Shown here piece by piece: positions 1-64,000 of a stretch of DNA of 64,000 nt. The notes beneath the pieces are model-generated. The model was given only the letters and a program-made list of their open reading frames with translations, did not search any database and was not told the DNA's origin. Every line of letters starts with the position of its first letter. Position 1 is the first letter of the stretch. A program made the position numbers and the translations under genes. The stretch is from an uncultured SAR86 cluster bacterium (GTDB lineage: Bacteria > Pseudomonadota > Gammaproteobacteria > Magnimaribacterales > TMED112), in assembly GCA_902535365.1 (NCBI GenBank), contig CACATF010000001.1, positions 194,077 to 258,076 of the forward strand. The letters are read 5' to 3'.

Positions 1-1
1 A

Positions 2-376
2 GTAACTAATCCGGAATTTATTACCTTATCTTCTTATGATGATAGACCGCTTGTTGGGCAACCAGACGATATTTTAAATATCCAAATTGGTTATTATGGA
101 TCAGATGATTCAAGGCTAAGCTTAATTTATAACGACGTTGGTAACAGAATAAGAGAGCTTGGATCAGATGTGATACCAAATGTTATGGAAGATCTTCCAG
201 AAACCTTGGATATAGTTTACAAAAAAACATTTCAAGCCATTGATGGAAATTTAGATTTAACAATAAAGTTAAGAAATTTACTTGAGGAGCCTTATGAAGC
301 ATTGCAAGGCAATGAAGTTTATGAAACTTATTCATCATCATCCTCAATTTCTATAGGCTTGAAGTACAGTTATTAA
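2..376 (+). CDS. TonB-dependent receptor, C-terminal fragment (5' end outside window)
   Basis: The reading frame is open from base 2 to a TAA at 374-376, giving about 124 residues of a longer protein. The segment has the alternating polar/hydrophobic strands of an outer-membrane beta-barrel. Near its start a D-R-P-L-x-G-Q-P-D motif matches the last barrel strands of TonB-dependent receptors. It ends in an aromatic residue (K-Y-S-Y), the usual C-terminal outer-membrane signature. The substrate cannot be read from this fragment. The next gene (arsC-like) starts 2 nt after the stop, so receptor, arsC and aquaporin are probably one transcript. An internal ATG at 170 is not a plausible start because the receptor homology continues upstream of it. 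Confidence 0.8.
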   Translation, partial: VTNPEFITLSSYDDRPLVGQPDDILNIQIGYYGSDDSRLSLIYNDVGNRIRELGSDVIPNVMEDLPETLDIVYKKTFQAIDGNLDLTIKLRNLLEEPYEALQGNEVYETYSSSSSISIGLKYSY

Positions 377-378
377 TC

Positions 379-762
379 GTGAATACAGTTTTGTTTGTTT
401 GTGTTGAAAACGCATGCAGAAGTCAGCTAGCTGAGGCTATTGCTAATGCAAAATTTGGGGATTATTTAAAAGCTTTTTCAGCAGGCTCAAATCCTGCCAA
501 AATAGTTAATCCTAAAGCAGTTAGTTCTTTAGCTAGAAAAGGCATTGTTTTAAAAAATAAAAGACCAAAAAATGTCCTTGCATATGAAGGTCATGACTTT
601 GATTTTTGTGTAACCATGGGGTGTGGCGACGCCTGCCCAGCATTTCTATCTTCGGTTAAAATTGATTGGAACATCCCAGATCCAAAACATATGAATGATT
701 TTGAATTTGATCAAATAAGAGACCTGATAGAAAAGAAAATCGTTGAAGATCTTATAAAATGA
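379..762 (+). CDS. arsC: Arsenate reductase, LMW-phosphatase type
   Basis: This 127-residue protein has the low-molecular-weight phosphatase fold. The P-loop C-x5-R lies at C8-R14 (V-C-V-E-N-A-C-R-S). Two further cysteines, C82 and C86, resemble the C10/C82/C89 relay of thioredoxin-coupled ArsC, and a D-P pair near residue 101 matches the general acid. Known role of the family: reduction of arsenate to arsenite in the cytoplasm. The start codon is GTG, 2 nt after the preceding receptor gene, and the stop overlaps the aquaporin start by 4 nt (ATGA). The aquaporin neighbour supports an arsenic role. A protein tyrosine phosphatase is the alternative, but the extra cysteines argue against it. Confidence 0.82.
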   Translation: MNTVLFVCVENACRSQLAEAIANAKFGDYLKAFSAGSNPAKIVNPKAVSSLARKGIVLKNKRPKNVLAYEGHDFDFCVTMGCGDACPAFLSSVKIDWNIPDPKHMNDFEFDQIRDLIEKKIVEDLIK

Positions 763-1400
763 CAGCTTTAAGAAAAAAGATTTTTTCAGAGTTTTTAGGC
801 ACAGCAGCATTGGTTGGAGTTGTAGTGGGCTCAGGGATAATGGCAGAGAATTTAGCATCAGGAAATATTGCTATAGCATTATTGGCTAACGCACTAGCAA
901 CTTTTTGGGGGTTGTATTTCTTAATCACTTGTCTAGGTCAATTTAGTGCCCATTTTAATCCCGCAGTATCTTTAATATTTTTAATAAAGAAAGATCTCGA
1001 TATTAAAACTTTTCTATGTTTCATAGTTTTTCAAACTTTGGGAGCGATATGCGGAGCATTGTTAGCCAATGCAATGTTTGATTTGGATATTTTTCAAATA
1101 TCAGAAAAAATTCGTATAGGCTCTAACTTGTGGCTTAGCGAAATAGTTGCCACAGCAGGCTTGATCCTAATAATTTTACTTTCTCCAAAAGAAAAAACTG
1201 CAATTATGGTAGCCTCTTACATTGGGGCCGCATACTGGTTTACATCTTCCACATCTTTTGCAAATCCAGCAGTGACTATTGGAAGAGTTTTTTCAGATAC
1301 ATTCACAGGCATTGAGCCTTACAGTGCTATTTATTTTGTTCTATATCAACTGCTTGGTGCATTGGTGGGAATGTTAATTTTTTCATTTATGAAAAAGTAA
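759..1400 (+). CDS. Aquaporin / MIP-family channel, probable arsenite exit channel (AqpS-like)
   Basis: This 213-residue membrane protein carries both MIP-family NPA boxes: N67-P68-A69 in H-F-N-P-A-V and N169-P170-A171 in A-N-P-A-V-T-I-G-R, with the filter arginine at R176. About six hydrophobic segments are visible. The start overlaps the arsC stop by 4 nt, indicating translational coupling. In Sinorhizobium meliloti the aquaglyceroporin AqpS sits beside arsC and releases arsenite made by ArsC; the same function is inferred here. No arsB, acr3 or arsR is seen in the window. A general glycerol or water channel remains possible. Confidence 0.82.
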   Translation: MTALRKKIFSEFLGTAALVGVVVGSGIMAENLASGNIAIALLANALATFWGLYFLITCLGQFSAHFNPAVSLIFLIKKDLDIKTFLCFIVFQTLGAICGALLANAMFDLDIFQISEKIRIGSNLWLSEIVATAGLILIILLSPKEKTAIMVASYIGAAYWFTSSTSFANPAVTIGRVFSDTFTGIEPYSAIYFVLYQLLGALVGMLIFSFMKK

Positions 1401-1441
1401 CAATTCTTAATATTTTTTAAAAAAATCATTATGATGCATAC

Positions 1442-2533
1442 ATGAAGTTGCGTGCCTTTATTTTACTTTTAATTTCAATTCAATCTGCTGTACTAGCAGC
1501 AGATTACAATATTTCTCAATTAGGAAAGCGTTTTGATGATCCATGGAGTCTAGCCTTTATAAGTGAAGATAAGTTTCTTCTTGCAGAACTAACTGGTGAG
1601 CTCAAAGTAGTTAATTACACAACTGGTGAAGTTGAGGCGCTTATCTCAAATGTTCCAGAGGTAGTGTATGCAAGCCAAGGCGGTTTAGCAGATGTAATCA
1701 TTGATGATGCATTTGCTTTTACTCAACAAATCTACATGAGTTATTCGGCTAGAGATGCTGATCAAAATAACCAGATAACTTTATTTGTAGCTCGAGCAAA
1801 ACTCGTTGAAAATGCTCTTCAAGATGTCGAAGTTATCTTTAAAGCTCAAGCCCCTAGACGCATACCTATGCACCTTGGAGCAAAGATGGTTATTTTGACC
1901 GATGGCACTTTATTGATAGCTAGTGGAGATGGTTATGACTACCGTGAGGCCGCTCAATATCTTGATAATCATTTTGGAAAGATGATCAGGATTAATAAAG
2001 ATGGCTCTGTGCCAGAGGACAATCCTTTCGTAGACGATGAAAATGCATTACCTGAAATTTTTTCTTATGGTCATCGAAATATGCAAGGATTGCTTGTTGA
2101 TGAAAATGGAACGATTTGGGAACATGAGCATGGTCCAAAAGGCGGTGATGAGATCAACATTTTAGAACCTGGTTTGAATTATGGTTGGCCTGCTATTTGT
2201 TATTGTGTAGATTACTCTGGCGCACAAATTACACCATTTACTGAAAAAGAAGGGATGGAACAACCGCTCAAATATTGGCGCCCATCAATTGCTCCATCAG
2301 GTTTCATGCTTTACGCAGGGAAAGAGTTTCCTGAGTGGCAAGGGGATCTATTTTTATCTGCATTGGCTTCGCGTGATGTTAGACGAGTAAGTACTGATTT
2401 TAGTGAAAACTCAGAAGAGGTACTTTTTTCAGAATTAAAAGCAAGAGTCAGAAATATATACGAAGCTCCTGATGGAAAAATTTTATTATTGCTTGATGGT
2501 CCAGATGGCAGAATTATGAAAATATCAAAATAG
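1442..2533 (+). CDS. PQQ-dependent sugar dehydrogenase (GSDH/sorbosone dehydrogenase family)
   Basis: This 363-residue protein has a signal peptide (about residues 1-19, ending A-L-A-A) and is probably periplasmic. Family motifs are clear: an N-terminal D-D-P-W-S-L-A-F, a mid-protein G-D-G-x-D-Y-R-E-A-A-Q followed by G-K-M-I-R-I-N-K-D-G, then S-Y-G-H-R-N-M-Q-G-L and H-G-P-K-G-G-D-E-I-N with N-Y-G-W-P. These form the six-bladed propeller of soluble glucose dehydrogenase / YliI-type enzymes, which oxidise aldose sugars with PQQ. The substrate is not predictable and PQQ synthesis genes are not in the window. A TATGAT hexamer lies 6 nt before the ATG and no Shine-Dalgarno is seen. Confidence 0.85.
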   Translation: MKLRAFILLLISIQSAVLAADYNISQLGKRFDDPWSLAFISEDKFLLAELTGELKVVNYTTGEVEALISNVPEVVYASQGGLADVIIDDAFAFTQQIYMSYSARDADQNNQITLFVARAKLVENALQDVEVIFKAQAPRRIPMHLGAKMVILTDGTLLIASGDGYDYREAAQYLDNHFGKMIRINKDGSVPEDNPFVDDENALPEIFSYGHRNMQGLLVDENGTIWEHEHGPKGGDEINILEPGLNYGWPAICYCVDYSGAQITPFTEKEGMEQPLKYWRPSIAPSGFMLYAGKEFPEWQGDLFLSALASRDVRRVSTDFSENSEEVLFSELKARVRNIYEAPDGKILLLLDGPDGRIMKISK

Positions 2534-2534
2534 C

Positions 2535-3353
2535 ATGGGCTTTCTAAGACACCCGATTGCAATTTTTACCTCTGCTGCTGTAGCAACTATCTGCATTACT
2601 CCAGTAACATCAGTATCGAATCTATTCTGGCTTATCTCAGCTGATATGCCAGTAACTTTGTGGACATGGCTGAGCATTATTTTTCAGGATTTTTTTAATT
2701 TAGGAATTCCACTGCTTTTAATCTTTGCTATTGGCTTTTCAATTGCGTTTGCCGTGGCAAGGCTGTTGATTATTCTCTTTAAATTGCCACCCAAATTCAT
2801 GTATGGTCTAGCAGCAGCTACAGCTATTGCTACGGCACTATTTCTCATGGTTGAATTGATATATAAAACACACCCAATTGCTGGCAACAGAACAATTATC
2901 GGGTCATTATTTCATGTAATCGGCGGATATATTGGAGGATTAGTTTTCTATAAAATGATAAATAAACCTGTAACTAAAGCATTAGTTGTAAGGTTCTTAG
3001 CATTCATACCATTTATCTTATTCGGCTCATCAGCTGTTACTTGGGTTTTTGATCCAATGCTTGCATCGTCATCCTTTGGTTTTGATTTTCAATCGTTAAG
3101 TGACTTTGGGAAAAATACGCTCATTAGAGATATGACAGCTTTTTTCCTTGGGGTATCAATATTTATGCTGCTTGGCATAATTAGTTTGAATCCTGTATGG
3201 TTTTTTTCTGTTGCCATTATGATGGGTTGTGCATCCGTGTTTAATCTAGTGGCAGTGTATTCATATGGAACTGAGCATAATTCAGCATTGGTTTTTGAAA
3301 TTGTAGTAGCGCTTTGGTATTCAATCCTAGGCTTATGGGTAAAAAGAACATAG
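2535..3353 (+). CDS. Integral membrane protein of unknown function
   Basis: This 272-residue protein has roughly eight hydrophobic helices and no recognised catalytic motif. It reads as two halves of about four helices each. The second half (about residues 145-272) recalls small four-helix DUF4345-like proteins, but that is a weak impression. It begins 1 nt after the sugar dehydrogenase stop, so the two are very likely co-transcribed. The start ATG lacks a strong ribosome-binding site, consistent with coupling to the upstream gene. No function is assigned. Confidence 0.7.
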   Translation: MGFLRHPIAIFTSAAVATICITPVTSVSNLFWLISADMPVTLWTWLSIIFQDFFNLGIPLLLIFAIGFSIAFAVARLLIILFKLPPKFMYGLAAATAIATALFLMVELIYKTHPIAGNRTIIGSLFHVIGGYIGGLVFYKMINKPVTKALVVRFLAFIPFILFGSSAVTWVFDPMLASSSFGFDFQSLSDFGKNTLIRDMTAFFLGVSIFMLLGIISLNPVWFFSVAIMMGCASVFNLVAVYSYGTEHNSALVFEIVVALWYSILGLWVKRT

Positions 3354-3390
3354 AAGTTGCTGAAAGCACCTAAAAATTTAAAATACTCTT

Positions 3391-4224
3391 ATGGTTAATA
3401 AGATTATATTCGCTTGCCTAGCTATCGTTATTTCAATTGTGGTTATCTTGCCAATGGCTTTGCATACAGCTGGACTTCATCCAAAGAATTCACATGACTT
3501 TAATTTTGATTACAACGATAAGAAGGCGTTAATTATTGCTACCAATCACGGAACCTTAAACAAACCTGGTGAAACATCAGGTAAAAAAACTGGACTTTAT
3601 TTATCTGAGCTTTCTGTACCTTATTACCATTTTGTTAATGCAGGGATGCAAGTTGATATTGCAAGCATTAAAGGAGGAATGATTCCTACTGAGCCAATAC
3701 CTTTTTTTATTAAAACAGATGAGGATAAAGCTTTTGAATCCGATGAGTTGACTAATAGTAAATTAGCTAATTCCTTAAAGATCGAGGATTTAAACTTTTC
3801 GGAATACTCAGTTATTTTTCTTTCAGGTGGCTGGGGCGCAGCTTATGATCTGGGTTACTCAGAAATATTGGGCGAAAAAATTTCAGATGCGTATCACAAC
3901 ACTGATGCTATCTTTGGCGGCATATGTCATGGCGTTTTGGGTTTTATTAGAGCAAAAACTAAAGATGGAAATATTTTAATAGCGGGCAGAAAAATGACAG
4001 GAGTGACAGATAAACAAGTGGATGAGCTTGGAATTTCTATAACCCCAATGCACCCAGAAACCGAACTCAAAAAAGCTGGGGCCTTGTTTGAAAGCGAAAC
4101 AAAATTTAGAGATGTGTTTGCAAATCACACTGTGGTTGATGATGAGAAAAGATTTGTAACATCGCAAAACCAAAATGGTGGCCACGATGTCAGCTATGCA
4201 ATTTTACAATTACTTGAAAATTAA
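3391..4224 (+). CDS. DJ-1/PfpI (class I glutamine amidotransferase-like) protein with N-terminal membrane segment
   Basis: This 277-residue protein begins with a hydrophobic segment (about residues 5-24), so it is probably anchored in, or exported across, the inner membrane. The remainder is a DJ-1/PfpI domain. The nucleophile elbow is F-G-G-I-C-H-G with C179-H180, and a conserved acidic residue in Y-L-S-E-L (E73) occupies the usual Glu position. Relatives include Hsp31-type glyoxalases/deglycases and stress proteins; the exact reaction cannot be told. It begins 37 nt after the previous membrane protein and ends 53 nt before tRNA-Ile. Confidence 0.8.
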   Translation: MVNKIIFACLAIVISIVVILPMALHTAGLHPKNSHDFNFDYNDKKALIIATNHGTLNKPGETSGKKTGLYLSELSVPYYHFVNAGMQVDIASIKGGMIPTEPIPFFIKTDEDKAFESDELTNSKLANSLKIEDLNFSEYSVIFLSGGWGAAYDLGYSEILGEKISDAYHNTDAIFGGICHGVLGFIRAKTKDGNILIAGRKMTGVTDKQVDELGISITPMHPETELKKAGALFESETKFRDVFANHTVVDDEKRFVTSQNQNGGHDVSYAILQLLEN

Positions 4225-4277
4225 TATTGTAAAAAGCTATCAAAAAACTGCTAAATAAATATAATATCTAGTTCTTT

Positions 4278-4354
<77 letters not shown>

Positions 4355-4397
4355 GTAATATAGATTTCCATTCCAAAAAAAACTATCCTTAAACTTA

Positions 4398-4480
4398 AGT
4401 GCAAAGGGGAGGCTATGCCTGAGATCTTTAAAGGAACCCTTTGAACCTGAACCATACAATGATGGCGGAGGAATTGCATG
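4398..4480 (+). promoter_or_regulatory. TPP riboswitch (THI element) controlling the thiamine-uptake operon
   Basis: The conserved TPP-aptamer blocks appear in order: GGGG-AGGC entering a GGC/GCC hairpin (4411-4419), CTGAGA (4419-4424), ACCCTTTGAACCTGA (4436-4450), hairpin CCAT/ATGG (4452-4465), and the 3' block CGGAGGAA (4466-4473). The Shine-Dalgarno GGAGG (4467-4471) is part of that 3' block. The closing helix can form between GTGCAA (4399-4404) and TTGCAT (4474-4479), which includes the first two bases of the start codon at 4478. This predicts that TPP binding blocks translation directly, with no separate expression platform. The helix is inferred by eye. Confidence 0.9.
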
Positions 4481-6565
4481 AATAACATCATATATTGTCT
4501 ATATATTCTCGTTCTACTAGTGTCTTCAAGCATATATGCTGAAGAAGTTGAAGAAATAATCATTAAAGCAGACTGGCGCGAAGCACCTATTACAGACGGT
4601 GATACAAGCACCTTTGTGTTAAGTGACAATGAAATCAAAGCACAACCAATAAAACATTTTGAGAACTTGTCGTATCTTATCCCAAATTTAAATTTTGCTG
4701 CAAGTGATTCAAGGGCTAGGTATTTTCAAATTAGAGGTATAGGTGAAAGATCAGGTTATCTTGGTACACCTAACTCTTCTGTTGGTTTTTTAATTGATGA
4801 TGTTGATTACTCAGGGCAAGGTGGTATCGCTACTTTGTTTGATGTCGATCAAATTGAAGTCATTAGAGGTCCACAGGCATCAAGAATTGGTGCCAATGCT
4901 CTTGCTGGGCTAATTTACATTAAAACAAAAGAACCAACGGAAGAATTTGAAGCTAGTTCAGAAATAAATCTTGGATCTTATAACACTCAAAGTGCTGGCA
5001 TGGCATTAAGTGGACCAGTGACAAAAAATAAAGACGTTAAATTTCGTTTTGTTGTTCGTCAGGATCAGTCCGATGGATTTCGTAAAAATTTGTTTTTAAA
5101 TAAATCAGATACATCTAGAAAAGATGAATTAACCCTTAGATTAAAAATTGATTTTGAACTATCAGAAACAAGTAACAGCAAACTACTTTTGAGTTCTGTC
5201 GATATGGATGATCCTGCAGATATATGGACCATAGACAATTCACTCAATACATTGTCAGACAGACCAGGCATGGACTCACAGAAAACTGATACGCTGGGCT
5301 ACAAATACTTTAAAAAATTTGATCAGTTTGAATTGCAAAGCTTCACAAGTACCACTGATACATTTGTAGTATTTAGTTATGATGCAGATTGGGGAAATTC
5401 TGAATCCCATGCTCCTTATACTTACGACTATTTTTCAGAGACCTTGCGAGATAGGCAATCATTTAATCAAGAGTTTAGGTTGGTTTCCAATTCAAATAAT
5501 CTGCCCTTCAGTTGGGTATTGGGTACAACATTTCTATCGCTCGATGAAACAAATGATAGGCAAGATGATGGAATATATGGAGATCCCTCTGATCCATTTG
5601 GGCCGTATGAAAGCCTAACCATATCGAGCAGTGATTACAGCTCTAATAATTTATCTTTTTTTGGAAACATTGATTATGAGCTAGCTAAAGATTTAGTTAT
5701 TTCATTGGGGATAAGAGCAGAAGAATGGAAAGCCAAATATTCAGATACTAATAATGAAAACTTTAATCTTTCCAATGATATGTTTGGAGGCAAGGTATCT
5801 GTGAGTTATCTGATGGAGAACATTGGAAATGCATATTTAAGTTACGCGAAGGGTTATAAACAAGGGGGATTTAACGTAGGCCTAGGACTATTAGGACAAG
5901 TAGATCCAAATGAGCTTGAATATGACCCTGAATATTTAACAAATTATGAACTAGGCATTAATTCAAAGATCAGTGATTTTACAGATTTGAGCTTTAATAT
6001 TTTTTACTCCCAGAGAGAGGATCAGCAGGTATTAATTTCAACACAAGTTGACCCAAATGACCCCAACACTTTTGTCTATTTAACTCAAAATGCCGCAGAG
6101 GGCCTGAATTATGGGTTTGAAGGATCAATCGATACGCAATTAAATGACGCATTGTCACTATTCCTAAATCTGGGGTATCTGGAGACCGAAATCAAAAATT
6201 GGGCTTCAAGACCTGATATTGAGGGGAGAGAACAAGCACACGCACCAAAGTATAGTTTTTCTACTGGAGTAGAATATTATTTCCAAGAAAATACTTCATT
6301 TGAAATTAACTTCTTAGGTAAAAGTGGTTTCTACTATTCAGATTCACATAACAATAAGTCTGACTCATACGTTTTAACAAATGCAGCTCTTCGTCATAGC
6401 GTTGATAACTGGGTAATTGATGTATGGGTGCAAAATCTATTCGATGAATATTACTCAACAAGAGGGTTCTTTTTTGGAAATGAAGCGCCTGACTTTATTG
6501 ATACTCTTTATAGAAGACACGGGGATCCAAGACACTTTGGGTTGTCTGTAAGATATGATTTCTGA
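4478..6565 (+). CDS. TonB-dependent receptor, probable thiamine outer-membrane transporter
   Basis: This 695-residue receptor has a signal peptide (about 1-21), a plug domain with R-G-I-G (around residue 83) and the I-E-V-I-R-G-P-Q-A-S motif, and a 22-strand-type barrel ending R-Y-D-F. No clear TonB box was identified, although E-E-I-I-I-K just after the signal is a candidate. Position directly after a TPP riboswitch and overlap by 11 nt with a PnuC-type transporter indicate import of thiamine or a thiamine derivative. THI-element-regulated receptors of this kind are known in other Gram-negative bacteria. The start is set by GGAGG 6 nt upstream inside the aptamer. Confidence 0.88.
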   Translation: MNNIIYCLYILVLLVSSSIYAEEVEEIIIKADWREAPITDGDTSTFVLSDNEIKAQPIKHFENLSYLIPNLNFAASDSRARYFQIRGIGERSGYLGTPNSSVGFLIDDVDYSGQGGIATLFDVDQIEVIRGPQASRIGANALAGLIYIKTKEPTEEFEASSEINLGSYNTQSAGMALSGPVTKNKDVKFRFVVRQDQSDGFRKNLFLNKSDTSRKDELTLRLKIDFELSETSNSKLLLSSVDMDDPADIWTIDNSLNTLSDRPGMDSQKTDTLGYKYFKKFDQFELQSFTSTTDTFVVFSYDADWGNSESHAPYTYDYFSETLRDRQSFNQEFRLVSNSNNLPFSWVLGTTFLSLDETNDRQDDGIYGDPSDPFGPYESLTISSSDYSSNNLSFFGNIDYELAKDLVISLGIRAEEWKAKYSDTNNENFNLSNDMFGGKVSVSYLMENIGNAYLSYAKGYKQGGFNVGLGLLGQVDPNELEYDPEYLTNYELGINSKISDFTDLSFNIFYSQREDQQVLISTQVDPNDPNTFVYLTQNAAEGLNYGFEGSIDTQLNDALSLFLNLGYLETEIKNWASRPDIEGREQAHAPKYSFSTGVEYYFQENTSFEINFLGKSGFYYSDSHNNKSDSYVLTNAALRHSVDNWVIDVWVQNLFDEYYSTRGFFFGNEAPDFIDTLYRRHGDPRHFGLSVRYDF

Positions 6566-7136
6566 TCTATTAAATTCAATATGGTTTGAAGTCTTTGCAG
6601 CATTCTTGGCCATAACATATTTGGTTTTAGCAATGCAGCAAGATATTAGGTGTTGGATAGCATGGATCATAAGTTCAGTCATGTATTTCTTTGTCATGCT
6701 TACAGCTGGACTGGTAATGGAGGCTGCCCTTCAAATCTTTTATTTAATTATGGGGCTATATGGATGGAGTCAATGGAAGCGTAAAGCATCATCTCAAAGT
6801 TCAAATATTAAAACATGGACTTTGCGGCAACATTTTTCTGCACTAAGTCTGCTTTTTGTGGCTGTTGTTTGTTTTGGCTACCTGCTTACAGCAAATACAA
6901 ATGCTGTATCACCATATATCGACTCATTTACAACATGGGGAGCCATCTTAGCTACCTATATGGTTGCAAAAAAAGTGCTTGAGAATTGGATCTATTGGTT
7001 CGTAGTTGATTTTGTATCTGTGTTCCTATTCTTGAGCAGAGAGCTTTATCCAACTGCTATTTTATTTGTTATATATTTAATAATTATTGTATTTGGCTAT
7101 AAGGCTTGGTTGAAATCAATGAGTACGCATGAGTAA
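6555..7136 (+). CDS. pnuT: PnuC-family transporter, probable thiamine transporter PnuT
   Basis: This 193-residue inner-membrane protein has about seven hydrophobic helices. Two PnuC-family signatures are clear: Y-G-W-S-Q-W-K-R near residue 75 and the segment E-N-W-I-Y-W-F-V-V-D near residue 150. PnuC proteins import nicotinamide riboside. PnuT relatives, often under TPP riboswitches, import thiamine by facilitated diffusion with trapping by phosphorylation. The gene overlaps the receptor by 11 nt and the kinase by 8 nt, so all three should be co-translated. Specificity for thiamine rather than nicotinamide riboside is inferred from the riboswitch and neighbours. Confidence 0.87.
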   Translation: MISDLLNSIWFEVFAAFLAITYLVLAMQQDIRCWIAWIISSVMYFFVMLTAGLVMEAALQIFYLIMGLYGWSQWKRKASSQSSNIKTWTLRQHFSALSLLFVAVVCFGYLLTANTNAVSPYIDSFTTWGAILATYMVAKKVLENWIYWFVVDFVSVFLFLSRELYPTAILFVIYLIIIVFGYKAWLKSMSTHE

Positions 7137-7932
7137 TATTGAGAATTTTCTTAACACAGCTAAAAAAGATATTGCTTTAATAAAAACTATTCAGAAAACA
7201 AAATTTTCAGAGGTTTATGAGTGCAGGTTAGATGGTAAGGATGCAGTTCTCAAAATTAAAACGGACTGTACCTTTGAAAACGAGATTGGTGTTGAAGAAA
7301 TAATTGTTGATCAACTTCATAAACTTAATTTAGCACCGCAGATTCTACATGCTGATACGGAAAAAAAAGTAGTGATATACGAAAAAGTGGTTGGTTCTGA
7401 TTTGAGCACAGTTTCTAAAGCAAACATTATCTCTAAATGCGCAAAGCAGCTTAAAAAACTTCATAACTCAAATATTGTTTGTGACGATTGTGGTTCATTC
7501 GAGAACAAAATTAAGAAATATGAGCATGCCATTGCTCAAAACTCTCCAAACTCATTATGTCGAAGTGCATTCAAGTTTATTTATGAGTTAGTAGCAAGGG
7601 ATAAACATCAAGTGTTTTGTCATAATGATTTGAACTTATCCAACATAATGTATTCAGATGATATTTTTTTCATTGATTGGGATTATGCCGGTTTCAATCA
7701 TCCTTATTTTGACCTCGCTCTACTATTCAATGCTATGAATTTAACAAGCAATGAAGAATATAACTTCTTAAGCATCTATGCCGATCAGGAAAATGATATT
7801 GATCACGAATTGTTAAAAGAATATAAAAAAATGTCTTTGTACGTTGAATACCTATGGATTGTTGTAACATCTAGCCAAGAAAACCCCAAATACGTCACTC
7901 GTTTTGATGAGTTAAGCGCTCTTCTTCGATAG
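7129..7932 (+). CDS. Aminoglycoside/choline kinase-fold protein, probable thiamine kinase
   Basis: This 267-residue protein has the APH/choline-kinase fold: catalytic loop H165-N166-D167 followed by N172, and the metal-binding I-D-W-D-Y-A-G motif at about 182-188. ThiK (YcfN) of E. coli belongs to this fold and phosphorylates thiamine to thiamine monophosphate. As the last gene of a riboswitch-controlled thiamine-uptake operon, it would trap imported thiamine and supply ThiL (encoded at 50625-51515) with substrate. Choline, ethanolamine or hydroxyethylthiazole kinase are alternatives that sequence alone cannot exclude. Confidence 0.8.
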   Translation: MSNIENFLNTAKKDIALIKTIQKTKFSEVYECRLDGKDAVLKIKTDCTFENEIGVEEIIVDQLHKLNLAPQILHADTEKKVVIYEKVVGSDLSTVSKANIISKCAKQLKKLHNSNIVCDDCGSFENKIKKYEHAIAQNSPNSLCRSAFKFIYELVARDKHQVFCHNDLNLSNIMYSDDIFFIDWDYAGFNHPYFDLALLFNAMNLTSNEEYNFLSIYADQENDIDHELLKEYKKMSLYVEYLWIVVTSSQENPKYVTRFDELSALLR

Positions 7933-7942
7933 GTTTTATATA

Positions 7943-7972
7943 TTTACATATCCCTTGCTTTTTACATATAAA
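7943..7972 (+). promoter_or_regulatory. Candidate sigma-70 promoter for the GAPDH gene
   Basis: TTTACA (7943-7948) and TATAAA (7967-7972) are separated by 18 nt, in the very AT-rich 105-nt gap before the GAPDH start at 8038. In such AT-rich DNA chance matches are common, so this is a weak call. Confidence 0.3.
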
Positions 7973-8037
7973 ATATTTATATTTATCTAAATTTTTATAA
8001 AAAAATTTACAAATAGTACTAATTAACATAAAAAACT

Positions 8038-9072
8038 ATGAAAATTGCAATAAATGGCTTCGGCAGAATCGGTAGAAATATCGTTCGTTCTTACTTATCA
8101 AAAGATCAGATTTGGAAAAAATTCAATCAAATTGAGATTGTGGCAATAAATGATTTAGGTTCTCCAGAACACAATGCACATTTATTGAAATATGATTCAG
8201 TTCATGGAAAGCTGGCAAACCAAGTATCATCAACAGATAAATCAATATCCATTGATGGTAATGAGATTGCTTGTTTCAGCGAAAGAGATCCTAGCAACCT
8301 TCCATGGAAAGAGTTAGATGTTGATTTAGTTTTTGAATGCACAGGTTTCTTTGCATCCAAAGACGGATCTCAGAAACATCTTGATGCTGGTGCAAAAAGA
8401 GTATTAATCTCTGCTCCAGCAACAGGTGTTGATAAAACAATTGTTTACGGTGTTAACCACACATCTTTAACTAAAGATGATCTCGTAATTTCAAATGCAT
8501 CATGCACAACTAACTGTTTAGCTCCTCTTGCTAAAGTCATTAACGAAAAGTTTGGCATTACAAATGGTTTAGCTAATACAATACATGCCTATACCAATGA
8601 TCAATCTTTACTTGATGTTTATCATTCAGATTTGCTGAGAGCAAGAGCTGCAGGTGTTTCTATGATTCCAACAAAGACAGGTGCAGCAAGTGCAGTTGGT
8701 CTTGTCCTCCCAGAATTAAATGGGAAATTGGATGGATTAGCTATCAGAGTACCAGTTTCAAATGTATCGCTTCTAGATTTCACCTTCACATCAGAAAAAT
8801 CATTTAGCATTGATGAGCTAAATGAAGCTTTAGAGGCAGCAGCCAACAACGGGCTAAGTGGTGTTTTAGATATCAATAGCATTCCATTAGTAAGTACAGA
8901 TTTCGGTAATGATCCACACTCATCTATTTATGATAAATCTCACACCCGTCAGGTAGGGAATTCAACAAAAATTCTAGCCTGGTATGACAATGAGTGGGGT
9001 TTTTCAAACAGAATGTTAGATGTGGCTTCATATTTAAACCAGAACGTCTCACTTAAATCATTAGCTGCTTAA
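8038..9072 (+). CDS. gap: Glyceraldehyde-3-phosphate dehydrogenase, type I
   Basis: This 344-residue protein is a classical phosphorylating GAPDH of glycolysis/gluconeogenesis. It shows the Rossmann start I-N-G-F-G-R-I-G-R, D39 in I-N-D-L (pointing to NAD preference), the catalytic C156 in S-N-A-S-C-T-T-N-C, H-A-Y-T-N-D-Q and the C-terminal W-Y-D-N-E-W-G-F. The cofactor loop (D-L-G-S-P-E-H-N-A-H-L-L-K-Y-D-S-V-H-G) is slightly longer than in enterobacterial GapA. It stands alone rather than in a tkt-gap-pgk cluster. Epd (erythrose-4-phosphate dehydrogenase) is a less likely alternative. Confidence 0.93.
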   Translation: MKIAINGFGRIGRNIVRSYLSKDQIWKKFNQIEIVAINDLGSPEHNAHLLKYDSVHGKLANQVSSTDKSISIDGNEIACFSERDPSNLPWKELDVDLVFECTGFFASKDGSQKHLDAGAKRVLISAPATGVDKTIVYGVNHTSLTKDDLVISNASCTTNCLAPLAKVINEKFGITNGLANTIHAYTNDQSLLDVYHSDLLRARAAGVSMIPTKTGAASAVGLVLPELNGKLDGLAIRVPVSNVSLLDFTFTSEKSFSIDELNEALEAAANNGLSGVLDINSIPLVSTDFGNDPHSSIYDKSHTRQVGNSTKILAWYDNEWGFSNRMLDVASYLNQNVSLKSLAA

Positions 9073-9110
9073 GTTCTTGAAATAAAGATACTAATACTTA
9101 GATACTCTAA

Positions 9111-9608
9111 ATGAGATTTTTATTAGTATTTTTATTTTCTATGTTCGCATACGCTCAAAATTCTGACAATAACACCTCTTGGTATGTCTACACTGACCAG
9201 GTGATGGGTGGCAAATCAGAATTAAGTGCAAATTTTGAGGAAGGTGTTGTAAAGCTTGATGGTGAAGTCACCACAAAAAATAATGGCGGCTTCGTTAGGT
9301 TAGCGCACAGACCTGACGAAATAAACAAAAATGCCAAGGGCATTAAATTCAAAGCCAAAGGCAACAACGAAGCTTATGAAGTTCACGTCACATTAAAGGG
9401 CATGAAAATGCCACCTTGGTCATATCTAAGCACATCATTTGATGTCAATGATCAGTGGAATGAATACCAAATTCTATTTTCTGACCTCAAGAAAAACGGC
9501 ATGATGGCTGCATCCATGAAGCCTAAAAACATCAGAGAAATAAGCATTGCAGGCTACGGCCGTGATTTCAATGTTGATCTAGAGCTAAAAGATATCGAGC
9601 TATTCTAA
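9111..9608 (+). CDS. Secreted CIA30-family protein
   Basis: This 165-residue protein has a signal peptide (about 1-15, ending A-Y-A) followed by a CIA30-like beta-sandwich: W-x-V-Y-T-D-Q-V-M-G-G-K-S near the start, N-N-G-G-F-V-R-L in the middle, and an I-x-I-A-G-Y-G-R segment near the end. CIA30 was named as a mitochondrial complex I assembly factor. Bacterial exported relatives have no settled function and may bind carbohydrate. It lies 38 nt after the GAPDH gene. Confidence 0.78.
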   Translation: MRFLLVFLFSMFAYAQNSDNNTSWYVYTDQVMGGKSELSANFEEGVVKLDGEVTTKNNGGFVRLAHRPDEINKNAKGIKFKAKGNNEAYEVHVTLKGMKMPPWSYLSTSFDVNDQWNEYQILFSDLKKNGMMAASMKPKNIREISIAGYGRDFNVDLELKDIELF

Positions 9609-9671
9609 AACCAAGATAATTTTTGAACCTTTTTCCATTTTTCTGTTCCTAAATAATAAGGGGGCAGAAAT

Positions 9672-9818
9672 ATGGATAAAAATGAAAGGATGCAAAGGTC
9701 TGAAAGAGCACGCAATAGAAGGCACGAAAACCAACGCATCGTTGAAGAAAGAACTTTAAACTTTTATCAAAAATTAAAAAGAGAAAAAATTAAAAAGAAA
9801 AAGACAAATCCTCATTAA
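9672..9818 (+). CDS. Very small basic hypothetical protein (48 aa)
   Basis: This 48-codon ORF opens with ATG preceded by a purine-rich AAGGGGGC ribosome-binding site about 6 nt upstream, unusually good for this window. The product is strongly charged (Lys/Arg/Glu) with no hydrophobic segment and a lysine-rich tail (K-K-K-K). It could be a small nucleic-acid-binding protein or a chance ORF. It sits in the 229-nt gap between the CIA30 gene and the zinc-locus small protein. No family recognised. Confidence 0.45.
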   Translation: MDKNERMQRSERARNRRHENQRIVEERTLNFYQKLKREKIKKKKTNPH

Positions 9819-9837
9819 ATGAGTAATATCTTTTTAT

Positions 9838-10107
9838 ATGAAAAATCTTAGCAGACTTGTTTTCTTATTATGTCTTTCTTTTTTTGGTCTAACCACGCTT
9901 GATCAATCATCTCATGTTCTTGAAGATCATGGCATAAGTGAGAATATTGAGCACGTTGCATGTGTTCTAGAAAACCCAGAGCCACAAACATTCGAAGTAG
10001 CTGTAAATAATTACGTTTCGTTTGATATTGAGGCTGGTCTACCAGTTTTTTTATACCCCTCTAAAGTTTATAGTTTTAACTCAAGAGCACCTCCAAAAGA
10101 ATCTTAA
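9838..10107 (+). CDS. Small exported or membrane protein upstream of the His-rich receptor
   Basis: This 89-residue protein has an N-terminal hydrophobic segment (about 5-22) and a C-terminal S-R-A-P-P motif. Similar endings (R-A-P-P) occur in small DUF2946-like proteins next to metal-transport genes, but this link is a recollection, not proven. It lies 40 nt before the His-rich TonB-dependent receptor, in the same direction, and is probably part of the same metal-responsive operon. Residue D-H-x-I plus several His and one Cys (A-C-V-L-E) could bind metal. No function assigned. Confidence 0.6.
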   Translation: MKNLSRLVFLLCLSFFGLTTLDQSSHVLEDHGISENIEHVACVLENPEPQTFEVAVNNYVSFDIEAGLPVFLYPSKVYSFNSRAPPKES

Positions 10108-10147
10108 TCCCAAATATTTTAGATTAAGTTTTTTTTAAGGAGGTAAA

Positions 10148-12361
10148 ATGAAAAAACATCATATTTTAATTTTAATACTAAGCATTTCGAGCTTGTCACA
10201 TGCTCAAGATGTTGAAGAAGTTGTAACTTCTGCTCTTGCAGACCCATCGCAAATTGAAAATCCACTTCACTTGGTTAAAAGCGTTGATTTGGAGTCAGAG
10301 CCAACCACTAGTTTAGGCGAAGCTTTAGATAATTTAGCAGGAGTGGGTTCTGCTGACTATGGTGCTGCTATTGGCCAACCAATTATCAGAGGTCTATCTG
10401 GCGCACGAATAAAAGTACTAAATAACGGTTTAGTTGTTAGAGATGTTTCAGGCATTGGTGCTGATCACCCAAATGACATAGATCTTAGCAATGCTACACA
10501 GGTCGAAGTAGTTAGAGGTCCATCTTCATTGCTTTATGCAAATGGAACCATTGGTGGAATTATAAATATTGTCGACAATTCAATTGCAAAAACCGATTTT
10601 GATGGTTTCTCTGGAAGTCTTGGTTATGAAATGCAGGAGGTCAATGATGGCAGTGTTTCAACCTATAACTTTCAGCACAACGTTGCCGGTCTTAACTTTT
10701 ATCTAAGTGGGTTAGATTCCGATTTTGAAAATTACGTAACTCCGAGAGGTTCTGTTATTGAAGACGGGATGAGAACTGATGAAAGTATCGTAATGAATTC
10801 TGATTCAGCTGCTGAAACAGGGAAGTTTGGTGTTTCTAAAACTGGTGATTGGGGCTACATAGGCATGTCATTATCATCTGCTGAACGTGTGCATGGCATA
10901 CCTTTTCATGGCGAAGAACATGGGCATGATGAGCATCATGATGATGATCATGAAACTATGGATGAAGACGAATATGAAGGTGAAGAGCATGATGAGCATG
11001 AAGGTGAAAGAATATTTGCTATGACTGATTCTGATATCTTCACTTTGCAGGGCTCGTTGAACTTAGGGAATGGTTTAGTAAACAAAGTTGATTACTTCTT
11101 AACATCTTCTGATTATTCATTGATGGAGCAACATGCTGAAGAGCATGGTGAAGAGCATCACGACGATGAAGAGCACGAAGGCGAGGATCATGAAGGCGAA
11201 GATCATGATGAGCATGAAGGTCATAGCGAAGAACCAACACTATTCACAAATGATGCAACAGAATTTGGAATGATTTTTGACCTTTCAAATGATAAACGTA
11301 CTCAAAAAATATCCATGAATTTCGCTGAAGAGGAAATGGCAATTGTTGGCGAGGAAGCATTCATGAGACCAACAATGAGCGAAGAATTTACTATTGGTTA
11401 TTTTATGAGCCAAGATATCGGTGCTGCACATCTTGATTTTGGAATCAGATTTGATGACATCACAAGAGATGGTTCTCTTGCTGAAATGCATCATGATGAT
11501 GATCATGAAACCATGGATGAAGACGATCATGAGGGTGAAGTAGAAATTGAAAATTATAGTTTCAATTACTCAACAACAAACTATTCTTTACAAGTTTCCC
11601 AGGGCTTAACAGATAACTTATCTGTTGTATTAAGCGCTACTAGTGCTGAAAGAGCTCCAGGAGCACAAGAATTATTCATGAATGGTCCGCATTTAGCTAC
11701 AAGACGATTTGAAGTTGGAAATGTAAATCTTAATCCAGAAAAATCTAATAACTTAGATATGACATTGAATTATGAAGCTGGCAATGTCTTTGCTAAATTC
11801 ACGTCTTATACCAATAATGTGGATGATTACATCTACTTGATGGATGAGACAGAGGAAGACCATGAAGAACATGAAGAAGAGCATAATCATGGTGGGCTTA
11901 CATTAGCAGAGTATCTGCAAAATGATGCTAAGTTCACTGGTTATGAATTTGAATTAGGTAATAGCTTTCAATTAGAGAATGGCACACTTACTGCTACTGT
12001 CGGCTTAGATGCTGTTGAAGGTAAGTTTAAAGATTCAAAAATGTTTGTGCCTCGCATGATGCCAAAACGAAGATTTATGAGTCTTGATTATGTTTCAGGT
12101 GATTACTCTGCTGGAATTTCCTATAAAGAAGTCCAACCTCAAGATAATGTAGCAGAAGGTGAAACTGGAACTGATGGGTATAGAATGCTAGATCTTGATG
12201 CCTCTAAATCTTATGACTTAGGCGATGGCGTAACATTCAGATCATCTATATTCATTAAAAACCTGCTTGATGAAACAGCTAGAAACCATACTTCATTTGT
12301 AAAAAATGAGGTTCCACTAGCTGGCAGAAATGTTGGTTTCAAATTTAGAATTACTTTCTAA
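10148..12361 (+). CDS. Histidine/acid-rich TonB-dependent receptor, probable zinc transporter (ZnuD-like)
   Basis: This 737-residue receptor has a signal peptide (about 1-19), a plug with R-G-L-S-G-A-R-I-K-V-L and V-E-V-V-R-G-P-S-S-L-L-Y, and a barrel ending R-I-T-F. Four extracellular-loop inserts are extremely rich in His, Asp and Glu (around residues 258-285, 325-363, 447-463, 574-585). Such loops are the hallmark of the zinc receptor ZnuD and relatives. The gene has the strongest Shine-Dalgarno in the region (AAGGAGG). A MerC-like gene follows. Zinc is the best guess; copper, nickel or heme cannot be excluded. No Zur box was recognised upstream. Confidence 0.88.
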   Translation: MKKHHILILILSISSLSHAQDVEEVVTSALADPSQIENPLHLVKSVDLESEPTTSLGEALDNLAGVGSADYGAAIGQPIIRGLSGARIKVLNNGLVVRDVSGIGADHPNDIDLSNATQVEVVRGPSSLLYANGTIGGIINIVDNSIAKTDFDGFSGSLGYEMQEVNDGSVSTYNFQHNVAGLNFYLSGLDSDFENYVTPRGSVIEDGMRTDESIVMNSDSAAETGKFGVSKTGDWGYIGMSLSSAERVHGIPFHGEEHGHDEHHDDDHETMDEDEYEGEEHDEHEGERIFAMTDSDIFTLQGSLNLGNGLVNKVDYFLTSSDYSLMEQHAEEHGEEHHDDEEHEGEDHEGEDHDEHEGHSEEPTLFTNDATEFGMIFDLSNDKRTQKISMNFAEEEMAIVGEEAFMRPTMSEEFTIGYFMSQDIGAAHLDFGIRFDDITRDGSLAEMHHDDDHETMDEDDHEGEVEIENYSFNYSTTNYSLQVSQGLTDNLSVVLSATSAERAPGAQELFMNGPHLATRRFEVGNVNLNPEKSNNLDMTLNYEAGNVFAKFTSYTNNVDDYIYLMDETEEDHEEHEEEHNHGGLTLAEYLQNDAKFTGYEFELGNSFQLENGTLTATVGLDAVEGKFKDSKMFVPRMMPKRRFMSLDYVSGDYSAGISYKEVQPQDNVAEGETGTDGYRMLDLDASKSYDLGDGVTFRSSIFIKNLLDETARNHTSFVKNEVPLAGRNVGFKFRITF
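10933..10971 (+). repeat. 39-bp in-gene direct repeat, copy 1 (copy 2 at 11488-11526)
   Basis: The 39 bp at 10933-10971 recur at 11488-11526 with one synonymous T/C change. Both encode the His/Asp/Glu-rich H-H-D-D-D-H-E-T-M-D-E-D block in two different loops of the same receptor, 185 codons apart. This is an internal duplication of a metal-binding module, not a CRISPR or mobile element. Confidence 0.85.
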
Positions 12362-12373
12362 TTCTTAGTCGAT

Positions 12374-12410
12374 CTAACTAGGGTCTTTGCACCTCGCTGG
12401 CCCTAGTTAG
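12374..12410. other. Strong intergenic hairpin without a T-tract
   Basis: A 37-nt inverted repeat with 12-bp arms (CTAACTAGGGTC and GGCCCTAGTTAG, one T-G wobble) around a 13-nt loop, starting 12 nt after the zinc-receptor stop. No T-run follows, so it may be an mRNA 3'-end stabiliser or processing structure, an imperfect terminator, or an operator for the MerC-like gene at 12462. Confidence 0.55.
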
Positions 12411-12461
12411 GTGTTTACAAGCGCATAAAGATAAAGCAAAATTCAAGCTTAAACTTTTCAT

Positions 12462-12878
12462 ATGTATAACGATCAATATAAGTCTGACAAAATAGCAGCC
12501 TCAATGTCGCTGATTTGTGTGTTGCATTGCTTATTTGTGCCTTCTTTCTTTATTGCAGTTTCAAGCACTTCTGCTTTAACTATCGATAATGAGATCATTC
12601 ATTACTTACTATTAATTGTTACTCTTCCTGTGAGCTTTCATGCCCTACACCTTGGTTTAAAAAACCATAAGAAAAAAGGAGTTTTCGCCCTTGGCATTGC
12701 TGGGCTAGTGCTCTTTGTTTTGGCTGTGTTATTCGGCGAGGCTTACGCTGGTGAAACAGGAGAGCAGGTTGTCACTGTAATAGCCTCATTGCTAGTGATC
12801 TATGCGCACTATCAAAACTTCCAAATTTGTCGAAAGCTTGAGTGCTCATCATGCCATAGTTCTGTTGCAGAAAAGTAG
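12462..12878 (+). CDS. MerC-domain membrane protein
   Basis: This 138-residue protein has four hydrophobic helices. The first carries paired cysteines (C-V-L-H-C), the MerC signature, and the C-terminus adds a cysteine-rich tail (C-R-K-L-E-C-S-S-C-H). MerC of mercury operons carries Hg(II), but MerC-domain proteins also occur beside zinc receptors in bacteria without mer genes. No merA, merR or merP is seen here. Position 100 nt after the His-rich receptor suggests inner-membrane handling of the same metal. Start chosen at the first ATG; no good ribosome-binding site. Confidence 0.75.
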   Translation: MYNDQYKSDKIAASMSLICVLHCLFVPSFFIAVSSTSALTIDNEIIHYLLLIVTLPVSFHALHLGLKNHKKKGVFALGIAGLVLFVLAVLFGEAYAGETGEQVVTVIASLLVIYAHYQNFQICRKLECSSCHSSVAEK

Positions 12879-12914
12879 CAGTTAATAAAAACAAATTAAT
12901 TTATAATATAGATA

Positions 12915-13733
12915 ATGAAAACTAATGCCTTTGTTCTGATTTTTATTTCCTTGCTCGCATTACCTGAAACAAAAGGACATCAAGGATTAATGGCAACTTT
13001 ATTTGTTCAAAAATCTGCCGAGTTTTACAGCAATTCTATTGGCATTTATAACTCTGCTATGGAAAAACTACCAGCACTTGTAGAGGATAAAAATTATACA
13101 GCTGCCCTTGAACAAAATTCAGGGTTTTCTGGGAAACCACCTGCTGTAATTTTAGATATTGATCAGACTGTATTAGATAACATAGCCTATCAAGCTCGTT
13201 TAATTGAAAATGGAAGATATTATCCTGATGGTTGGGATGCTTGGTGTATGGAAGAAAAAGCTTATTACATTCCTGGGGTAGAGCAGTTTCTTGCTCTTGC
13301 AACTAGCCTAGGTGTAGAAGTGTTCTTTGTTACTAATCGCACAGCAAACCTTGAAGAAGCAACAAGGAACAATTTAGAAAAACTGGGATTCTCATTTTCA
13401 ACAAAACTAGATCAGCTTCTTATGAAAGGCGAGAAGCCAGAATGGACTTCCGATAAAACATCAAGACGTCAACTTATTGCTGATGATTATCGCATTGTCA
13501 TGATGATTGGCGATAATTTTGGTGATTTTGTTAGCTTAGATGTAAATAGGTCATCAACAGAGCAAAGAAATGATGCAGCTAAAGCATACAATGAAATGTG
13601 GGGACACAGCTGGTTTATGCTTGCAAACCCAACTTATGGTGATTGGGAAAGTGCTTTCATTAATTTTGATTATGGCATTCCAAGATCAAAACAGCTTGAG
13701 ATGAAGCTAGATGTCTTAGATCAGCAAAGATGA
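12915..13733 (+). CDS. Secreted HAD-family acid phosphatase / 5'-nucleotidase (e(P4)-like)
   Basis: This 272-residue protein has an N-terminal signal-like segment (about 1-21) without an obvious lipobox. The HAD motifs are clear: D81-I-D83-Q-T (nucleophile loop), F-F-V-T-N-R-T, and a late I-G-D-N-F-G-D-F. The family (class C acid phosphatases, including Haemophilus e(P4)) removes phosphate from nucleoside monophosphates in the periplasm. The stop overlaps the alkaline phosphatase start by 4 nt, so the two phosphatases form one operon. A TATAAT hexamer lies 7 nt before the ATG. Confidence 0.88.
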   Translation: MKTNAFVLIFISLLALPETKGHQGLMATLFVQKSAEFYSNSIGIYNSAMEKLPALVEDKNYTAALEQNSGFSGKPPAVILDIDQTVLDNIAYQARLIENGRYYPDGWDAWCMEEKAYYIPGVEQFLALATSLGVEVFFVTNRTANLEEATRNNLEKLGFSFSTKLDQLLMKGEKPEWTSDKTSRRQLIADDYRIVMMIGDNFGDFVSLDVNRSSTEQRNDAAKAYNEMWGHSWFMLANPTYGDWESAFINFDYGIPRSKQLEMKLDVLDQQR

Positions 13734-14980
13734 AGTTTCTGAAATATTTTTTTGTAGCACTATTGTCGATCGTAGTCACTTTAATCGCAGTTAATCAATA
13801 TGTACCGGTTCTTATAGATGTGCCAAAAAAAGATAGACTGCTTGTCGATTTTAATTTTGGAAAGGAAATCACCAATAAAGAACTTATCCCTGTAGAAAGA
13901 AAAGCTAAAAATATAATACTTCTAATTGGTGATGGAATGGGAAGCAATCAAATTGTTGCCTATAAGATAGCCAAAGAAGGGCCAAATGCCATAACTGCTT
14001 TTGATATGTTTCCTGTATCAGGGCTTGTTAAGACGCATGCTTATAATACAGTAGTAACTGACTCAGCATCATCTGCTACAGCTTACAGCTCTGGCACAAA
14101 AACAATCAATCGATATGTGGGAGTGGATCATGAAAAAAATCCTGTTACCAATATTACAGAATTGCTTCATAAAAAAGCTTATGTAAACAGCATAATTGCA
14201 ACATCTGAAATCACTCATGCAACGCCAGCCGCTTTTGCTGTACACACAGAATCTAGGTACAACACAGACGCTATTGCCGAGCAAATATTTTATTCAAATA
14301 ATTATTTTGTATTGGGCGGTGGATCTGATTTCTTTAAACCAAAAGAAGATGGTGGTTTAAGAGAGGATGGAAAAGATTATTTGAGCAAAATTAAAACAGA
14401 CGCAATCCTTTTAGAAACAAAGAATGATTTAGTTAACCATAGGTTTAAAAAAGGTAAGAAAATTTTTGGGCTATTCAATAAAGAGGAACTTATTAGAGAA
14501 GCACATGAACCTTCACTTAAAGAAATGCTTGATTTTGCTTTAGTTAATTCAAACTCAATGCTTGAGCAGGGGTGCAAAGGATTTTTCATTATGGCAGAGG
14601 GTTCACAGATTGATTGGGAAGGTCATGATAATGATTTCTATGGACAATACGATGAAATAGAGGAATTTGAGAATGCGATTAAAAGTGCATTAGCTTTTGC
14701 AAAGAATAGACAAGATACTCTCGTTCTGGTGACGGCAGATCATGAAACAGGAGGCCTGCTGATTGAAAAAGATACTCTCAGATATAAAGAAACCAATCAG
14801 ATGAAAGTTTCGTGGAATACTGCAATTGGTAAGGGTGATCATACAGGCGCAATGGTACCAATCTTCGCATATGGCCCTGGCTCAGTAAACTTCACGGGGA
14901 TTCTAGACAATACAGATATATTCTTTGCTATGCAGGAAGCTATAGGTATTAATGATCTGCCTGAAGGTATATGCTACTAG
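13730..14980 (+). CDS. phoA: Alkaline phosphatase, PhoA family, membrane-anchored
   Basis: This 416-residue protein has an uncleaved-looking N-terminal anchor (about 5-29). It shows the alkaline phosphatase motifs: I-G-D68-G-M-G metal site, T-D111-S112-A with the serine nucleophile, H-T-E-S-R-Y, E-G-S-Q-I-D-W-E-G-H and T-A-D-H-E-T-G-G. It should release phosphate from organic phosphoesters in the periplasm using zinc and magnesium. It is co-transcribed with the upstream acid phosphatase (4-nt overlap) and is followed 36 nt later by a nucleotide-transporter-like gene. No Pho box was recognised. Confidence 0.93.
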   Translation: MKFLKYFFVALLSIVVTLIAVNQYVPVLIDVPKKDRLLVDFNFGKEITNKELIPVERKAKNIILLIGDGMGSNQIVAYKIAKEGPNAITAFDMFPVSGLVKTHAYNTVVTDSASSATAYSSGTKTINRYVGVDHEKNPVTNITELLHKKAYVNSIIATSEITHATPAAFAVHTESRYNTDAIAEQIFYSNNYFVLGGGSDFFKPKEDGGLREDGKDYLSKIKTDAILLETKNDLVNHRFKKGKKIFGLFNKEELIREAHEPSLKEMLDFALVNSNSMLEQGCKGFFIMAEGSQIDWEGHDNDFYGQYDEIEEFENAIKSALAFAKNRQDTLVLVTADHETGGLLIEKDTLRYKETNQMKVSWNTAIGKGDHTGAMVPIFAYGPGSVNFTGILDNTDIFFAMQEAIGINDLPEGICY

Positions 14981-15016
14981 CTTGGCATTTAGGCTAATCT
15001 AGTATAAATTTCAGTT

Positions 15017-16258
15017 GTGGTTGCAATGAGAGGACAAAACAAAAACGCTTTATTTTCTGGCCTTTTTTTCTTCATGGTTCTCTTCTCTCTTTTTGTGATG
15101 AGACCTTTTAGAAGTGCGGTAGCTGCTCAAATTGGGACTGCTGACTTAACCTTTTTTCTTTTTCTTGTCGTTCTAGTGATGTTATTTGCTAATTTCATAT
15201 ACTCAGCTGTTGTATCAAGAATCAAAGAATCTCGACTCGTTTTGTACATTTATGGGTTCTTTATCCTGAACTTAGTTGTCTTTGCTTATTTAAATTTTTA
15301 CTACGAAAGTAACTATGCCCTTGGAGCAACATTTTACGTTTGGTACAACATATTCAACTTCTTCGTTGTTTCTATCTTCTGGGCAAAAATAGTTAACTGT
15401 TTTGACAGAACAGAAGGCAACAAATTTTTTGGAGTCATAAGTGCCTTTGGATCTGCTGGCGCATTTGTTGGTTCACGAACGGTTGCATCATATTTAACCG
15501 ATGCTCCAGTTACGGCTATCAGCATCTCGTTAGTTGCATTGATGTTGGCAATTTTTTTCTCATCAAAATTAAAGCCTACCAATACCGCCAAGATTGAAAA
15601 GAAAGAGATTTCTATAGATTTAGTGGATCAAATTAATCAGGTTAAAAATAATCCATTGGTTCAAAAGTTACTAACCTATGCTTTTATTTGGACATGTTGC
15701 TCAACCGCCCTGTATTTCTTTAGTCTCGAGATCATAAATAAATACACAAACGACATTGTCGAGCAACGCGCAATATTTGCTGATGCCGACAGTTTGGTAA
15801 CACCAATAACTTTCTTTTCTCAGATCTTAATTACACGTTTCTTATTGGAAAGTAGATTTTTTGGCTTGAAGTTTGTGCTTGGTATCTATGGCGTTCTGTT
15901 CATGATTGCCTACTTAATGATGGCTGGCCACTTTGCAGATTTCCTCTTCACGGGAACTGGTGTTCTTTTATTCTTAATCATCTCTGCTTTAATGCGACCG
16001 TTTGAATATGCAATCAATAAACCAGCACGAGAGACAGTTTATACCACCCTAAAAAAATCGGAAAAATATAGATCAACAGTTTTCATTGATACATTCATTA
16101 ACCGTTTTGGTGATGCTTCTGGAGGTTTGTTGTTTAATATTCTCTTAACCCTGGGGCTCACTTTAGCTGTGGCGCCGCTGGCAATTTTGCCTTTAGCTTT
16201 GGTTCTTTCAGGCTTTGGTATGAATATTTCGAAAAGTGTCAAAGATGTTAAATCTTAG
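15017..16258 (+). CDS. ADP/ATP-translocase-family (NTP/NDP exchange-like) membrane transporter
   Basis: This protein of about 413 residues has 10-12 hydrophobic helices and resembles the bacterial/plastid nucleotide transporter superfamily: R-P-F-R-S-A at the first helix, F-F-G-V-I-S-A-F-G-S-A-G-A-F-V-G-S in the middle, and R-P-F-E-Y-A-I-N-K-P-A-R-E-T-V-Y plus F-I-N-R-F-G-D-A-S-G-G near the end. The true NTT energy parasites import ATP; free-living relatives have unknown substrates. Neighbouring phosphatases suggest a nucleotide or phosphate link (inference). The start is GTG at 15017 or ATG at 15026; neither has a Shine-Dalgarno. Confidence 0.8.
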   Translation: MVAMRGQNKNALFSGLFFFMVLFSLFVMRPFRSAVAAQIGTADLTFFLFLVVLVMLFANFIYSAVVSRIKESRLVLYIYGFFILNLVVFAYLNFYYESNYALGATFYVWYNIFNFFVVSIFWAKIVNCFDRTEGNKFFGVISAFGSAGAFVGSRTVASYLTDAPVTAISISLVALMLAIFFSSKLKPTNTAKIEKKEISIDLVDQINQVKNNPLVQKLLTYAFIWTCCSTALYFFSLEIINKYTNDIVEQRAIFADADSLVTPITFFSQILITRFLLESRFFGLKFVLGIYGVLFMIAYLMMAGHFADFLFTGTGVLLFLIISALMRPFEYAINKPARETVYTTLKKSEKYRSTVFIDTFINRFGDASGGLLFNILLTLGLTLAVAPLAILPLALVLSGFGMNISKSVKDVKS

Positions 16259-16277
16259 AAATTCTTTAAATTACTAG

Positions 16278-16305
16278 TTGAATATTTTTTTTTCGCACAT
16301 AAAAT
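16278..16305 (+). promoter_or_regulatory. Candidate promoter for the dksA-like gene
   Basis: TTGAAT (16278-16283) and TAAAAT (16300-16305) are separated by 16 nt. Transcription would begin about 7 nt before the ATG at 16319, giving a very short leader. Prediction by eye in AT-rich DNA. Confidence 0.35.
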
Positions 16306-16318
16306 ATTTCCTTTCACT

Positions 16319-16723
16319 ATGCTAACTAAAGAAAAAATTTTAAAAGCTCCAAAGAAGAATTACATGAACAAGGATCAGCTTGTTTTCTTTAAATCTCTTC
16401 TTGACGATCTAAAGAAAGAAACCTTAACTCATATAAGAGAAGCAAAAGATAGATTAAGTAACCCTCCTTCATGCAGTGATGAGGTGGACAGAGCACAACA
16501 CGAAATTGATTCAATGCTATTTTTACGCATAGTGGAAAGAGAATCTAAACTTCTACCAAAGATTGATAAAGCAATCATGCGTATCAAAGCTGGTGATTAT
16601 GGTTTTTGTCTTGAAACAGGAGAACCAATTGGTCTAGAGAGATTAATTTCCCGTCCAACAGCTGAATATTGTGCAGAAGTTAAAACAATCAATGAAGAAA
16701 AAGAAAAGCACTTCGTCGATTAA
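16319..16723 (+). CDS. DksA-like RNA polymerase regulator, zinc-independent (DksA2) type
   Basis: This 134-residue protein aligns end to end with DksA: N-terminal Y-M-N-K-D-Q-L, a coiled-coil tip with D-E-V-D-R-A, and the globular Y-G-F-C-L-E-T-G-E-P-I-G-L-E-R-L. The zinc finger is not intact. The usual C-x2-C...C-x2-C is C-x2-T...C-x2-V, matching Pseudomonas aeruginosa DksA2, which works without zinc. With ppGpp such proteins act in the RNA polymerase secondary channel during the stringent response. A short A+T-rich leader precedes the ATG. A canonical four-Cys DksA may exist elsewhere in the genome. Confidence 0.87.
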   Translation: MLTKEKILKAPKKNYMNKDQLVFFKSLLDDLKKETLTHIREAKDRLSNPPSCSDEVDRAQHEIDSMLFLRIVERESKLLPKIDKAIMRIKAGDYGFCLETGEPIGLERLISRPTAEYCAEVKTINEEKEKHFVD

Positions 16724-16776
16724 TCTCAGATACTTAAAATTCGTATAACCCACCTAATTTGACTATAATTTAAGCC

Positions 16777-17214
16777 ATGAGCTTGCTTAATAAGGTCACA
16801 GAACCAATAGCAGAAACTAAGATGGGTATTCTTTCTGAATGGGCTCTTCGATTATGTTTATCGTGGGTTATGTTTGAATATGGCCAACCCAAATTTAATA
16901 AACTTCTTGAATCACCTGATGTACCGTTGAGCTTTATTCCAAAAATGGAATTTTTCTCAGACTTTCCAGTGGTTTCTTCATGGTTAATTACTATTTCCGA
17001 GCTAATTTTAATTCCATTGTTCATTATTCTAGGGGGATTAAAATTTATAGGACCAACTGCAAAAGCTTTATCTACCTTGGGCGGCATCTTAGGCACTTTT
17101 GTAATGGCTGTCATTATTTGGGGCTTTCATTTCTCAGTTTTAAATGAGTCTTTCTCAGATATTCATCTACAATTAATGCTTCTAGCAATGTCGGTGTATT
17201 TTCTATTCAAATGA
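16777..17214 (+). CDS. DoxX-like membrane protein
   Basis: This 145-residue protein has four hydrophobic helices. The segment A-L-R-L-C-L-S-W-V-M-F-E-Y-G-Q-P-K-F in helix 1, and the overall spacing, recall DoxX/DoxD-type proteins (often annotated as quinone-linked or oxidoreductase-associated). Function is unknown. It overlaps the next gene by 4 nt (ATGA), suggesting a two-gene operon. A TATAAT hexamer ends 7 nt before the ATG and no Shine-Dalgarno is visible, so the mRNA may be leaderless. Confidence 0.72.
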   Translation: MSLLNKVTEPIAETKMGILSEWALRLCLSWVMFEYGQPKFNKLLESPDVPLSFIPKMEFFSDFPVVSSWLITISELILIPLFIILGGLKFIGPTAKALSTLGGILGTFVMAVIIWGFHFSVLNESFSDIHLQLMLLAMSVYFLFK

Positions 17215-17462
17215 ATAGAAAAAGAACTTTCACATTTACCGTTGCCACTGTAATTTCTACCTTAGTTCTTTCAACTTTCATGACAGGACTAATGAGTTTT
17301 TTTATCACCGCAATTAATACTGGACAATTGCCGCCTAACATCTCGGACTGGATTAGAGCTTGGATGGTGGGTTGGGCTATTGGAACACCTATTGTTTTTT
17401 TTGTTGCACCTATATCAAAAAGAGTTGGACTTTATTTTTCAGACGATCCGAGAGATAAGTAG
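17211..17462 (+). CDS. DUF2798 small membrane protein
   Basis: This 83-residue protein has two transmembrane helices (about 7-31 and 50-68) joined by a loop with N-T-G-x-L-P-P-N-I-x-D-W-I-R-A-W, followed by W-A-I-G-T-P-I-V-F-F-V-A-P. This is the DUF2798 pattern; no function is known. The start overlaps the DoxX-like stop by 4 nt. tRNA-Ala follows 41 nt downstream. Confidence 0.78.
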   Translation: MNRKRTFTFTVATVISTLVLSTFMTGLMSFFITAINTGQLPPNISDWIRAWMVGWAIGTPIVFFVAPISKRVGLYFSDDPRDK

Positions 17463-17503
17463 TTGTAATTTGTTAGATAGGTATTTATTATTGTTGTTCT
17501 TGT

Positions 17504-17579
17504 GGGGCTATAGCTCAGCTGGGAGAGCACCTGCTTTGCACGCAGGGGGTCAGGAGTTCGAATCTCCTTAGCTCCACCA
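17504..17579 (+). tRNA. tRNA-Ala (anticodon TGC)
   Basis: A complete 76-nt cloverleaf with encoded CCA. The acceptor arm GGGGCTA pairs with TAGCTCC (one G-T), the anticodon stem CCTGC/GCAGG holds loop TTTGCAC with TGC at 17537-17539, and the T arm contains AGTTCGAATCT. It is isolated from rRNA genes. A T-run (17581-17587) follows at once, and the phzF start codon is only 11 nt past the CCA end. Confidence 0.97.
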
Positions 17580-17590
17580 CTTTTTTTAAG

Positions 17591-18370
17591 ATGAATCTAG
17601 AAGTCTTTTTTATCGATTCGTTCACCAACAAAGTTTTTGGCGGCAATCCTGCAGGAGTAATTTTTCATTCTGATCCAATTGATGAGACTGTAATGCAAGC
17701 AATTGCAGCTGAAAATAATTTATCAGAAACAGCATTCATCAATACTCAAAATGACAACCAAATAAGATTTTTTACCCCAGAGCTGGAAGTTGATTTATGT
17801 GGTCATGCAACATTGGCTTCTGCCTTTGTCTTTTTTAACTATCTTGATAAGTCCCATGATCAAATTACTTTCTCATCTAAGAGGGGTCAACTGATTGCAG
17901 ATAGAACAGAAAAAGGGATAAAGCTGACCTTACCTAAAGATAACCCAGAGCCCTTTGCAGAGATAGATTTATTTTCAAACATGCTTGGTTGCAAGGCACT
18001 TGAGGTGTACCGAGGAATTGATGACTTTATGGTCCTAGTTGAAAGTGAGAATGATGTTAAAGACATGAAACCAGATTTTAGTGAGATAAGTAAGTTGGAT
18101 TCGCGTGGTTTAATTGTTACAGCTGATGGATTAGATGTTGATTTTGTTTCAAGATGGTTTGGCCCGCAAACAGGAGTTGATGAAGATCCAGTGACTGGGT
18201 CTGCCCACACCTTGCTGGCTCCATATTGGGGAAAAAAACTTGGCAAAAATACAATGAATGCAAAACAGCTTTCTAAAAGAGGTGGTTTTTTAATTTGTGA
18301 AGTGAAGGATGAAGCAGTTGAAATTACAGGACAGGCCAAACTTTACTTAAGAGGCTCAATTGAGCTTTGA
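17591..18370 (+). CDS. PhzF-family isomerase/epimerase
   Basis: This 259-residue protein has the PhzF fold: N-terminal F-I-D-S-F-T-N-K-V-F-G-G-N-P-A-G-V, then N-L-S-E-T-A-F with the family's catalytic glutamate, F-T-P-x-x-E-V-D-L-C-G-H-A-T-L-A, and late D-E-D-P-V-T-G-S-A-H. PhzF makes phenazine precursors in Pseudomonas, but most homologues lie outside phenazine clusters and act on unknown substrates. No phenazine genes are near. The start is 11 nt after tRNA-Ala with only TTAAG as ribosome-binding site. The 3' end overlaps the converging gene by 15 nt. Confidence 0.9.
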   Translation: MNLEVFFIDSFTNKVFGGNPAGVIFHSDPIDETVMQAIAAENNLSETAFINTQNDNQIRFFTPELEVDLCGHATLASAFVFFNYLDKSHDQITFSSKRGQLIADRTEKGIKLTLPKDNPEPFAEIDLFSNMLGCKALEVYRGIDDFMVLVESENDVKDMKPDFSEISKLDSRGLIVTADGLDVDFVSRWFGPQTGVDEDPVTGSAHTLLAPYWGKKLGKNTMNAKQLSKRGGFLICEVKDEAVEITGQAKLYLRGSIEL

Positions 18371-19522
18371 TAGATCCTCATAGAGATAATCTCTCTGCAT
18401 CTCCATCAAATCCAGCATAGTTGTTTGTAAATTACTATTCTTTATTTTGCTTGATTTCATGTATTTCAACGACCTAATAAAAAAATATACACCACTCACT
18501 GAGTCTCCAATTGTTAAATAGTTAATTCCACATAAATAGTGCTGAATATAGCTTGCAGATGTTGTGCAGTAGCCATCTCTTTCATCAAAGTTATTCTCTG
18601 AGTAGTTTATCTGCAGAAGTCTTTCTCGTGCACTGCCTTTTACCTTATCTGCAACAGAATCAAAAGATAGTAGGCGTTTATAATTAATTTTTGCGTCATC
18701 AAAGTTTTGTTTATGAAATTGAGCTTCAGCAATCCAATAGTATTTAAGCTCATACCTACCATGCAAATCACGAGCGTAATCCTCAAGTAAAATCCATTGT
18801 TTCTTATCGGTGAACTGCTCAATCTTTCTTAAAATTCTCTTTGGATAATCAACTACTACCTCATTTTCTTGCCCTTCAAATGCGTAAGTATATTTATGTG
18901 GCACATTGGTGACTTCTACAGGATCACCATTTATGGTAGCAGGATAGTACTTAAGTTTCTTTGCAGCTTTTATTGTTGCTCTATCAAAAACTTCGCAATT
19001 CTTTTGGATTTGTCCATTAGCCAGAGTACAAGATGACTCAACTTTATAAACGTTTTCTACAGCACCTTTTTTATTTATATCAAAAGCCACTATCACATAG
19101 CCGTGTGTCCCACTTTCCATTGCTCTCGTTGGGTAAACTGGCGATTCTTTGTATCTGGGAGAGTAAGTTTTTCCAACAAGGTTATTTAACCTTTCTGTCT
19201 GAATATCTGTACACAAATCAATTTGCACGCATTCCGGAAATCTTTCTAATTTTTTTTCAAATAAATCTTTTAATAAATTAATGTAATTATCGTCTAAGTA
19301 TGGCTTCAGCCCCTCTTCATTGTATTTTATCCCTTCACTTTTTATCTGTGCCTTTCTATACCAATCACTTCTAAAATCATTGAACCTATTTTCTGAGTTA
19401 TAGTCATCATTATGGTTTGCTTGTGGCGGTGGTGTTGGTGGATTAGATATTTTTGATTGGCTAAAAGCATCACTACTAAGAAAAAATGTTGCCAGAATTA
19501 AAAATTGTATTACCTTACCCAC
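18356..19522 (-). CDS. Secreted protein with TonB C-terminal-like domain and TPR-like tail
   Basis: This 388-residue protein has a signal peptide (about 1-21), a short proline-rich stretch (N-P-P-T-P-P-P-Q), and around residues 125-215 a TonB-C-type domain (Y-P-T-R-A-M-E-S-G-T-H-G-Y-V, F-D-R-A-T-I-K-A-A-K-K-L-K-Y-Y-P-A). A helical TPR-like region fills the rest. A real energy-transducing TonB would end with this domain and keep an N-terminal anchor, so this is more likely an accessory periplasmic protein. It overlaps phzF by 15 nt at the 3' end and diverges from the cyclophilin gene with a 34-nt gap. Confidence 0.75.
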   Translation of the reverse strand: MGKVIQFLILATFFLSSDAFSQSKISNPPTPPPQANHNDDYNSENRFNDFRSDWYRKAQIKSEGIKYNEEGLKPYLDDNYINLLKDLFEKKLERFPECVQIDLCTDIQTERLNNLVGKTYSPRYKESPVYPTRAMESGTHGYVIVAFDINKKGAVENVYKVESSCTLANGQIQKNCEVFDRATIKAAKKLKYYPATINGDPVEVTNVPHKYTYAFEGQENEVVVDYPKRILRKIEQFTDKKQWILLEDYARDLHGRYELKYYWIAEAQFHKQNFDDAKINYKRLLSFDSVADKVKGSARERLLQINYSENNFDERDGYCTTSASYIQHYLCGINYLTIGDSVSGVYFFIRSLKYMKSSKIKNSNLQTTMLDLMEMQRDYLYEDLSKLN

Positions 19523-19537
19523 ATCTAACAGTATAAT
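19510..19537 (+). promoter_or_regulatory. Candidate promoter for the cyclophilin gene
   Basis: TTACCT (19510-19515) and TATAAT (19532-19537) are 16 nt apart. The -35 lies inside the start region of the divergent TonB-C gene. The gene's ATG is at 19557. Prediction by eye. Confidence 0.35.
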
Positions 19538-19556
19538 TGGATTTTATTTTTAAAAA

Positions 19557-20138
19557 ATGAGAAATGTATTTTTTTTAGTAGTAATTCTAGCCGCTGTGCT
19601 GGGCATCTACTTTTACAATAAGGAAGAACCAATGCCACAAGTAAAATTAACAACTACCTACGGTGATATCGTATTAGAACTAGATAAAGAGAACGCGCCA
19701 ATTTCAACAGAAAACTTCATTAGTTATGTTGAAAGTGGTTTTTATAATGAAACTATTTTTCATAGAGTGATATCAGGTTTTATGATTCAAGGGGGTGGAC
19801 ATCTGGAAGATATGTCTCCAAAGGATCAAAAATTAGAACCAATTCTCAATGAAGCAAATAATGGTTTAAAGAATGATAGGGGAACAATAGCTATGGCAAG
19901 AACAGCCAATCCACATTCAGCTACTTCTCAATTCTTTATCAACCATGTCGATAATGGTTTTTTAAATTTTAGAACTAACCAAGTTGATGAGGGTTGGGGT
20001 TACGCTGTTTTTGGTAAAGTCACTGAAGGTATTGAGGTCGTTGATAAAATTGCCGCAGTTCAAACAACTGCAGTTATGGGTTATCAGGACGTGCCAACAG
20101 ACACAATTAAGATTATTAGCGCTGAAGTATTAGACTAA
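19557..20138 (+). CDS. Peptidyl-prolyl cis-trans isomerase, cyclophilin type, exported
   Basis: This 193-residue protein starts with a hydrophobic signal or anchor (about 2-20), followed by a complete cyclophilin domain: [30 protein letters not shown] and V-F-G-K-V-T-E-G. It should assist proline isomerisation in folding of periplasmic or outer-membrane proteins (PpiA-like location). It overlaps the converging diiron-protein gene by 4 nt. Confidence 0.93.
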
Positions 20139-21253
20139 ACAAGCCTAATTGCTTTCTCAATCTCTTCTTGGGTCTCGTATGGTTTAGACATTTCGGCCCA
20201 ATCGATATTGAAGTTGTCTTCAAGCTCTGCGTAACTTAGCACGCCAATCTGCTCATATTTTTCTTTTACGTTATCGGTTATAAGACCAATACGTTTTAAG
20301 TTGGGCACAATCTTCGTAAACAATAGAGTTCTAAAGTTTTGTCCTTGATCAGACTCAAAAGCAATTCTATCTGCTTCTTCAGGTGTATAATCCAAAAACT
20401 TAGCTACGACCTCCCCAGAAATAAGTCGACCCCGCATTACAAGGCAAGCTTCAAAAGCAAATTCAGCTCTTTCTTCTATCTCAGATTTGCTTAATGTCTT
20501 TAAGTAATCTTCTAAATAGTTAACACCAAAGGTCACATGCCTAGCTTCATCACGAATAACATAGTGCAGCAGCTGTTTAAGCAAACCATCATTCAATATG
20601 AACTTCATATTATTGAAAGCTGCCAGAGCTAGTCCTTCAATAATTATTTGCATTCCAATAAATTTAAGATCCCACCTCTCATCAGTCAGAATTTTATCCA
20701 TTAATGATTTGAGTCCTTTTGTGGCAGGATATTGGAAGCCTATTTTTTCCTTCAAATATCTATTAAAACCCTCAACATGTCTGGCCTCATCAAACGTTTG
20801 CGAAGCAGCATACATTTTTGCGTTAAAAGTTGGTGCGCATGATACTAGTTGTGAGGCAACTAACAAGGCTCCTTGCTCCCCATGCAGAAACTGGCTTATA
20901 TTCCATGCAACCCTGTGTCTATCCATTTCAATTTTCTTTTCGTGAGATAGGGCATCGTAACCTTCAAGCTCAACTTCAGGGGTCCTAAAAATTTCAGAGT
21001 TGATCATGAACTCGTCTTTTGGAAAGTTTTGCGACCAGTCAAGATCATCGGTCACATTCCAGTTAAGCTGCTTACCGAGCTCATATAATTTTTTAATTCG
21101 ATCATCAACAACGGTATAGTCCCAGTTGTATGATGCAATTAACGGAGATTTAAATATCTCATTGATGCATTCAATGGCATTTTGATCTATTGGTTCTTCG
21201 CTTAGATAGTCTGTAACCTCTTGCGGTTGATTGTTTACAATTCTGTTTTTCAT
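20135..21253 (-). CDS. Ferritin-like diiron-carboxylate protein (putative oxygenase/desaturase-like)
   Basis: This 372-residue protein has a complete set of possible diiron ligands: E126 (H-G-E-Q), E156-x2-H159 (D-E-A-R-H), E206 (I-I-E-G), E236-x2-H239 (D-E-A-R-H). That is the ribonucleotide-reductase-R2 / AurF / acyl-ACP-desaturase type of four-helix bundle. The reaction is unknown; hydroxylation, desaturation or N-oxygenation are possible. The start at 21253 is chosen because CAGGTAA precedes it; an upstream in-frame ATG at 21280 has no ribosome-binding site. It diverges from an SDR-tesB pair, suggesting lipid or fatty-acyl chemistry (inference). Confidence 0.8.
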
Positions 21254-21307
21254 GTTATTTACCTGAAAACAGTTTAACATATCCTCAAATTGTAAAATAA
21301 GGGAAAC

Positions 21308-22060
21308 ATGTCAAAAAGATTAGATGGAAAAGTTGCGTTAATCACTGGTGGAGCAGCAGGTTTTGGTAAAGGAACTGCTGAGACATTTGCTCGAGAAGGA
21401 GCAAAGGTTTATATCTCTGACATAAATGTTGAGGGCGGCAAGAAGGTTGCTGAAGATCTTGGTGTTACATTCCTTGAACACGATGTTACAAATCCAGATC
21501 GATGGCAGGAAGTTATAGCTGAAATCAAATCACAAGAAAACCAACTAAACATTCTTGTTAATAATGCAGGTATTGGATACATGGGAGATGTTGAGGGCAC
21601 CACAAATGAAGCTTGGGAAATGGTACATAAGATTGATCTTGACTCAGTTTTTTATGGCTGCAAATATGCTTTGCCACTTATGCGTGACTCTGGCAATGGC
21701 TCAATAATTAATATTTCATCAATATCAGGAATTATTGCAGGCCATAATTTTACTGCTTATAACAGTGCAAAAGCAGCAGTAAGACATTTATCTAAGTCAG
21801 TAGCTCTTCACTGCGCACGAACAACCAATCTCGTGAGATGCAACAGTGTGCATCCTGTTTTTGCGCGCACAGAAATTCTTGAAGCATTACTAAATGACAC
21901 ATCCAATGACATGCTTTCAAAACTTGAACGTCAGATACCGGTTCGTAAGCTTGCTGAAATCGAAGATATTGCGAACGCTTTGCTTTTCTTAGCTTCAGAC
22001 GAATCAAAAATGATCACTGGTACTGAACTTGTGATTGATGGTGGTATATCAGCGCAATGA
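21308..22060 (+). CDS. Short-chain dehydrogenase/reductase (SDR)
   Basis: This 250-residue classical SDR has the cofactor motif G-G-A-A-G-F-G-K-G, N-N-A-G at about residue 86, catalytic S-S-I-S-G and Y-N-S-A-K, and the C-terminal I-T-G-T-E-L-V-I-D-G-G. An acidic residue after strand 2 (S-D-I-N) suggests NAD(H) preference. The substrate is not predictable; steroid/3-oxoacyl-type relatives are closest by pattern. AAGGGAA supports the ATG at 21308. It overlaps tesB by 4 nt (ATGA). Confidence 0.9.
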   Translation: MSKRLDGKVALITGGAAGFGKGTAETFAREGAKVYISDINVEGGKKVAEDLGVTFLEHDVTNPDRWQEVIAEIKSQENQLNILVNNAGIGYMGDVEGTTNEAWEMVHKIDLDSVFYGCKYALPLMRDSGNGSIINISSISGIIAGHNFTAYNSAKAAVRHLSKSVALHCARTTNLVRCNSVHPVFARTEILEALLNDTSNDMLSKLERQIPVRKLAEIEDIANALLFLASDESKMITGTELVIDGGISAQ

Positions 22061-22950
22061 TCAATCACGGCATGAATAATATGCAAAACTCATTTGAAAG
22101 TGTGCTGAGCAGACTATCGCTTGAGCAAATTGATACCTATCTGTACAGGTGGCAGGGCAATAATGCTGGCATAGTTAGAATTTATGGTGGCCAAGTAATT
22201 GCACAAGCCTACATAGCTGCATGTGCCACTGTTGAGGACGACTCAGCTCCTCACTCATTGCATGCCTACTTTATTAGGCCCGGTGTTTTGAAACAGCCTG
22301 TGCTTTATAGTGTTGACCCAATCAGAAATGGAAAAAGTTTCCACACAAGAACAGTAAAAGCTATACAAAATAATGAGGTTATCTTCACGATGACCATTTC
22401 ATTCCAGAAAGCTGAAGAGGGCATTACTCACACTGTAGCTATGCCCGATGTGCCTCAACCAGAAGATTTAAAAACAGAACAAGAACTACGCAAAAGCAAT
22501 ATCGACAATATTCCAAAAGAGTTACAAGAAATTTTTCTTAAGGAACGCGAATATTCAATTAAGTGGGTTGAGTGGAATGATGTTTTTGACCCAAAAAAAA
22601 TGCCTCCTATAAGAAATATTTGGTTAAAACCGAATGGAAAGATTCCTGGTGATAGTATTTTTCATCATGCCTTTTTATCATATGTTTCTGATTCAGGTTT
22701 ATTGGTGCCTTGCATGTATCCGCATGGCCTTAGTTTTATGTCACCTAACCTTAAGATGATTGCAAGCTTAGATCACGCAATGTGGTTCCAAAAAAGAGAC
22801 TTTAAATGGGATGATTGGATATTGTATTCGACTGATAGCCCGCATACAGGTGGTTCTAGAGGTCTTGGACGAGGTACTTTCTTCACACGAGATGGTGAAA
22901 TAATTGCATCAACAATACAGGAAGGATTATTTAGAGTTAAGGACTCTTAA
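22057..22950 (+). CDS. tesB: Acyl-CoA thioesterase II (TesB family)
   Basis: This 297-residue double-hotdog thioesterase shows the first-domain pattern I-Y-G-G-Q-V-I-A-Q-A and H-S-L-H-A-Y-F-I-R-P-G, and a second domain with L-D-H-A-M-W-F-Q and S-R-G-L-G-R-G-T-F-F-T-R-D-G. It hydrolyses acyl-CoA to free fatty acid and CoA. It is coupled to the SDR by a 4-nt overlap, and its 3' end overlaps hemE on the other strand by 24 nt. Alternative starts at nearby Met codons (residue 6 or 9) are possible. Confidence 0.93.
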   Translation: MINHGMNNMQNSFESVLSRLSLEQIDTYLYRWQGNNAGIVRIYGGQVIAQAYIAACATVEDDSAPHSLHAYFIRPGVLKQPVLYSVDPIRNGKSFHTRTVKAIQNNEVIFTMTISFQKAEEGITHTVAMPDVPQPEDLKTEQELRKSNIDNIPKELQEIFLKEREYSIKWVEWNDVFDPKKMPPIRNIWLKPNGKIPGDSIFHHAFLSYVSDSGLLVPCMYPHGLSFMSPNLKMIASLDHAMWFQKRDFKWDDWILYSTDSPHTGGSRGLGRGTFFTRDGEIIASTIQEGLFRVKDS

Positions 22951-23934
22951 TCTTTGTAAAAACAAACCAACTTTATTTGGATTGATGTCAGGTGTGATTC
23001 CAGACCCTACATTACAAACATAATTTCCACACTGAGAATATTTTTCATATATATTTTCAGCCAATGCTAAAACTTTCTCTTCATCCTGATTGAAATCGTT
23101 TGGATCTATATTACCTTGGATTGTAATTGGCTTATTGATGTATTCATCAATGTTTTCATTTTGATCAAGATTAAAACAATTTATTTCTGTAGCATTGAGG
23201 TGCAACATGATTTTCATGCCTCTGGCATAAAGTATTAGGGGTATCTCAGGATCGATAGCTGCCCTTATATCATTAATAAATTTTAGTGAAAATTCTTCAT
23301 AACCTTGATCTAAGATGCCGCCCCATGAGTCAAAAACCTGCAAACAATCAGCGCCTGCATTAATTTGCCCTTTTAAATATTTAATTGTGACATCAGTGTA
23401 AGTTGCTAAGATCTCTTTTGTCTGCTCAGGACTTTTAGCAACAAACTCTCTAACTAAATTGAAATCTTTGGGGGACTCACCATAGAAGCTATAGATAAAA
23501 ATTGTCCATGGACTACCTGCAAAACCAATAAGTGGCACATCTATTTTACTTTTAATTAGTTGTGTTGCCTCGAAGACATAATCAAGGTTCTCAAAACCAC
23601 CAATATCAAGTTTTGGATTGTCGCCATTTTTAATTGCCTCCTTAAAAACTGGCCCTCTTCCCTCAATAAAGCTTATCTCATTCCCTAAAGCTTCTGGAAT
23701 AGTAAGAATATCGCTAAATGTAATAGCTGCATCAAGATGGTATCTCCTTAAGGGCTGTAGCGTTAGCTCACAGCAGACCTGAGGCGTCTTAATCATTTCA
23801 AAAAAATCACTAAATCGAGCTCTGACAGCTTTGTATTCAGGCAGATACCTCCCAGCTTGGCGTAAAAACCACACGGGAACATAGTGATCAGTATTCTGCT
23901 GTTGTAATGCTTTTAGGTAGTTACTATTTTTCAA
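22927..23934 (-). CDS. hemE: Uroporphyrinogen decarboxylase
   Basis: This 335-residue enzyme decarboxylates uroporphyrinogen III to coproporphyrinogen III in heme synthesis. Signatures: P-V-W-F-L-R-Q-A-G-R-Y-L-P-E-Y near the N-terminus, F-S-D-I-L-T-I-P-E-A-L-G, G-F-A-G-S-P-W-T-I, and F-D-S-W-G-G. Length is a little below the usual 350-355 and the C-terminus is compact. The start overlaps aroB by 11 nt; operon order is aroK-aroB-hemE. Confidence 0.96.
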   Translation of the reverse strand: MKNSNYLKALQQQNTDHYVPVWFLRQAGRYLPEYKAVRARFSDFFEMIKTPQVCCELTLQPLRRYHLDAAITFSDILTIPEALGNEISFIEGRGPVFKEAIKNGDNPKLDIGGFENLDYVFEATQLIKSKIDVPLIGFAGSPWTIFIYSFYGESPKDFNLVREFVAKSPEQTKEILATYTDVTIKYLKGQINAGADCLQVFDSWGGILDQGYEEFSLKFINDIRAAIDPEIPLILYARGMKIMLHLNATEINCFNLDQNENIDEYINKPITIQGNIDPNDFNQDEEKVLALAENIYEKYSQCGNYVCNVGSGITPDINPNKVGLFLQRLRVLNSK

Positions 23935-24997
23935 AATTTTCTGTAAAGTCCCTGATGAAATTAGTTAGGTTTTTAATATTTTCTTCTTCATGAAGCACTG
24001 GGTTACCAATTCCCTTAAGCAGAATAAGTGTAATCTTTTCGGATTGGTTCTTTTTATCTGATTTCATGCCTTCGACAATGGTTTCCACATCTAAATTTAT
24101 ATTACTGAAGTCATAGTTAAAGGAGCCAATGACTTGTTTAATTTTTTCTAAGTCCGCAGCATCAAGCATTCCTTTATGTTCTGAGTAAGTTGAGGCCATA
24201 AGCATTCCAATCACCACAGCATGACCATGAAGGATTGGTTGCATTCTATTTGCATATTCAATTCCATGAGCAAAAGTATGGCCAAAGTTTAGAAATTTTC
24301 TTTTGCCAGTCTCATTAAAATCCTCAGAAACGATACTTTCTTTGACAGCAATGGAATTATCAATAATTTGACTTAGCGTTTCAGGCTCTCTGGATACAAT
24401 GGCACTCTTTTCATCAAATATTTCATTAAGAGATTCTTCAGAAGAAATAATTGCGTGTTTGATTACCTCAGCAAGCCCATTTAGAAATTCCTGCTCATTA
24501 AGTGAACTTAGAAACTCTGTATTGATGATAATTTGTTCGGGATTATAAAAGGAGCCAACAAAATTTTTAATTCCTTCAAAATTAATTGCTGTTTTACCAC
24601 CAACTGATGCATCAACTTGCCCTAACAGTGATGTTGGTATTTGAATGAATCTCATACCCCGCATATAAGTCGCTGCAACAAAGCCAGCTAAATCGGTTGT
24701 TGCGCCTCCACCCAAGCCTATAAGGTAATCTTTTCTTGTAAAGTTATGCTTCTTTAATGCTTCTATAATTTTTTTATAGCTTTCTAAGTTTTTTTGAGCT
24801 TCGGGCTGATCGAGCAATATTTTTATTGCTTTTGATTTATCCAACCAGCTTGCCATACTAGGATGTGAGCTTAATACATTAGCATCGCATACAAAAAAGC
24901 ACTTTTTCCCTACAAGATCCTTAAAAATATCAGAGGTTCTATCAAAGAATTTCAAGATCACTTTTTCTTTTGTGTTTGTAAACTCAATTTCTCTCAT
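23924..24997 (-). CDS. aroB: 3-dehydroquinate synthase
   Basis: This 357-residue enzyme converts DAHP to 3-dehydroquinate, the second shikimate step. It shows the NAD-binding G-L-G-G-G-A-T-T-D-L-A-G-F-V-A-A-T-Y-M-R-G, P-T-S-L-L-G-Q-V-D-A-S-V-G-G-K-T-A-I-N, and the zinc-ligand region L-N-F-G-H-T-F-A-H-G. It overlaps aroK by 14 nt and hemE by 11 nt, so translation is coupled. DAHP synthase, the preceding step, is encoded at 59.4 kb. Confidence 0.96.
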   Translation of the reverse strand: MREIEFTNTKEKVILKFFDRTSDIFKDLVGKKCFFVCDANVLSSHPSMASWLDKSKAIKILLDQPEAQKNLESYKKIIEALKKHNFTRKDYLIGLGGGATTDLAGFVAATYMRGMRFIQIPTSLLGQVDASVGGKTAINFEGIKNFVGSFYNPEQIIINTEFLSSLNEQEFLNGLAEVIKHAIISSEESLNEIFDEKSAIVSREPETLSQIIDNSIAVKESIVSEDFNETGKRKFLNFGHTFAHGIEYANRMQPILHGHAVVIGMLMASTYSEHKGMLDAADLEKIKQVIGSFNYDFSNINLDVETIVEGMKSDKKNQSEKITLILLKGIGNPVLHEEENIKNLTNFIRDFTENFEK

Positions 24998-25484
24998 AAT
25001 TTATAATCTCATTTGCAATTTCTGCTATGTCTTTGTTATTGATTGTTATTTCTTGTTTGCTGCACTCTTTATACATTCTATCTCTATCTTCAAAGAGTTT
25101 TAAAAAGCCATCATAATCCATATTTTCCATCAAAGGTCGCTCGGATCTCCTTTTTGCTGCACGCTCATAAATTTTTTGCATATCACCATTCAAATAGAAA
25201 GTGCTTGAATTCTTTAATATTGCTCTATTTTCTGGAGTTTCAATTATTCCTCCACCGGTAGAAATTACCACATTATCAATTTCATTAATTTTGATAAGCA
25301 TTTTTTCTTCTGCTGTCCTGAAATCGTCCTTACCAAATTTATTGAAAATATCTGAAACAGGCATGCCAAAATATCCCTCTATCTCTTTATCAAGATCATA
25401 AAATGTATAATTTAGTTTTTGAGACAAAATGAGGCCAACGGAGGATTTTCCGCTACCCATCATGCCAATTAAAAAAATCTTCAT
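24984..25484 (-). CDS. aroK: Shikimate kinase
   Basis: This 166-residue kinase phosphorylates shikimate with ATP. It has Walker A G-M-M-G-S-G-K-S-S-V-G near the N-terminus, the D-L-D-K-E-I shikimate site, F-R-x-x-E-E and I-S-T-G-G-G-I, and the lid R-R-S-E-R-P-L. It is first in aroK-aroB-hemE and diverges from the PBP1A gene across only 39 nt. In many gammaproteobacteria pilMNOPQ lies between these two genes; here it is absent. Confidence 0.95.
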   Translation of the reverse strand: MKIFLIGMMGSGKSSVGLILSQKLNYTFYDLDKEIEGYFGMPVSDIFNKFGKDDFRTAEEKMLIKINEIDNVVISTGGGIIETPENRAILKNSSTFYLNGDMQKIYERAAKRRSERPLMENMDYDGFLKLFEDRDRMYKECSKQEITINNKDIAEIANEIINYERN

Positions 25485-25523
25485 TTTCTCTAAAAAAAAT
25501 TGAAAGTGAATAATAATATATAA

Positions 25524-27989
25524 ATGATGAGCATACTAAGAATAATCTTGCTTTTACTTCAGTCATCTTTTCTGATCATTGGGGCAATTTACTTCTTTTT
25601 ATTAAAAGATTTACCAAAAGTAGAAACCATTACTGAGATAAAACTTACTAACCCAATGAGAATTTATGCTGCTGATGAACAGTTAATTGGCCTGTTTGGA
25701 ACTGAAAAAAGACAAATAGTTAAATATGCTGATATTCCTGAAAACCTAAAAAATGCAATTATTGCTGCTGAAGATGGCGGCTTTTATGACCATTCAGGAG
25801 TTGAAATTACAAGTTTAATGCGAGGCTTTTATGGTGAGATTACGGGTAGATCTCTTGGAGGCGGTGGCACAATTACAATGCAGGTTGTCAGAAACTATGT
25901 CTTGTCTTTCGAAAGAACATACATCAGAAAATTAAGAGAAATTATTTTAGCTTGGCAGTTAGAAGATCATCTTACCAAACAAGAAATATTTGAGCTCTAT
26001 TTTAATAAAGCATTTTTAGGCAATAGAAATTATGGTTTTGCAGCTGCCTATCAATATTATTTTGGGAAAGATTTTTCAGAAGCATCAATCGCAGAATCTG
26101 CACTGCTTGCTGGTGTGTTGCAGACACCATCACGGGTAAATCCAGTTCGAAATCCACTAGCTTCTAAAAAGAGGAGAGATGTAATTCTAGGCAGAATGCT
26201 TAGAAATAAATTTATTACAGATGGCGAATACAATTCAGCACGAGAAGTAATAGTTACTGGTGAAAGTTACGGTCCAAAGATTAACATTGAAGCAGAATAC
26301 CTTGCAGAAAAAATAAGAATCGAAGTTATCAATAGATTTGGCTTAAAAGCCTATGAAGATGGCATGAATATATACACAACTCTTGATTCCAGAATGCAAC
26401 AAGACGCTGTTGAGGCAGTACGATCAAACTTATATAAATATGATCGAAGGTATGGGTGGAAAAATGAAGAAGTTTATAAGGATTTCAACTTCTCAATCTT
26501 AAGAAGTGCTTTTTTAGAGGAGGGTTTATTTATAATCCCTGCACGTGTTAATTATGAAGATGCCAAAGATGAAAATATCAATAAATTGCAGAATCTGCTT
26601 TCCGCTAATGTAGAAATAGATGGATATGTTCCAAGCCTAGTTATTGGAATCTCAAATAACAGTGTCACAGCTTTGGATGCTAAATTAAATATCCATACAG
26701 TAAATTGGAACAAAGGTGACTACGAATGGGCTAGAACTTTAAATTCCGATGGAACCAGAACACCAAAACCAGAAGGTTTTCTAGACTTTATTGAATTAGG
26801 AAGCTTGGTCTACATTAGCAACAACCAGCAAGATAACGTAATCACTCAACTTCCAAGTGTTGAAGGAGCTTTTGTTGCAATAGATGGTCTAACTGGTGAT
26901 CTGAAAGCCTATGTTGGCGGCTTTGATTTTAGTAAATCAAAGTTTGATAGAGCCTCAAATTCTCGCTTATTGCCAGGATCAAGCATAAAGCCTTTTATCT
27001 ATGGGTGTGCGTTTGAAAATGAACTCAATCCATCTTCAATTTTTATTGATGGTCCGATCATTTTTGAAGACAGTAAGCTTGAAGGAATATGGCGTCCAAG
27101 AAATAACTCTGGAGAATTCTATGGCCCAATAAGATTAAGAGAAGCTCTAATTCAGTCGCTTAATCTTGTCTCTATTAAGCTTGTTCAATCTATTGGCTTA
27201 AAAGACACACTTAACTGTTTTAAAAAATACAATTTTGATGAGCAAATGCTAACTAATGACTTGTCGATTGCTTTAGGAACAGGGACTATTAACCCTTTTA
27301 AAGCCGCACAGCAATTTTCAATGCTTGTAAATAATGGCCAGATTTCAAAAATCTCATACATCGATCGTATTGAAGATATCAATGGCAATATTATTTATGA
27401 TCCACAAAAAAAGTATTCAACGAAATATGAAACATACACTCAACTTAGTTTTCCTTGGATAAATAATGAGAAATTTGATTATATGGATAAGCCTTTAATT
27501 GCAGTTGATCTTGAGGATCCTATACAAGCGATGGATCCAAGGGTAGCTTTTATGCTCTCAGATATATTAAAAGAGGCTCTTCAAAGAAATATTACGCGCA
27601 GACAGCTAGCCAGTGATATAACAAATATGGGGGGCAAAACTGGTACTACAAATGACGCCACAAGCACATGGTTTTCAGGTTATGCATCAAATATAGTCGC
27701 TTCAGCTTGGGTTGGTAAAGACGATGGCACATCCCTTGGTGATAACGAATTTGGAAGCACCAATGCTTTACCAATCTGGTTAGATTTTATGAATTCTTCA
27801 AAAGATAAACTTTCTAATTACTCGATCGATGTTCCTGAGGGAGTGGCGGCTATACGGGTGAACAAAGAAACTGGGCAAGTTTCTCAAACATTTAGTGATA
27901 GCTATTTTGAATTCTTTTTAGAAGAGAATGTTTCAGATCTGCTTAATTCAGAACGAAACAGAAGCAACTTGGAAGATATAATCGATTAG
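25524..27989 (+). CDS. mrcA: Penicillin-binding protein 1A (bifunctional class A PBP)
   Basis: This 821-residue protein has an N-terminal membrane anchor (about 5-27), a GT51 glycosyltransferase domain with A-A-E-D-G-G-F-Y-D-H-S-G and G-G-G-T-I-T-M-Q, an OB-like insert, and a transpeptidase domain with P-G-S-S-I-K-P-F (active Ser near residue 484) and G-G-K-T-G-T-T-N-D. It polymerises and cross-links peptidoglycan. ATG is doubled (25524/25527). It diverges from aroK and overlaps the converging phosphomannomutase gene by 4 nt. Confidence 0.95.
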   Translation: MMSILRIILLLLQSSFLIIGAIYFFLLKDLPKVETITEIKLTNPMRIYAADEQLIGLFGTEKRQIVKYADIPENLKNAIIAAEDGGFYDHSGVEITSLMRGFYGEITGRSLGGGGTITMQVVRNYVLSFERTYIRKLREIILAWQLEDHLTKQEIFELYFNKAFLGNRNYGFAAAYQYYFGKDFSEASIAESALLAGVLQTPSRVNPVRNPLASKKRRDVILGRMLRNKFITDGEYNSAREVIVTGESYGPKINIEAEYLAEKIRIEVINRFGLKAYEDGMNIYTTLDSRMQQDAVEAVRSNLYKYDRRYGWKNEEVYKDFNFSILRSAFLEEGLFIIPARVNYEDAKDENINKLQNLLSANVEIDGYVPSLVIGISNNSVTALDAKLNIHTVNWNKGDYEWARTLNSDGTRTPKPEGFLDFIELGSLVYISNNQQDNVITQLPSVEGAFVAIDGLTGDLKAYVGGFDFSKSKFDRASNSRLLPGSSIKPFIYGCAFENELNPSSIFIDGPIIFEDSKLEGIWRPRNNSGEFYGPIRLREALIQSLNLVSIKLVQSIGLKDTLNCFKKYNFDEQMLTNDLSIALGTGTINPFKAAQQFSMLVNNGQISKISYIDRIEDINGNIIYDPQKKYSTKYETYTQLSFPWINNEKFDYMDKPLIAVDLEDPIQAMDPRVAFMLSDILKEALQRNITRRQLASDITNMGGKTGTTNDATSTWFSGYASNIVASAWVGKDDGTSLGDNEFGSTNALPIWLDFMNSSKDKLSNYSIDVPEGVAAIRVNKETGQVSQTFSDSYFEFFLEENVSDLLNSERNRSNLEDIID

Positions 27990-29347
27990 TGATAATTTAG
28001 ATCAAGGTCCGGAAATACTTTCCTCAAATTTTGCTCAAACCTTTCTTGTATTGATAGCATGCTGTCCTTAGTATCGCCTTCAAATCGAAGCACGAACTTA
28101 GGACTTGTATTGGATGCTCTTAAAAGACCCCAAGCTCCGTCAATAGTTACTCTTACGCCATCGATAGTATTTATTTTTGCATCTGCAAAATCCATTTCAC
28201 GCAAAAATGTTTCAATCATTTGAAATTTTATTTCATCATTAACATTAAGGTTTAGTTCCGGAGTTGAGTATGTCTTGGGGAAGTGGTCTCTAATATCAGA
28301 TGCTGACTTACCGCTCTCGGCAACTATTTTAGATAGCATTGCTCCTGAAAAAATTGCATCGTCAAACCCATACCATTCATGATTGATAAAGATATGTCCT
28401 GACATTTCTCCACCCAGGATGGCATTAGTATTTTTGATGGTATTTTTAATATTAAAATGCCCAGTTTTTTCCATTATTGGCTCCCCACCATTTTGCTCTA
28501 TCATTTTCCCTAATTCATCTGAACATTTCACATCAAAAACCACTGGTCCTTTAGTTTGTTTTAGATAATATTCAGCAAGCATCATAATAATATGGTCAGA
28601 AAGAACAAAATCGCCATTATTAGTAATCAAGCCAACTCTATCGCCATCTCCATCGAATGCTAAGCCTAGATCGGCATTAGTTTCTGAAATTTTAGATTTT
28701 ATTTGCTCAAGGTTTTTTTCTTTGCTTGGATCAGGGTGGTGATTTGGGAAGTTTCCATCAGGTTCTTGATTTATAGATATAGTTTCATGGCCAAGTGCTA
28801 CAAAAGTTTTGTGGGCAAGAATGCCAGCTGCACCATTGCCGCTATCTAAAACAATCTTTAATTTTTTTGAAGTTGAGCTTTTGGACACAACTTCATGGAT
28901 GTATTGGTCTTCAAAACTAATATTCTCTATATTTGCTTCATTAGTTGCACATGACTCAACCTTTTTAACATATTTGAGTATATCGAGCCCTGAAACTGGG
29001 CCTCCATCAAGCACTATTTTTAATCCATTATCATCTTTTGGATTGTGGCTTCCAGTAATCATGACACCATGGCTAGTTGAGCCAACATTTGTTGCGTAAT
29101 AAACCATAGGGGTAGGCACTAATCCAAGATTAAGAACTTTTATGTCTGCACTATTTATCCCAACACAAAGATCAGTAAAGATTCTTTGGCATGAGAGCCT
29201 GCTATCGTGACCAACATATATTGCATCAGAGCCACTTTCTTTTACTTTATTGCCAAGAACAAAACCAATTTTTACAAGAACATCAGGAGTTAAGTCTTGT
29301 TCAGCATTGCCTCGGATATCATAAGCACGGAAGATATTTTCGTTCAT
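27986..29347 (-). CDS. Phosphomannomutase/phosphoglucomutase
   Basis: This 453-residue alpha-D-phosphohexomutase has F-R-A-Y-D-I-R-G-N at the N-terminus, the phosphoserine loop T-G-S-H-N-P-K-D-D-N-G-L-K, the metal loop D-G-D-G-D-R, the sugar loop G-G-E-M-S-G-H, and phosphate-binding R-A-S-N-T-S-P near the end. It interconverts mannose-1-P/6-P or glucose-1-P/6-P for LPS and other surface sugars (AlgC/ManB type). It sits beside the surface-polysaccharide genes at 30-36 kb, though on the opposite strand. Confidence 0.93.
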   Translation of the reverse strand: MNENIFRAYDIRGNAEQDLTPDVLVKIGFVLGNKVKESGSDAIYVGHDSRLSCQRIFTDLCVGINSADIKVLNLGLVPTPMVYYATNVGSTSHGVMITGSHNPKDDNGLKIVLDGGPVSGLDILKYVKKVESCATNEANIENISFEDQYIHEVVSKSSTSKKLKIVLDSGNGAAGILAHKTFVALGHETISINQEPDGNFPNHHPDPSKEKNLEQIKSKISETNADLGLAFDGDGDRVGLITNNGDFVLSDHIIMMLAEYYLKQTKGPVVFDVKCSDELGKMIEQNGGEPIMEKTGHFNIKNTIKNTNAILGGEMSGHIFINHEWYGFDDAIFSGAMLSKIVAESGKSASDIRDHFPKTYSTPELNLNVNDEIKFQMIETFLREMDFADAKINTIDGVRVTIDGAWGLLRASNTSPKFVLRFEGDTKDSMLSIQERFEQNLRKVFPDLDLNYH

Positions 29348-29389
29348 ATAAATTTTAAATAGATGGTTAAAACAATTATACTACGCACT

Positions 29390-30298
29390 ATGTCAAATAC
29401 TTATTGGTTAAACGGAAAATATGTACAAAAAGAGGACGCTTACTTAAGCCCTCTGACGCATACACTCCATTATGGTCTTGGTGCTTTTGAAGGCGTAAGG
29501 TCTTATGAAGCAAAAAATGGTGAAGTAAATATATTTAGACTAAAAGAACATACTGAAAGACTTTTTGAATCCGCAAAAATCATAAATGTTCCAATTGAAT
29601 TCTCATTTGATGAAGTAATGGCTGCACAGCTAGGCGTAATATCTAAATCAGGTTTAAAAGATGCTTACATAAGACCACTAATTTATCTTAACGATGAAAA
29701 GCTTGGGCTTGATATTGAGGGCATGAAGTCGCACTTAATGGTTTCGTGTTGGGAGTGGCCATCAGTATTTGGAGCAGAAACAATGGAGAAAGGCATAGAT
29801 GTGATGGTTTCTTCATTCACACGACAATTTCCAAATAGTTTGATGACAAAATCAAAAATAAGTGGAGGCTATGTAAATGGAATAATGGCTCATGATCAGG
29901 CAAAACGAAATGGCTATCACGAAGCAATTCTTTTAGATACCACTGGTTTTGTTGCAGAAGGAAGTGGACAAAATATCTTCTTAATCAAAGATGGCAAACT
30001 ATTCACTCCTGCGCTGACATGTTGTTTAAATGGCATAACTCGAAGAACTGTAATACAAATTGCTGAAGACCATAACATTGAGGTTATAGAAAGAAACATC
30101 ACCAGAGATGAGCTTTACACCGCAGACGAGATCTTCTTTTGTGGAACAGCTGTAGAAGTTACACCAATAAGATCTGTTGATAAAACTGAAGTTGGCAATG
30201 GTGCAAGAGGGGAAATCACAACCCTAATACAATCAAAATACCTTGATGCAGTAAGAGGTGAAGCAAAAGAATATTCTGACTGGCTGTCAAAAGTTTAA
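29390..30298 (+). CDS. ilvE: Branched-chain amino acid aminotransferase
   Basis: This 302-residue fold-type IV PLP enzyme transaminates Ile, Leu and Val. Motifs: H-T-L-H-Y-G-L-G-A-F-E-G-V-R, A-Y-I-R-P-L-I-Y, K-I-S-G-G-Y-V-N (with the PLP lysine), E-G-S-G-Q-N-I-F and C-G-T-A-V-E-V-T-P-I-R-S-V-D. The start at 29390 (M-S-N-T-Y-W) fits family length; an in-frame ATG at 29363 would add nine residues not typical of IlvE. The stop overlaps the GT4 start by 1 nt, so it may be co-transcribed with the glycan genes. Confidence 0.93.
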   Translation: MSNTYWLNGKYVQKEDAYLSPLTHTLHYGLGAFEGVRSYEAKNGEVNIFRLKEHTERLFESAKIINVPIEFSFDEVMAAQLGVISKSGLKDAYIRPLIYLNDEKLGLDIEGMKSHLMVSCWEWPSVFGAETMEKGIDVMVSSFTRQFPNSLMTKSKISGGYVNGIMAHDQAKRNGYHEAILLDTTGFVAEGSGQNIFLIKDGKLFTPALTCCLNGITRRTVIQIAEDHNIEVIERNITRDELYTADEIFFCGTAVEVTPIRSVDKTEVGNGARGEITTLIQSKYLDAVRGEAKEYSDWLSKV

Positions 30299-31530
30299 TG
30301 TCCAAACTCAAATTGGCTTTTTTAGCCTATAGAAGTGATCCATTCTCTGGCGGGCAAGGAATTTACCTAAAAAATGTAACCGAAGCTCTGCTTGAAAGGG
30401 GCCATCAGATTACCATTTACTCAGGAAGACCTCTGCCAGACGTGCCTGATGACATTGATTTGGTTCCCATCGAAACACCAGGATATTTCGAATCATTTGA
30501 TTTTAACCAAAGGTTTAAAAATTTCTTGAAACAACCCAAAACTTCAATGGAGATTCTAGACTTTTTTGAGACCTGTACTGGGACATTTACTGAGCCAATT
30601 TTTTTTGGCGACAGACTTTTAAAAAATGATCATTTTATTAAGCATCAGGACTCATTTGATATATTTCATGACAATCAATCGCTTAGTAATTATTCAAAGA
30701 TAATCAACAATAGGCTTGTCACAACTTTGCACCATCCTATTCATGTCGATAGAGATATAGATTTGGAAAATGAGCCTGGTTTTTTACGTAGATTCGCAAT
30801 TAAGCGTTGGTATTCTTTTTTAAATTTTCAAAAAAAGAATGTAAAGAATATAAAAGCTATTGTATCGCCATCAGAATCATCAAAAAGAGACATTGTAAAA
30901 TTCTTTGATTGTTCTGAAAGCAAAATTAAAGTCATATGGAATGGGGTTGATATAGCAACTTCGGAACAAAACTATCAAAAAGAGTTTAAAAATCATTTTG
31001 TAACGATTGTAAGTGCTGATGTTCCGATGAAAAATTTGGAAAATATATTAAAGGCAATATCTATTGCAAAAAAAGAGTTACCAAATATAAAGCTAACTGT
31101 TATTGGTGACATGCGCGAAGATAACAAAGACTTAATAAATAATCTCAATATTGAATCAAATATTGATTACAGAGAAAAATTAAGCAGAGCAGAATTGTTA
31201 AGTTGCCTCAATGAAGCAGATATTGGAATTTCAGCATCTCTTTATGAGGGTTTTGGCTTTCCTCTTGTTGAAATGATATCAAGTGAGCTTCCGGTGATTG
31301 TTGCAAACAAAGGTTCATTGCCAGAGCTTGCAGGAAATGCAGGAATTATTTTTGATGCCGAAAGAGCATCAAGTTTGGCAGAAAAAATAATAGAGCTTGC
31401 AAGCAATCATGATTTACGCAATGAGCTGAAGGATCAAAGCAAGCTTAGAAGAGGTGATTTTTTTGGTTGGGACGAGTATGCTATCAAGCTAGAAAGCCTT
31501 TACCAAGAAATAATCCATGGAAACTTTTAA
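30298..31530 (+). CDS. Glycosyltransferase family 4
   Basis: This 410-residue GT-B enzyme has an N-terminal S-G-G-Q-G-I-Y-L-K acceptor-domain motif, the mid V-S-P-S-E-S-S-K-R-D-I and W-N-G-V-D, and the donor-binding E-G-F-G-F-P-L-V-E (E-x7-E) near residue 320. It transfers a sugar from a nucleotide donor, probably to a lipid or glycan. It opens a tightly overlapping group: methyltransferase (14-nt overlap), then an alpha/alpha-barrel protein (4-nt overlap). The product is unknown. Confidence 0.9.
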   Translation: MSKLKLAFLAYRSDPFSGGQGIYLKNVTEALLERGHQITIYSGRPLPDVPDDIDLVPIETPGYFESFDFNQRFKNFLKQPKTSMEILDFFETCTGTFTEPIFFGDRLLKNDHFIKHQDSFDIFHDNQSLSNYSKIINNRLVTTLHHPIHVDRDIDLENEPGFLRRFAIKRWYSFLNFQKKNVKNIKAIVSPSESSKRDIVKFFDCSESKIKVIWNGVDIATSEQNYQKEFKNHFVTIVSADVPMKNLENILKAISIAKKELPNIKLTVIGDMREDNKDLINNLNIESNIDYREKLSRAELLSCLNEADIGISASLYEGFGFPLVEMISSELPVIVANKGSLPELAGNAGIIFDAERASSLAEKIIELASNHDLRNELKDQSKLRRGDFFGWDEYAIKLESLYQEIIHGNF

Positions 31531-32212
31531 TTTCAAGCACATTAACCTAAAAAAAGTTAAAAACATGGTTGATGTTGGTTGTGGAAATGGCCGGCACCTC
31601 AAATCTCTTGGGTTCAAATTAAAAGAAGCAAAAATTATAGGAATTGATCAATCTTTTGATGAAATTAGCTCTCTTAAAAGAGAATTTGATAACCACATTT
31701 GCAAAAATCAAAATAACTACACATTTTTAAACGAAGACGTTAGGCACATTGCATTGCCAAATAATTCCCAAGATTTAGTAATCTGCTCTGAAGTTTTAGA
31801 GCATGTCCCAAATTTTGAAAAAGTTTTAAAAGAATGTCATAGGATATTAAAACCAGGAGCAGTTTTACTGATAAGTGTGCCAACTTATTTTCCTGAAAGC
31901 TTGTGCTGGAAGTACTCAAAAAAATATATGCAAACACCTGGTGGCCATATCAGAATATTTAAGAATTCTTTTTTACTTGAGGAGTTCAATAAGTTAAAAC
32001 TCACATTATTTAAACATCACAGAGAGCATGCAATGCATTCGTTGTATTGGATTTTTAAAGCAAAGAATAACATGGAAGATAGTGAGTTTTTGCGCTCCTT
32101 TCATGGGTTGTTGGTAAAGCAGATGTTTGGCCAAGCAAAATTTTCATATGCTTTAGAAAAAATCTTGAATCCTTTTTTTGGGAAATCAGAATGTTACTAC
32201 CTTAGAAAATGA
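31517..32212 (+). CDS. Class I SAM-dependent methyltransferase
   Basis: This 231-residue protein has motif I V-D-V-G-C-G-N-G-R-H, G-I-D-Q-S in motif II, an acidic N-E-D-V region and C-S-E-V-L-E-H-V-P followed by L-K-P-G-A-V-L-L-I-S-V-P-T. These define an UbiE/Methyltransf_11-like enzyme; the substrate is unknown. It overlaps the GT4 gene by 14 nt and the next gene by 4 nt, so it likely modifies the glycan or lipid made by the neighbouring enzymes (inference). Confidence 0.88.
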   Translation: METFNFKHINLKKVKNMVDVGCGNGRHLKSLGFKLKEAKIIGIDQSFDEISSLKREFDNHICKNQNNYTFLNEDVRHIALPNNSQDLVICSEVLEHVPNFEKVLKECHRILKPGAVLLISVPTYFPESLCWKYSKKYMQTPGGHIRIFKNSFLLEEFNKLKLTLFKHHREHAMHSLYWIFKAKNNMEDSEFLRSFHGLLVKQMFGQAKFSYALEKILNPFFGKSECYYLRK

Positions 32213-33174
32213 ACAAAGAAACTTTTCGACATGCCAAAGACTGGATAATCACAAATCAAAAAAGTGATGGAGCTATATGCTGGGATGAACATGGAAAATT
32301 TGATGCTTGGGATCATTCAGAATGTCTGCTTGCTTTAGCAATTTTTGAAGAGTGGGATCATTTTGACAAAGGTCTCGAATATGTATTCAGCAATATTAAT
32401 AGCGAAGGATTAATAATCTCTGAAACTATTAAAGATAAAGTTACCAAGGATTACTACGAGCCTCACCATGCCGCGTATATCTTTTTGCCTCTTGTGCAAA
32501 AATATATGATTGATGGCAATGCTTCTTACATTCAAAAATATCAAAAAAAATTAAAACTTATCTTTGAAGGAATGATGAATTTTAGGGACACAGATGGTTT
32601 ATTTTTTTGGGCTTTGGATACAAAAGGTTTTGCTGATAATTCGCTTATTACTGCTTCATGTTCGCTTGAACTTTCTCGAAGAGCATACTCTTTCTTATGC
32701 ACGAATGTTCTGCAGGAAGAAAATCAAGAAGACACAAACTTTTTCAACTTAGAAACATTTCATTCTTCAAGATTTAACCGAGATGGAATTGATAGAGCAA
32801 GATTTTCAATGGACTCTTATTACCCATATTTAATTGATTGTGGAGATGTGGGCAATATTGATCAATTGCTAAATAAGTTTTATGTGGAAGGTTTAGGGAT
32901 TAAATGTGTGGAGGAGGAGCCATGGGTGACAATTGCTGAGTCCTCAGAATGTTGTATTGCTTTGCACAAAGCAGGCAAAACAGCAGAAGCAAAGAAAATA
33001 TTCAATGATGTGATGCAACATATGAATAAAGATGGAATATTTCCCACCGGATATCAGTATAAGCTTGATATCAATTGGCCTGATGAGCATTCAACATGGA
33101 CTAATGCTGCTGCAATTATTGCTGCAGACTGTCTTTATGATTTAACAAAGAAAGATAAAGCACTCTTACTTTAG
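32209..33174 (+). CDS. Alpha/alpha-barrel (prenyltransferase/squalene-oxidase-repeat-like) protein
   Basis: This 321-residue protein is predicted helical. It has a repeat-like N-terminus W-I-I-T-N-Q-K-S-D-G-A-I-C-W with W-D-H-S-E-C-L-L-A-L, and H-S-T-W-T-N-A-A near the end, typical of alpha/alpha toroids (terpenoid-cyclase/prenyltransferase or six-hairpin glycosidase folds). It has no signal peptide. It could be a glycan-processing or lipid-modifying enzyme; I cannot say which. It is the last gene of the GT4-methyltransferase group and overlaps the opposing methyltransferase by 9 nt. Confidence 0.72.
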   Translation: MNKETFRHAKDWIITNQKSDGAICWDEHGKFDAWDHSECLLALAIFEEWDHFDKGLEYVFSNINSEGLIISETIKDKVTKDYYEPHHAAYIFLPLVQKYMIDGNASYIQKYQKKLKLIFEGMMNFRDTDGLFFWALDTKGFADNSLITASCSLELSRRAYSFLCTNVLQEENQEDTNFFNLETFHSSRFNRDGIDRARFSMDSYYPYLIDCGDVGNIDQLLNKFYVEGLGIKCVEEEPWVTIAESSECCIALHKAGKTAEAKKIFNDVMQHMNKDGIFPTGYQYKLDINWPDEHSTWTNAAAIIAADCLYDLTKKDKALLL

Positions 33175-33771
33175 CTTTTGCAAAATAACTAAGCTCTCAA
33201 CGCGTTTAAGCAATTTATACCTTTCATCTAGTGCTTTTAGATAAATTTCACGAGGTGCTTGTCCTCCTTCCATTTCTGTATCGTAGATATCGTGTATGGC
33301 TAAAATACCACCTTCTTTAATTTTTGGTGACCAACAGGCATAGTCATTTCTAGCAGATTCAAATGTATGGCTGCCATCAATAAAAACAAAATCAATATCA
33401 CTCTGTATTAATTTTGAAGCATTTTCAGAAGTATCAATTATTGGCTCAATATGAGAGGCAAGATTAAATTTTGAGATATTTTCTAAAAAAAGAGGCAAAG
33501 TGTTCACTCTTTTCTCATCAAAGTCATAAATATCCTCATCAAAATATTCTTCTCCATATTGTTGCTCTTCAGAGCCGTGGTGATGGTCTACACTAAATAA
33601 TTTTGAGTTATTTTTTTTGCAAGCGTAACCAAGATAACAGGCTGATTTTCCACAATATGAACCTATTTCAACAGCAATTCCACCAATACAAAATTTTTCA
33701 CAGTATTCAGAAAGAGCAGATCCCTCATGCTCTGATAAAAAACCCTTTATATCTTTAAATTTTTCAATCAT
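33166..33771 (-). CDS. Class I SAM-dependent methyltransferase (Methyltransf_24 type)
   Basis: This 201-residue protein has A-V-E-I-G-S-Y-C-G-K-S-A (motif I), a F-S-V-D-H-H motif II, and D-F-V-F-I-D-G-S-H-T-F-E followed by G-G-I-L-A-I-H-D-I-Y, the O-methyltransferase-like pattern of Methyltransf_24. The start at 33771 is chosen because it gives an 8-nt overlap with the upstream acyltransferase. The longer frame to 33843 would overlap that gene by 80 nt. The substrate is unknown; glycan or LPS modification is suggested by neighbours. Confidence 0.83.
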   Translation of the reverse strand: MIEKFKDIKGFLSEHEGSALSEYCEKFCIGGIAVEIGSYCGKSACYLGYACKKNNSKLFSVDHHHGSEEQQYGEEYFDEDIYDFDEKRVNTLPLFLENISKFNLASHIEPIIDTSENASKLIQSDIDFVFIDGSHTFESARNDYACWSPKIKEGGILAIHDIYDTEMEGGQAPREIYLKALDERYKLLKRVESLVILQKLK

Positions 33772-34624
33772 ATATTGCTGGATTCTGTGATTTGAATCTC
33801 CTATGGTGCCAAAAATATTGCTCAGGATTGGCAAGCACATCATTTTCTATTTTTTTATTTATTTCATCAGCAAATGATCGAGGAGAATCTGCAAGGTGAC
33901 CAATATCTTCTATAGAAAATTTATAACCATTTCCCTCTCGATAAAAATCAAGATAAAAAAGTTTGCAGTTGGTTAATTTTTTTAATGTATAGGGAACAGT
34001 AGTTGTAAGACAATCTTTTCCAAAAAATGTTGAGACTACTGATCTCTTGTTTCTATAGTCTTGATCAGGCCCATACAAAACTGTTCTGCCTTTTTTGAGC
34101 CACTCTACAGTTTCGTTTACATTTTTATTGCTTGCTAAACCCTTCATAGCCTTTAATCGCCCCGATTTGATAACTTTTTGCATTACTTGGCTGTTGTTGG
34201 GTCTTTCCATGCCATAAATATCAAAATTTTCACTGATTAGCCTAGCGGATATTTCTAAGAAAACATTATGTCTAAACAACATCAATACACCTTCGCCCTT
34301 ATGTTGTGCTTCTCTCAGAAGCGCTTCATTCTTAATCTCACATTTGATGTTATTTATTCTTCGCCCTGCGTTCCATGCAAGATTGTTGTCATATAGCCCA
34401 AGCAGTGTCTCATCCCATGTCTTATTTATAAGTGCTTGACGCCATTCCTCAGGTTTATCATCGAAACAATAGTTAATATTTGCTTCAATAATTTTTCGTC
34501 TTTTCTTAAGAGGTGTGCTCAATGTATTCCAAACCTTAGAATTGCTCACAAAGAAAAATGATCTGGGCAATAGGCTCAAAAGCTTAGTAAAAGATATAAT
34601 CAGTGCAACAATGATATTATTCAT
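33764..34624 (-). CDS. LpxL/HtrB-like lipid A acyltransferase
   Basis: This 286-residue protein has an N-terminal hydrophobic anchor and the LpxL/LpxM family pattern: L-F-R-H-N-V-F-L-E (H-x4-E catalytic pair), Y-G-P-D-Q-D-Y-R-N-K, and the C-terminal P-E-Q-Y-F-W-H-H-R-R-F-K. It adds a secondary acyl chain to Kdo2-lipid IV-A at the inner membrane. It diverges from kdtA, which makes the acceptor, with only 3 nt between the two ATGs. Which acyl chain it uses is unknown. Confidence 0.88.
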   Translation of the reverse strand: MNNIIVALIISFTKLLSLLPRSFFFVSNSKVWNTLSTPLKKRRKIIEANINYCFDDKPEEWRQALINKTWDETLLGLYDNNLAWNAGRRINNIKCEIKNEALLREAQHKGEGVLMLFRHNVFLEISARLISENFDIYGMERPNNSQVMQKVIKSGRLKAMKGLASNKNVNETVEWLKKGRTVLYGPDQDYRNKRSVVSTFFGKDCLTTTVPYTLKKLTNCKLFYLDFYREGNGYKFSIEDIGHLADSPRSFADEINKKIENDVLANPEQYFWHHRRFKSQNPAIYD

Positions 34625-34627
34625 CTA

Positions 34628-35845
34628 ATGCTTATTGTATATAACTTAATTTACTTTTTATTTTTACCACTACTAATCCTTAGGGATTTTTTTATCTTGA
34701 AAAGCCCAAAGTTCAAAACAATTCTTATGAAATTAGGTTTCTATCTAGGCAGGTCAAACGAAAAAACAATTTGGTTGCACGGGGTAAGTCTTGGCGAAAT
34801 AAAAATTTTAACGCCATTAGCCCAAAGACTCTCTCAGCAAGGAAAACAAGTAGTGGTTAGTTCAACAACAAATACTGGAAGGGACGAACTTGAGAAAGTT
34901 TTCAAAAATTCACAAATAAAAACCATTGTCTTTCCTTACGATGTGCCAATGATTTACAAGAAACTATGCAAACAGCTGAATATAGATAAGGTTATCTTGT
35001 TCGAAAGTGAATTTTGGCCAAATTTAGTATTTTCAATACCTGAATCCACTAAACTTATCTCGCTTAATACCTCTATTTCAGATAAATCATTCCAGCGCAT
35101 GTCAATGTTCAAAGCTTTCTCGGAGCAAGTATTCAAAAAATTCAATAGATTTCTAGTTCAATCAGTAAGAGAAAAGGAAAGATTGGCTGCCTTTGGTGTT
35201 TCTAATATCGACATAATCGGAAACATAAAAGTGAATTCTGAAAATTACGTTATTAGAGAGGAGGTTAAAGAAAAAATTATATCTAAACTGAACAGCAATA
35301 AATTTACAGTAGTTTTAGGTAGCTCACATGATGGGGAAGAAGACTATGTAATCAATGCATTGCATGACCTTGACCTTGTGCTTGTAATTGCACCGCGACA
35401 CCCTGAAAGAATTAATGGCGTAAAGAAATTATTAAAGGACAAGGGCATAGATTTTTCATTATTTTCAGAAGCAGAAGATGGCCTTAAAGAGAGAGTTATT
35501 ATTTATGACCAAATAGGAAGCTTGTTCGAGCTTTATGCAGCTGCAGATTTGGCTGTAGTGGCAGGAAGCATAGTTTTTGATAAAGGCCATAACTTTATTG
35601 AACCAATTTATGCTGGAACACCATCCATTACTGGAATTAAGTTAAAAAATTATTCTGAGCTCAAGAAGCTTCTGTGTGACAAAGGGATAATTAAAACATT
35701 CAGCTCCCAAGCCCAACTTAGAGATTTGGTGAACACATATGAAAACTCATTAACCAGACAAGAATATTTTCAAAACCAACATGCTGCATTAAATGATCTT
35801 TCCGGTTCTTACGATCAAGTTATAGATATTTTAAATGAGTCATAA
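34628..35845 (+). CDS. waaA: 3-deoxy-D-manno-octulosonic acid (Kdo) transferase
   Basis: This 405-residue enzyme transfers Kdo onto lipid IV-A. It has an N-terminal hydrophobic anchor, W-L-H-G-V-S-L-G-E (catalytic Glu region), V-S-S-T-T-N-T-G, E-S-E-F-W-P-N-L, I-A-P-R-H-P-E-R and G-H-N-F-I-E-P. The ATG is 3 nt from the divergent acyltransferase ATG, so the promoters must lie inside each other's coding sequence. It overlaps miaA by 11 nt. Confidence 0.93.
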   Translation: MLIVYNLIYFLFLPLLILRDFFILKSPKFKTILMKLGFYLGRSNEKTIWLHGVSLGEIKILTPLAQRLSQQGKQVVVSSTTNTGRDELEKVFKNSQIKTIVFPYDVPMIYKKLCKQLNIDKVILFESEFWPNLVFSIPESTKLISLNTSISDKSFQRMSMFKAFSEQVFKKFNRFLVQSVREKERLAAFGVSNIDIIGNIKVNSENYVIREEVKEKIISKLNSNKFTVVLGSSHDGEEDYVINALHDLDLVLVIAPRHPERINGVKKLLKDKGIDFSLFSEAEDGLKERVIIYDQIGSLFELYAAADLAVVAGSIVFDKGHNFIEPIYAGTPSITGIKLKNYSELKKLLCDKGIIKTFSSQAQLRDLVNTYENSLTRQEYFQNQHAALNDLSGSYDQVIDILNES

Positions 35846-36782
35846 ATATAACTTTCCAGCAATTTTCTTAATTGGACCAACTGCATCAGGGAAAACTAGT
35901 ATTTCTTTGGAATTAGCAAAGCAGTTTCCTATTGAAGTGGTAAGCATTGATTCGGCTATGGTTTATAAAGATATGAATATTGGAACCTGCAAACCAAGCA
36001 AAGAAGATCTTAAGGCAGTGCCTCACCATTTAATTGACATAATTGAACCAAACGAAACCTTTGATATTGGTATTTTTATGCAATATGTTAATGAGGCTTT
36101 AATTAGAATCACTGAGAGAAATAAAATACCTATGTTGGTTGGTGGTTCTATGCTTTATCACTCTGTCTTGTTAAACGGTATTCATAATTTTCCGAGCGAT
36201 AAATCAGTTCAAAAAGAAATCAAAGAAAAGAAAACTATAAAAGGCACAGCTAGTCTTGTTGAGGAACTAAAGCAAATAGATTTTGAGACATATAACAATA
36301 TAGATCACAACAACAGTAGACGAGTTGAGCGAGCTCTTGAAATCATAAGAATTACTGGAAATAAATTATCCGATTTAAAAAATGAACCAAAACAGCTATT
36401 TTTTGATCAAAATAAATGCTTATTGCTTGGTATTGATGGCGATAAAAAGTCTTTAGACAGGAATGTTGAGCAGAGATTAAGTGAAATTGTGCAACATGGA
36501 TTGATTAAAGAACTTGAATATGTAAAAAACAAATATAAATTAACATCAGATAGTCAGAGCATGAATGCTATAAATTACAAACAATTTTTTGCTTGCCTCA
36601 ATAACGAAATTACAATTGAGCAGGCCACAAATGATGCTTTAAGCTCAACTAAACAATTAGTTAAAACTCAAAAAACTTGGATGAAGAAGTTTTCATTAAA
36701 CAGTTGTTTAAATACAGTGAATATCAAGGATGCAGAGGTTTTTTCTGATACAATAAGCAAATACTTAAGGAGTAATATATGA
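35835..36782 (+). CDS. miaA: tRNA dimethylallyltransferase
   Basis: This 315-residue enzyme prenylates A37 of tRNAs reading U-starting codons. It shows the P-loop G-P-T-A-S-G-K-T-S, S-I-D-S-A-M-V-Y, P-H-H-L-I-D-I, V-G-G-S-M-L-Y and N-N-S-R-R-V-E-R-A-L-E. Gene order miaA-hflK-hflC-purA is the gammaproteobacterial one, but hfq and hflX, normally between miaA and hflK, are missing. It overlaps both neighbours (11 nt and 4 nt). Confidence 0.95.
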   Translation: MSHKYNFPAIFLIGPTASGKTSISLELAKQFPIEVVSIDSAMVYKDMNIGTCKPSKEDLKAVPHHLIDIIEPNETFDIGIFMQYVNEALIRITERNKIPMLVGGSMLYHSVLLNGIHNFPSDKSVQKEIKEKKTIKGTASLVEELKQIDFETYNNIDHNNSRRVERALEIIRITGNKLSDLKNEPKQLFFDQNKCLLLGIDGDKKSLDRNVEQRLSEIVQHGLIKELEYVKNKYKLTSDSQSMNAINYKQFFACLNNEITIEQATNDALSSTKQLVKTQKTWMKKFSLNSCLNTVNIKDAEVFSDTISKYLRSNI

Positions 36783-37801
36783 GTTGGAATCCTAACGATA
36801 ACGATCCATGGGGTAGAAAAAATAGCCCTCCAGATCTTGATGATGCAATTAAACAGTTAAGAAAAATGTTTGCATCAGGTGGAAGTGGCGGCGACAGTGG
36901 CGGCACAAGTTTCAAATTTGATTTTAAATTTTTCTCTTATCTAATCATGGGGTTAATAACCTTATATGTGTTTCTCGGTATAAGAATTGTTAATGAAGCA
37001 GATAGGCTAGTAGTTTTAACTTTTGGAAACTACAACAGAGTTTTAGGTCCTGGATTGCAATTTCATTTTCCAGTCGTAGAAGAAATATACGCAGCAGAAA
37101 ACGTATCAAAAATCAGAACCTTTGTTTTGCCAACAAATATGCTTACAAAAGATGAGAATATCGTAGATGTTGAGCTAAACGTTCAGTACACAATTAGTGA
37201 CTTGAAAAAATATGCACTGAATGTTGAAGATCCTGAAATAACAATAAGACAAGCAACAGAAAGTGCTCTAAGACACGTTGTGGGTGAAAATGTTATGGAT
37301 GATCTCTTAACATCTGGAGCAGCAGCTATTAGTTCAGGCATTTTACTAAGACTCGAAGAATATTTAGATATATACGATGCGGGTATAGCAGTTCAGCAAG
37401 TAAATATTGAACAAAGACAGCCACCTGCTGAAGTTATTGATTCATTTAGAGATGTTGTGGCAGCACGAGAAGATAAAGAGAGACTAAGAAATGAGGCAGA
37501 AAAATATGCTCTTTCAATTGTTCCTCAAGCCAGAGGTGAGGCTCAAAGACAACTACAAGATGCGGAAGCATACAAAGAGAAAGTTATTGCAGTTGCGGAG
37601 GGTGAGGCTGATAGATTCACTGCTTTGCTAACTGAGTATCAAAAAGCACCTGAGGTTACCAGAGAAAGACTCTATATCGATACATTAGAAGAGGTTATGT
37701 CTTCAAGCACTAAAGTGATGATAGATGTAGAGGGAGGTAACAACCTTCTATATTTACCACTTGACCAATTAATGAAGAAAGAGGAGGAAGATGATGAATA
37801 G
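36779..37801 (+). CDS. hflK: HflK, membrane protease regulator subunit
   Basis: This 340-residue SPFH/band-7 protein has a cytoplasmic N-terminus rich in Asn/Asp/Gly (N-P-N-D-N-D-P-W-G and a Gly/Ser stretch), one transmembrane helix (about 52-70), then the band-7 domain and a long Arg/Glu/Ala coiled coil. HflK and HflC form a cage around FtsH and modulate its proteolysis. AAGGAG precedes the ATG. It overlaps miaA by 4 nt and hflC by 11 nt. Confidence 0.95.
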   Translation: MSWNPNDNDPWGRKNSPPDLDDAIKQLRKMFASGGSGGDSGGTSFKFDFKFFSYLIMGLITLYVFLGIRIVNEADRLVVLTFGNYNRVLGPGLQFHFPVVEEIYAAENVSKIRTFVLPTNMLTKDENIVDVELNVQYTISDLKKYALNVEDPEITIRQATESALRHVVGENVMDDLLTSGAAAISSGILLRLEEYLDIYDAGIAVQQVNIEQRQPPAEVIDSFRDVVAAREDKERLRNEAEKYALSIVPQARGEAQRQLQDAEAYKEKVIAVAEGEADRFTALLTEYQKAPEVTRERLYIDTLEEVMSSSTKVMIDVEGGNNLLYLPLDQLMKKEEEDDE

Positions 37802-38660
37802 AAGCACTTTAACAACACTGTTAGTACTATTAATAATTACGGCGCTTGCTCAGTCTGTAGTGATTGTTCGTGACACTGAAAAAGCAATTCTTTTAAAGCT
37901 TGGTGCTTTTGAAAGGACTCTTGATCCAGGTCTCAATTTCAAAATTCCATTTATTGATAACGTTATTAAGTTTGAAGGAAGACTTAGATCTTTAGATACA
38001 CCACCTGATCGAGTTTTATCAAATGAATCAAAACCACTTAATGTTGACGCTTTCGTGAAATATATGATTGTTGATGCTGAGACATACTACACAGCAACTA
38101 ATGGCGGTCAGACTCGAGTAGCTGAAGATACATTGCAACGAAGGGTTAAAGATAAAATCAGAAATGAATTTGGTAAGCGTACTTTGCAAGAAGTTGTCTC
38201 TGGTGACAGAGATGGCCTAATGGAAGCTCTAAAAAATTCATTAGGAGAAGATGCTGGTGAGCTTGGCGTTAAAATTGTTGACTTTAGAGTCAAGCGAATC
38301 GATTTTGAAAGAGAGCTAAGAACATCAGTTTTTGAAAGAATGAAAACTGAAAGAAATAGAATTGCAGAGGAGCTTAGAGCGGAAGGCCGAGAATCAGCTG
38401 AAAAGATTAGAGCTGACGCTGATAAGCAAAGAACTATTATTCTAGCGAATGCTACAAGAGAATCAGAGAGAATTCGTGGTGATGGAGACGCTACAGCAAC
38501 AGCTACTTATGCTGAGGCCTTTAATGCAGATCCAGAGTTTTATGATTTCACACGTAGCTTGAAAGCTTACAGAGAAACATTTAAAGATAGAGGAGATATT
38601 CTTCTTATTGATCCTGATAGCGATTACTTTAAATATCTGAATAAGTCAGAACAAGACTGA
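37791..38660 (+). CDS. hflC: HflC, membrane protease regulator subunit
   Basis: This 289-residue SPFH/band-7 protein has an N-terminal transmembrane helix (about 5-24), V-I-V-R-D-T-E-K-A-I-L-L-K-L-G, P-G-L-N-F-K-I-P-F and a charged helical region (E-R-N-R-I-A-E-E-L-R-A-E-G). It pairs with HflK around FtsH. GGAGG lies before a doubled ATG (37791/37794). It overlaps hflK by 11 nt and purA by 1 nt. Confidence 0.95.
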   Translation: MMNRSTLTTLLVLLIITALAQSVVIVRDTEKAILLKLGAFERTLDPGLNFKIPFIDNVIKFEGRLRSLDTPPDRVLSNESKPLNVDAFVKYMIVDAETYYTATNGGQTRVAEDTLQRRVKDKIRNEFGKRTLQEVVSGDRDGLMEALKNSLGEDAGELGVKIVDFRVKRIDFERELRTSVFERMKTERNRIAEELRAEGRESAEKIRADADKQRTIILANATRESERIRGDGDATATATYAEAFNADPEFYDFTRSLKAYRETFKDRGDILLIDPDSDYFKYLNKSEQD

Positions 38661-39922
38661 TGAAAAAATCTCTTATCCTTGTCGGCACCCAATGGGGGGA
38701 CGAAGGCAAGGGTAAGATTGTCGACTATTTCTCACAAAAATTTGACGCTGTATGCCGTTTTCAGGGCGGTCATAATGCAGGCCATACAATTTATAAAGAG
38801 GACGAAAAGTTTGTTTTGCACTTAATCCCTTCTGGAGTTTTTTATGATCATGCCTCTTGCTACATTGGTCAAGGCGTTATCTTATCTCTCGAATCATTGC
38901 TTGATGAAATAGAACAGCTTGAATCACGTGGAATCTCGCTTGAAGGTAAGTTAAGAATAAGCAGATATTGCAGTCTTTTGCTACCAATACATGCCAAGAT
39001 TGATCAGCTTCGTGAAGACAATAAGAATGCAATAGGCACAACACGCCGAGGTATTGGGCCAGCCTATGAGGATAAAACAGCTAGGAGAAGCATTAAAGCT
39101 TTTGATTTAGAAGATAACGATTTGCTTGAGGATAAGCTTAAAAGTTTGGTGGATTACTATAATTTTCAAATTAAAAATATTCATAATGCAGAACCTTATG
39201 ATTTTGAAACTGTTCTAAAAGATCTGAAAGATGTTTATCAAAAAACAGCCAAATACTTTGGGGATGTGACTGATAGTCTTGAAGATATCTATGAAAATGG
39301 AGGCAATATTCTCTACGAGGGAGCGCAAGGAACAATGTTAGATGTTGACTACGGTACCTATCCCTATGTCACATCGTCTAATACTCTTGCCACATCTGTA
39401 GGCATAGGTTCTGGCTTTCCAAAAAGTATTTATTCTGATGTTTTGGGTGTTGCCAAAGCATATACAACTAGGGTGGGTGCTGGACCTTTCCCAACTGAGT
39501 TGTTTTGTGATGATGGAGAGAAAATAGCGAAATTAGGACATGAATTTGGAGCAACTACAGGCAGACCAAGACGCTGCGGATGGCTTGACCTGGTGGCACT
39601 TAAATATTCTGCAAAATTGAATAACCTTACAAGTTTATGCATTACAAAGCTGGATGTCTTAGACGAATTTGAATCAATCAAAGTTTGTATTGGTTATAAA
39701 GTAGATGATGAGGAAATTCCGTTTAAATCTAGATTATTGCATAAAGCAGAACCAATCTATAAAGAGTTTGCAGGCTGGAAGAAATCATTAAATGATTGCA
39801 CAAATTACGACAGTTTGCCCACAGAAACATTATCCTTTTTATCATTTATTGAAGAGTTTGTTGGAGTGGATATCAGCGTAGTATCAAATGGCCCAAACAG
39901 AGATGATTTAATCCATCGATAG
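38660..39922 (+). CDS. purA: Adenylosuccinate synthetase
   Basis: This 420-residue enzyme converts IMP and aspartate to adenylosuccinate using GTP. It has G-T-Q-W-G-D-E-G-K-G-K-I-V-D, G-G-H-N-A-G-H-T, T-T-R-R-G-I-G-P-A-Y, G-A-Q-G-T-M-L-D-V-D-Y-G-T-Y-P-Y-V-T-S, and T-G-R-P-R-R-C-G-W-L-D. Length is normal for the family. It ends the miaA-hflK-hflC-purA operon and overlaps the converging proC by 15 nt. Confidence 0.96.
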   Translation: MKKSLILVGTQWGDEGKGKIVDYFSQKFDAVCRFQGGHNAGHTIYKEDEKFVLHLIPSGVFYDHASCYIGQGVILSLESLLDEIEQLESRGISLEGKLRISRYCSLLLPIHAKIDQLREDNKNAIGTTRRGIGPAYEDKTARRSIKAFDLEDNDLLEDKLKSLVDYYNFQIKNIHNAEPYDFETVLKDLKDVYQKTAKYFGDVTDSLEDIYENGGNILYEGAQGTMLDVDYGTYPYVTSSNTLATSVGIGSGFPKSIYSDVLGVAKAYTTRVGAGPFPTELFCDDGEKIAKLGHEFGATTGRPRRCGWLDLVALKYSAKLNNLTSLCITKLDVLDEFESIKVCIGYKVDDEEIPFKSRLLHKAEPIYKEFAGWKKSLNDCTNYDSLPTETLSFLSFIEEFVGVDISVVSNGPNRDDLIHR

Positions 39923-40681
39923 CTCTTTTGCCCTATTTACCGCAGCATCAACTGCCTCTGAAAAAACTTTTGTAAAATCTCTTGAATATAAGTGATTGAG
40001 CCCTGCCTCTGTTGTGCCGCCTTTTGACTTAATGCTATCAATGATATCTTCAAGATTTTCACCATTTTTAATACTGGCAATAAGACTTGATAGGAAAGTT
40101 ACAGTGATGTCTCTTTTTGTTTCTCCATCAGGCAAGAGCTCATCCAATCTTTTTTCAAACTCATTAATAATTTCTAGAAAAAATGCTGGGCCGCTACCAA
40201 TTAGTGATGTGTGAAGATCAATTTTATCCTCATCTTCAACAGTAAACGCCTCACCAAGATGCTTAAAAAGCTCAACAATATCTGAAGATTCTTCCCGAGA
40301 AAAAATGCTTGTGATTCCAAGATTATCTTTGCTGCCAATATTCGGCATGGCTCGAAAGATTTTGGCATCATCTAAACAGTCCTTAATCTGACGATATTTA
40401 ATACCTGCTGCAACACTAACAACCTTTTTATTTAAACTTATGTGTTGTTTCATGTCATCGCACAGTGAAATTACATCCTTTGGCTTTACGCAGATAATAA
40501 CTACATCAGAATTGATTATTGCATCCTCTAAACTTAATGCTTGGTGCCCATTAGCTTGAAGCCAGTTTTGGTTTGCTTCATTTCTATCATGCCCATGGAT
40601 TTTATATTTTTTAAAATTTGATAAGCCATTTATGAGGGCTTTTGCTAAATGACCGCACCCTATGAAACCAATTTTTTCCAT
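39908..40681 (-). CDS. proC: Pyrroline-5-carboxylate reductase
   Basis: This 257-residue NAD(P)H enzyme makes proline from pyrroline-5-carboxylate. It shows I-G-F-I-G-C-G-H-L-A-K-A-L, C-V-K-P-K-D-V, F-R-A-M-P-N-I, G-S-G-P-A-F and the C-terminal G-G-T-T-E-A-G-L. It is the last gene of the long nth-to-proC operon, 10 nt after nusB. Confidence 0.93.
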   Translation of the reverse strand: MEKIGFIGCGHLAKALINGLSNFKKYKIHGHDRNEANQNWLQANGHQALSLEDAIINSDVVIICVKPKDVISLCDDMKQHISLNKKVVSVAAGIKYRQIKDCLDDAKIFRAMPNIGSKDNLGITSIFSREESSDIVELFKHLGEAFTVEDEDKIDLHTSLIGSGPAFFLEIINEFEKRLDELLPDGETKRDITVTFLSSLIASIKNGENLEDIIDSIKSKGGTTEAGLNHLYSRDFTKVFSEAVDAAVNRAKELSMD

Positions 40682-40691
40682 ACTAAAAAGA

Positions 40692-41114
40692 TTATTCTGA
40701 ATTCAAAATTTGCTCAAGGCTTGCATTTACAAATTTATAGGAGTTATCAGAACCAAATTTTTTACTAAGCCGCACAGATTCATCAAGCAATATTTCATTG
40801 GGCGTTTGTTCAGTAGCGCTTTCTGAAATTGCCATGATAAGAATGTTTTTCTCCATTCGTTCAATAGACTCTATGCCGAATAAACTAAGATCTGACTTTT
40901 TCATCAAGAGTTTTTCATACTCTTGAAAATTTTTTGTAGCATGCTGAAAAACATTGCGAAAAAAAATGTAATCAACCTTTGTTTTTGTAAAATTTTTTCT
41001 GAATGATTCTTCTATTTCTTCGGCACTATTATGTCCAAAAGAAAATTCATACATAGCTTGTACTACAAGATTTCGTGCATTCACCTTATCTTTATGTTTT
41101 GCAAGATTTTTCAT
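40692..41114 (-). CDS. nusB: Transcription antitermination factor NusB
   Basis: This 140-residue all-helical protein starts A-R-N-L-V-V-Q-A-M-Y-E and contains L-L-M-K-K-S-D and a C-terminal S-V-R-L-S-K-K-F-G-S-D-N-S-Y-K-F-V-N-A-S-L, the NusB pattern. With NusE it binds boxA in rRNA leaders. It follows ribH after 1 nt, the usual gammaproteobacterial ribH-nusB order. thiL, often next, is instead at 50.6 kb. Confidence 0.93.
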   Translation of the reverse strand: MKNLAKHKDKVNARNLVVQAMYEFSFGHNSAEEIEESFRKNFTKTKVDYIFFRNVFQHATKNFQEYEKLLMKKSDLSLFGIESIERMEKNILIMAISESATEQTPNEILLDESVRLSKKFGSDNSYKFVNASLEQILNSE

Positions 41115-41115
41115 A

Positions 41116-41571
41116 TTAAGAGCAGATCATATGAAACAAAGATAAAGCAAACTCTTTGCCTTTATTTAGCTTTTTCTGACTGATTCTATCTTGTGCTTGA
41201 ACTTTGTTATCAACAGTTAAGATCCCGTTAATCAGAGGCGTTTCATAATTTGATGTAGCTATATCTGCCAGACTTGCATATGTTTGGTTTGATACAAGTT
41301 TGAAATGTGGAGTATCGCCTTTTATTACTAATCCAAGCGCCAAGACTCCATCGAAGTCATCAGTCATTTTGCGTAGAATGGTAGCAGGTATTTCCAGAGA
41401 CCCAGGACAGAACACTACTTCACAACTCACCTCAAATGTTTCACATTCTTTTTGAATTGCGTCTACTGCAGGCGATAAAAAATCTCTATTCCATGCAGTG
41501 GTAACAAGAAGGATCTTCTTTCCAGTTAGTTTCTTACCATCCAAATGGAATTCCGGTGAATTATTCATCAA
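41116..41571 (-). CDS. ribH: 6,7-dimethyl-8-ribityllumazine synthase
   Basis: This 151-residue enzyme condenses the ribityl pyrimidine with 3,4-dihydroxy-2-butanone-4-phosphate. It has a T-A-W-N-R-D-F region, V-F-C-P-G-S-L-E-I-P, G-L-V-I-K-G-D-T-P-H-F (catalytic His) and P-L-I-N-G-I-L-T-V. ATG is doubled at the start. It overlaps ribBA by 11 nt. Confidence 0.94.
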   Translation of the reverse strand: MMNNSPEFHLDGKKLTGKKILLVTTAWNRDFLSPAVDAIQKECETFEVSCEVVFCPGSLEIPATILRKMTDDFDGVLALGLVIKGDTPHFKLVSNQTYASLADIATSNYETPLINGILTVDNKVQAQDRISQKKLNKGKEFALSLFHMICS

Positions 41572-42640
41572 TAAATTCCTCTATTTCAATATGAAAGCCT
41601 TGCAGTCCACTATACTTCGTCGGAGTCCCGATGGATCTAATCTTTGATAAGCCTAGAGACCTTAATATTTGTGCCCCTGTTCCCACTACTTTCCTATTTC
41701 TTTTTTGTAGCTCAGGCTCACCTTTCAGCTGTGAAAGCCAATACGACTTTGCATCTCTATGGTTAATCAATACAAAAACTGCCTCATCCTCTTTTGAAAG
41801 TCTCTCCAGTGATTTTCTAATTGACCATTTTTTTCCAACTTCCTTAATTCCTAAAGTATCTTGTAGAACACTATGAGTTTGCACACGAACAACTGGCGAT
41901 TTTGCTTTGGAGATTTCACCTTTGCTTAGGGAAAAATGATGTTCTTTAAAAATAACATCTTCCCAAACATTAAGTTCAAATTCACCAAATTCAGTGTCAA
42001 TTTTTTTTGTAAGTATTTTTTCCACTGTAGATTCTTTTGATGAACGAAAATCAATAAGGTCTTCGATAGTACCAACCTTTAAATCAAATTTTTCACCGAA
42101 CTTTATTAAGTCATCCCTGCGTGCCATTGTTCCGTCGTCATTCATTATTTCGCATATAACTCCAGCTGCTGAAAATCCTGCAAGTTTTGCAAGATCACAC
42201 GCTGCCTCGGTATGGCCAGCTCTAGCAAGAACTCCACCTGCCATTGCTTGCAATGGAAAAACATGACCTGGTTGCACAATATCTTCTTCTGTAGCATCAG
42301 GTGAAACGGCTGTCTGAATGGTGTGCGCTCTATCTTTTGCAGAAATTCCTGTCGTAATTCCTTCTTTAGCTTCGATAGAAACTGTGAAAGCAGTTTTATT
42401 GCTTGTCATATTATTTGATGTCATTGGTTTTAAATTGAGTTTTTTACATTTCTTATCATCCAATGCCAAACATATAAGACCACGACCATGCGTTGCCATG
42501 AAATTGATTATTTCTGGGGTTACAGCTTCAGCTGCGCATATAAGGTCTCCCTCATTCTCGCGATCTTCATCGTCTAGAATGATAACCATTTTCCCATTAC
42601 GCAGGTCTTCTATGATTTCTGTTGTCTTATTTTTTAACAT
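41561..42640 (-). CDS. ribB: 3,4-dihydroxy-2-butanone-4-phosphate synthase fused to a degenerate GTP cyclohydrolase II domain (RibBX type)
   Basis: This 359-residue protein has an intact N-terminal DHBP synthase domain (about 1-200): D-D-E-D-R-E-N-E-G-D, T-G-I-S-A-K-D-R, and R-A-G-H-T-E-A. The C-terminal part (about 205-359) aligns loosely with RibA but lacks its zinc-binding cysteine cluster and catalytic motifs, so it should not hydrolyse GTP. Such RibBX proteins are known in proteobacteria; a separate ribA must exist elsewhere. It overlaps ribD by 7 nt and ribH by 11 nt. Confidence 0.92.
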   Translation of the reverse strand: MLKNKTTEIIEDLRNGKMVIILDDEDRENEGDLICAAEAVTPEIINFMATHGRGLICLALDDKKCKKLNLKPMTSNNMTSNKTAFTVSIEAKEGITTGISAKDRAHTIQTAVSPDATEEDIVQPGHVFPLQAMAGGVLARAGHTEAACDLAKLAGFSAAGVICEIMNDDGTMARRDDLIKFGEKFDLKVGTIEDLIDFRSSKESTVEKILTKKIDTEFGEFELNVWEDVIFKEHHFSLSKGEISKAKSPVVRVQTHSVLQDTLGIKEVGKKWSIRKSLERLSKEDEAVFVLINHRDAKSYWLSQLKGEPELQKRNRKVVGTGAQILRSLGLSKIRSIGTPTKYSGLQGFHIEIEEFIDE

Positions 42641-43629
42641 CTTACAAATGTAGTTTTTTTATCTCGGTCAATTGTATACGAAGATGTATGTTTAAAACCA
42701 AATTTCTCAATTGTATTGCCATCATCAAACCAAGAAATACCTTTTGTTCCAATTGGGTTTGGTGATTGATAAACAACCAATTCTTCACACAAGCCATCTT
42801 CTAAAAATGCATTAACTAATGATGGTCCTGCTTCCACTAGTGCAGAACATATGTCTTCATCGATTAAAGAATGAAGCACATCTTGAAGATTTCTAGAATC
42901 GATTATGCTGACAGGGGCATCAAAGAACTTTAAATCTTTATCCCAGTTAGATTCTGAGCTCAGTAGAATTTTTTTTGGTTGATTAATTGGGTAATCAACT
43001 CGCGCATTCATCTGTGGATTATCATTCCTAACAGTATTGCCTCCTGTGATAATGGCATCATGCTCAGCACGCAAATGTTGAACATCTTCTCTAGCTGCAG
43101 CTGATGTTATCCATTTGATACTTCCATCTTTAGCATGAGACATGCCGTCACTCGATGAAGCAATTTTAATAGTAATGAAAGGGCGCTTATTTATATGTCG
43201 AAAGAAGAAAAATTTATTGGCATCGGCAACCTCGCTTGCCAAAACGCCGTGCTCAACATCTATATTTGCATCTATAAGTTTTTGGATGCCCTGACCAGAA
43301 ACTTTTGGGTTTGGGTCTAAAGCACCTATGACGACTTTTTTAATGCCCGACTGAATAATAGCATCAGTGCAGGGTGGGGTTTTGCCAAAATGATTGCATG
43401 GCTCTAAGGTGACATAAAGTGTTAACTCATCCTTGGGCAATGATTTATCAAGATTATTCAAACAATTAATCTCAGCATGATTTTTCCCCCAAGATTCATG
43501 AGCACCTTGAGCAACAATTTCACCATTTCTTACTACCAAGGCTCCGACTACTGGATTTGGTTTGGCTGTAAACTTAAAATCTTTAGATAAATCTAAAGCA
43601 ACTTGCATTAGTTCGATTTGAGTCATCAA
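42634..43629 (-). CDS. ribD: Bifunctional riboflavin deaminase/reductase
   Basis: This 331-residue protein has an N-terminal cytidine-deaminase-like domain with H-A-E-I-N and [11 protein letters not shown] (zinc ligands), then a reductase domain with [11 protein letters not shown] and a G-N-T-V-R-N-D-N-P site. It carries out two middle steps of riboflavin synthesis. It overlaps nrdR by 4 nt. ribE, which usually follows, is absent; ribBA comes next. Confidence 0.95.
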
Positions 43630-44078
43630 TCTTTTGATAATTCAGACACTTCATCAGCAAAGTCTTTGATGTCCTGAAAGTTTTGGTAGACAGATGCATA
43701 CCGGACATACGCAACTTGATCGAGCTTTTTAAGGTGTGCCATGACTTGCTTCCCAAGAACTTGAGAATTTACCTCTCGCTCTCCAATTTTTCTGACATAG
43801 TCTTTAATTTTTTGAACAGCATCTTCTATTTGATCAGAAGCTACTGGTCTTTTTTCCAGAGCTTTGTGAAAACCAGCCCTTAGTTTGCTTTCATCAAATG
43901 GTTCTCTTCTTTCATTTGACTTAATGATTCTTGGCATAACAAGCTCAGCCTCTTCATATGTCGAGAATCTTTCGCCACAATCTGTGCATTCTCTTCGCCG
44001 TTTTATCTGTGAGCCTCCTGCTACCAGACGTGAATCAACCACCTTTGTTTCTTCATTTGTGCAAAATGGACAAAACAT
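43626..44078 (-). CDS. nrdR: Transcriptional repressor NrdR
   Basis: This 150-residue protein has a zinc ribbon (C-P-F-C ... [12 protein letters not shown]) and an ATP-cone domain. It senses (d)ATP and represses ribonucleotide reductase genes by binding NrdR boxes. It overlaps glyA by 1 nt and ribD by 4 nt, matching the common glyA-nrdR-ribD order. Confidence 0.96.
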
Positions 44079-45343
44079 TATTTATAAACTGGAAATTTTT
44101 CACATAGCTCTAAAGCCATATTTTTGATTTCTTCCAACCTCTCCTCATCATCTTTATTTTCAATAGCATCACAAATTAAATCAACTACATATCGAGATTC
44201 ATTCTCAAGAAATCCCCGTGTGGTAATAGCAGGTGTACCAATTCTTATGCCTGACGTCACAAACGGAGACTCTGGATCATTTGGAATAGAATTTTTATTA
44301 ACAGTAATATTTACTCTACCTAAAAGCTCCTCAACATCTTTACCTGTAACACCTTTATTGCGCAGATCCATAAGTAGTAAATGATTGTCAGTTTTAGGCT
44401 GCACAAGATTGAACCCTCTGTCTTTAAACTGCTCACACATAGCCTGAGCATTTGAGATTATTTGTTTTTGGTAAGCAACAAAAGAATCGCTCATAGCTTC
44501 TTTGAAACAAATAGCTTTTGCGGCAATCACATGCATCAAAGGACCACCTTGCGACCCTGGAAAAACAGCAAAATTCAGTTTCTTTTGAAATTCTTCATTT
44601 TCATTAGACAGAATAATTCCAGATCTTGGGCCTCGTAATGATTTATGTGTGGTACTTGTAACAACATGCGCATATTCGACTGGGCTTGGATAAACGCCCC
44701 CCGCGACAAGACCAGAGACATGAGCCATGTCAACCATCAGGTATGCACCAACTGAATCAGCGATTTCTCTGAATTTTTTCCAATCCACTATTCCCATGTA
44801 TGCTGAAAAACCTGCCACTATTAATTTAGGCTTATGTTCTTCTGCCAACTTCTTTACAGCTGCATAATCAATTTCACCAGTTTTCTCATCCAGCCCATAT
44901 TGAATCGCGTTGAAATTCTTACCAGAAAAATTTACTTTTGCTCCATGAGTTAAGTGACCCCCTTGATCGAGAGCCATTCCAAGAAAAGTATCGCCTGGCT
45001 CAAGCAATGCAAGAAATACTGCAGCATTAGCCGAAGCACCAGAATGTGGTTGAACATTTGCGTACTTAACATTAAAAAGCTCTTTAGCACGTTCAATAGC
45101 GAGAGTTTCTGCTCCGTCTACATGTTCGCATCCACCATAGTAACGCTTGTTCGGATAACCTTCTGCATACTTATTTGTTAGCACGCTGCCTTGTGCTTCA
45201 AGAATGCGCTTTGAGGCATAATTTTCTGATGCAATCAGCTCTATATGCTCTTCCTGCCTGTTTAATTCTCTATCAAGAAATACTGACAACTCCGGATCAT
45301 AGTTTGAAATATCTTTATTTTGATTTGCTTTAAATTCGTTCAT
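44078..45343 (-). CDS. glyA: Serine hydroxymethyltransferase
   Basis: This 421-residue PLP enzyme interconverts serine and glycine with tetrahydrofolate. It shows [17 protein letters not shown]-x-K-R-Y-Y-G-G, and [14 protein letters not shown] with the PLP lysine. Length is typical. It directly abuts nth and overlaps nrdR by 1 nt. Confidence 0.97.
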
Positions 45344-45997
45344 TTATGGTTTCTTATGTTTAAATTTTGATTTTCTATTAGGGTAGCAAGTCTTGCATAT
45401 CGAGCATTCAAGACCAAAACAACCTCTTGCAGGACAATAGCTCCTAGCATACATAATAATTTGTATATGGAGTTTATTCCATTTTTCTGAAGGGAAAAGC
45501 TTCTTTAAATCTCTTTCTGTTTGTTGAACAGACCGGCCATTGGATAAACCCCATCTTTGAGCACATCTATGAATATGGGTATCAACAGGAAATGCTGGGA
45601 TATTAAATGCTTGTGAAATAACTACCGATGCTGTTTTGTGACCTACACCAGGTAATTTTTCGAGACTAGCTAGATCATCTGGAACTTTTCCATTGTGCTC
45701 ATCAACCAGAATTTTAGATAAATTTTTTATGGCTTTTGATTTTTGGGGTCCCAATCCACATGGCTTTATAATTTCATAGATTTCTTCTTGGGATAAAAGC
45801 ATCATTTTTTCTGGCTTTTTAGCCTTTTTAAATAATTTTGGGGTTATTTGATTAACTCTTTCATCAGTGCATTGAGCTGATAGCAAAACTGCAATTAATA
45901 ATGTGTATGCGTCATCATGATTTAGTGGAACGTCTGGATTGGGAAAGTCTCTATCGAGAAATTTTTGGATAACCTTTGCTCTTTCGCTTTTTTTCAA
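45344..45997 (-). CDS. nth: Endonuclease III
   Basis: This 217-residue DNA glycosylase/AP lyase has the helix-hairpin-helix L-P-G-V-G-H-K-T-A, the catalytic F-P-V-D-T-H-I-H-R with its Asp, and the four-cysteine iron-sulfur loop (C-P-A-R-G-C-F-G-L-E-C-S-I-C then C-Y-P). It removes oxidised pyrimidines. It is the first gene of the nth-glyA-nrdR-ribD-ribBA-ribH-nusB-proC run and diverges from the large receptor gene. Confidence 0.95.
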   Translation of the reverse strand: MKKSERAKVIQKFLDRDFPNPDVPLNHDDAYTLLIAVLLSAQCTDERVNQITPKLFKKAKKPEKMMLLSQEEIYEIIKPCGLGPQKSKAIKNLSKILVDEHNGKVPDDLASLEKLPGVGHKTASVVISQAFNIPAFPVDTHIHRCAQRWGLSNGRSVQQTERDLKKLFPSEKWNKLHIQIIMYARSYCPARGCFGLECSICKTCYPNRKSKFKHKKP

Positions 45998-46009
45998 TGT
46001 TTTAAATAT

Positions 46010-46037
46010 TTGCTTACTACTTATATTGTTATATCAT
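46010..46037 (+). promoter_or_regulatory. Candidate promoter for the 993-residue receptor gene
   Basis: TTGCTT (46010-46015) and TATCAT (46032-46037) lie 16 nt apart in the 70-nt gap between nth and the receptor. It would give a leader of about 25 nt carrying the GGGAGAG ribosome-binding site. Prediction by eye. Confidence 0.35.
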
Positions 46038-46067
46038 AAATACATTAATTTCTTATGGGAGAGAGTT

Positions 46068-49049
46068 ATGAGATACATACTATTTCTACTAGCGTTATTA
46101 GTTAGTTCTTTTTCTTTTGCTCAAGATTCCGAATCAAATGATTTAGAAAACATTGAGGAAGTCGTTACATCGGCTTTAAGAAGAGAAACAGCACTACAAG
46201 ATACTGGTCTTGCTATTACAGTGATATCAGCTTCAGACATTGAGTCAAAGAACTTGAAAGAGTTTTATGACTTTCAATTTAATGTACCAGGTGTTCTATT
46301 CCAAAAAGCAAACTTCTCAGGATCTGCTGTGCAGATTAGAGGTATGACATCTTATGCTACGGGTGGATCATTCTCAGGTATTGTAACTTACCGTGAAGAT
46401 GATAATACCTTCGGTGGTGGGTCAATGGCTTTCAATGAGCTTTGGGATATTGACTCTTTTGAAGTTTTAAGAGGACCACAAGGAACACTTTATGGTGGTA
46501 ACAACCCAGGCGGTACATTCATTATCAACTCAGTTGACCCGGGTGAAGAAGCTGATGGCTATATTAAAGCAGAATTTGGTGATCTTAACTTAGAAAGATA
46601 CAGCGGTGCTGTAACTTTAAATCCTGGTGGCGCTCTAAGAACTAGAGTATCTTTCAGATCAACACAAAGAGATGGTTATGTAACTAATGAATTCAATGGT
46701 GAAGACATAGATAACAGGGCTTATCTTGGAGTTAGAGCTAAGACAATTTGGGATATTGATGACAACGCATCAGTTAAATTGACACTCAGACATAATGAGG
46801 AAAACGACGCAAGATTAAGATCACAAAGAGCTGCGTGTAACCCTAACCCGATAATGGGTTGTGATCAGTGGGGTGATTTTCCAACAATGGGAGCAACACA
46901 TTCAGGGGTCACAGCTTTCTCAACCATAGACTATGTCACCCTAAACTATCCAGGAGATGTGGTTTTACCAGATCTATCGTTAAGTTACAGTGATGGTGCC
47001 GACTTTTTTGAGGAACTAGATAGAACATCCCTCAGAACAAACCCAAGATTGCAAAGAGCTGACTGGAGTGCAAGTTTAAACTATGAGAGAGTGCTTAACG
47101 ATGAGTGGACATTGAACTTCATTGCCGCTTACACCAAGCAAGAATACGCACACATGCAGAGCTTAAATGGATACGCAGCAAATAGAGATTACAGAATGGG
47201 CCCTATCGTAACAGACATGTTGGGCTTAGGCATGAAAGAGTACAATACAGATGAGTCGCTTGATAACTCAACATCAAACTATGATGATAATAAGTATGAG
47301 GTAAGGCTTACCTCAGATTCATTAACAACTGGTTTGTATCATGAAATAAGCTCTGGATTTGTAGGTTATGAGGTTGTTACTCCTGGGTTTCATTATTACT
47401 CAGATGTTTCTAAAGGCCCAGTTGGTAACATGTATCCTGATTTAGGTGGATACGGTGGTATCGGTTTCTGGGGAACATACTTTGGTGCCTATGGTGGAAA
47501 CCTTGAAGATAATATTGGTGACGCTATCTTAGCAGCAGCCATTGGTTACGTTGGTGCTGATCCAACTACTCCAGATCAAATTGCTGCTTTGATCCCAGAT
47601 CTTTTAGCAGCAGGTCAATGTACAGACCCTAATGGTGACTGTGTGGTGCTTGCACAACAACTTCTTATTGGAAATGCAGCTGCATTGCCACAAGTCTTAG
47701 GCCTTGGTTATCAAAATGGTGTAATGGCTTCGCATGATGAAGCAGCAAATGCAATCAGAACGATTGCTGCATTAGGAGCTAACTATGCCCTTGCTGGTGT
47801 GCCTTATCCAGTAACGCCTGCGCTTCAGCCTTGGCAGCAACGATTCCAGTCATGGAACAAATCATTTTTTGATACTTGGGGTTTATTTGCTGAGTGGAAT
47901 GGTGAAATTGATGAAAGAACCAGATGGACAGCTGGCGGTAGGTTCAACTTCATCACAAAGAGAGATGTAGTTTTAGACGGTGCAATGGATCTTACTGGTT
48001 CGCTATCAGGTTACAACAGCACTGCAGCACTTGCTGCTGGCGTACCAAATGGATTCCCAGTTGTTCCTGAACTTGAAGAAGACTTTAACGAATTTACAGG
48101 TAGAGTTGTTGTTGATAGAAAGCTTGATGATGGAACTCTAGTTTATGCAAAATTTGATAGAGGTCTGAAATCTGGCGGTTTTAACCCAACAACAACTTCA
48201 GGCACTGATGGCATTTCAGATGGCGTAGTTTCATTAGTCGATCCTGAGATTCATAACGTTATAGAATTTGGAACCAAAGGTTCATACCTAGGTGGTTCTT
48301 TGACATTAAATACAGCTGCCTTCTTCAACAGAATTGGTGGCATGCAATTGCAAAAAATTGTTGGCTTATCATCACAGACTTTCAACACTGATGTGAATGT
48401 TATGGGTGTTGAAGTTGAAGCACTGTTTGCGCCAAATACCTATTCAAGATTTAATTTTGTTGGAGCCTATAATACGTCAGAGATAGATGGTTATTTAGAT
48501 TATGATCCGAGAAACCCATATGGTGTTTCCTCAACTTCAGGAGGTGTTGATGTATTACCTGGCGGTACTATAGTTGGTATGACAGATGTCGGCCCACTTT
48601 ACAGATCTTTTGGTGGTATGTGTCAAGCTTACTTTAATGTATTGCTAAATATACCATGTGTTGATGATGGTCCAGTTATGCAAGACCTTTCAGGTCGTTC
48701 ATTGCCAGCTGTGCCAGAGGTTTCATATTCAATTGGTGGTGAAGTTGATTTCATTAATGATGAAAGAGGTATACTTACTGCAAGACTTGATTATATCTAC
48801 AGAGGTGATATCTACTTATCTGTCTTCAACAATCCACATGAATTTGTTGATGGTTTTGACTTCATGAACTTTGATTTAAGCTTCACCACACCAGATGGTA
48901 AGTGGGGCGTTGATCTCTATGTTCATAACTTAGAAGATAAAGAAGTGATTACCGGTGGTTTTGTGGGATCTGTACAAAATGGTGGTGGCTTTAACCTATT
49001 TATGCAGGAACCAATGAACGGAGGTATATCAATCATATATAACTTCTAA
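46068..49049 (+). CDS. Large TonB-dependent receptor, substrate unknown
   Basis: This 993-residue receptor has a signal peptide (about 1-18, S-F-A-Q), a plug with E-E-V-V-T-S-A-L-R-R, Q-I-R-G-M, and F-E-V-L-R-G-P-Q-G-T-L-Y-G-G-N-N-P-G-G, and a barrel ending I-I-Y-N-F. It is longer than the others because of Ala/Gly-rich loops in the middle (about residues 440-620) with two cysteines (C-T-D-P-N-G-D-C). The start at 46068 is chosen for its GGGAGAG site and signal peptide; the frame extends upstream into nth. A strong terminator follows. Receptors of this style often import plant- or algal-derived compounds, but no substrate clue is here. Confidence 0.93.
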   Translation: MRYILFLLALLVSSFSFAQDSESNDLENIEEVVTSALRRETALQDTGLAITVISASDIESKNLKEFYDFQFNVPGVLFQKANFSGSAVQIRGMTSYATGGSFSGIVTYREDDNTFGGGSMAFNELWDIDSFEVLRGPQGTLYGGNNPGGTFIINSVDPGEEADGYIKAEFGDLNLERYSGAVTLNPGGALRTRVSFRSTQRDGYVTNEFNGEDIDNRAYLGVRAKTIWDIDDNASVKLTLRHNEENDARLRSQRAACNPNPIMGCDQWGDFPTMGATHSGVTAFSTIDYVTLNYPGDVVLPDLSLSYSDGADFFEELDRTSLRTNPRLQRADWSASLNYERVLNDEWTLNFIAAYTKQEYAHMQSLNGYAANRDYRMGPIVTDMLGLGMKEYNTDESLDNSTSNYDDNKYEVRLTSDSLTTGLYHEISSGFVGYEVVTPGFHYYSDVSKGPVGNMYPDLGGYGGIGFWGTYFGAYGGNLEDNIGDAILAAAIGYVGADPTTPDQIAALIPDLLAAGQCTDPNGDCVVLAQQLLIGNAAALPQVLGLGYQNGVMASHDEAANAIRTIAALGANYALAGVPYPVTPALQPWQQRFQSWNKSFFDTWGLFAEWNGEIDERTRWTAGGRFNFITKRDVVLDGAMDLTGSLSGYNSTAALAAGVPNGFPVVPELEEDFNEFTGRVVVDRKLDDGTLVYAKFDRGLKSGGFNPTTTSGTDGISDGVVSLVDPEIHNVIEFGTKGSYLGGSLTLNTAAFFNRIGGMQLQKIVGLSSQTFNTDVNVMGVEVEALFAPNTYSRFNFVGAYNTSEIDGYLDYDPRNPYGVSSTSGGVDVLPGGTIVGMTDVGPLYRSFGGMCQAYFNVLLNIPCVDDGPVMQDLSGRSLPAVPEVSYSIGGEVDFINDERGILTARLDYIYRGDIYLSVFNNPHEFVDGFDFMNFDLSFTTPDGKWGVDLYVHNLEDKEVITGGFVGSVQNGGGFNLFMQEPMNGGISIIYNF

Positions 49050-49071
49050 AATATAAGAAATTATTTAAAAT

Positions 49072-49100
49072 AAAACCTCCGCTTCGGCGGAGGTTTTTTT
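49072..49100 (+). terminator. Intrinsic terminator whose 3' arm doubles as a Shine-Dalgarno
   Basis: The stem AACCTCCGC/GCGGAGGTT (9 bp) with a TTCG tetraloop is followed by a seven-T run ending at 49100. It closes the receptor transcript. The ATG of the next gene is at 49101, and GGAGG in the 3' arm (49089-49093) lies at ideal ribosome-binding distance from it. Confidence 0.92.
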
Positions 49101-49415
49101 ATGGAAATTAAAAACATCAATAAATACTTAGAGAATCTTGTTAACGCACTTGGCGAAGAAAACGAGGCCAATCGTCAAATGCTGGATAACTTTTATAGTT
49201 ATCTTGAAACAAATGACAAAATGTATCTTAGAGCGGCAGACAAACAGATGCGTGAGATTTTAAAAGGCGCAGGTTTTGGCATACTTCTTATCCTGCCTTT
49301 TTCGCCAATAACAATCCCTTATTTGTTTAGAAGAGCAGAAAAGCTTGGGATCGATATAATCCCCAAATGGTACAAGAAGCTTGATTTGAAAGAAGATCAA
49401 AACAAGTTAGAATAG
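49101..49415 (+). CDS. Small LETM1-like membrane protein
   Basis: This 104-residue protein has a charged N-terminal half and one hydrophobic segment (about 52-72: G-F-G-I-L-L-I-L-P-F-S-P-I-T-I-P-Y-L), then L-G-I-D-I-I-P-K-W-Y. This resembles the start of the LETM1 domain found in mitochondrial ion/proton exchange proteins and in short bacterial proteins of unknown role. The ATG abuts the upstream terminator. The thiolase gene follows 19 nt later and may be co-transcribed. Confidence 0.68.
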   Translation: MEIKNINKYLENLVNALGEENEANRQMLDNFYSYLETNDKMYLRAADKQMREILKGAGFGILLILPFSPITIPYLFRRAEKLGIDIIPKWYKKLDLKEDQNKLE

Positions 49416-49434
49416 AGCTTTCCGGAGGTAAACA

Positions 49435-50625
49435 ATGAAAAACGTAGTAATAGTCGATAGTGTAAGAACAGGCTTAGCAAAATCATTTAGAGGCACATTC
49501 AATATGACTAGGGGTGATGACATGATCACTCATTTAATTGATGCAATGCTAGATAGAAATCCAAACTTACCAGCAGATGCTGTTGAAGATGTAATCATGG
49601 GTTGTGGGAACCCAGAGGGGGCAACTGGACATAATATTGGGCGTAATGCAGTTGTTTTATCAAAACTTCCTTTAACAGTTGGTGGGACTACAGTAAATAG
49701 GTATTGCTCATCCGGTCTTCAAACAATTTCTATGGCAGCAGGACAAATCATGGCTGGGTGTTACGACACCGTTATTGCAGGTGGCGTTGAATCAATTAGT
49801 ATGGTTCAGCCAAAAATGAATCTTGATAATTTTGTAAATCCGAAGATCAATGAAAACAATCCTGGTATTTATTTTCCAATGGGCACAACCGCAGAAGTTG
49901 TTGCTAAAAGATATAACGTCTCCAGAGAATCGCAGGATGAGTACTCCTTGCAAAGTCAATTAAGAACTGCAGAAGCTCAAGAAGCTGGCAGATACGACGA
50001 TGAAATTATACCGATGAAAACCCAAATGCTTTTAACAAATAAAGAGACAGGGGAGCAAAAAGTAGTTGATGCAGAATGCGTTAAAGATGAGTGCAATAGG
50101 CCTACAACTACACTCGAGGGTTTGGCCGGACTTAAGCCAGTCTTTGATGAAAATGGGAGCGTAACAGCTGGTAATTCATCACAGATGTCTGACGGAGCAT
50201 CTATTACTCTAGTGATGTCAGAAGAAAAAGCTTTAGAACTAGGCTTAAAACCAAAAGCTTACTTCAGAGGCTTCACAACTGTTGGCTGCAACCCAGATGA
50301 GATGGGAATTGGCCCAGTTTTTGCAATCCCAAAACTGTTAGCACAAAATAATCTTAGTATTGAAGATATTGGCCTGTGGGAGCTAAATGAAGCTTTTGCA
50401 GTTCAAGTTGTTTATTGTCGAGATGAGCTTGGCATACCAATGGATAAATTAAATGTTGACGGTGGTTCTATTGCAATTGGCCATCCTTATGGAATGACTG
50501 GCTCAAGACTAACAGGACATCTGGTAAGAGAGCTTCAAAATAGAGATCAACAATTTGGTGTTGTTACTATGTGTGTAGGTGGAGGTATGGGAGCAGCTGG
50601 TCTGTTTGAAAGATATCCATCCTAG
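49435..50625 (+). CDS. Acetyl-CoA C-acyltransferase (thiolase)
   Basis: This 396-residue thiolase has catalytic C91 in N-R-Y-C-S-S-G-L-Q, G-G-V-E-S-I-S-M, N-E-A-F-A-V-Q, G-H-P-Y-G-M-T-G-S-R with the active His, and M-C-V-G-G-G-M-G-A-A with the second Cys. It either cleaves 3-ketoacyl-CoA in beta-oxidation (FadA/FadI type) or condenses acetyl-CoA; motif reading cannot decide. CCGGAGG supports the ATG. There is no fadB partner beside it; thiL starts at its stop codon (1-nt overlap). Confidence 0.93.
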   Translation: MKNVVIVDSVRTGLAKSFRGTFNMTRGDDMITHLIDAMLDRNPNLPADAVEDVIMGCGNPEGATGHNIGRNAVVLSKLPLTVGGTTVNRYCSSGLQTISMAAGQIMAGCYDTVIAGGVESISMVQPKMNLDNFVNPKINENNPGIYFPMGTTAEVVAKRYNVSRESQDEYSLQSQLRTAEAQEAGRYDDEIIPMKTQMLLTNKETGEQKVVDAECVKDECNRPTTTLEGLAGLKPVFDENGSVTAGNSSQMSDGASITLVMSEEKALELGLKPKAYFRGFTTVGCNPDEMGIGPVFAIPKLLAQNNLSIEDIGLWELNEAFAVQVVYCRDELGIPMDKLNVDGGSIAIGHPYGMTGSRLTGHLVRELQNRDQQFGVVTMCVGGGMGAAGLFERYPS

Positions 50626-51515
50626 TGAATACAGAAACACATTATATTCAACAATATCTAGCACCTTTATACACACAATCATCGACCTATCCATTAAAAA
50701 TAGGCGACGATTGTGCTGTTATAGATGCTAAAGATAAGATTCTAACTTCGGTTGACTCATCAGTTGAAGAACAACACTTCCCAAAAGATTTAAATCCATA
50801 CTATGTAGCTTATCGGTCGGTAGCTGTAGCTATTTCAGACATTTACGCTATGGGAGGCATCCCAGAAAGCTATCTTTTAAGCATCTCGCATCCACAACCA
50901 TCCGATCTTTGGTTTGGAGAGTTTTCAAAAGGTATTGAAAAGGTTAATCAGGACTACAGCTTATCACTGCTGGGTGGAGATATGGTCAAAGGACAATTAG
51001 CTATCACTGTCACAGCATTTGGCAGAGCGCTTGAAAACATATGTGAACGTGCAAATGCTAAGTTAGGCGATAACATTTATTTATCAGGTCCACTTGGGTT
51101 TGGCAAAGCAGGGTTAGAGGGTTACCAGAAAGGTAATAAAGATGAAGCTAGTCAGTATTTAATGCCCCAGCTAATTTCAAATCACATCATTGAAAAATTA
51201 AACCCTATCATGAATGCAGCAATAGATGTTTCTGATGGTCTGATTAAAGATCTTGGAAGGATTTGTTCAGCCTCTGGTGTGGGGGCTGAGATTCTGCTTA
51301 GCAATATTCATCACAATAGTAATCCTAATGATTTAGTTGCAGGGGATGATTATGTTCTATGCTTCACATCATCATCACCCATAGAAAATATTATTAATAT
51401 TGATCAAAATATTCACCACATTGGAAAAATTGTGGAAGGAAACGAAGTATTAGTAGTTGATCTTGAGGGTAGACAGCTTGATTTTAATAAAGACGGTTGG
51501 GATTCTTTCAAATAG
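50625..51515 (+). CDS. thiL: Thiamine-monophosphate kinase
   Basis: This 296-residue enzyme phosphorylates thiamine monophosphate to thiamine pyrophosphate. It has the metal-site I-G-D-D-C-A-V-I, S-V-D-S-S-V-E-E-Q-H-F, A-I-S-D-I-Y-A-M-G-G, G-G-D-M and D-V-S-D-G-L-I-K-D-L-G-R. The start is GTG, overlapping the thiolase stop by 1 nt. It completes the pathway begun by the riboswitch-controlled kinase at 7.1 kb. It overlaps the converging dxs by 8 nt. Confidence 0.93.
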   Translation: MNTETHYIQQYLAPLYTQSSTYPLKIGDDCAVIDAKDKILTSVDSSVEEQHFPKDLNPYYVAYRSVAVAISDIYAMGGIPESYLLSISHPQPSDLWFGEFSKGIEKVNQDYSLSLLGGDMVKGQLAITVTAFGRALENICERANAKLGDNIYLSGPLGFGKAGLEGYQKGNKDEASQYLMPQLISNHIIEKLNPIMNAAIDVSDGLIKDLGRICSASGVGAEILLSNIHHNSNPNDLVAGDDYVLCFTSSSPIENIINIDQNIHHIGKIVEGNEVLVVDLEGRQLDFNKDGWDSFK

Positions 51516-53376
51516 AGTTTGCGAAGCCAATAATTTTTTTACCCAAGGTAACAACGTCAAGTCCATTCATTTCCAAAACTTCATTTCTGCTGCCATGCGC
51601 AGGGAATTTGTCTTCTAGTCCCAAATGCAAGATAGGCTTAAAGATCATATGTGCCGCAAAAAATTCACTGACTGCGCTACCTGCACCACCCACAATTGAA
51701 TGGTCTTCAAGAGTGACAAATGCCTCATAGTTATTGCTTAATTCTAAAAGTAACTGCTCATCAAGAGGCTTCACAAAACGCATATCAACAAGACCAAAAT
51801 TATTTGCTTCAGCGCATTCTGTTACTCTGTCCATTAGTACTCCAAAATTTAAAATGCAAACTTTTTCACCATTACGTATCTTATTGGCTTTTCCCATATT
51901 AAATGCATCATTTTTGTCTTTTATGGCAGCACCAATACCAGAACCCCTTGGGTATCTGATTGCAGCAGGACCATTATGAGTATAACAGGTATTAAGAAGA
52001 CCCCACATTTCATTTTCATCAGATGGAGTAGCTACAACAATATTTGGCACACACCGCATAAAGCTAAGATCAAAGTTGCCTGAATGGGTTGGCCCATCTT
52101 CACCAACAACTCCAGCACGATCGAGCGCAAAAGTAACATCAAGATTCTCAAGACATACGTCATGAATAAATTGATCATATGCACGTTGGAGAAAAGATGA
52201 ATAAATTGCTACTACAGGTTTAGTGCCTCCTAAAGATAGGCCCGCACCAAATGTTACAGAGTGTTGTTCAGCAATTGCAACATCATAAAATCTATCTGGG
52301 TATTGTTTCTCAAAATCAACCATTCCCGAACCTTCTTTCATAGCAGGAGTTATTCCAATTAGTTTGTTATCTAAACTTGCTTTGTAGCATAACCAATCAC
52401 CAAAAATATCTTGAAACTTTGCTTGTTTAACTGCTGGAGTGTTCTCTATTTTTGATATCGCGTGATATTTAATACGCTCATTCTCAGCTGGTTCAAAACC
52501 TGCCCCCTTCTTTGTAATTATATGCAACAAATAAGGTTCTTTTTTTTCGACCATACGTCGAAGAGTTTTGATAAGAAGGGGAATGTCATGCCCATCAATT
52601 GGTCCAATGTAATGAAGGCCCAGATCTTCAAATAGATTGCCTGGCATAACTGCATGCTTAAGACCATCTTTCAGGTTCCGTGATATATGCAAACCACCTG
52701 GTAAATTTTTTAGGACTTTCTTACCGCTTGATTTAAGTTTTTTATATGATTTTGAAGCCCAAACCTTTGCTAAGTAGTCAGATAACCCTCCAGTATTTTT
52801 TGATATGGACATATCATTATCATTCAAAATAATATTTAAATTATTGTCTAGATGTGCAGCATGCATCATGCCTTCAAAGGCTATTCCAGCTGTCATAGCA
52901 CCATCACCAATCACAGAAAAAATATTCCTTTTCGTCGAAAGATGAACATTTGCCTCATTCATGCCTAAGGATGCACTTATTGATGTGCTTGAATGACCAA
53001 CACTCATGGCATCGTATTCAGATTCAGTGATGGAAGGAAAAGCATGAATACCATCTTTTTTTCTCATTAGATGCATCTTCTCTCTTCTACCAGTGAGAAT
53101 TTTATGCGGATATGCCTGATGGCCTGTATCCCAAACAATTTTATCAAATGGCATATCTAACACATAATGCATAGCAATGGTAAGCTCAATAGTTCCCAGC
53201 CCAGCTCCAAAGTGCCCACCAGTCTTACTTACAGAATGTAGAAGGAATTCTCTCAATTCATCAGCCAGTTCAACTAGCTGACCTTCTTCTAACAATTTAA
53301 GATCCTTTGGCGATTCAATATCATTCAGATATTTAAATTCTGGCAGTTTAGTTGGAAATTCCTTAAAGATTTTCAT
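51508..53376 (-). CDS. dxs: 1-deoxy-D-xylulose-5-phosphate synthase
   Basis: This 622-residue TPP-dependent enzyme makes DXP from pyruvate and glyceraldehyde-3-phosphate, the first MEP isoprenoid step. It shows T-G-G-H-F-G-A-G-L-G-T-I-E, D-T-G-H-Q-A-Y-P-H-K, G-D-G-A-M-T-A-G-I-A-F-E-G with the TPP loop, D-R-A-G-V-V-G-E-D-G-P-T-H-S-G and R-Y-P-R-G. It overlaps ispA by 1 nt; order xseB-ispA-dxs is the standard gammaproteobacterial one. Being TPP-dependent, it ties isoprenoid supply to thiamine uptake. Confidence 0.97.
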   Translation of the reverse strand: MKIFKEFPTKLPEFKYLNDIESPKDLKLLEEGQLVELADELREFLLHSVSKTGGHFGAGLGTIELTIAMHYVLDMPFDKIVWDTGHQAYPHKILTGRREKMHLMRKKDGIHAFPSITESEYDAMSVGHSSTSISASLGMNEANVHLSTKRNIFSVIGDGAMTAGIAFEGMMHAAHLDNNLNIILNDNDMSISKNTGGLSDYLAKVWASKSYKKLKSSGKKVLKNLPGGLHISRNLKDGLKHAVMPGNLFEDLGLHYIGPIDGHDIPLLIKTLRRMVEKKEPYLLHIITKKGAGFEPAENERIKYHAISKIENTPAVKQAKFQDIFGDWLCYKASLDNKLIGITPAMKEGSGMVDFEKQYPDRFYDVAIAEQHSVTFGAGLSLGGTKPVVAIYSSFLQRAYDQFIHDVCLENLDVTFALDRAGVVGEDGPTHSGNFDLSFMRCVPNIVVATPSDENEMWGLLNTCYTHNGPAAIRYPRGSGIGAAIKDKNDAFNMGKANKIRNGEKVCILNFGVLMDRVTECAEANNFGLVDMRFVKPLDEQLLLELSNNYEAFVTLEDHSIVGGAGSAVSEFFAAHMIFKPILHLGLEDKFPAHGSRNEVLEMNGLDVVTLGKKIIGFANSI

Positions 53377-54266
53377 TAGATTCTTCTATCAAACAAGTTC
53401 ATTATATAGTTGCTCAGATAATGTTCATCAAGGTTAAGTTCCTGCAACAAATTATTCGCCTCAGCCTTATAGGCATCTAAAAGCTCGACTGTTTTTTTCT
53501 CACCAAAACTAATGGGATAGTTTTTCTTATTTCTGATAATGTCTTTTTGTGATTTTTTCCCGAGGTTTTCAGAGGTTTCTTGTAAATCTAATAGATCATC
53601 AATCAACTGAAATGAGATGCCCACAATCTTTCCTAATCTTTCCCACTTTTCATTACTTGCATCAGCTATCATCAGCGGAGCAAGAAAACAAAACTCAATC
53701 AATACTCCTGTTTTTAGTTCACACATTAACAGTATCTCACTTTCATTGGCCTCTCTTGATTCATATTCAATATCAAGAGCTTGTCCCAAAATCATACCTT
53801 TGCTACCTATTGTTTCTAGAAGCATTTTTGCAAGTAAATTATTTTGCTTCTCTGTAAAGTGTTGGTTGTCCAGCAGCATTTCTATTGCCATTGATTGCAT
53901 AGCATCACCAGCCAAAACAGCTGTGGCTTCATTATATTTTTTGTGTAGTGAGGGCTGTCCTCTTCTTAAATCATCATCGTCCATGCATGGCAGATCATCA
54001 TGTACAAGAGAATAGGTATGTATGGTCTCTAGAGCGCCTGCAATGGCATCTGCATGATCTAGCTCAAGTGTTAATGCATCGCTAACTAAGTATAGAAGGG
54101 TAGGCCTAACTCTTTTACCTGGTGCTTCTAACGCATAAACAATTGATTCATCAATAATATTGTTTGACTTAATATGCGTTTTAAGAAATTGGTCTACTCT
54201 TTGTTGAAAAAAGCTTTCTAAATTCGAGTTATTCTGCGTCGTCGTTGAAAGGTTTAGTTTGCCCAT
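53376..54266 (-). CDS. ispA: Farnesyl/geranyl diphosphate synthase
   Basis: This 296-residue trans-prenyltransferase has A-P-G-K-R-V-R-P, first aspartate-rich [12 protein letters not shown], and second F-Q-L-I-D-D-L-L-D. It condenses IPP with DMAPP/GPP to make FPP. The start overlaps xseB by 38 nt; no later Met is suitable, so the long overlap appears real. It is followed by dxs (1-nt overlap). Confidence 0.95.
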
Positions 54267-54441
54267 CTTCTGTTAGCTCTTTGATTTTATTTTCAGCAGA
54301 TTCAAGCTCTTTTTGACAAACTTTTATAAGAGAAATGCCTTTCTCAAAGTTTTTTAAAGATTCGTCTAAATTAGGCTCTCCGTCCTCTAATGATTTGACT
54401 ATCTTTTCTAGTTCTTTAATTGAGTCTTCAAATTTTGCCAT
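54229..54441 (-). CDS. xseB: Exodeoxyribonuclease VII small subunit
   Basis: This 70-residue helical protein has the full XseB pattern [26 protein letters not shown], then F-E-K-G-I-S-L. It pairs with XseA in a nuclease that degrades single-stranded DNA. It overlaps ispA by 38 nt in a different frame. xseA is not in the window. Confidence 0.94.
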
Positions 54442-54469
54442 AGTGAAATTTTAACTTATTTAAAAAATA

Positions 54470-57400
54470 TTACCCTGCAATTCGGTTGTATAGATTATTA
54501 AATTGTGCAGAAATGCTTTGGATCAATCCTGATTTTGGTTTTCCATTATTATTATTTAGCCTTTCAAGCACCACAAGAAAAGAAGGTGTAACCAAAAGAG
54601 TTATAAGAGTACTAAAACCAAGACCCCAACAAATGCTTATTCCAAAAACTTGATACCATTTAACTGTTGAAGTCCCTTCAAAGATCTCTCTGTTTAATAC
54701 ATCAATACTGTATCCAGCAGATAAGAATAACAGCCCAAAGATTGTTGTGACTGTTGTTAGCAGAACAGGCCTTAATCTGCTCATGCAGGTCTCAGTTATG
54801 AGTTCTTCGGTTGTTTTCTTTGGGAAATCTAATTTCAATTTATTAAAAGTATCAATCAACACTATATTATTGTTAACGACTATCCCAGCAAGACCCACAA
54901 CTGCCGTACCAGTCATAATTGTCGATGGTTCAGACCCTGTTACAGTTAGGCCAAGATATACTCCTGCTGTGGAAAAAAGGACAGACACTAATATAACTAA
55001 AGGTTGAAGGATGCTGTTAAATTGGGTCACAAGAATTATGAACATTAAGAAAAGAGCTCCAACGAATGCCTGCAGAAGGAAAGTAGTGGCTTCATCTCCT
55101 CTTTGAGTTAGACCTCCAAATTTAACTTCCATACCTGGTTCAATAAAGTTGGTTTCTTCCATCCAATTGCTTATTTTGCCAATCTCAACTCCAAGGTTAT
55201 AGTCAGGTTTATTAATTCCAGTGATTTCGTAATAAAATCTGCCATCTCTTCTAACCAAGCTTGTTGTATTTGGTCTAGCTTCTACATCAACAAAGCTTGA
55301 AATAGGAACAGCTCCATTTCTAGTATTTACAGTAATCTCATCGAGGCTTGATAAAGTTCTTTTATCCTTTTGAAATCTAGCTCTTATATCAATTTCTTCT
55401 TTTGAATCATCAGGTCGATATTCGCCAAGCTTTATCCCTGATGTCACCATCTGGATAGCAGCACCAATATCAAATAAGCTTATGCCTGATTGAAACGCTC
55501 TTTCTTTATCGACATCAACTTTCCACTCAATCTTATATTTTGGAAGACTATCATCAATGCCGGTGATACCTTCAATATTTGATTCAATATATGCTCTAAG
55601 TTCTTTTGTTTTTCTTTCAATTTGAGATAAATCATCACTATAAAGCTCAATTTCTACAGGTGAGTTGAACTGTCCAGGACCGTCTTGAACCTCTTTGATA
55701 TTTATGTTGTAACCGACAACGTCTGCCACTGACTCTCTTAAAAGTCTGAGCACTTCCCATCCAGAAATATCAAGTGTTTTTGGATCTTCAACAATAATAT
55801 ATCCCCTGCCAACACCATCTCCACCTCCTCGGGATGCAGATCTTACATCCATGAATAATTCATCAACACCTTTGATATCAAGCATCTTTTCTTCTGCATC
55901 TAAAGCAAATTCTCTTGCTTCATATGGGGATAAGTTGCCCCGTGCTTGTATGTCCGCATTTATGATCCAAGGGTCAATACTAGGGAAGTAAACAGAGTCC
56001 TTTCCATAGTTATTAACAATCCCGCTTGGACCTAAAATTAAAAACATTATTCCGAATGTGTAAGCAATTGTCTCTAGAGGGTTTCTTGATGCAAAACCAA
56101 TAGCTTTTCTATAGCCATTTTTTAATGGAGTATTTTCGTTGTCATTCTTTGCATCGTTTGACTTCTTCCTTCTTCCTAACAGTGAGCCTATTGCAGGGGC
56201 AAAAATAAGTGCATATGCCAGTGATGCCGCCAGAACTGCAAATACAGTTATTGGCAAGTACCTCATAAATTTACCTGATACACCAGGCCAAATCATAAGA
56301 GGTGAAAAAGCAGCCAATGTTGTAAGAACTGAAGCAAATACTGGAGCAAACATTCTTTGCGCCGCATTCATGTAAGCTTCTTTTCTCGTTTGACCCTCAT
56401 CAATTAATTTATCTGCATATTCAACTACAACAATAGCTCCATCAATGAGCATGCCAAGTCCCAGCAACATGCCAAACATGACAAGGAAATTAAACTCAAA
56501 GCCCATGAAGTACCACAGCACCCCAAAGGCAGTTAAAAATGAGAACGGTATCGCTATACCAACAATTAAACCATTTCTAAGTCCTAATGCCGCAACAACA
56601 AGCAACATAACTAGGATCACTGCTGTAATGATATTGCCCTGCAGCTCGCTCACCATATCTGCAGCAAACTTCGTAGTATCAAGTCCTGGTGTTATAACCA
56701 ATGAATCTGGGTATTCACTCTCTATAAGTGCTACTTCATTCTTCACAGCATTTGCAATATCAAGCTCATTAAAACCGACACGTTTGGTAATGTTTAGCGA
56801 AATTGAATCAAATCCATTGACTCTGGAGAAAGATGTAGGATCTTTGAATGTACGTTTTATATCTGCAACATCACCCAGGGTAACTACTTTTGACCCAGAT
56901 GCCTTGATTGGTAAATTAAATACGTCTTGTCTTGTCTCAAAAATACTTGGAATTTCAACTGCAAACTTTCCAGACCCAGTATCTTGAAAGCCTGCTGGTA
57001 TAAGAACATTATTATTCCTAACTGCTCCTGCTATTTCTCCAAGACTTACTCCCAAGCTTTCTAGCTTAGATTTTGAAACCTCAACTTCAAGAAGTTCCTC
57101 TGGGACACCACCAATTTCAACGCCCAATACTCCCGGTATTTTTTCAAATCGTTCTTGTATATCTTTGGCTATTGAGTAGCCAATTCTCAGGTTTGAAAAC
57201 CCATACAAACTATAGACAAGTATAGGCATATCATTATCAGCTGCTTCACTTACCACAGGATCTTCAGCTTCAGGTGGTAGTTGATTTCTAACTTCACTTA
57301 CTGCTCTTTCTACGTCCAATAAGGCTTGATCGATGTCATAGTCAACATCATATTGAATCTGCAGTGTTGTAAAGCTTTGAGAGTTTGTTGATCTAACTTC

Positions 57401-57634
57401 CTCAGCGCCTTCAAGTCTTAGAAATCTATTTTCCATTGGTTTGGCAACCAATCTAGACATATCTTCCGGAGATGCTCCTTCAAGAAAAACACTTACAAAA
57501 ACCCACGGGAAAGTAATATTTGGGTTGGAAGCAATTGGCATTGCTGCTCTTCCAAGTGAGCCCATTATCACAAGGAACACCATAATTAATAGTGTTGTTC
57601 TAAATTTGCCTACTGCTGTTGAAACAATACCCAT
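54470..57634 (-). CDS. RND-family efflux permease (HAE/AcrB type)
   Basis: This 1054-residue protein has 12 predicted transmembrane helices in two halves, each after a large periplasmic region. Helix 4 has the conserved acidic pair G-M-L-I-D-G-A-I-V-V-V-E, and the second half has G-L-A-G-I-V-V-N-N-N-I-V-L-I-D. It is the inner-membrane proton-driven pump; the substrate is unknown. The adaptor gene sits 3 nt upstream. No TolC-type outer-membrane channel is near, so it must use one encoded elsewhere. Confidence 0.94.
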   Translation of the reverse strand: MGIVSTAVGKFRTTLLIMVFLVIMGSLGRAAMPIASNPNITFPWVFVSVFLEGASPEDMSRLVAKPMENRFLRLEGAEEVRSTNSQSFTTLQIQYDVDYDIDQALLDVERAVSEVRNQLPPEAEDPVVSEAADNDMPILVYSLYGFSNLRIGYSIAKDIQERFEKIPGVLGVEIGGVPEELLEVEVSKSKLESLGVSLGEIAGAVRNNNVLIPAGFQDTGSGKFAVEIPSIFETRQDVFNLPIKASGSKVVTLGDVADIKRTFKDPTSFSRVNGFDSISLNITKRVGFNELDIANAVKNEVALIESEYPDSLVITPGLDTTKFAADMVSELQGNIITAVILVMLLVVAALGLRNGLIVGIAIPFSFLTAFGVLWYFMGFEFNFLVMFGMLLGLGMLIDGAIVVVEYADKLIDEGQTRKEAYMNAAQRMFAPVFASVLTTLAAFSPLMIWPGVSGKFMRYLPITVFAVLAASLAYALIFAPAIGSLLGRRKKSNDAKNDNENTPLKNGYRKAIGFASRNPLETIAYTFGIMFLILGPSGIVNNYGKDSVYFPSIDPWIINADIQARGNLSPYEAREFALDAEEKMLDIKGVDELFMDVRSASRGGGDGVGRGYIIVEDPKTLDISGWEVLRLLRESVADVVGYNINIKEVQDGPGQFNSPVEIELYSDDLSQIERKTKELRAYIESNIEGITGIDDSLPKYKIEWKVDVDKERAFQSGISLFDIGAAIQMVTSGIKLGEYRPDDSKEEIDIRARFQKDKRTLSSLDEITVNTRNGAVPISSFVDVEARPNTTSLVRRDGRFYYEITGINKPDYNLGVEIGKISNWMEETNFIEPGMEVKFGGLTQRGDEATTFLLQAFVGALFLMFIILVTQFNSILQPLVILVSVLFSTAGVYLGLTVTGSEPSTIMTGTAVVGLAGIVVNNNIVLIDTFNKLKLDFPKKTTEELITETCMSRLRPVLLTTVTTIFGLLFLSAGYSIDVLNREIFEGTSTVKWYQVFGISICWGLGFSTLITLLVTPSFLVVLERLNNNNGKPKSGLIQSISAQFNNLYNRIAG

Positions 57635-57637
57635 AAT

Positions 57638-58636
57638 CTATCGTGAAACAGAATTTACTTCCTCTCCCTCTTTAACAAACCCTTGTCCAGCAACAACAAT
57701 GTTGGCTTCTTCAGGCAAGCCAGTTACCCATGCACCAGCCACCGTATCTATTAAGATTTGGACCGTATAAATTCTAATCACACTGTTCAGCACAGTTGCC
57801 AAAGCAACATCACCATTATCTGCCAGAAGAAAGGCAGAAGTTGGAATGAAATGAGCTTTTTGACTATCTGTAAAAATTGTCATTTCTCCTGTCAAGCCAT
57901 CTTTAACAGAGCTTTGCTCATTCGGTAATTCAGACTCAACTCTAAATGTTCTTGTTTGCGAATCAGCAGTGGATGCTACAAAAGTAACAGCAGTTTCAAA
58001 TTCCTCTCCTGAAATCAATTTAATTTTAACTGGTTGTCCTGGTTTTATTTTTGAAACCACAAGTTCAGAAACATTTCCAACGATTTTCAAAGGTGAAAGA
58101 GAAACCAGTGAGGCACAGATCTGTCCATTTTGAAGAAGTTGCCCCTCTTTTGCTAAATTATCAACAAAGCCACCAAAGGGCGCTGCAATATTTGTTCGTT
58201 CGAGAGCAATGCGAGCTTGTTCAAAAGTTGTTTCTGCTGCCACTAATGATGATTGAGATGAAAGACCCTTTTTACTCAATTCTTTTGCAGAATTGAATCC
58301 AATTTCAGCTCTTTTAAAGTTTGCTAACCGTTCGCCTGAATCAAGCTTGCAAATTACCTCACCCTCGTTGACATAATCACCATCTTTGAAACCAATATTG
58401 ACTACTTTCTCAGAGGTTTGTGATCTGATATCGACTTTTGAGAATGCCTTAGTTTCGCTTTTAACATTGATTGGTAAACTGAAATCACTTGCAACTGATT
58501 CATTTACAACAACTGTCTGAATTTCTTTTGCTAGAACTTGAGGCTTTTCAGGTTGTGGAGCGAAATAACCCTGTATCCAGTAAAGAACTACGATCGATAA
58601 AAGTAGTGCTGATGCCCTTAAATTTTTTTTATTCAT
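57638..58636 (-). CDS. RND efflux periplasmic adaptor (membrane-fusion protein)
   Basis: This 332-residue protein has an N-terminal signal-anchor (about 8-27), a lipoyl-like half (D-G-D-Y-V-N-E-G-E-V-I-C-K-L-D), a coiled-coil hairpin, the second lipoyl half (A-P-F-G-G-F-V-D) and beta-barrel region. This is the AcrA/MexA-type adaptor linking permease and outer-membrane channel. It is followed after 3 nt by the permease gene and preceded after 1 nt by the DnaT-like gene. Confidence 0.92.
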   Translation of the reverse strand: MNKKNLRASALLLSIVVLYWIQGYFAPQPEKPQVLAKEIQTVVVNESVASDFSLPINVKSETKAFSKVDIRSQTSEKVVNIGFKDGDYVNEGEVICKLDSGERLANFKRAEIGFNSAKELSKKGLSSQSSLVAAETTFEQARIALERTNIAAPFGGFVDNLAKEGQLLQNGQICASLVSLSPLKIVGNVSELVVSKIKPGQPVKIKLISGEEFETAVTFVASTADSQTRTFRVESELPNEQSSVKDGLTGEMTIFTDSQKAHFIPTSAFLLADNGDVALATVLNSVIRIYTVQILIDTVAGAWVTGLPEEANIVVAGQGFVKEGEEVNSVSR

Positions 58637-58637
58637 T

Positions 58638-59456
58638 TTAAATCTTATATTTGTTTCTTAATTTTGATAACGCTGCATTATCACCTTTGTTTTCAGCCGT
58701 ACCAGTCTCATCGTATGGGTTATAAAAGTCAAATTTTTGTGTATGTTCTTTTGATACATCTTCAAGGGTAAAGTTCGATTTTCTTTTGATAAAATCAAGA
58801 AACTTTACATCCCACGACACGAATGCTCTGCCATCTTCCTTCCAATACAGGATAAATTCTGGCAAATATTGATCAACAAACTCCTTCTCTATGCCAGTCA
58901 TTTGAATAATATCCATACAATCATCAGATGGGTACCAGCCACTATCAATGGTTGAAGGCTCATTTTTGGTGTGTATTTCAGCAGAATGTTGAGCCCATTT
59001 TAATCGGACATGCTCAATAAATTTTGAATTATAGGAGACCAATGTGCCTGGTCTCTCAGTCCAATAAACAATAAATTCTGGAATGAGCTCATTAATAAAA
59101 TCCTCATTAATACCTGAACGAGTTAATATTTCGACAACATCTTCAGAAGGTTGCCAAGTGTTATCGATATTGGCTCGAGACGTTGTTTTATTGTTAATTT
59201 GCAAGACCTTTGATTTTGCATTTGATTCTTTAGAGATTCTTTTCTTATCAAGATCTACGTTTAATAGCCCTTTTTGATGTAAATCTAAGAGATGTGAAAC
59301 TAAATCTGTCTCTGTCCAGAAGGGAAGTCCAGAAAAAACTTTTTCAAGCTTAATATAAGTTGCAGTTTCATTATCTTTGACCCATTGAAGAATAATTGCG
59401 CCTTCAATCCCAACTGATTCTGCAATCTCTTTTTCAAATTTATAATACTTATCCAA
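58638..59456 (-). CDS. Protein with two tandem DnaT-like domains
   Basis: This 272-residue protein has an N-terminal helical/winged-helix-like region (about 1-70) and two copies of a DnaT C-terminal-type domain: W101-x-P-S-E-D ... I-P-E-F-I-V-Y-W ... K-F and W174-x-P-S-D-D ... L-P-E-F-I-L-Y-W ... K-F. E. coli DnaT has one such domain, used for primosome assembly and ssDNA binding. Here the duplication and the N-terminal domain suggest a primosomal or DNA-binding role (inference). It overlaps DAHP synthase by 8 nt, an unusual neighbour. Confidence 0.78.
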   Translation of the reverse strand: MDKYYKFEKEIAESVGIEGAIILQWVKDNETATYIKLEKVFSGLPFWTETDLVSHLLDLHQKGLLNVDLDKKRISKESNAKSKVLQINNKTTSRANIDNTWQPSEDVVEILTRSGINEDFINELIPEFIVYWTERPGTLVSYNSKFIEHVRLKWAQHSAEIHTKNEPSTIDSGWYPSDDCMDIIQMTGIEKEFVDQYLPEFILYWKEDGRAFVSWDVKFLDFIKRKSNFTLEDVSKEHTQKFDFYNPYDETGTAENKGDNAALSKLRNKYKI

Positions 59457-60501
59457 TTTCTCTTCTTTGTTTTACTGACTGTGATAAGTTCAAAAGCAGT
59501 TCTTTTGTTTCATCCCAACAAATACATGCATCTGTAATGCTCTTTCCATACTCAAGTTCATCTGAAATCTTTTGATTGCCTGCTTTTAAATGGCTCTCAA
59601 TCATTACTCCGGCAATATGTTTGTTACCTTCAGCTATTTGCTTACATACTGAATCACAAACGACTTTTTGATTTTCATGATTTTTCTTACTGTTACCATG
59701 ACTAAAATCAATCATTATGTTTTTATTTATCTCAGATGCATCTAGTTTCTCTATACATGCATTTACATCTTCTTTCTCATAATTTGGTTCTTTACCACCT
59801 CTAAGTATTATGTGTGTGTCATCGTTACCAGATGTTTTAAAGATGGCAACTTTCCCTTGTTTAGTGGTTCCTAAAAAGACATGTTGATATTGGGCTGATT
59901 TAATTGCATCTACGGCTACTTTCACATCACCATTAGTGGAATTTTTGATACCTATCGGACAGGATAAACCAGATGTAAGTTCTCTATGAACTTGGCTTTC
60001 AGCAGTTCTTGCACCAATGGCTCCCCAACTCACTAAATCTGAAACATATTGAGGTGATATTAAATCAAGAAATTCTGTGCCAGTAGGCAGGCCTATATCA
60101 GCAATGTCCTTGAGCAGTTTTCTTGAAATTCTTAAACCTTCATTGATTTTGAATGAGTTATCTATTCTTGGATCATTAATCAATCCTTTCCATCCAATTG
60201 TTGTGCGTGGTTTTTCAAAATAAACACGCATCACAATTACTATTTCATTTTCAACTTGGGTAGAAAACTCTTTCAACAGCTTTGCGTACTCAATTGCAGA
60301 TGCTGGGTCATGAATAGAACATGGACCAACTATCGCAATAATTCGATCGTCAAGGTTATGTAAGACTCTGCTAATGTTACGTCTAGCTCCAAAAATCAGC
60401 TTGGAAGATTCCTTATCAAGGGGGATTTCTTTTGTTATTTCTTCAGGTGTAGATAGCTCTTCACGAGAGAGAATTCTGCTGTTGTCTGTTATGTACATCA
60501 T
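59449..60501 (-). CDS. 3-deoxy-7-phosphoheptulonate (DAHP) synthase, class I
   Basis: This 350-residue enzyme condenses PEP and erythrose-4-phosphate, the first shikimate step (AroF/G/H family). It has I-V-G-P-C-S-I-H-D-P, R-V-Y-F-E-K-P-R-T-T-I-G-W-K-G, G-A-R-T-A-E-S-Q-V-H-R-E and D-F-S-H-G-N. The start at 60501 (doubled ATG) gives the family length; an in-frame TTG at 60543 would add 14 unconserved residues. Which aromatic amino acid inhibits it cannot be read. It diverges from scpA. Confidence 0.93.
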   Translation of the reverse strand: MMYITDNSRILSREELSTPEEITKEIPLDKESSKLIFGARRNISRVLHNLDDRIIAIVGPCSIHDPASAIEYAKLLKEFSTQVENEIVIVMRVYFEKPRTTIGWKGLINDPRIDNSFKINEGLRISRKLLKDIADIGLPTGTEFLDLISPQYVSDLVSWGAIGARTAESQVHRELTSGLSCPIGIKNSTNGDVKVAVDAIKSAQYQHVFLGTTKQGKVAIFKTSGNDDTHIILRGGKEPNYEKEDVNACIEKLDASEINKNIMIDFSHGNSKKNHENQKVVCDSVCKQIAEGNKHIAGVMIESHLKAGNQKISDELEYGKSITDACICWDETKELLLNLSQSVKQRREIG

Positions 60502-60583
60502 TTTTAAAATTTGAGCAGTCAATTTTACAACATAGTCACCCAAGTTATTAGCAAAATTTGGAAAGAAACAATATAAAAAAAAC

Positions 60584-60604
60584 TATTGTGTTAAAAACAC
60601 AATA
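60584..60604. promoter_or_regulatory. Palindrome in the DAHP synthase/scpA divergent region
   Basis: Perfect 9-bp arms TATTGTGTT and AACACAATA around a 3-nt AAA centre. Placed between two divergent genes, it could be an operator for a dimeric repressor or a hairpin. It does not match the TyrR or TrpR consensus I know. Confidence 0.4.
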
Positions 60605-60644
60605 TTTAGTATTTATTTTCATTTTTGGCTACAATATCTAGTGT

Positions 60645-61442
60645 ATGTCAGCATTACAAGAAATTGAGCTTCCGAAGGTAAAAGGGAATCCAGTCGACCA
60701 ATTACCTGAAAATTTGTATGTGCCTCCAAAAGCATTGTTGCTTTTGCTAGATGTATTTTCGGGCCCGATGGATTTCTTGTTATACCTAATACAAAGAAAA
60801 AACCTAGATATTTTAGAAGTTAATCTTGTAGAAATTACTGATCAATACATTGCTTATATCGAATTAATGGATGATTTTGAGTATGAGCTTGCTGGTGATT
60901 ATTTAGCAATGGCAGCTTATCTTGCAGAAATTAAATCCAGAATCCTTCTGCCAAGAGAGGAAGAAAATGAAGATGAAGAATCAGATCCAAAAGCAGAGCT
61001 CATAAGACGTTTGCAAGAATATAAAAGATTTAAAGAAGCTTCGATTACACTTGATGAGCTTCCTCGTATTGATAGGGATATTTTTTCAGCAAACGCAAAA
61101 ATGCCTGAGTTTGAGCTTCCAAAACCTAAAAACAACTACAACAAAAATGATTTAGCTTTTGCATTGCAGTCAATGCTTGATGAAATGGTTCGTCTTTCAA
61201 GCCACAAAGTTAAGCTTGAAAATATTACCGTAGAGGCAAAAATGAAACTATTGCTAGACAGTCTTAAGGAAAGGGATTTTATTTCCTTGCCAGAATTAAT
61301 TCTCAAGGGGGAGTCCAAGCTTGCAGTGTCTGTCATACTTTCGGCTGCATTGGAATTGAATAGAAAAGGTTATGTGGAAATTGTTCAAGCCGAACAATTT
61401 GGAGAGATTTATTTTAAAAGCTCAGAGGAGGTAGTTCACTAA
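60645..61442 (+). CDS. scpA: Segregation and condensation protein A
   Basis: This 265-residue kleisin has the N-terminal F-S-G-P-M-D-F-L-L-Y-L-I-Q and N-L-D-I-L-E-V-N-L-V-E-I-T-D-Q-Y, Y-L-A-M-A-A-Y-L-A-E-I-K-S-R-I-L-L-P and a C-terminal winged-helix L-E-L-N-R-K-G-Y-V-E-I-V-Q. With ScpB and SMC it organises the chromosome. The ATG is 9 nt after a TACAAT hexamer with no Shine-Dalgarno. It overlaps scpB by 1 nt. Confidence 0.95.
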   Translation: MSALQEIELPKVKGNPVDQLPENLYVPPKALLLLLDVFSGPMDFLLYLIQRKNLDILEVNLVEITDQYIAYIELMDDFEYELAGDYLAMAAYLAEIKSRILLPREEENEDEESDPKAELIRRLQEYKRFKEASITLDELPRIDRDIFSANAKMPEFELPKPKNNYNKNDLAFALQSMLDEMVRLSSHKVKLENITVEAKMKLLLDSLKERDFISLPELILKGESKLAVSVILSAALELNRKGYVEIVQAEQFGEIYFKSSEEVVH

Positions 61443-62023
61443 TGGAACTAAAAAATAGAATTGAGGCAATACTTCTTGCAGCAAATAGAGCATTAACACT
61501 CAAAGACATATGTGAGCTACTTGAAATTGATAATAGTGAACATGAATCTGAGGTTATGAATTCAATATATAAGCTAAAGGATGAGTTTGCTGATAAACCT
61601 TATGACCTGGTTGAAGTTTCAAGCGGGTACCGTGTGCAAATACATCATGATTTTGCTGTAGATATAGCAAAACTTTGGGAAGTTAAGCCATTGAGGCTTT
61701 CAAGAGCAACTTTGGAAACTCTCTCCATTATTACTTACATGCAACCAGTAACCAGGGGTGATATTGAGGACATTAGAGGGGTTAATGTAGCTACGAATGT
61801 TATTAAACTATTGCTTGATCAGGGATGGATTAAAATTAAAGGCTATAGAGATGTGCCGGGTAGACCAGCACTTTTCATTACCACACAAAAATTCCTTGAT
61901 GATTTTGCAATGAAAACTCTATCTGATTTACCAGAGCTGCCAGATTTGCCTGAGATTGAATCAATTACACCAGAACTTTCCCTGCAAAATGAACCAGCAG
62001 AGCAAGAAGCTCCAAAATCCTAA
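61442..62023 (+). CDS. scpB: Segregation and condensation protein B
   Basis: This 193-residue protein has two winged-helix domains, with S-R-A-T-L-E-T-L-S-I-I-T-Y-M-Q-P-V-T-R-G-D-I-E-D-I-R-G-V and G-R-P-A-L-F-I-T-T. It partners ScpA in the SMC complex. The C-terminal tail is acidic/proline-rich. The S4-domain gene rluB starts inside its 3' end (about 35 nt overlap with the preferred start). Confidence 0.95.
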   Translation: MELKNRIEAILLAANRALTLKDICELLEIDNSEHESEVMNSIYKLKDEFADKPYDLVEVSSGYRVQIHHDFAVDIAKLWEVKPLRLSRATLETLSIITYMQPVTRGDIEDIRGVNVATNVIKLLLDQGWIKIKGYRDVPGRPALFITTQKFLDDFAMKTLSDLPELPDLPEIESITPELSLQNEPAEQEAPKS

Positions 62024-62756
62024 GGAAAAAGTTTCCAAATACCTTGCAAATATTGGTTTTGCATCAAGAAGAGGTATTGCAAACTTATTCAGCGAAAAAA
62101 CAATATTGCTGAATGGAAAAAAAGCGAAACAAACAGATCTTCTGACAGATGGCGATACCCTAACTATTGATGGTGAAGATCATATTGTTGACTTAAACCC
62201 TGAAACTGAAGTTCTTATATATCATAAGCCGACTGGGCAAGTCTGCTCAAATGTGCCGACAGAAAAAAATGATAGTGTTTTCAGCCACATACCCCCACGC
62301 AAAAAAGGCAAATGGATCATGGTGGGCCGTCTAGATGTAAATACTTCAGGTTTGTTAGTGTTTTCTAACAACGGTGATTTTGTGAATTTTCTATCTCATC
62401 CAAGCAGCAGAATTGATAGAGAATACCTGTGCAGAGTCTATGGAGACATCACAGATAAAAAAATTGAAAACGTTATGAAAGGCGTGAATATCAATGGAGA
62501 AAAATCTTCTTTTTCAGACGTAGTGGCTGTAAAAAAGATTTCAAAATCAAAAAACCATTGGTTCTATGTTTGTTTATTTACTGGAAAGAATAGAGAAGTT
62601 AGAAAGATTTGGAGTTCCCAAAAATTAACTGTAAATAGACTAATGCGATTGAGATATGGGCCAATAATTATGCCAGAAAACTTAAAACCAGGCGGGTGGA
62701 AAAAGTTTTCAAAAAATGAAGTTAATAAATTGCAAAACTTATTAAAAGTTCAATAA
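61989..62756 (+). CDS. rluB: 23S rRNA pseudouridine synthase, RluB family
   Basis: This 255-residue protein has an S4 domain (K-V-S-K-Y-L-A-N-I-G-F-A-S-R-R-G), a catalytic G-R-L-D-V-N-T-S-G-L-L-V-F with the active Asp, and G-K-N-R-E-V-R-K-I-W. It makes pseudouridine at U2605 of 23S rRNA in E. coli RluB. Start at 61989 fits the family N-terminus; an in-frame ATG at 61956 adds 11 residues. It overlaps scpB and, at the 3' end, the converging EEP gene by 7 nt. Confidence 0.92.
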   Translation: MNQQSKKLQNPKEKVSKYLANIGFASRRGIANLFSEKTILLNGKKAKQTDLLTDGDTLTIDGEDHIVDLNPETEVLIYHKPTGQVCSNVPTEKNDSVFSHIPPRKKGKWIMVGRLDVNTSGLLVFSNNGDFVNFLSHPSSRIDREYLCRVYGDITDKKIENVMKGVNINGEKSSFSDVVAVKKISKSKNHWFYVCLFTGKNREVRKIWSSQKLTVNRLMRLRYGPIIMPENLKPGGWKKFSKNEVNKLQNLLKVQ

Positions 62757-63757
62757 ATTTTTATTTCTGCAACAACAGGAAAGTGGTCGGACACACCATA
62801 AAGACCTTTTGCATTGAAACGTAATGGACTTCCATTATCTCTTGTTTGAATATCAGCTGTAATTATCTCAACACTGTCCTTAGTAAATTTTGAATTTCTA
62901 TTTTTTTTGAGCATTACTGCATCAAGAAAAGACCATCTATCATCTTGGAAGTAATAATTTGTGCCTTTGCATCCCGCACATTGATCTAAATGCGAAATAT
63001 ACCAATTTTTATTAAGTTTTCCATACAGATTCGCTTCAGCATCTTCAAGAGAGGTTATATTAAAATCGCCAAGGGCAATGTTTACTCTATCATTGCTTGC
63101 TGATAGCTGGTTGAGAGTCGCCAAAGCATCTACCCTCATAAATCTTGGGTTGTAAGGAGCAGGAAAGTGAACATTGAAGATTGAAATTTCCTTATTACCA
63201 ACATTAAAAACGCCTTCAAGGATTGGGCGAGTATCTCCTATCTGTTCTTTAGTGCCTCCAGTAAATTTTATGGGGTGTAGCTGAGAGCTGAGGATTTCAT
63301 ATTTTGAAATGAATGCATTATCTATGCCTCGTTTATCATTCCCTTCCACAAGAGCATAATATTTATAACCATGCGGCTCTAGAAGCTCAAAGAGACGTTT
63401 GAGAATGTTTAGATTTTCTATTTCTTGGAACCCAATTATGTCAGGACCGTGATCATTGAAAGAGAGGATGACTTCTGCTGTTGCGTTGAGCTTGTAGTTA
63501 ATTACCTCATCATTCCAGTCCATTTGTAAGCAATCATCTCTCCATCTTTGATATCTCAATTTATTGCAATTGTTGATATGTGTCTTAGATGTTTTCATTG
63601 AAACTGGTAGGTAAGTTTCATCTTCTTTGTTGGGATCATCTAAATTGTCGAACATATTTTCGACATTAAATGTCATAACGGTAAATGTCTTGGCAGCCAA
63701 GTTATCAGATGAAAGCAATGCAAAAAATATGAAAAATGTTTTTAGAAATTTACTCAT
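62750..63757 (-). CDS. Exported endonuclease/exonuclease/phosphatase (EEP) family protein
   Basis: This 335-residue protein has a signal peptide (about 1-22, L-A-A-K) and the EEP motifs: T-F-N-V-E-N-M-F (metal Asn), G-F-Q-E-I-E (metal Glu), F-N-V-H-F-P, L-G-D-F-N-I, and V-S-D-H-F-P-V-V at the C-terminus. Exported members act as nucleases or phosphodiesterases on DNA, RNA or lipid. Phosphorus scavenging is possible (inference). It overlaps the small upstream gene by 8 nt. Confidence 0.85.
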   Translation of the reverse strand: MSKFLKTFFIFFALLSSDNLAAKTFTVMTFNVENMFDNLDDPNKEDETYLPVSMKTSKTHINNCNKLRYQRWRDDCLQMDWNDEVINYKLNATAEVILSFNDHGPDIIGFQEIENLNILKRLFELLEPHGYKYYALVEGNDKRGIDNAFISKYEILSSQLHPIKFTGGTKEQIGDTRPILEGVFNVGNKEISIFNVHFPAPYNPRFMRVDALATLNQLSASNDRVNIALGDFNITSLEDAEANLYGKLNKNWYISHLDQCAGCKGTNYYFQDDRWSFLDAVMLKKNRNSKFTKDSVEIITADIQTRDNGSPLRFNAKGLYGVSDHFPVVAEIKIY

Positions 63758-63989
63758 GTTCTATTTTCCACTCTGTAATTGTATCCGATCTTATATCACG
63801 CCATGCATTCTTATCTAATGACCAAACCATTATGGTATCGCTGGTAGAATCAACATTTAGTGGATTAGTTACATTTGGAATCAGTTCAGGGTTAAGAGTT
63901 GATGGCATTACGCGAATTTCACCTGAATCTATCTTTCTAAATGAAATGATTACGACCCCTTTTTTAAGCGCTTCAATAAGTTTATTCAT
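63750..63989 (-). CDS. Small WYL_2/DUF2693-like SH3-barrel protein
   Basis: This 79-residue protein has a short N-terminal helix then a compact beta-barrel pattern: G-V-V-I-I-S-F-R-K, M-P-S-T-L-N-P-E-L-I-P, and V-W-S-L-D-K-N-A-W-R-D-I-R-S-D-T-I-T-E-W. This is the PF10902 (WYL_2) type seen in T4-like phages and marine bacteria; no function is known. ATG at 63989 is preferred over an upstream TTG at 63998. It overlaps the EEP gene by 8 nt. Upstream sequence leaves the window. Confidence 0.72.
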   Translation of the reverse strand: MNKLIEALKKGVVIISFRKIDSGEIRVMPSTLNPELIPNVTNPLNVDSTSDTIMVWSLDKNAWRDIRSDTITEWKIEHE

Positions 63990-64000
63990 GATAATCAAAC

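Follow-up and report, generated by a model that had tools for sequence, protein, structure and literature searches.

Among the closest described counterparts of the locus analyzed here is the OMthi-pnuT-tnr3 operon of Bacteroides, in which genetic experiments revealed a role of the receptor and PnuT in thiamine uptake (PMC5613172). In both loci a TPP riboswitch, a TonB-dependent receptor, PnuT and a trapping enzyme are combined in one operon; however, the third gene in Bacteroides codes for Tnr3, an enzyme of the thiamine pyrophosphokinase type, whereas the third gene here codes for an APH-fold kinase (PMC5613172). A second precedent comes from SAR86 itself: published omr1 loci with a TDP riboswitch, from metagenome-assembled genomes, have the same receptor type and riboswitch as our locus, and in the accessible part of that report omr1 and the riboswitch are named while PnuT, the kinase and an exclusion of ThiE are not mentioned (PMC10881298).

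Our locus lies in a 64,000-nt window (the whole stretch of DNA that was analyzed) from the genome of an uncultured SAR86 cluster bacterium. The relevant features are:

4395..4490, + strand: TPP riboswitch aptamer (RF00059, 57.8 bits; leader alignment of 30 sequences and consensus fold)
4478..6565, + strand: TonB-dependent outer-membrane receptor, omr1/OMthi-like, predicted thiamine receptor (PF07715 and PF00593)
6555..7136, + strand: PnuC-family inner-membrane carrier, predicted PnuT (thiamine facilitator) (PF04973, 161 bits; TIGR01528)
7129..7932, + strand: APH/choline-kinase-fold kinase, predicted thiamine kinase (PF01636, PF01633)
50625..51515, + strand: ThiL, thiamine-monophosphate kinase, unlinked, inside the same window (TIGR01379, 218.7 bits, cut-off 184.15)

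We suggest that the first four features probably make up a TPP-repressed thiamine import-and-trap operon in a thiamine-auxotrophic SAR86 bacterium, with the ligands, the kinase reaction and the switching as predicted below.

Operon layout and riboswitch

The initial annotation had described a TPP aptamer followed by three overlapping genes for a receptor, a PnuC-type carrier and an APH-fold kinase, and this description is borne out in each part. In a covariance-model search, the RF00059 match spans the full model (E 1e-8) with a score above the gathering score of 54.3, and no other TPP riboswitch was detected in the genome (928 kb, 87% complete). Overlaps of exactly 11 nt between the receptor and carrier ORFs and 8 nt between the carrier and kinase ORFs were found, and Pfam domains match all three products. 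The identical gene order recurs in relatives amid different genomic neighbourhoods and, therefore, the arrangement is not due to chance. Several relatives from families f1, f2 and f3 share the 11-nt overlap, which suggests that translation of the receptor and the carrier may be coupled.

The 3' end of the aptamer holds the ribosome-binding site and start codon of the receptor gene, i.e. the riboswitch and the first gene overlap. In an alignment of 30 leader sequences with a consensus fold, the Shine-Dalgarno sequence GGAGG (4467-4471) pairs in P4 with CCU at 4446-4448, and the 3' arm of P1 (4474-4478) takes in the A of the receptor ATG, with A4478 closing P1 by pairing with U4400. The leader motif GGCGGAGGAATTGCATG (or ...TTACATG) is nearly invariant among SAR86-order relatives. 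Covariation in P1 is modest in that a double change is seen at a single pair (C-G in 23/30, U-A in 5/30 and U-G in 2/30) and the others never or hardly vary, and we therefore rejected it as strong proof of the helix. As a distinct expression platform would not fit into this layout, binding of the ligand is expected to mask the initiation site as such; thus, the aptamer, which is predicted to bind TPP and to act in repression, probably blocks translation of the receptor directly.

The receptor contains a plug and a TonB-dependent beta-barrel domain, both above the Pfam cut-off, is 33-40% identical to receptors of Sulfurovum and Woeseiaceae whose genes follow a TPP riboswitch, and matches only one other ORF in the window (29% identity over 245 residues). 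The carrier scores 161.3 bits against a cut-off of 27.3 for PF04973 and 76.4 bits against 42.45 for the NCBIfam PnuC model TIGR01528. Carriers for thiamine and for nicotinamide riboside are not separable by sequence in the PnuC family; the TPP riboswitch context points to thiamine. By combining the riboswitch with the genetic data from Bacteroides (PMC5613172), we predict that thiamine is the ligand of both the receptor and the carrier.

The third gene and the probable fate of imported thiamine

In family searches of the window's genome (87% complete) no match to ThiC, ThiE or ThiP was found, and thiamine pyrophosphokinase (TPK_catalytic) was matched in none of 151 SAR86-order genomes, the window's genome among them, while seven of 14 control genomes gave a match. 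These gene absences lean on relatives, in which the pattern is repeated in genomes up to 97% complete. With neither ThiC nor ThiE detected and ThiL present, the genome displays the pattern of a thiamine auxotroph that requires the intact vitamin. The substrate of ThiL is TMP and, given that ThiE was not found, this TMP must derive either from imported thiamine by way of a thiamine kinase or from imported TMP. This consideration is the strongest argument for the predicted thiamine kinase function of the third gene product. The initial annotation had proposed that thiamine is imported through both membranes and trapped as TMP, with no ABC transporter involved, and had pointed to thiC and thiE as genes whose absence should be looked for; the lack of ThiC, ThiE and TPK matches in combination with the presence of ThiL lends support to import and trapping, and the lack of a ThiP match agrees with the missing ABC transporter.

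In total, these considerations generate a circuit in which (i) scarcity of TPP would leave the aptamer open, with the embedded Shine-Dalgarno sequence and start codon exposed, (ii) receptor, carrier and kinase would be translated from the open leader as a coupled unit, (iii) the TonB-dependent receptor would carry intact thiamine through the outer membrane and the PnuT-like facilitator would equilibrate it into the cytoplasm, (iv) the kinase would phosphorylate thiamine to TMP and in that way make uptake one-way, (v) the unlinked ThiL would turn TMP into TPP, and (vi) TPP would close the aptamer and stop translation.

The kinase matches the Pfam families APH (63 bits) and Choline_kinase (47 bits), and H165, D167, N172 and D183 are invariant among 40 aligned kinases. 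Folding of the protein, which had been proposed with the initial annotation, gave a model with the APH/choline-kinase fold (pLDDT 91.4) and LicA choline kinase as the best structural match (Z 22.6, rmsd 3.0, 258 aligned residues, 23% identity); similarly, the sequence profile matches LicA choline kinases with an E value of 4.7e-25. The closest solved structure is that of LicA from S. pneumoniae (4R77/4R7B), which binds choline by means of Tyr197, Trp251, Trp254, Tyr268 and Glu213 (PMC4364537). The kinase has the LicA-type catalytic Asp and Asn residues (D167, N172, D183), and of the four aromatic residues in the choline box it shares two, Tyr197 and Trp254 aligning with Y186 and W243. By contrast, Trp251 is replaced by E240 and Glu213 by A202; in the alignment, the former position is Trp in 0/44 thiamine-operon kinases versus 15/15 lic-operon kinases and the latter is Glu in 8/44 versus 15/15. 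The neighbourhood of LicA is licABCD-like, whereas that of the window's kinase consists of thiamine genes. In the tree, the SAR86 kinases form one clade separate from LicA, and a test in which all thiamine-operon kinases were constrained together gave an AU p value of 0.33.

Given that its nearest solved relatives are LicA-type and that cassettes of family f2 do without it (see below), the third gene product could be a choline/ethanolamine-type kinase or another APH enzyme that is merely part of the operon, with thiamine being phosphorylated otherwise. We consider this unlikely in view of the altered Trp251 and Glu213 positions, the association that related kinases from other genera show with TPP riboswitches, ThiBPQ or thiC, and the lack of a match in any of the 151 genomes to a TPK that could act instead. 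Choline and thiamine are both cations that bear a hydroxyethyl arm and, therefore, common ancestry of the kinase and LicA, followed by a change of the pocket, is plausible.

The initial annotation had also compared the kinase to E. coli ThiK (YcfN). The two proteins share the APH superfamily fold and, by our prediction, the conversion of thiamine to TMP; the comparison does not extend to orthology, because the kinase scores 46.6 bits against a cut-off of 299.45 for TIGR02721, BLASTP aligns the two with an E value of 2e-4 over 90 residues, and ThiK falls outside the group of LicA and the thiamine-operon kinases, on a long branch. Alternatively, the position of the gene, which equals that of tnr3 in OMthi-pnuT-tnr3 (PMC5613172), might indicate a pyrophosphokinase that makes TPP straight from thiamine. 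This is very improbable: the APH/choline-kinase fold carries the HxDxxxxN...D residues of monophosphoryl transfer, and a one-step route to TPP would leave ThiL without a use, yet about 69 of the 75 genomes with the carrier retain ThiL despite the loss of ThiE.

Synthesis or predicted import of thiamine across the SAR86 order

The comparison of the cassette among SAR86-like genomes that had been suggested with the initial annotation was carried out over 151 genomes, and the carrier was found to oppose both ThiC and ThiE. The carrier is present in 75 genomes and ThiC in 42, and no genome has both. ThiE scores above cut-off in 66 genomes and coincides with the carrier in one (G036), in which it is a relic consisting of a thiD-like start fused to a thiE tail with stop codons; this relic adjoins the same neighbour gene as the intact thiE of the sister genome G117. 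Of the genomes in the window's genus, 12 carry the cassette and nine carry ThiE (without ThiC), and there is none with both or with neither. In G010 the cassette is divided between contig ends, and in G004, where carrier and kinase are present, the riboswitch was looked for and not found. When mapped onto a tree of ThiL from 60 genomes, with G036 coded as lacking ThiE, cassette and ThiE oppose each other in 7/7 independent pairs (p 0.016, the lowest value attainable with seven pairs), and the three character states require 15 changes. Fisher values calculated from the raw counts take no account of kinship and should not stand by themselves.

Thus, the order splits into makers with ThiC and ThiE, genomes with ThiE and no detected ThiC, which presumably depend on a supply of the pyrimidine half, and predicted importers of intact thiamine, which have the cassette. 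The latter two states both occur inside the single genus of the window, and across the order the cassette repeatedly replaces the cell's own last thiamine-making step. SAR86 has been described as a B1 auxotroph (PMC12236431; PMC10881298, in its accessible part). As our survey finds makers with ThiC and ThiE, these descriptions seem to hold for a part of the order only.

The mutual exclusion of cassette and ThiE also bears on the idea that the operon salvages HET, HMP or aminopyrimidines and that the kinase is a ThiM/ThiD-like salvage enzyme. Use of HMP-type precursors is common among marine bacteria (PMC11452348, in its accessible part); however, joining the two halves needs ThiE and an intact ThiE was detected in no cassette genome, which makes this the most improbable of the alternatives. 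For the window's kinase, a role as HET/HMP kinase was rejected on the same ground, as ThiE was not found in its genome.

Family f2 departs from this scheme. The carrier is present in 27 of its 35 genomes and the riboswitch at most of the loci examined, and most of the genomes have receptor and carrier with no adjoining cassette kinase and no TPK; a strong kinase match was obtained in one genome only (G099). Import in these genomes must, therefore, work with another enzyme; either another thiamine kinase exists in f2 or another vitamer enters. Import of TMP or another phosphorylated form, with the kinase as an accessory, would explain genomes with ThiL and both transport genes but no kinase. 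As a general account of the operon we regard it as a very doubtful one, because the kinase gene has been kept within the operon in f1 and f3, where it often overlaps that of the carrier. Moreover, to our knowledge, the PnuC-type carriers characterized to date move unphosphorylated vitamers, and we count this against TMP import. An unlinked APH protein of about 300 residues in genus g5 was considered as the missing thiamine kinase of f2 and rejected as unsupported; its motif is HGDxxxGN, and it clusters apart from the kinases of the cassette. In several genomes the gene for this protein is located close to panB/panC-like genes (named from sequence).

Returning to thiamine import with trapping by the kinase, we think it reasonably likely that the third genes constitute previously undescribed thiamine kinases, which are not orthologous to ThiK and share with LicA a choline-kinase-like origin but not the Trp251/Glu213 part of the choline pocket, and that SAR86 lineages have repeatedly switched between ThiE and import by the cassette. 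If these are indeed thiamine kinases, the f2 cassettes without the gene imply that a further thiamine kinase exists there.

Relation to known systems

The suggestion in the initial annotation that the three-gene arrangement may be lineage-specific is refuted by loci outside SAR86. The order TPP riboswitch, receptor, PnuC and kinase is found in two unclassified gammaproteobacterial MAGs, two Woeseiaceae and one Sulfurovum (L161, L165, L169, L182, L174); these loci match the window in riboswitch and gene order, but the kinases in the Woeseiaceae and Sulfurovum loci are only ~25% identical to that of the window over most of their length, and the Sulfurovum locus L174 has an additional small YkoF-like gene. 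In two further Sulfurovum loci (L160, L168) a TPP riboswitch is followed by genes for a receptor, ThiB, ThiP, ThiQ and the kinase; when tested by profiles in L160, ThiB scored above its cut-off and ThiP and ThiQ slightly below theirs. In a Cellvibrionaceae MAG (L153) the kinase gene lies between a riboswitch-led receptor gene and a riboswitch-led thiC cluster. Kinase matches in Haemophilus, Pasteurella and Neisseria resemble licA, as judged from the sizes of neighbouring genes. The kinase thus accompanies thiamine import through either of two inner-membrane systems, which supports its proposed role and argues against lineage specificity.

SAR86 bacteria are among the most abundant bacteria of the surface ocean, and one marker gene would predict which B1 compound each SAR86 genome needs; the kinase provides a concrete candidate for the step from thiamine to TMP. 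The operon in the window departs from the OMthi-PnuT-Tnr3 type, TPK_catalytic being matched in 0/151 genomes of the order and the third gene being an APH gene. Also, B. thetaiotaomicron makes thiamine in addition to importing it (PMC5613172), whereas no ThiC or ThiE was detected in the window's genome. Operons that combine a TPP riboswitch, a receptor, PnuT and a trapping enzyme were thus already known from Bacteroides, as were riboswitch-linked receptors from SAR86 (PMC10881298, in its accessible part). As far as the literature shows, in which Rodionov et al. 2002 (thiamin genomics) may mention related clusters, the new elements are an APH-fold trapping enzyme with an altered pocket and the repeated mutual exclusion of the cassette and ThiE.

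Biosynthesis and uptake genes in the surveyed genomes

In G036, a genome of the SAR86-order survey, the end of thiE is joined to a thiD-like start, with stops present, at C50:59416-59568 (1869-2148 in the coordinates of locus L196). This relic occupies the site of an intact thiE in the sister genome G117, and the receptor and PnuC genes are present in the same genome as the thiD/thiE relic. The G036 relic is a snapshot of biosynthesis loss.

In nine genomes of the window's genus (G003, G005, G006, G009, G013, G014, G015, G017 and G019) ThiE occurs without ThiC, and no TPP riboswitch was found in any of the nine; a convincing ThiL is absent from G003, G013 and G014, the last being a single contig. 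Nine loci of family f2 (L087-L095) contain the receptor and PnuC, with a TPP riboswitch above the cut-off in seven; these loci lack the kinase, and thiamine pyrophosphokinase was not found anywhere in their genomes.

Surroundings of the operon and thiL

Neighbouring features in the window:
4278-4351, tRNA gene, ending 43 nt upstream of the riboswitch
10148-12361, receptor with long His/Asp/Glu-rich stretches
51508-53376, putative dxs, identified by sequence

The layout of a tRNA followed by the riboswitch recurs in G012 (L076); no tRNA was detected in the other scanned cassette loci of the genus (L077, L078). For the His/Asp/Glu-rich receptor, the top NCBIfam match is the zinc receptor ZnuD (247 bits, under the cut-off of 950). 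The putative dxs, which probably encodes a TPP-dependent enzyme, and thiL overlap tail to tail by 8 nt.

The contig NYXO01000058.1 (L113), from a MAG labelled Euryarchaeota archaeon ARS96 in the database, carries a kinase matching that of the window at 94% identity together with the receptor, PnuC and downstream genes; it is probably a SAR86 contig that was misassigned or misbinned.

YkoF-like proteins beside predicted thiamine receptors

Small YkoF-like proteins, each adjoining a predicted thiamine receptor:
L083, 6225-6470, similar in appearance, no Pfam Ykof match
L153 (Cellvibrionaceae MAG), 4722-5000, passing Pfam Ykof at 22.1 bits
L174 (Sulfurovum), 4721-4975, similar in appearance, no Pfam Ykof match

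Each of these proteins is possibly an additional thiamine-binding component.
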